A DNA stretch of 8,327 nucleotides from Nitrospinota bacterium (GTDB lineage: Bacteria > Nitrospinota > Nitrospinia > JACRGO01). Within the stretch, counting starts at the first letter, position 1; every line of letters begins with the position of its first letter. Below the pieces are notes generated by a model. The model saw nothing but the letters and a program-made list of their open reading frames with translations. It had not been told where the DNA came from and made no database searches. The position numbers were made by a program, and so were the translations under genes. Shown piece after piece: positions 1 to 8,327 of the stretch. Where the stretch lies: the NCBI GenBank assembly GCA_016212295.1, contig JACRGO010000025.1, forward strand, positions 1 through 8,327, given 5' to 3'.

Positions 1-237
1 CAAAAAACTCCTGCACCCTTAATGGCGTGTGAGATATGGTAGAACAAATTTACCGTGAATACCCTTTTCCCTTTAAGGCCGTAAATGCTACACTATGTCA
101 AGAACATATATCAGGAATCCAGGAGGCCAGGAGAAAACTAGAAAGCTAAGAAAAATAAAGAACTTTAATATTGCTTTTGAAAAATTTATAGTTCGTGTAA
201 ATTCGTGGCCAAACTATTTTCTAACAACTAAAATTCC

Positions 238-1407
238 ATGAACCCCACAAAAAAATCTGGACGCGCAAGGGTCCCAAAGGCCGTGGTGTCCGTAAACCCC
301 GGCGCTTCGGCAAACGAGGCATACAACATCATCATCGCCCGCGGCCTCTTCCCGAAAATTCCCTCGCTGGTAAAAAGCATCCAGGGCAAAAAGAGGCTTA
401 AGATTCACCGCGTGGCCGTGATCACCGACTCCACCCTGAGAGCAATATACGGAGAGCGGCTTTCCGCCATGTTCGGAGGAGATTCCTGTCTCCTTCACGT
501 TCCGGCTGGAGAGGCCAGCAAATGCCGCGAGATGAAAAATTATCTGGAGGACAAACTGGTCGAGGCCAAGTTCGGGCGGGACTCGGCCATAATCGCCTTC
601 GGGGGCGGAGTGGTCGGCGATCTGGCCGGGTTCGTGGCCTCCACCTATTACCGGGGGATTCCATATTTTCAGGTCCCGACCACAATAATTTCCCAGGTTG
701 ACAGCTCCATAGGCGGCAAGACGGCCATTGATCTTCCCTCGGGGAAAAATCTGGTCGGCTGCTTTTACCAGCCCAAGGGGGTGTTCATGGACGTTGACCT
801 GCTGGACACCCTGCCGGAGGTGGAATTTGTAAACGGCCTTGCTGAAGTGGTCAAGCACGCCATGATCCGGGACAGAAAATTTTTTGAATTTCTTGAGGAA
901 AACGTTTCCCGCATTCTTTCCAAGGACAAGAAAGTTCTCGTGGAGATGCTGGGAAATAGCTGCGACATAAAGGCTGACGTCGTGAGCCAGGACCTGAAGG
1001 AGACCAATCTCCGCAAGATACTCAACTTCGGACATACGGTGGGACACGCGCTGGAAACATTGAGCGGCTACGGACTTCTCCACGGCCAGGCGGTTTCGAT
1101 CGGCATGGCGGCAGAGGCATACATCTCATTGAAGGCCGGATATCTCGCCCCGGAGAAATACACGAGATTGTACAAGCTGCTCCGTAAATTCGGATTGCCA
1201 ACAAAATTTCCGTCTAAAACGCCGCCTGAAAGGATCGTGGCGGCAATGGGACTGGACAAGAAAAATGAAAAGGGCAGGGTGCATTACACCCTTCCCTCCG
1301 GTATTGGAGAAATGAAGAGGGTCCACGGCAAATACGGCATTCCGGTGAATATGTCCATTGTGGAAGGGGCGCTAAAGCAACTGGCGCGAAATTCTGATGG
1401 GGCATGA
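238..1407 (+). CDS. aroB: 3-dehydroquinate synthase
   Basis: Cytosolic enzyme of the shikimate pathway that converts DAHP to 3-dehydroquinate using NAD+ and a divalent metal. The 389-residue product shows the family motifs in order: the NAD-binding GGGVVGDLAGF (122-132), VPTTIISQVDSSIGGKTAID (146-165), GLAEVVKH (200-207), NFGHTVGHALE (263-273) and HGQAVSIGM (282-290). By comparison with characterised fungal and bacterial enzymes, E203, H266 and H282 should be the metal ligands and H270 a catalytic histidine; spacing agrees. It is slightly longer than the usual 350-370 residues because of a basic N-terminal extension of about 20 residues. An in-frame stop at 229-231 limits the start; ATG 238 is the first ATG, but no clear Shine-Dalgarno sequence precedes it, so a GTG around codons 16-17 cannot be excluded. 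suhB follows after a 187-bp gap holding a repeat. Identification is very secure. Confidence 0.97.
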   Translation: MNPTKKSGRARVPKAVVSVNPGASANEAYNIIIARGLFPKIPSLVKSIQGKKRLKIHRVAVITDSTLRAIYGERLSAMFGGDSCLLHVPAGEASKCREMKNYLEDKLVEAKFGRDSAIIAFGGGVVGDLAGFVASTYYRGIPYFQVPTTIISQVDSSIGGKTAIDLPSGKNLVGCFYQPKGVFMDVDLLDTLPEVEFVNGLAEVVKHAMIRDRKFFEFLEENVSRILSKDKKVLVEMLGNSCDIKADVVSQDLKETNLRKILNFGHTVGHALETLSGYGLLHGQAVSIGMAAEAYISLKAGYLAPEKYTRLYKLLRKFGLPTKFPSKTPPERIVAAMGLDKKNEKGRVHYTLPSGIGEMKRVHGKYGIPVNMSIVEGALKQLARNSDGA

Positions 1408-1440
1408 AACATTCGTGAACTAACTATAGCAGAAGGATGA

Positions 1441-1580
1441 AAATCCCCCTTGGTCCCCCTTTTCCAAAGGGGGAATTTTCCAATCCCATTTTTTTTAAAG
1501 GGAAAATGTAGCTACTCAGGCACAAAGACCAAAAGGCAACATAGAATTCCCCCTTTGAAAAAGGGGGGCAGGGGGGATTT
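1441..1580. repeat. 140-bp MITE-like element with 36-37 bp terminal inverted repeats
   Basis: The left end (1441-1477) and right end (1545-1580) are imperfect inverted copies of each other, both running AAATCCCCC inward to GGGGGAATT. Each arm is itself a hairpin of CCCCC/GGGGG with short T/A flanks (about 1456-1474 and 1549-1567). The core of about 67 bp is AT-rich and has no gene. The element fills the aroB-suhB gap and its right end stops 2 bp before the suhB ribosome-binding site. No transposase is present and I see no convincing target-site duplication. Related GC-rich palindromes occur at about 4042-4113 and 7781-7850. Confidence 0.8.
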
Positions 1581-1582
1581 AA

Positions 1583-1587
1583 AAGGA
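1583..1587 (+). promoter_or_regulatory. ribosome-binding site of suhB-like gene
   Basis: AAGGA lies 7 nt before the ATG at 1595 and supports this start. It sits directly after the end of the 1441-1580 inverted-repeat element, so the right-hand hairpin of that element would be close to the initiation region in any transcript that reads through from aroB. Confidence 0.6.
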
Positions 1588-1594
1588 TTTTCAG

Positions 1595-2377
1595 ATGAAG
1601 AAATTTTTCGACATAGCAGTGAAGGCCGCCAGGGAATCCGGCAGGATACAGATCGAGCGGAGCAAGCACATTGGAGAGGTCCGCTGCAAAGGCGATATAA
1701 ACCTGGTCACGGAAGTGGACCTGTTGTGCGAAAAGACCATTAAGGAGATAATATTAAAGGAATTTCCCGGCCACTCCTTTTTAGGTGAAGAGGGAGGGGA
1801 GGGGGGGGCGGCAAACGCGCCTTTCAAATGGATTGTGGACCCGCTTGACGGCACTACCAATTACGCCCACGGGTTCCCGGTGTATTGCACATCCATCGCC
1901 CTGGAGGCGGAAGGGACGGTGGCCTTGGGAGTGGTTTTCGATCCAACCCGCAACGAACTTTTCACCACCGAGCGCGGCAAGGGCGCGTTTTTGAACGGCG
2001 AAAGGATTTCAGTCACCCAGCGTGAGAATTTGATTGAGTGCTTGCTTGCCACCGGGTTCGCGTATGACGTTCGTGACACCAAGGTGGACAATATCGAAAA
2101 TTTCACCAGATTCATCAAACGAGCCAGGGCGGTCCGCAGGCCGGGTTCCGCCGCCCTGGACCTGTGTTATGTCGCGTCCGGCAGACTGGATGGATATTGG
2201 GAAATGAAGCTTCGCCCATGGGACTCAGCCGCCGGGCATCTCCTGGTAATTGAGGCCGGTGGGAAAGTGACCCTCTTTGACGGGAGTGAATATTCCATAT
2301 ATACTCCAGAAATCCTGGCCTCAAATGGCCGGGTCCACGACAGCATGGTGGAAATCTTAACCCGGACAAAGTCTTAG
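1595..2377 (+). CDS. suhB: inositol monophosphatase family protein (SuhB-like)
   Basis: Mg2+-dependent, Li+-sensitive-type sugar or inositol phosphate phosphatase, 260 residues, the normal family length. The metal- and substrate-binding motifs are present: GEE (E65) at 64-66, DPLDGTTN (82-89, with D82 and D85 as metal ligands) preceded by WIV, and WDSAAG (209-214, D210). The N-terminus has the usual AxxAGR-like helix (AARESGRIQI, 11-20). Related enzymes hydrolyse inositol-1-phosphate, NADP, fructose-1,6-bisphosphate or histidinol-phosphate, and SuhB of E. coli also acts in rRNA antitermination; the sequence does not say which applies, so the symbol is a family-level assignment. An unusual glycine-rich stretch (GGEGG) just after E65 is encoded by a near-continuous G tract (1792-1808). 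The gene is likely read from its own or the aroB promoter through the inverted-repeat element upstream. Confidence 0.92.
   Translation: MKKFFDIAVKAARESGRIQIERSKHIGEVRCKGDINLVTEVDLLCEKTIKEIILKEFPGHSFLGEEGGEGGAANAPFKWIVDPLDGTTNYAHGFPVYCTSIALEAEGTVALGVVFDPTRNELFTTERGKGAFLNGERISVTQRENLIECLLATGFAYDVRDTKVDNIENFTRFIKRARAVRRPGSAALDLCYVASGRLDGYWEMKLRPWDSAAGHLLVIEAGGKVTLFDGSEYSIYTPEILASNGRVHDSMVEILTRTKS
1792..1808 (+). other. G-tract in suhB-like CDS (possible G-quadruplex or slippage site)
   Basis: Within the codons for the glycine-rich loop following the catalytic glutamate, the coding strand reads GGG, A, GGGG, A, then eight G in a row. This can supply four runs of three G with one- or two-base loops, the classical quadruplex pattern, and the G8 run is a typical replication or transcription slippage site. 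No function is shown by the sequence. Confidence 0.5.
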
Positions 2378-2378
2378 A

Positions 2379-2455
2379 AAACCACAGATTACGCGGATTA
2401 CACAGATTTTATAAAAAAATAATCTAATCTGCGCCTTCTGCGTAATCTGTGGTTT
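2379..2455. repeat. 77-bp inverted repeat between suhB-like gene and kinase gene
   Basis: Two 30-nt arms (2379-2408 and 2426-2455) are inverted copies. The outer 16 bases, AAACCACAGATTACGC, match exactly, and the inner part matches at the CAGATT end. The loop is a short AT-rich stretch. The arms also contain an internal repeat of the GATTACnC unit. The element begins 2 bp after the suhB stop and could fold into a long hairpin in the transcript, but has no T tract, so I do not call it a terminator. Repeats of this appearance are scattered in intergenic regions of many environmental bacteria (recollection, not searched). Confidence 0.75.
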
Positions 2456-2494
2456 AAAATTTTCATAAATGAATTTGTGGCTTCATGTTTTTTT

Positions 2495-2498
2495 AGGA
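2495..2498 (+). promoter_or_regulatory. ribosome-binding site deciding the kinase start
   Basis: AGGA lies 8 nt before ATG 2507. The alternative in-frame GTG at 2477 has no Shine-Dalgarno sequence and would add ten residues lying outside the receiver fold, so ATG 2507 is preferred. Confidence 0.65.
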
Positions 2499-2506
2499 AA
2501 TCTGAA

Positions 2507-3748
2507 ATGATCGGAAAAGAAAAATTGAAACTGTTGGTAGTGGATGACGACCCTGACGTCGTGGATATGTTGAGCGCCTATCTTTCCGGCCACGACATGG
2601 AAATCACAACCGCGGAAAACGGCGCGGAGGCGTTGAAGAGGTTGAAGGAAAAGGAATTCGAATTGGTCATTTCGGATGTAATGATGCCCGAGATGAACGG
2701 CATAGAATTGTTGAAAAGAATGTCCAGTGAGCACCCGGATGTGGCGATTATAATGCTCACGTCCATGGATGAAACCAAGCTCGCGACCCAGGCCATGCAA
2801 AGCGGCGCTTTTGACTACATCCTCAAGCCGGTGGAATTTTCACAATTGAATATTTCCATCTCCAACGCGGTGACGAAGCAAAGGCTCATCCAGGAAAACC
2901 GGGCTTACAAGGAGACCCTTGAAAGAATGGTCAAGGAACAGAGGGATGTGATTCAACAGCAACGGTCCCAATTATTACAGTCGGACAAACTATCCTCGCT
3001 TGGCATGCTCATTTCCGGGGTATGCCACGAAATCAACAATCCATTGGCCTTCATCAACTCGAATCTGCAGCTCCTCGAACTCTATTTTGGAAATCTTAAG
3101 AATGCAATGGATGAATACGCCAGGGAGCATCCGGATTACAGATTGAAGAAGATGACCATGGAAGAGGCGGCGCAAAACATCAAACGGATGCTGGACGATT
3201 CCCTGCAAGGCGCCAACAGCATCAAGGGAATAGTGAGTGATATCATGGGTTTCAGCAGGAAGGAGAGCGATGAAAGAAGGGCCTTTTGCGTAAATGATTG
3301 CATAAGGAAAACTCTCCACATGGCCCGGTTTATATTGAAAAACAAGGTAGCGGTCCAAGCCGGATTTGGGCCGGACCCCCTGGAGGCCCTGGGCCAGCCG
3401 CAGAAAATGGGCCAGGTCTTCATGAACCTTTTCCATAACGCCGCTTACGCCATGAGGGACAGGCCGGCCTCAACGCTCACCATCACCACGCGAAAGGAAC
3501 CCATTTCAGGCGGCCATGGAGAAAGGATTTTCATTGAGGTCAAGGACAACGGGGCCGGGATTCCGAAGGAAGTAATGGAAAGGATCTTCGATCCTTATTT
3601 CACCACCAAGCCCTCCGGGGAGGGGACTGGTTTGGGGCTTTCCATTTCAAGGAATATAGTTGAGGACCACGGCGGGGCAATGAGTGTGGAAAGTGAATTG
3701 AACAAGGGCGCCAGCTTTATAATCACCCTTCCCGTCCACAAAGATTGA
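2507..3748 (+). CDS. soluble receiver-histidine kinase (response regulator fused to HisKA/HATPase)
   Basis: Cytoplasmic two-component signalling protein, 413 residues, no membrane segment. Residues about 7-120 form a CheY-like receiver: acidic pocket DDD 13-15, phospho-acceptor D57 in SDVMMPEMNG, switch T85 and K107 in the KP motif. A charged, probably coiled-coil linker (about 122-165, KETLERMVKEQRDVIQQQ) leads to a histidine kinase: H-box GVCHEINNPL with H174, N-box FMNLFHNAAYAM (N307, N311), G1 DNGAGIP (347-353), F-box FDPYFTTK (361-368) and G2 GEGTGLGLSIS (371-381). The two HisKA helices are separated by about 40 residues of charged sequence. All key catalytic residues are present. The order receiver-then-kinase suggests that an upstream kinase phosphorylates the receiver to control output phosphotransfer. 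No PAS, HAMP or partner regulator is encoded nearby, so input and output are unknown. Confidence 0.93.
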   Translation: MIGKEKLKLLVVDDDPDVVDMLSAYLSGHDMEITTAENGAEALKRLKEKEFELVISDVMMPEMNGIELLKRMSSEHPDVAIIMLTSMDETKLATQAMQSGAFDYILKPVEFSQLNISISNAVTKQRLIQENRAYKETLERMVKEQRDVIQQQRSQLLQSDKLSSLGMLISGVCHEINNPLAFINSNLQLLELYFGNLKNAMDEYAREHPDYRLKKMTMEEAAQNIKRMLDDSLQGANSIKGIVSDIMGFSRKESDERRAFCVNDCIRKTLHMARFILKNKVAVQAGFGPDPLEALGQPQKMGQVFMNLFHNAAYAMRDRPASTLTITTRKEPISGGHGERIFIEVKDNGAGIPKEVMERIFDPYFTTKPSGEGTGLGLSISRNIVEDHGGAMSVESELNKGASFIITLPVHKD

Positions 3749-3760
3749 GTAAAATCTAAG

Positions 3761-3899
3761 TTTCAAATTTCAATTGCCAAATAGCAAATAAATCTCAATA
3801 ACCAAAATTACAAAGAACAAACAAGAAAAGGGAATTGTTTTGGACATTCAGCAATTGCTATTTGTGATTTATTTGTAATTTGTTATTTGTCATTTGAAA
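3761..3899. repeat. 139-bp AT-rich element with about 49-bp terminal inverted repeats
   Basis: The left arm (3761-3809) and the inverted right arm (3851-3899) share the pattern TTTCAAAT, CAA, CAAAT, CAAATAAATC, CAA, CAA at the same spacing, with most differences in the positions between the CAA units. Each arm is thus also built of short CAA/CAAAT units. It sits 12 bp after the kinase stop codon. It has no open reading frame, and its 139-bp size is close to that of the 140-bp element at 1441-1580, but its sequence is unrelated. Confidence 0.7.
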
Positions 3900-3962
3900 T
3901 TTTGCTTCCCCTTTCCTTTTTTTTGCGGTGAAGCCAAGCCATATAATTCGTGGTCGGAAAAA

Positions 3963-4113
3963 TTCGCCGAAGACGTTAAGTTCATAGTATAGGAATTTCC
4001 ATTTTTAATCTTTAAAAATCAAATAGATATATAAATCACACACCCCTTGATCCCCCTTGCCAGGGGGGAATTTCTAAGTTATTCCCCCTTAAAAAAGGGG
4101 GTCAGGGGGATGT
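3963..4113 (+). repeat. long dispersed repeat, copy A
   Basis: About 150 bp, nearly the same as the reverse complement of 7781-7927. From 3977 to 4113 I count about nine substitutions, one single-base indel, and a 6-8 base extra segment in copy A near its right end. The unit is composite: an AT-rich left part (TAAGTTCATA to ATAGATATAT) and a right part made of GC-rich palindromes (about 4042-4113) related to the arms of the element at 1441-1580. The left edge is fuzzy (CGCCGAAGACG against CGCCCGAAGGACG in copy B); the right edge is sharp, after GGGGGATGT. Together with 3761-3899 it accounts for most of the geneless stretch 3749-4209. In 4114-4209 I see no gene or clear terminator. Confidence 0.85.
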
Positions 4114-4209
4114 CAATTATTTCCTGCTTTTGCGTGTCCGCACACAGACAGGTGGTTTCGGCAAAGCCGCTCAATGTTCTATTATCAGTCCGCCAGAAGG
4201 GCGTTAAAT

Positions 4210-4557
4210 TCAGGCGTGCTTCGGCTTTTCCTTGACCTTTCCAGCGGCCTCCAGCACTGCCTTGCGGATTTCCTCAAAAGCGGTTTTCTTGAACAGCGCT
4301 ATGCTCATCGAGTGCTGATAACCGGCTGGAATTGAATTAAGCGCCAAGGCGAAGATGTCCTCTGTGCACATGGCGCAAAGGCAAAGGGACTCCATGCCGG
4401 GCAGCGCCTCCTCCATCGCTTTCTTGACCAACTCCTCATTCTTGTTCTTCATGTGGTCCATGCAATGCCCCAGGACCATGAATTTTTTTTCACTTCTTGG
4501 CAGGGGCCTTGAGTATTCCTCCATGCCGTCTTCCGTTTCCTCCAGTCCCTCGTCCAT
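4210..4557 (-). CDS. ComFB-domain protein (late competence ComFB-like)
   Basis: Small acidic protein of 115 residues. The central part carries the ComFB signature: NKNEELVKKAMEE (39-51) followed by CLCAMCTEDIFALALN (59-74) and IPAGY (76-80). That matches the family pattern of a CxxC pair, an Asp, an ALALN segment and a PxxY. Cys32, Cys59, Cys61 and Cys64 could bind metal, which is inference. ComFB was named from the Bacillus comF operon; cyanobacterial members have been described as c-di-GMP-binding proteins, so a signalling role is possible here. The first 25 residues are acidic and low in complexity; the last 10 are lysine-rich. Start ATG 4557 is supported by AGAGGGGA about 7 nt upstream. 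It has no visible partner: its 5' side faces the group II intron, and on that side the next minus-strand gene is duf58. The domain call is from motif recognition, without a search. Confidence 0.75.
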   Translation of the reverse strand: MDEGLEETEDGMEEYSRPLPRSEKKFMVLGHCMDHMKNKNEELVKKAMEEALPGMESLCLCAMCTEDIFALALNSIPAGYQHSMSIALFKKTAFEEIRKAVLEAAGKVKEKPKHA

Positions 4558-4755
4558 CGAATGTCCCCTCTAAAAAAACAAGTAAAGAGTATTCTACAAT
4601 ATTAACCTGGGAATTTACAGGGGAGAATTTGGCGGCAAGAATGAGGCGCGTCCGTTCTTGATTCTCATGGGCTACTACGAACGAGCGTGGATGCTTTTCA
4701 CCTAAACTTTTTGAAAAGTTTAAGATAGGGGGCGGGACGCCCGCGCTACCTGGAA
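4558..4755. other. intergenic segment with nested stem-loops, 5' exon side of the intron
   Basis: No gene supported. Three structures are visible: an imperfect stem-loop (4623-4666; GAGAAT and CAAGAA pair with TTCTTG and ATTCTC, 13-nt loop, 7-nt bulge); an 8-bp perfect stem TAAACTTT/AAAGTTTA with loop TTGA (4703-4722); and GCGGG/CCCGC with loop ACG (4732-4744). The last ends 11 nt before the intron. Class IIC introns are known to insert just downstream of hairpins such as terminators, so the 4703-4744 hairpins may be the insertion signal. An apparent minus-strand reading frame across this segment is not supported. Confidence 0.55.
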
Positions 4756-5187
4756 GTGTGCCAGGCATGTTCAACAGCTTTGGGGTGTAAGTCCCCTACA
4801 CAACCTGATGGAGGTGAAGTGTTAGCGAAGCGCAAGGGCGTCGTCGCGAGGCGGGGTCTGAAGGAAGCGTGGAGCAAAGCCGCGACCTGATGAACAAGAA
4901 CCGGATATGAGGCAGTCCTGGTCGGACGAGTATGCTTCTGGACACGAAGCCCAAATCCATCAAGGGCCTTGGCTGTAAATCCGGCGGGAGCGCGGTGAAG
5001 GCGGTTGAGCTTACCCTGGGAGGTCTGCGCTATGTCCCGGAATCGGGACTGGGACGGCCGTGAGGCTGTCCGGCCGTAGCGTAGAAGTCAGCAGCGGGCA
5101 TAGCGCCTGGCAGGAAACAGGGAAGGCCCGAACGGTGCCTCCGACAAGGTCGGGGGTAAATGGCGGGGATGGAAGGAGGCGATTCTC

Positions 5188-5642
5188 ATGAGTGTCAAAC
5201 GGCGGAAAATCCAGATTGGAACTGGCCTTCAAGACGGAGGGCGGGGGTGAAGCCCCGGAGACCGCTAATGAAGGGACCGTGACGCTCAGGACGGAGCGAG
5301 GCTCTGGAAGCCCGGCGGAAGTTGAATCACTGATGGAGAAGGTATGCGAGCGCGCAAACCTGATACATGCGTATCGCAAGGTCAAGTCGAACAAAGGGAG
5401 CCCCGGCGTTGATGGAATGGGAGTTGATCAACTATCAGGATACCTCGAACGACACTGGCCGAGGATTCGAGTTTCATTGCTGGAAGGGAGCTGCAAGCCC
5501 AAGCCGGGGGGCGGTATGCGCGGCACTGGCCGCCGCCTCCTCGAAAGGGCCGTGGCGGATGGCCCATAGCAAGGCCATGCAGGCAGCTTTCCCTGACTCT
5601 TTCTTTGAGGAACTCGGTCTACCCAAACTGGTGATTGGATAG
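5188..5642 (+). pseudogene. ltrA: truncated, frameshifted group II intron reverse transcriptase/maturase
   Basis: Intron-encoded protein remnant. The likely original start is ATG 5188, with GGAGG 9 nt upstream, giving MSVKRRKIQ; one extra base near 5215 breaks the frame. The next frame then reads LELAFKTEGGGEAPE and on through the N-terminal reverse-transcriptase region: LMEKVCERANLIHAYRKVKSNKG, SPGVDGMGVDQL, YLERHWPRIRVSLLEGSCKPKP. At the G run near 5505-5511 the sequence jumps, in another frame, to what I recognise as the family C-terminus: SSKGPWRMAHSKAMQAAFPDSFFEELGLPKL, ending at TAG 5640-5642. The finger-palm motifs including YADD, and most of the maturase domain, are missing: roughly 300 residues of a protein of about 420. 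An apparent GTG start at 5192 is an artefact of the frameshift. It cannot be an active reverse transcriptase. Confidence 0.9.
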
Positions 5643-5657
5643 ACGCTTAACCAGCCG

Positions 5658-5692
5658 AACCGCCGTGGTACGGACCCGTACGCCCGGTGGTG
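5658..5692 (+). ncRNA. group II intron domain V
   Basis: The lower stem ACCGCCG (5659-5665) pairs with CGGTGGT (5685-5691), including the conserved G-U wobble at G5662-T5688. This places the catalytic triad C5661-G5662-C5663. CGC rather than AGC is the triad known from class IIC structures. A two-nucleotide bulge region separates this from the upper stem GTACG/CGTAC with a four-base loop. The fold looks complete, suggesting that the ribozyme core was not affected by the deletion in the protein gene. Confidence 0.8.
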
Positions 5693-5792
5693 TGACAGGG
5701 AAAACCCGCGAGGGTCAACCTATGTCGATTTGCTCCCATTCATTCCACTATTCCATCTTTCCAACATTCCAACAAAACGCCGCCATTACTTC

Positions 5793-6677
5793 CTACAACC
5801 TCTTCTCCCTCATCCTGAAAAATTTCATTATCGGCTCGATATAGGGCTTGTCCGTGAAGATATCTATCTTGTCCATGGACATGGAGCGGAAGAGCTTGTC
5901 CCTCTCCTTTAATTCCCGCTTATACAAAGCGGCGAATTCCTTTCTGGCGGCTGGATCGGAGGTGTCGACCACGATCCGCTCCCCGGTCTCAGCGTCATGC
6001 AGTTCCACTAAACCCACGTCCGGCAAGGTCGTCTCCCTTGGGTCGGTGATGGTGATTGCGATCAGGTCATGGCGCTTTCTGAATATCCGCATGGCCTTTT
6101 CGTGTCCCTCCGCAATGAAATCAGAGATAAGAAAGGAAACCGTCTTCCGGCGGCAGACCTTGGTCAGAAATTCCAGAGGCGCGGAAAGGTCGGTGCCCCG
6201 CTTTTCATCGGACCTGGGATCATGGGAGAGGATGGTCTTGATGACCCCCCACACGTGCGACCTTCCTTTTTTCGGCGGGATGTATTTCTCTATCCGGTCG
6301 GAGAAGACGACAAGCCCTACTTTGTCGTTATTCTTGATGGCCGAGTAGGCGAGGATGGAGGCGATGGTCGCGGCGCGGTCGTTCTTCAGTTCTCCCACTG
6401 ATCCGAATTCGCCTGAGGAGCTGACGTCCACCATGAGCATCACCGTGAGTTCCCGCTCCTCCCTGAAGGTCTTGACAAAGGGGGCGTTCATCCTGGCGGT
6501 CACGTTCCAGTCAATGGCGCGGATGTCGTCTCCTGCCTGGTACTCGCGCACGTCCTCGAACTCCATGCCCCGGCCCCGGAAGGCGGTCCTGTACTCACCC
6601 GCCATGATGTCGTTGACCAGGTAATTGGTCTTGATCTGGATGCCGCGTATTTTCTTGAGGAATTCAGGGGAGATCAC
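5793..6677 (-). CDS. DUF58 family protein (von Willebrand factor A-like)
   Basis: 294-residue cytosolic protein with no signal peptide or membrane helix. The DUF58 core is unmistakable: RGRGMEFEDVREYQAGDDIRAIDWNVTAR (34-62), followed by a von Willebrand A-like domain opening with MLMVDVSSSGEF. D84, S86 and S88 form a DxSxS metal-ion-dependent adhesion site motif. The C-terminal part (LISDFIAEGHEKAMRIFRKRHDLIAITITDPRE) is also typical. The start is GTG 6677; its GTGA overlaps the stop codon of the upstream moxR by 4 bp, so the two are translationally coupled. Family members nearly always sit beside MoxR ATPases and are thought to act with them in protein-complex assembly or metal insertion; a substrate is not known here. 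The further Bat genes (BatA/BatB-type membrane proteins) often found downstream are absent; the intron lies there instead, in antisense orientation. Confidence 0.93.
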   Translation of the reverse strand: MISPEFLKKIRGIQIKTNYLVNDIMAGEYRTAFRGRGMEFEDVREYQAGDDIRAIDWNVTARMNAPFVKTFREERELTVMLMVDVSSSGEFGSVGELKNDRAATIASILAYSAIKNNDKVGLVVFSDRIEKYIPPKKGRSHVWGVIKTILSHDPRSDEKRGTDLSAPLEFLTKVCRRKTVSFLISDFIAEGHEKAMRIFRKRHDLIAITITDPRETTLPDVGLVELHDAETGERIVVDTSDPAARKEFAALYKRELKERDKLFRSMSMDKIDIFTDKPYIEPIMKFFRMREKRL

Positions 6678-7657
6678 GGGACTTCGATCCTATCGAAGAT
6701 TTTCTTTATGGCCGCGTCAGGCGACATCTCTTCAGCCTCCGCCTCGTAGGTAAGGATGACGCGGTGGCGGAGGACGTCGAATCCAATGGTCTTCACGTCC
6801 TGCGGCGTTACGTATCCCCGGCCCTGGAGGAAGGCGTGGGCCCTGGCGGCCCTGTTGAGGTATATGCTGGCCCTTGGGGAGGCGCCGTATTGGATCATCC
6901 CCTCAAGCTCGGCCAGGCCGAAGGATTTAGGGTCGCGCGTGGCGAAGACCACGTCCACTATATATGCCTCGATTTTTTCGTCCATGTAGATTGAGGAGAC
7001 CGCCTCGCGAGCCTTGAGGATGTCCTTGGGGTCTATGACGCCATGGATTTCCGCCGCTTGGCCGGTTGCCATCCTGCGCATGATGCTGAGTTCCTCGGCC
7101 TTGGCCGGGTAGGTGACGCTTAGCTTCAGCATGAAGCGGTCCACCTGGGCCTCCGGCAGTGGATAGGTCCCTTCCTGCTCTATTGGGTTCTGGGTGGCGA
7201 GAACCAGGAAGGGTTTTGGCAGTTGAAAGGTCTGGTCCCCGATGGAGACCTGTTTTTCCTGCATGGCCTCAAGGAGGGCGCTCTGCACCTTCGCGGGCGC
7301 CCGGTTGATCTCGTCCGCCAAAAGGATATTGGTGAAGACCGGCCCTTTCCTGACCGTGAATTCCGAGGTCTTGGGCTGGTAGATCTGTGTCCCGATTAGG
7401 TCGGCAGGGAGGAGGTCCGGCGTGAATTGGATCCGCTGGAACTGGGTCTGGATCGCCTGGGAGAGGGTCTTCACCGCCGTGGTCTTTGCGAGTCCCGGCA
7501 CCCCCTCCACCAGCACGTGTCCGTCGGATAGCAGGCCGATGAGGAGCCTTTCGATCATGTAACGCTGGCCCACGATCACCTTGTCGATTTCTCGCAGGAG
7601 ATCGGCGATAAACCGGCTTTCCTGCCGGACCATTTCAGTTATTGCCTTTACGTCCAC
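6674..7657 (-). CDS. moxR: MoxR family AAA+ ATPase
   Basis: 327-residue AAA+ ATPase of the MoxR subfamily (AAA_3 type), a chaperone-like protein that remodels or activates client complexes using ATP. Visible motifs: Walker A EGVPGLAKTT (51-60), Walker B LLADEIN (112-118), sensor 1 ATQNP (154-158) followed by IEQEGTYPLPEAQVDRF, with R174 a probable arginine finger, and sensor 2 GASPRAS (258-264) in the C-terminal lid domain. All catalytic residues are present and the length is normal. The start is GTG 7657, with a strong GGAGG (7667-7671) 9 nt upstream. It is the first gene of a two-gene operon with duf58. The 123 bp upstream, up to the repeat at 7781, should hold the promoter, but I find no convincing -35/-10 pair. 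The symbol is used at family level. Confidence 0.95.
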   Translation of the reverse strand: MDVKAITEMVRQESRFIADLLREIDKVIVGQRYMIERLLIGLLSDGHVLVEGVPGLAKTTAVKTLSQAIQTQFQRIQFTPDLLPADLIGTQIYQPKTSEFTVRKGPVFTNILLADEINRAPAKVQSALLEAMQEKQVSIGDQTFQLPKPFLVLATQNPIEQEGTYPLPEAQVDRFMLKLSVTYPAKAEELSIMRRMATGQAAEIHGVIDPKDILKAREAVSSIYMDEKIEAYIVDVVFATRDPKSFGLAELEGMIQYGASPRASIYLNRAARAHAFLQGRGYVTPQDVKTIGFDVLRHRVILTYEAEAEEMSPDAAIKKIFDRIEVP

Positions 7658-7666
7658 TGTTGTAAG

Positions 7667-7671
7667 CCTCC
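7667..7671 (-). promoter_or_regulatory. ribosome-binding site of moxR
   Basis: On the minus strand AAAAAAGGAGG is followed by 9 nt and then GTG 7657. This strong Shine-Dalgarno sequence fixes the GTG start, since no ATG lies at a suitable distance. Confidence 0.75.
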
Positions 7672-7780
7672 TTTTTTAATGTCTGAATTTTCTGTTTTTT
7701 TGGATGAAGCAGGATTGTTTATGACAACGTTTAAATGATCCCCGCCGCAAGCAGCAAGGTATTTGTTGTAGATTTTTATA

Positions 7781-7927
7781 ACATCCCCCTTTGTTAAGGG
7801 GGAATATCTCAAAAATTCCCCCCTGGCAAGGGGGAATCAAGGGGGGTGTGCTTCATATATCTATTTGATTTTAAAAGATTAAAAATGGAAATTCCTATAT
7901 TATGAACTTATCGTCCTTCGGGCGGAC
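7781..7927 (-). repeat. long dispersed repeat, copy B (inverted relative to copy A)
   Basis: The reverse complement of this segment matches 3963-4113 at about nine of ten positions over some 125 aligned bases. The outer part 7781-7850 is the GC-rich palindromic block (CATCCCCC, GGGGGAAT, ATTCCCCCC, GGGGGAAT); 7851-7910 is the AT-rich part. It lies 124 bp upstream of moxR and 93 bp beyond the end of the antitoxin gene. In 7928-8019, between the repeat and the antitoxin stop codon, I see no gene and no convincing terminator. Confidence 0.85.
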
Positions 7928-8019
7928 AAAAAAAAATTCAATAACATAATGATTTTTAGCGTTCACCCAGGTTAACGACATGCGTCAGTTGCCGTCTGAA
8001 GAGGAAAAAAGCGGAAAAC

Positions 8020-8232
8020 CTACGATGCTATGGCAAAGGGCTTTGACTTTTGCTCAATAGCCTTTATAAGGTCCTGGACCGAATCAACATCTTTTTCCTC
8101 AAGAAGTGATTCTCCGCATTGTTCACAAACCCAAGCGGGCACACTTTCCAACATTAGATGGACCCCTTTTCGACCAATATGAAGAGGGGTGATGCTTTTT
8201 TTCATGTTACCTTGACACTGAATACATTTCAT
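8020..8232 (-). CDS. YgiT-type zinc-finger antitoxin (MqsA N-domain-like)
   Basis: Small protein of 70 residues with two CxxC pairs: MKCIQCQ (C3, C6) and VCEQCGE (C36, C39), separated by TPLHIGRKGVHLMLESVPAW. This is the pattern of the YgiT-type zinc-finger family, the zinc-binding half of MqsA-like antitoxins. The C-terminus (KDVDSVQDLIKAIEQKSK) is a short helix, and no helix-turn-helix domain as in full MqsA (about 131 residues) is present. The start is ATG 8232, supported by AAAGGAGG with 8 nt spacing; a longer in-frame start at 8265 would lie inside the upstream gene and lacks support. Its ATG overlaps the upstream toxin stop as ATGA, so the pair is translationally coupled and toxin-first. 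It presumably binds and neutralises that toxin (inference from family context). Confidence 0.85.
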   Translation of the reverse strand: MKCIQCQGNMKKSITPLHIGRKGVHLMLESVPAWVCEQCGESLLEEKDVDSVQDLIKAIEQKSKPFAIAS

Positions 8233-8327
8233 GCGGATATCCTCCTTTGGTAACCTTCCTCCCATTCGTTATCGTTTGGAACGTATGCTGTAATTATTGC
8301 CAAATATTCTTTTTTGGGTGAACAAAC
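8229..8327 (-). CDS. DUF4258-type toxin, C-terminal end only (cut by window edge)
   Basis: The frame open to the window edge reads VCSPKKEYLAIITAYVPNDN then EWEEGYQRRISA and stops at TGA 8231-8229, giving 32 residues. The ending, with IITAYxPxxxEWEE and a run of arginines, matches the C-terminus of DUF4258 proteins, which are commonly encoded immediately before YgiT-type zinc-finger proteins and are regarded as toxins of a type II system of the MqsR/RelE kind. The 4-bp ATGA overlap with the antitoxin gene and the antitoxin Shine-Dalgarno sequence inside this frame (8241-8245) support real coding. The start and N-terminal two thirds lie outside the window, so whether the toxin is intact is unknown. 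Confidence 0.8.
   Translation of the reverse strand, partial: VCSPKKEYLAIITAYVPNDNEWEEGYQRRISA

Follow-up and report, generated by a model that had tools for sequence, protein, structure and literature searches.

A single-copy, ORF-deleted group IIC intron, probably a recent fossil, in an intergenic palindromic repeat of a Nitrospinota bacterium

The locus and the boundaries of the intron

The window, meaning the whole stretch of DNA analyzed, is 8327 bp long and makes up an entire contig (C196) of a draft genome (G000; 3.74 Mb in 237 contigs, 90.5% complete). An intron of 974 nt lies on the forward strand at 4756-5729, between a ComFB-like gene (4210-4557, reverse strand) and a DUF58/MoxR gene pair (5793-7657, reverse strand), and runs antisense to both neighbors. 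An inverted repeat, CCCCCTT...AAGGGGG, recurs several times in intergenic parts of the window (1440-1590, 4040-4115, and 7785-7850) and is probably a small palindromic element of the dispersed type. The features of the intron and its flanks are listed below with the evidence used to place them.

4698-4755, forward: 5' exon, an arm of a dispersed palindromic repeat, including the hairpin GGGCG-GGA-CGCCC at 4730-4742 (repeat copies in G000)
4750-4755, forward: IBS1, CTGGAA (pairs with EBS1 at 6/6 positions)
4756-5729, forward: whole intron, 974 nt, GTGTGCC...CTATGTCGAT (Rfam, homology to relatives, and flanks)
4756-5019, forward: domain I, approximate limits (RF02001 at 4840-5010, 120.9 bits; consensus fold of 33 relatives)
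4936-4941, forward: EBS1, TTCTGG, in an 8-nt loop (pairing and family covariation)
4978, forward: EBS3, an A that pairs with T5730 (IBS3) (covariation with the first 3' exon base)
5020-5128, forward: domains II and III, approximate (RF01998 at 5049-5128, 37 bits)
5188-5518, forward: N-terminal maturase/reverse transcriptase remnant, start ATG at 5188 (TIGR04416, 2.4e-8; codon comparison with relatives L041, L045, L047, and L048)
5519-5530, forward: junction of the large deletion, with about 0.87 kb of the reverse transcriptase and maturase core gone (intron lengths; tblastn pieces)
5529-5642, forward: C-terminal maturase remnant, in a different frame and with a stop codon of its own (tblastn; codon comparison)
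5657-5692, forward: domain V, with CGC triad at 5661-5663, G5662-U5688 wobble, and CG bulge at 5681-5682 (alignment of 32 relatives; triad and wobble by reading)
5694-5726, forward: domain VI, with branch-point A5722 eight nt from the 3' end (alignment and direct reading)
5730-5740, forward: 3' exon, TTGCTCCCATT, the second arm of the interrupted repeat (flank comparison)

Both ends of the intron can be placed exactly, at the positions proposed in a first-pass annotation of this DNA. Homology to dozens of elements, from plasmids as well as genomes, starts precisely at 4756 (intron position 1), and eight relatives (L041, L045, L048, L051, L053, L059, L063, and L064) align through position 974, which is 5729. 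The terminal sequences GTGTG and CGAT agree with the group II consensus of GUGYG at the 5' end and AY at the 3' end. In a genome of the same genus (G001), the equivalent intron 3' ends read ...CCTATCCCGAT before passing into differing flanks. Seven such ends were found there (contigs C514, C509, C508, C277, C190, C527, and C19), six of them at contig ends, and the G001 intron is probably multi-copy with its body collapsed in the assembly.

With the intron removed, the flanks join to read ...GATAGGGGGCGGGACGCCCGCGCTACCTGGAA/TTGCTCCCATT (the slash marks the junction). The repeat that supplies the 5' flank (GCGGGCGGGACGCCCGCGCTCCC...) recurs on contigs C23, C81, C147, C173, C87, and C50. The copy at G000:C23:3996-4052 is empty, reading ...GCGCTCCTAGGAA/GTGCATCCATT with 88% identity across the 57 nt before the junction, and further empty copies lie on C81, C147, and C173 (...GCGCTCCCAGGAC/TTGC). 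Given the exact ends of homology and the empty repeat copies, the insertion was precise, as expected for reverse splicing.

Group IIC introns insert beside a hairpin, usually that of a transcription terminator. The hairpin at 4730-4742 ends 13 nt upstream of the 5' junction and carries no T-run. The same placement is seen in the relatives, and 5' flanks across the family fold strongly (mean -19.6 kcal/mol, versus -12.9 kcal/mol in control flanks). Relatives L047 and L053 are likewise inserted in sequences that are repeated elsewhere in their genomes, and the genome of L047, an intact element, contains an empty paralogous site. These flanks suggest that part of this IIC lineage targets repeat hairpins rather than terminators.

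Exon recognition and the ribozyme

EBS1 pairs with IBS1 at all six positions, two of them as G-U. Across 33 elements, the first four positions of this pairing give 111 matched pairs, compared with 65.5 ± 4.7 after shuffling; none of 5000 shuffles reached 111, and no alternative register scores equally well. Position 4978, within the motif GUAAAU, is the column that covaries best with the first 3' exon base, forming a Watson-Crick pair in 23 of 28 relatives and an A-T pair here. Exon recognition is of the group IIC kind, through EBS1-IBS1 and EBS3-IBS3.

Domains I to VI are present in order, the first three recognized by Rfam and the last two by alignment to relatives and by folding. The covariance-model check suggested in the first-pass annotation succeeded for domain I (RF02001) and for domains II-III (RF01998, against a cut-off of 35 bits), but the domain V model RF00029 had no match in the 3' part of the intron, even in a 221-base search, so domains V and VI were settled by comparison with relatives. 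This segment is mostly 80-93% identical to that of intact relatives, which together with the exact boundaries bears out the earlier proposal that the RNA ends and domains V and VI are kept, and the bulged branch-point A5722, within the usual seven or eight nt of the 3' end, is common to the relatives. An extra G in domain V was considered as possible damage and rejected, since several intact relatives have the G together with a matching C (L033, L035, L037, L052, L060, and L062). In domain VI, A-U has replaced G-C at one stem pair, a change of both bases that preserves the pairing.

Domains I-III were compared with those of 33 relatives, almost all of which encode a full-length maturase. The window differs at 3 of the 107 columns that are invariant among the relatives (5073, 5104, and 5105), while individual relatives differ at 0-5, and it forms 94.5% of the consensus-fold pairs (relatives, 91.7-100%). 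Judged in this way, the ribozyme departs from invariant columns no more than those of relatives with intact proteins. Its worst blemish is a change of UA to CG in the internal loop of domain III (T5104 to C and A5105 to G), a position unchanged in 33 of 33 relatives.

Membership in group IIC is well supported by Rfam, the EBS1 and EBS3 pairings, the fold, and the relatives, as the first-pass annotation had proposed; the element operates, or once did, in the manner of other IIC introns, and its own mobility is lost. Among proteins of solved structure, those nearest to the protein of L048, an intact relative, are reverse transcriptases of group IIC, the best being GsI-IIC RT (E = 1.8e-148). The remnants of the intron's own, destroyed protein match TIGR04416 and class C-like proteins, and that protein may have been a class C maturase/reverse transcriptase lacking an endonuclease domain.

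The maturase gene

The maturase gene survives as roughly 100 codons from its N-terminal part and, in a different frame, some 37 from its C-terminal end, close to the N-terminal quarter and roughly 35 final codons originally reported. A tblastn search with the L048 protein recovers matching pieces for residues 9-107 and 412-455, and the intron measures 974 nt against 1871 (L048), 1875 (L045), and 1947 (L041). The loss had been described as a single clean deletion within the ORF, which is incorrect: there are three lesions. A T inserted at 5216-5217 throws the gene out of frame (ATT GGA ACT, compared with ATG GAA CTG in L047); a 27-nt in-frame deletion at 5500/5501 removes QPV[K/R]RVEIP (AAG CCC/AAG CCG); and after GGT ATG CG about 0.87 kb is lost, the sequence resuming in a different frame with the last ~37 codons. 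With these lesions, the intron encodes no functional protein, and the gene is dead.

In a relaxed-selection comparison, the N-terminal remnant had a residual of -5.3 percentage points, with relatives ranging from -9.8 to +5.9. A scan of contigs with this remnant as the query gave no matches, and an alignment of intact relatives replaced it as the contig-search query.

We considered whether the true locus holds an intact maturase gene that was collapsed during assembly. The genome is a draft in 237 contigs, and in the same-genus genome G001 the multi-copy intron 3' ends do lie at contig ends. However, collapse at the large junction could not produce the 1-nt insertion or the 27-nt deletion, and the draft contains no second copy that could have been merged. 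We consider such an artifact very unlikely.

Copies and potential helpers

Matches to group II reverse transcriptases in G000 fall at three loci: contig C142, contig C3, and the window itself. The one intact enzyme is encoded on C142 and shares 32% identity with a same-class protein. It belongs to an apparently intact intron of another class (L002, G000:C142:8774-12463), in which RF02005 matches at 787-1023, the reverse transcriptase is 458 aa long, and an RF00029-like end at 2575-2736 scores below the cut-off. We rejected this protein as a same-class helper for the window intron because it sits in an RF02005-type intron. The C3 locus (about 28505-29360; L133 2005-2860) is a second group II remnant, in which the reverse transcriptase core has been deleted in frame within an open frame; it ends in a domain V/VI-like segment followed by CTACCCGAT and is 5'-truncated, with no recognizable domain I.

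Neither a second full-length copy of the intron, which the first-pass annotation had proposed searching for, nor an intact maturase of the same class was found in the 237 contigs of the G000 draft. The draft also shows no trans-mobilized family, meaning several ORF-deleted copies sharing breakpoints alongside a driver protein. A search of 77 genomes of the phylum yielded, outside the intron's own genome, no more than short matches to it. Separately, a class-mate genome (G004, L020, about 2345-2415, reverse strand) holds a domain V/VI-like fragment that lacks an intron body, close to a match to Chlorobi-RRM RNA.

These results bear on whether the intron is still alive, splicing and moving with the class C maturase of another element supplied in trans. 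In Thermosynechococcus elongatus, driver proteins move ORF-less introns in this way, and the layout of those introns is the same: a large ORF deletion that spares both ends of the gene, one additional nucleotide, and another, smaller deletion (PMC2882425). The window intron also retains its ends, the EBS1 and EBS3 pairings, domain V, and the branch-point A. Nevertheless, it is present as one copy between genes, two bases of domain III that are otherwise universally conserved are altered, and the draft yielded no intact same-class maturase, so we regard a live intron as unlikely. The earlier suggestion that a relative's maturase might mobilize it finds no support in G000, where there is one copy of the intron, the C142 reverse transcriptase is of another class, and that of C3 has lost its core.

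Conservation of the ribozyme despite loss of the ORF might instead mean that the host has co-opted the remnant RNA, perhaps to serve as a structured RNA or a terminator. The phylum-wide search reveals no conservation in related genomes, however, and recent loss of the ORF accounts for the state of the ribozyme; we consider co-option extremely improbable.

Interpretation and comparison with known introns

Taking the single copy, the lack of a same-class protein in the draft, and the intergenic position together, we favor a recently fossilized, ORF-deleted group IIC intron, to which we assign a probability of roughly 80%. A young fossil is a better description than a functional ORF-less intron because the surrounding DNA is intergenic and offers no host gene for splicing to restore. 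A mobile IIC intron would have reverse-spliced into the palindromic-repeat hairpin between two chromosomal genes, guided by the hairpin, EBS1, and EBS3. Its maturase/reverse transcriptase gene would then have been destroyed by the 1-nt insertion, the 27-nt deletion (between short direct repeats), and the ~0.87 kb deletion, leaving an immobile single-copy element with a nearly complete ribozyme, presumably awaiting decay.

The state of the ribozyme speaks against a fossil. The terminal branch of the window intron is 0.16 changes per site, yet only 3 of 107 invariant columns have changed, so the RNA is better kept than expected of a long-dead element, which would allow for activity until recently or for selection that maintains splicing. 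The draft, 90.5% complete in 237 contigs, could also be missing a helper or sister copy. Splicing is anatomically possible in principle: the remnant could fold and, if transcribed and aided by a foreign class C maturase, perhaps splice.

In bacteria, ORF-less introns are rare, and almost all occur alongside related introns whose protein can serve them; C.te.I1 of Clostridium tetani was the sole exception known at the time of review (PMC4424553). The window intron might be a second such case, an autonomous ORF-less IIC intron at a repeat hairpin that splices without a cognate maturase in its genome, but we think this quite improbable.

Among the closest known systems are the TeI3a-t introns of T. 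elongatus, which have lost ~1.5 kb of ORF but keep its two termini, and which carry an additional U as well as another, smaller deletion (Mohr et al., 2010; PMC2882425). As there, most of the window intron's ORF is deleted between N- and C-terminal remnants, an extra nucleotide breaks the frame, a second small deletion is present, the RNA domains are kept, and EBS and IBS are matched to the exons. The TeI3a-t introns, however, are CL/IIB1 introns, 17 copies derived from one deletion, and have driver proteins in the same genome (PMC2882425), whereas the window intron is group IIC, has one copy, has no same-class protein in the draft, and has not proliferated. Compared with GsI-IIC and other class C introns, it shares hairpin-guided insertion, a small ribozyme, EBS1 and EBS3 recognition, and the domain V CGC triad, and the proteins of its relatives are nearest to GsI-IIC RT; it differs in lacking the reverse transcriptase core and in using, in place of an intrinsic terminator, a hairpin from a dispersed palindromic repeat without a T-run. 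Decaying bacterial introns, fragmented RmInt1-type ones among them, have similarly lost mobility through damage to the element (PMC4496777). The window intron differs from them in retaining all six domains and both ends of its RNA.

ORF-deleted leftovers are a known and ordinary stage in the life of mobile introns. Calling this intron the most unusual feature of the sequence was an overstatement, given that bacterial introns of the same layout have been described (PMC2882425), rare as they are (PMC4424553). The general picture of group II elements is unchanged by it. It does provide an example of a IIC intron inserted in a dispersed palindromic repeat instead of a transcription terminator, and, as a IIC intron apparently caught soon after the loss of its maturase, with its RNA parts, exon pairings, and empty targets, it would offer a snapshot of how mobility is lost.
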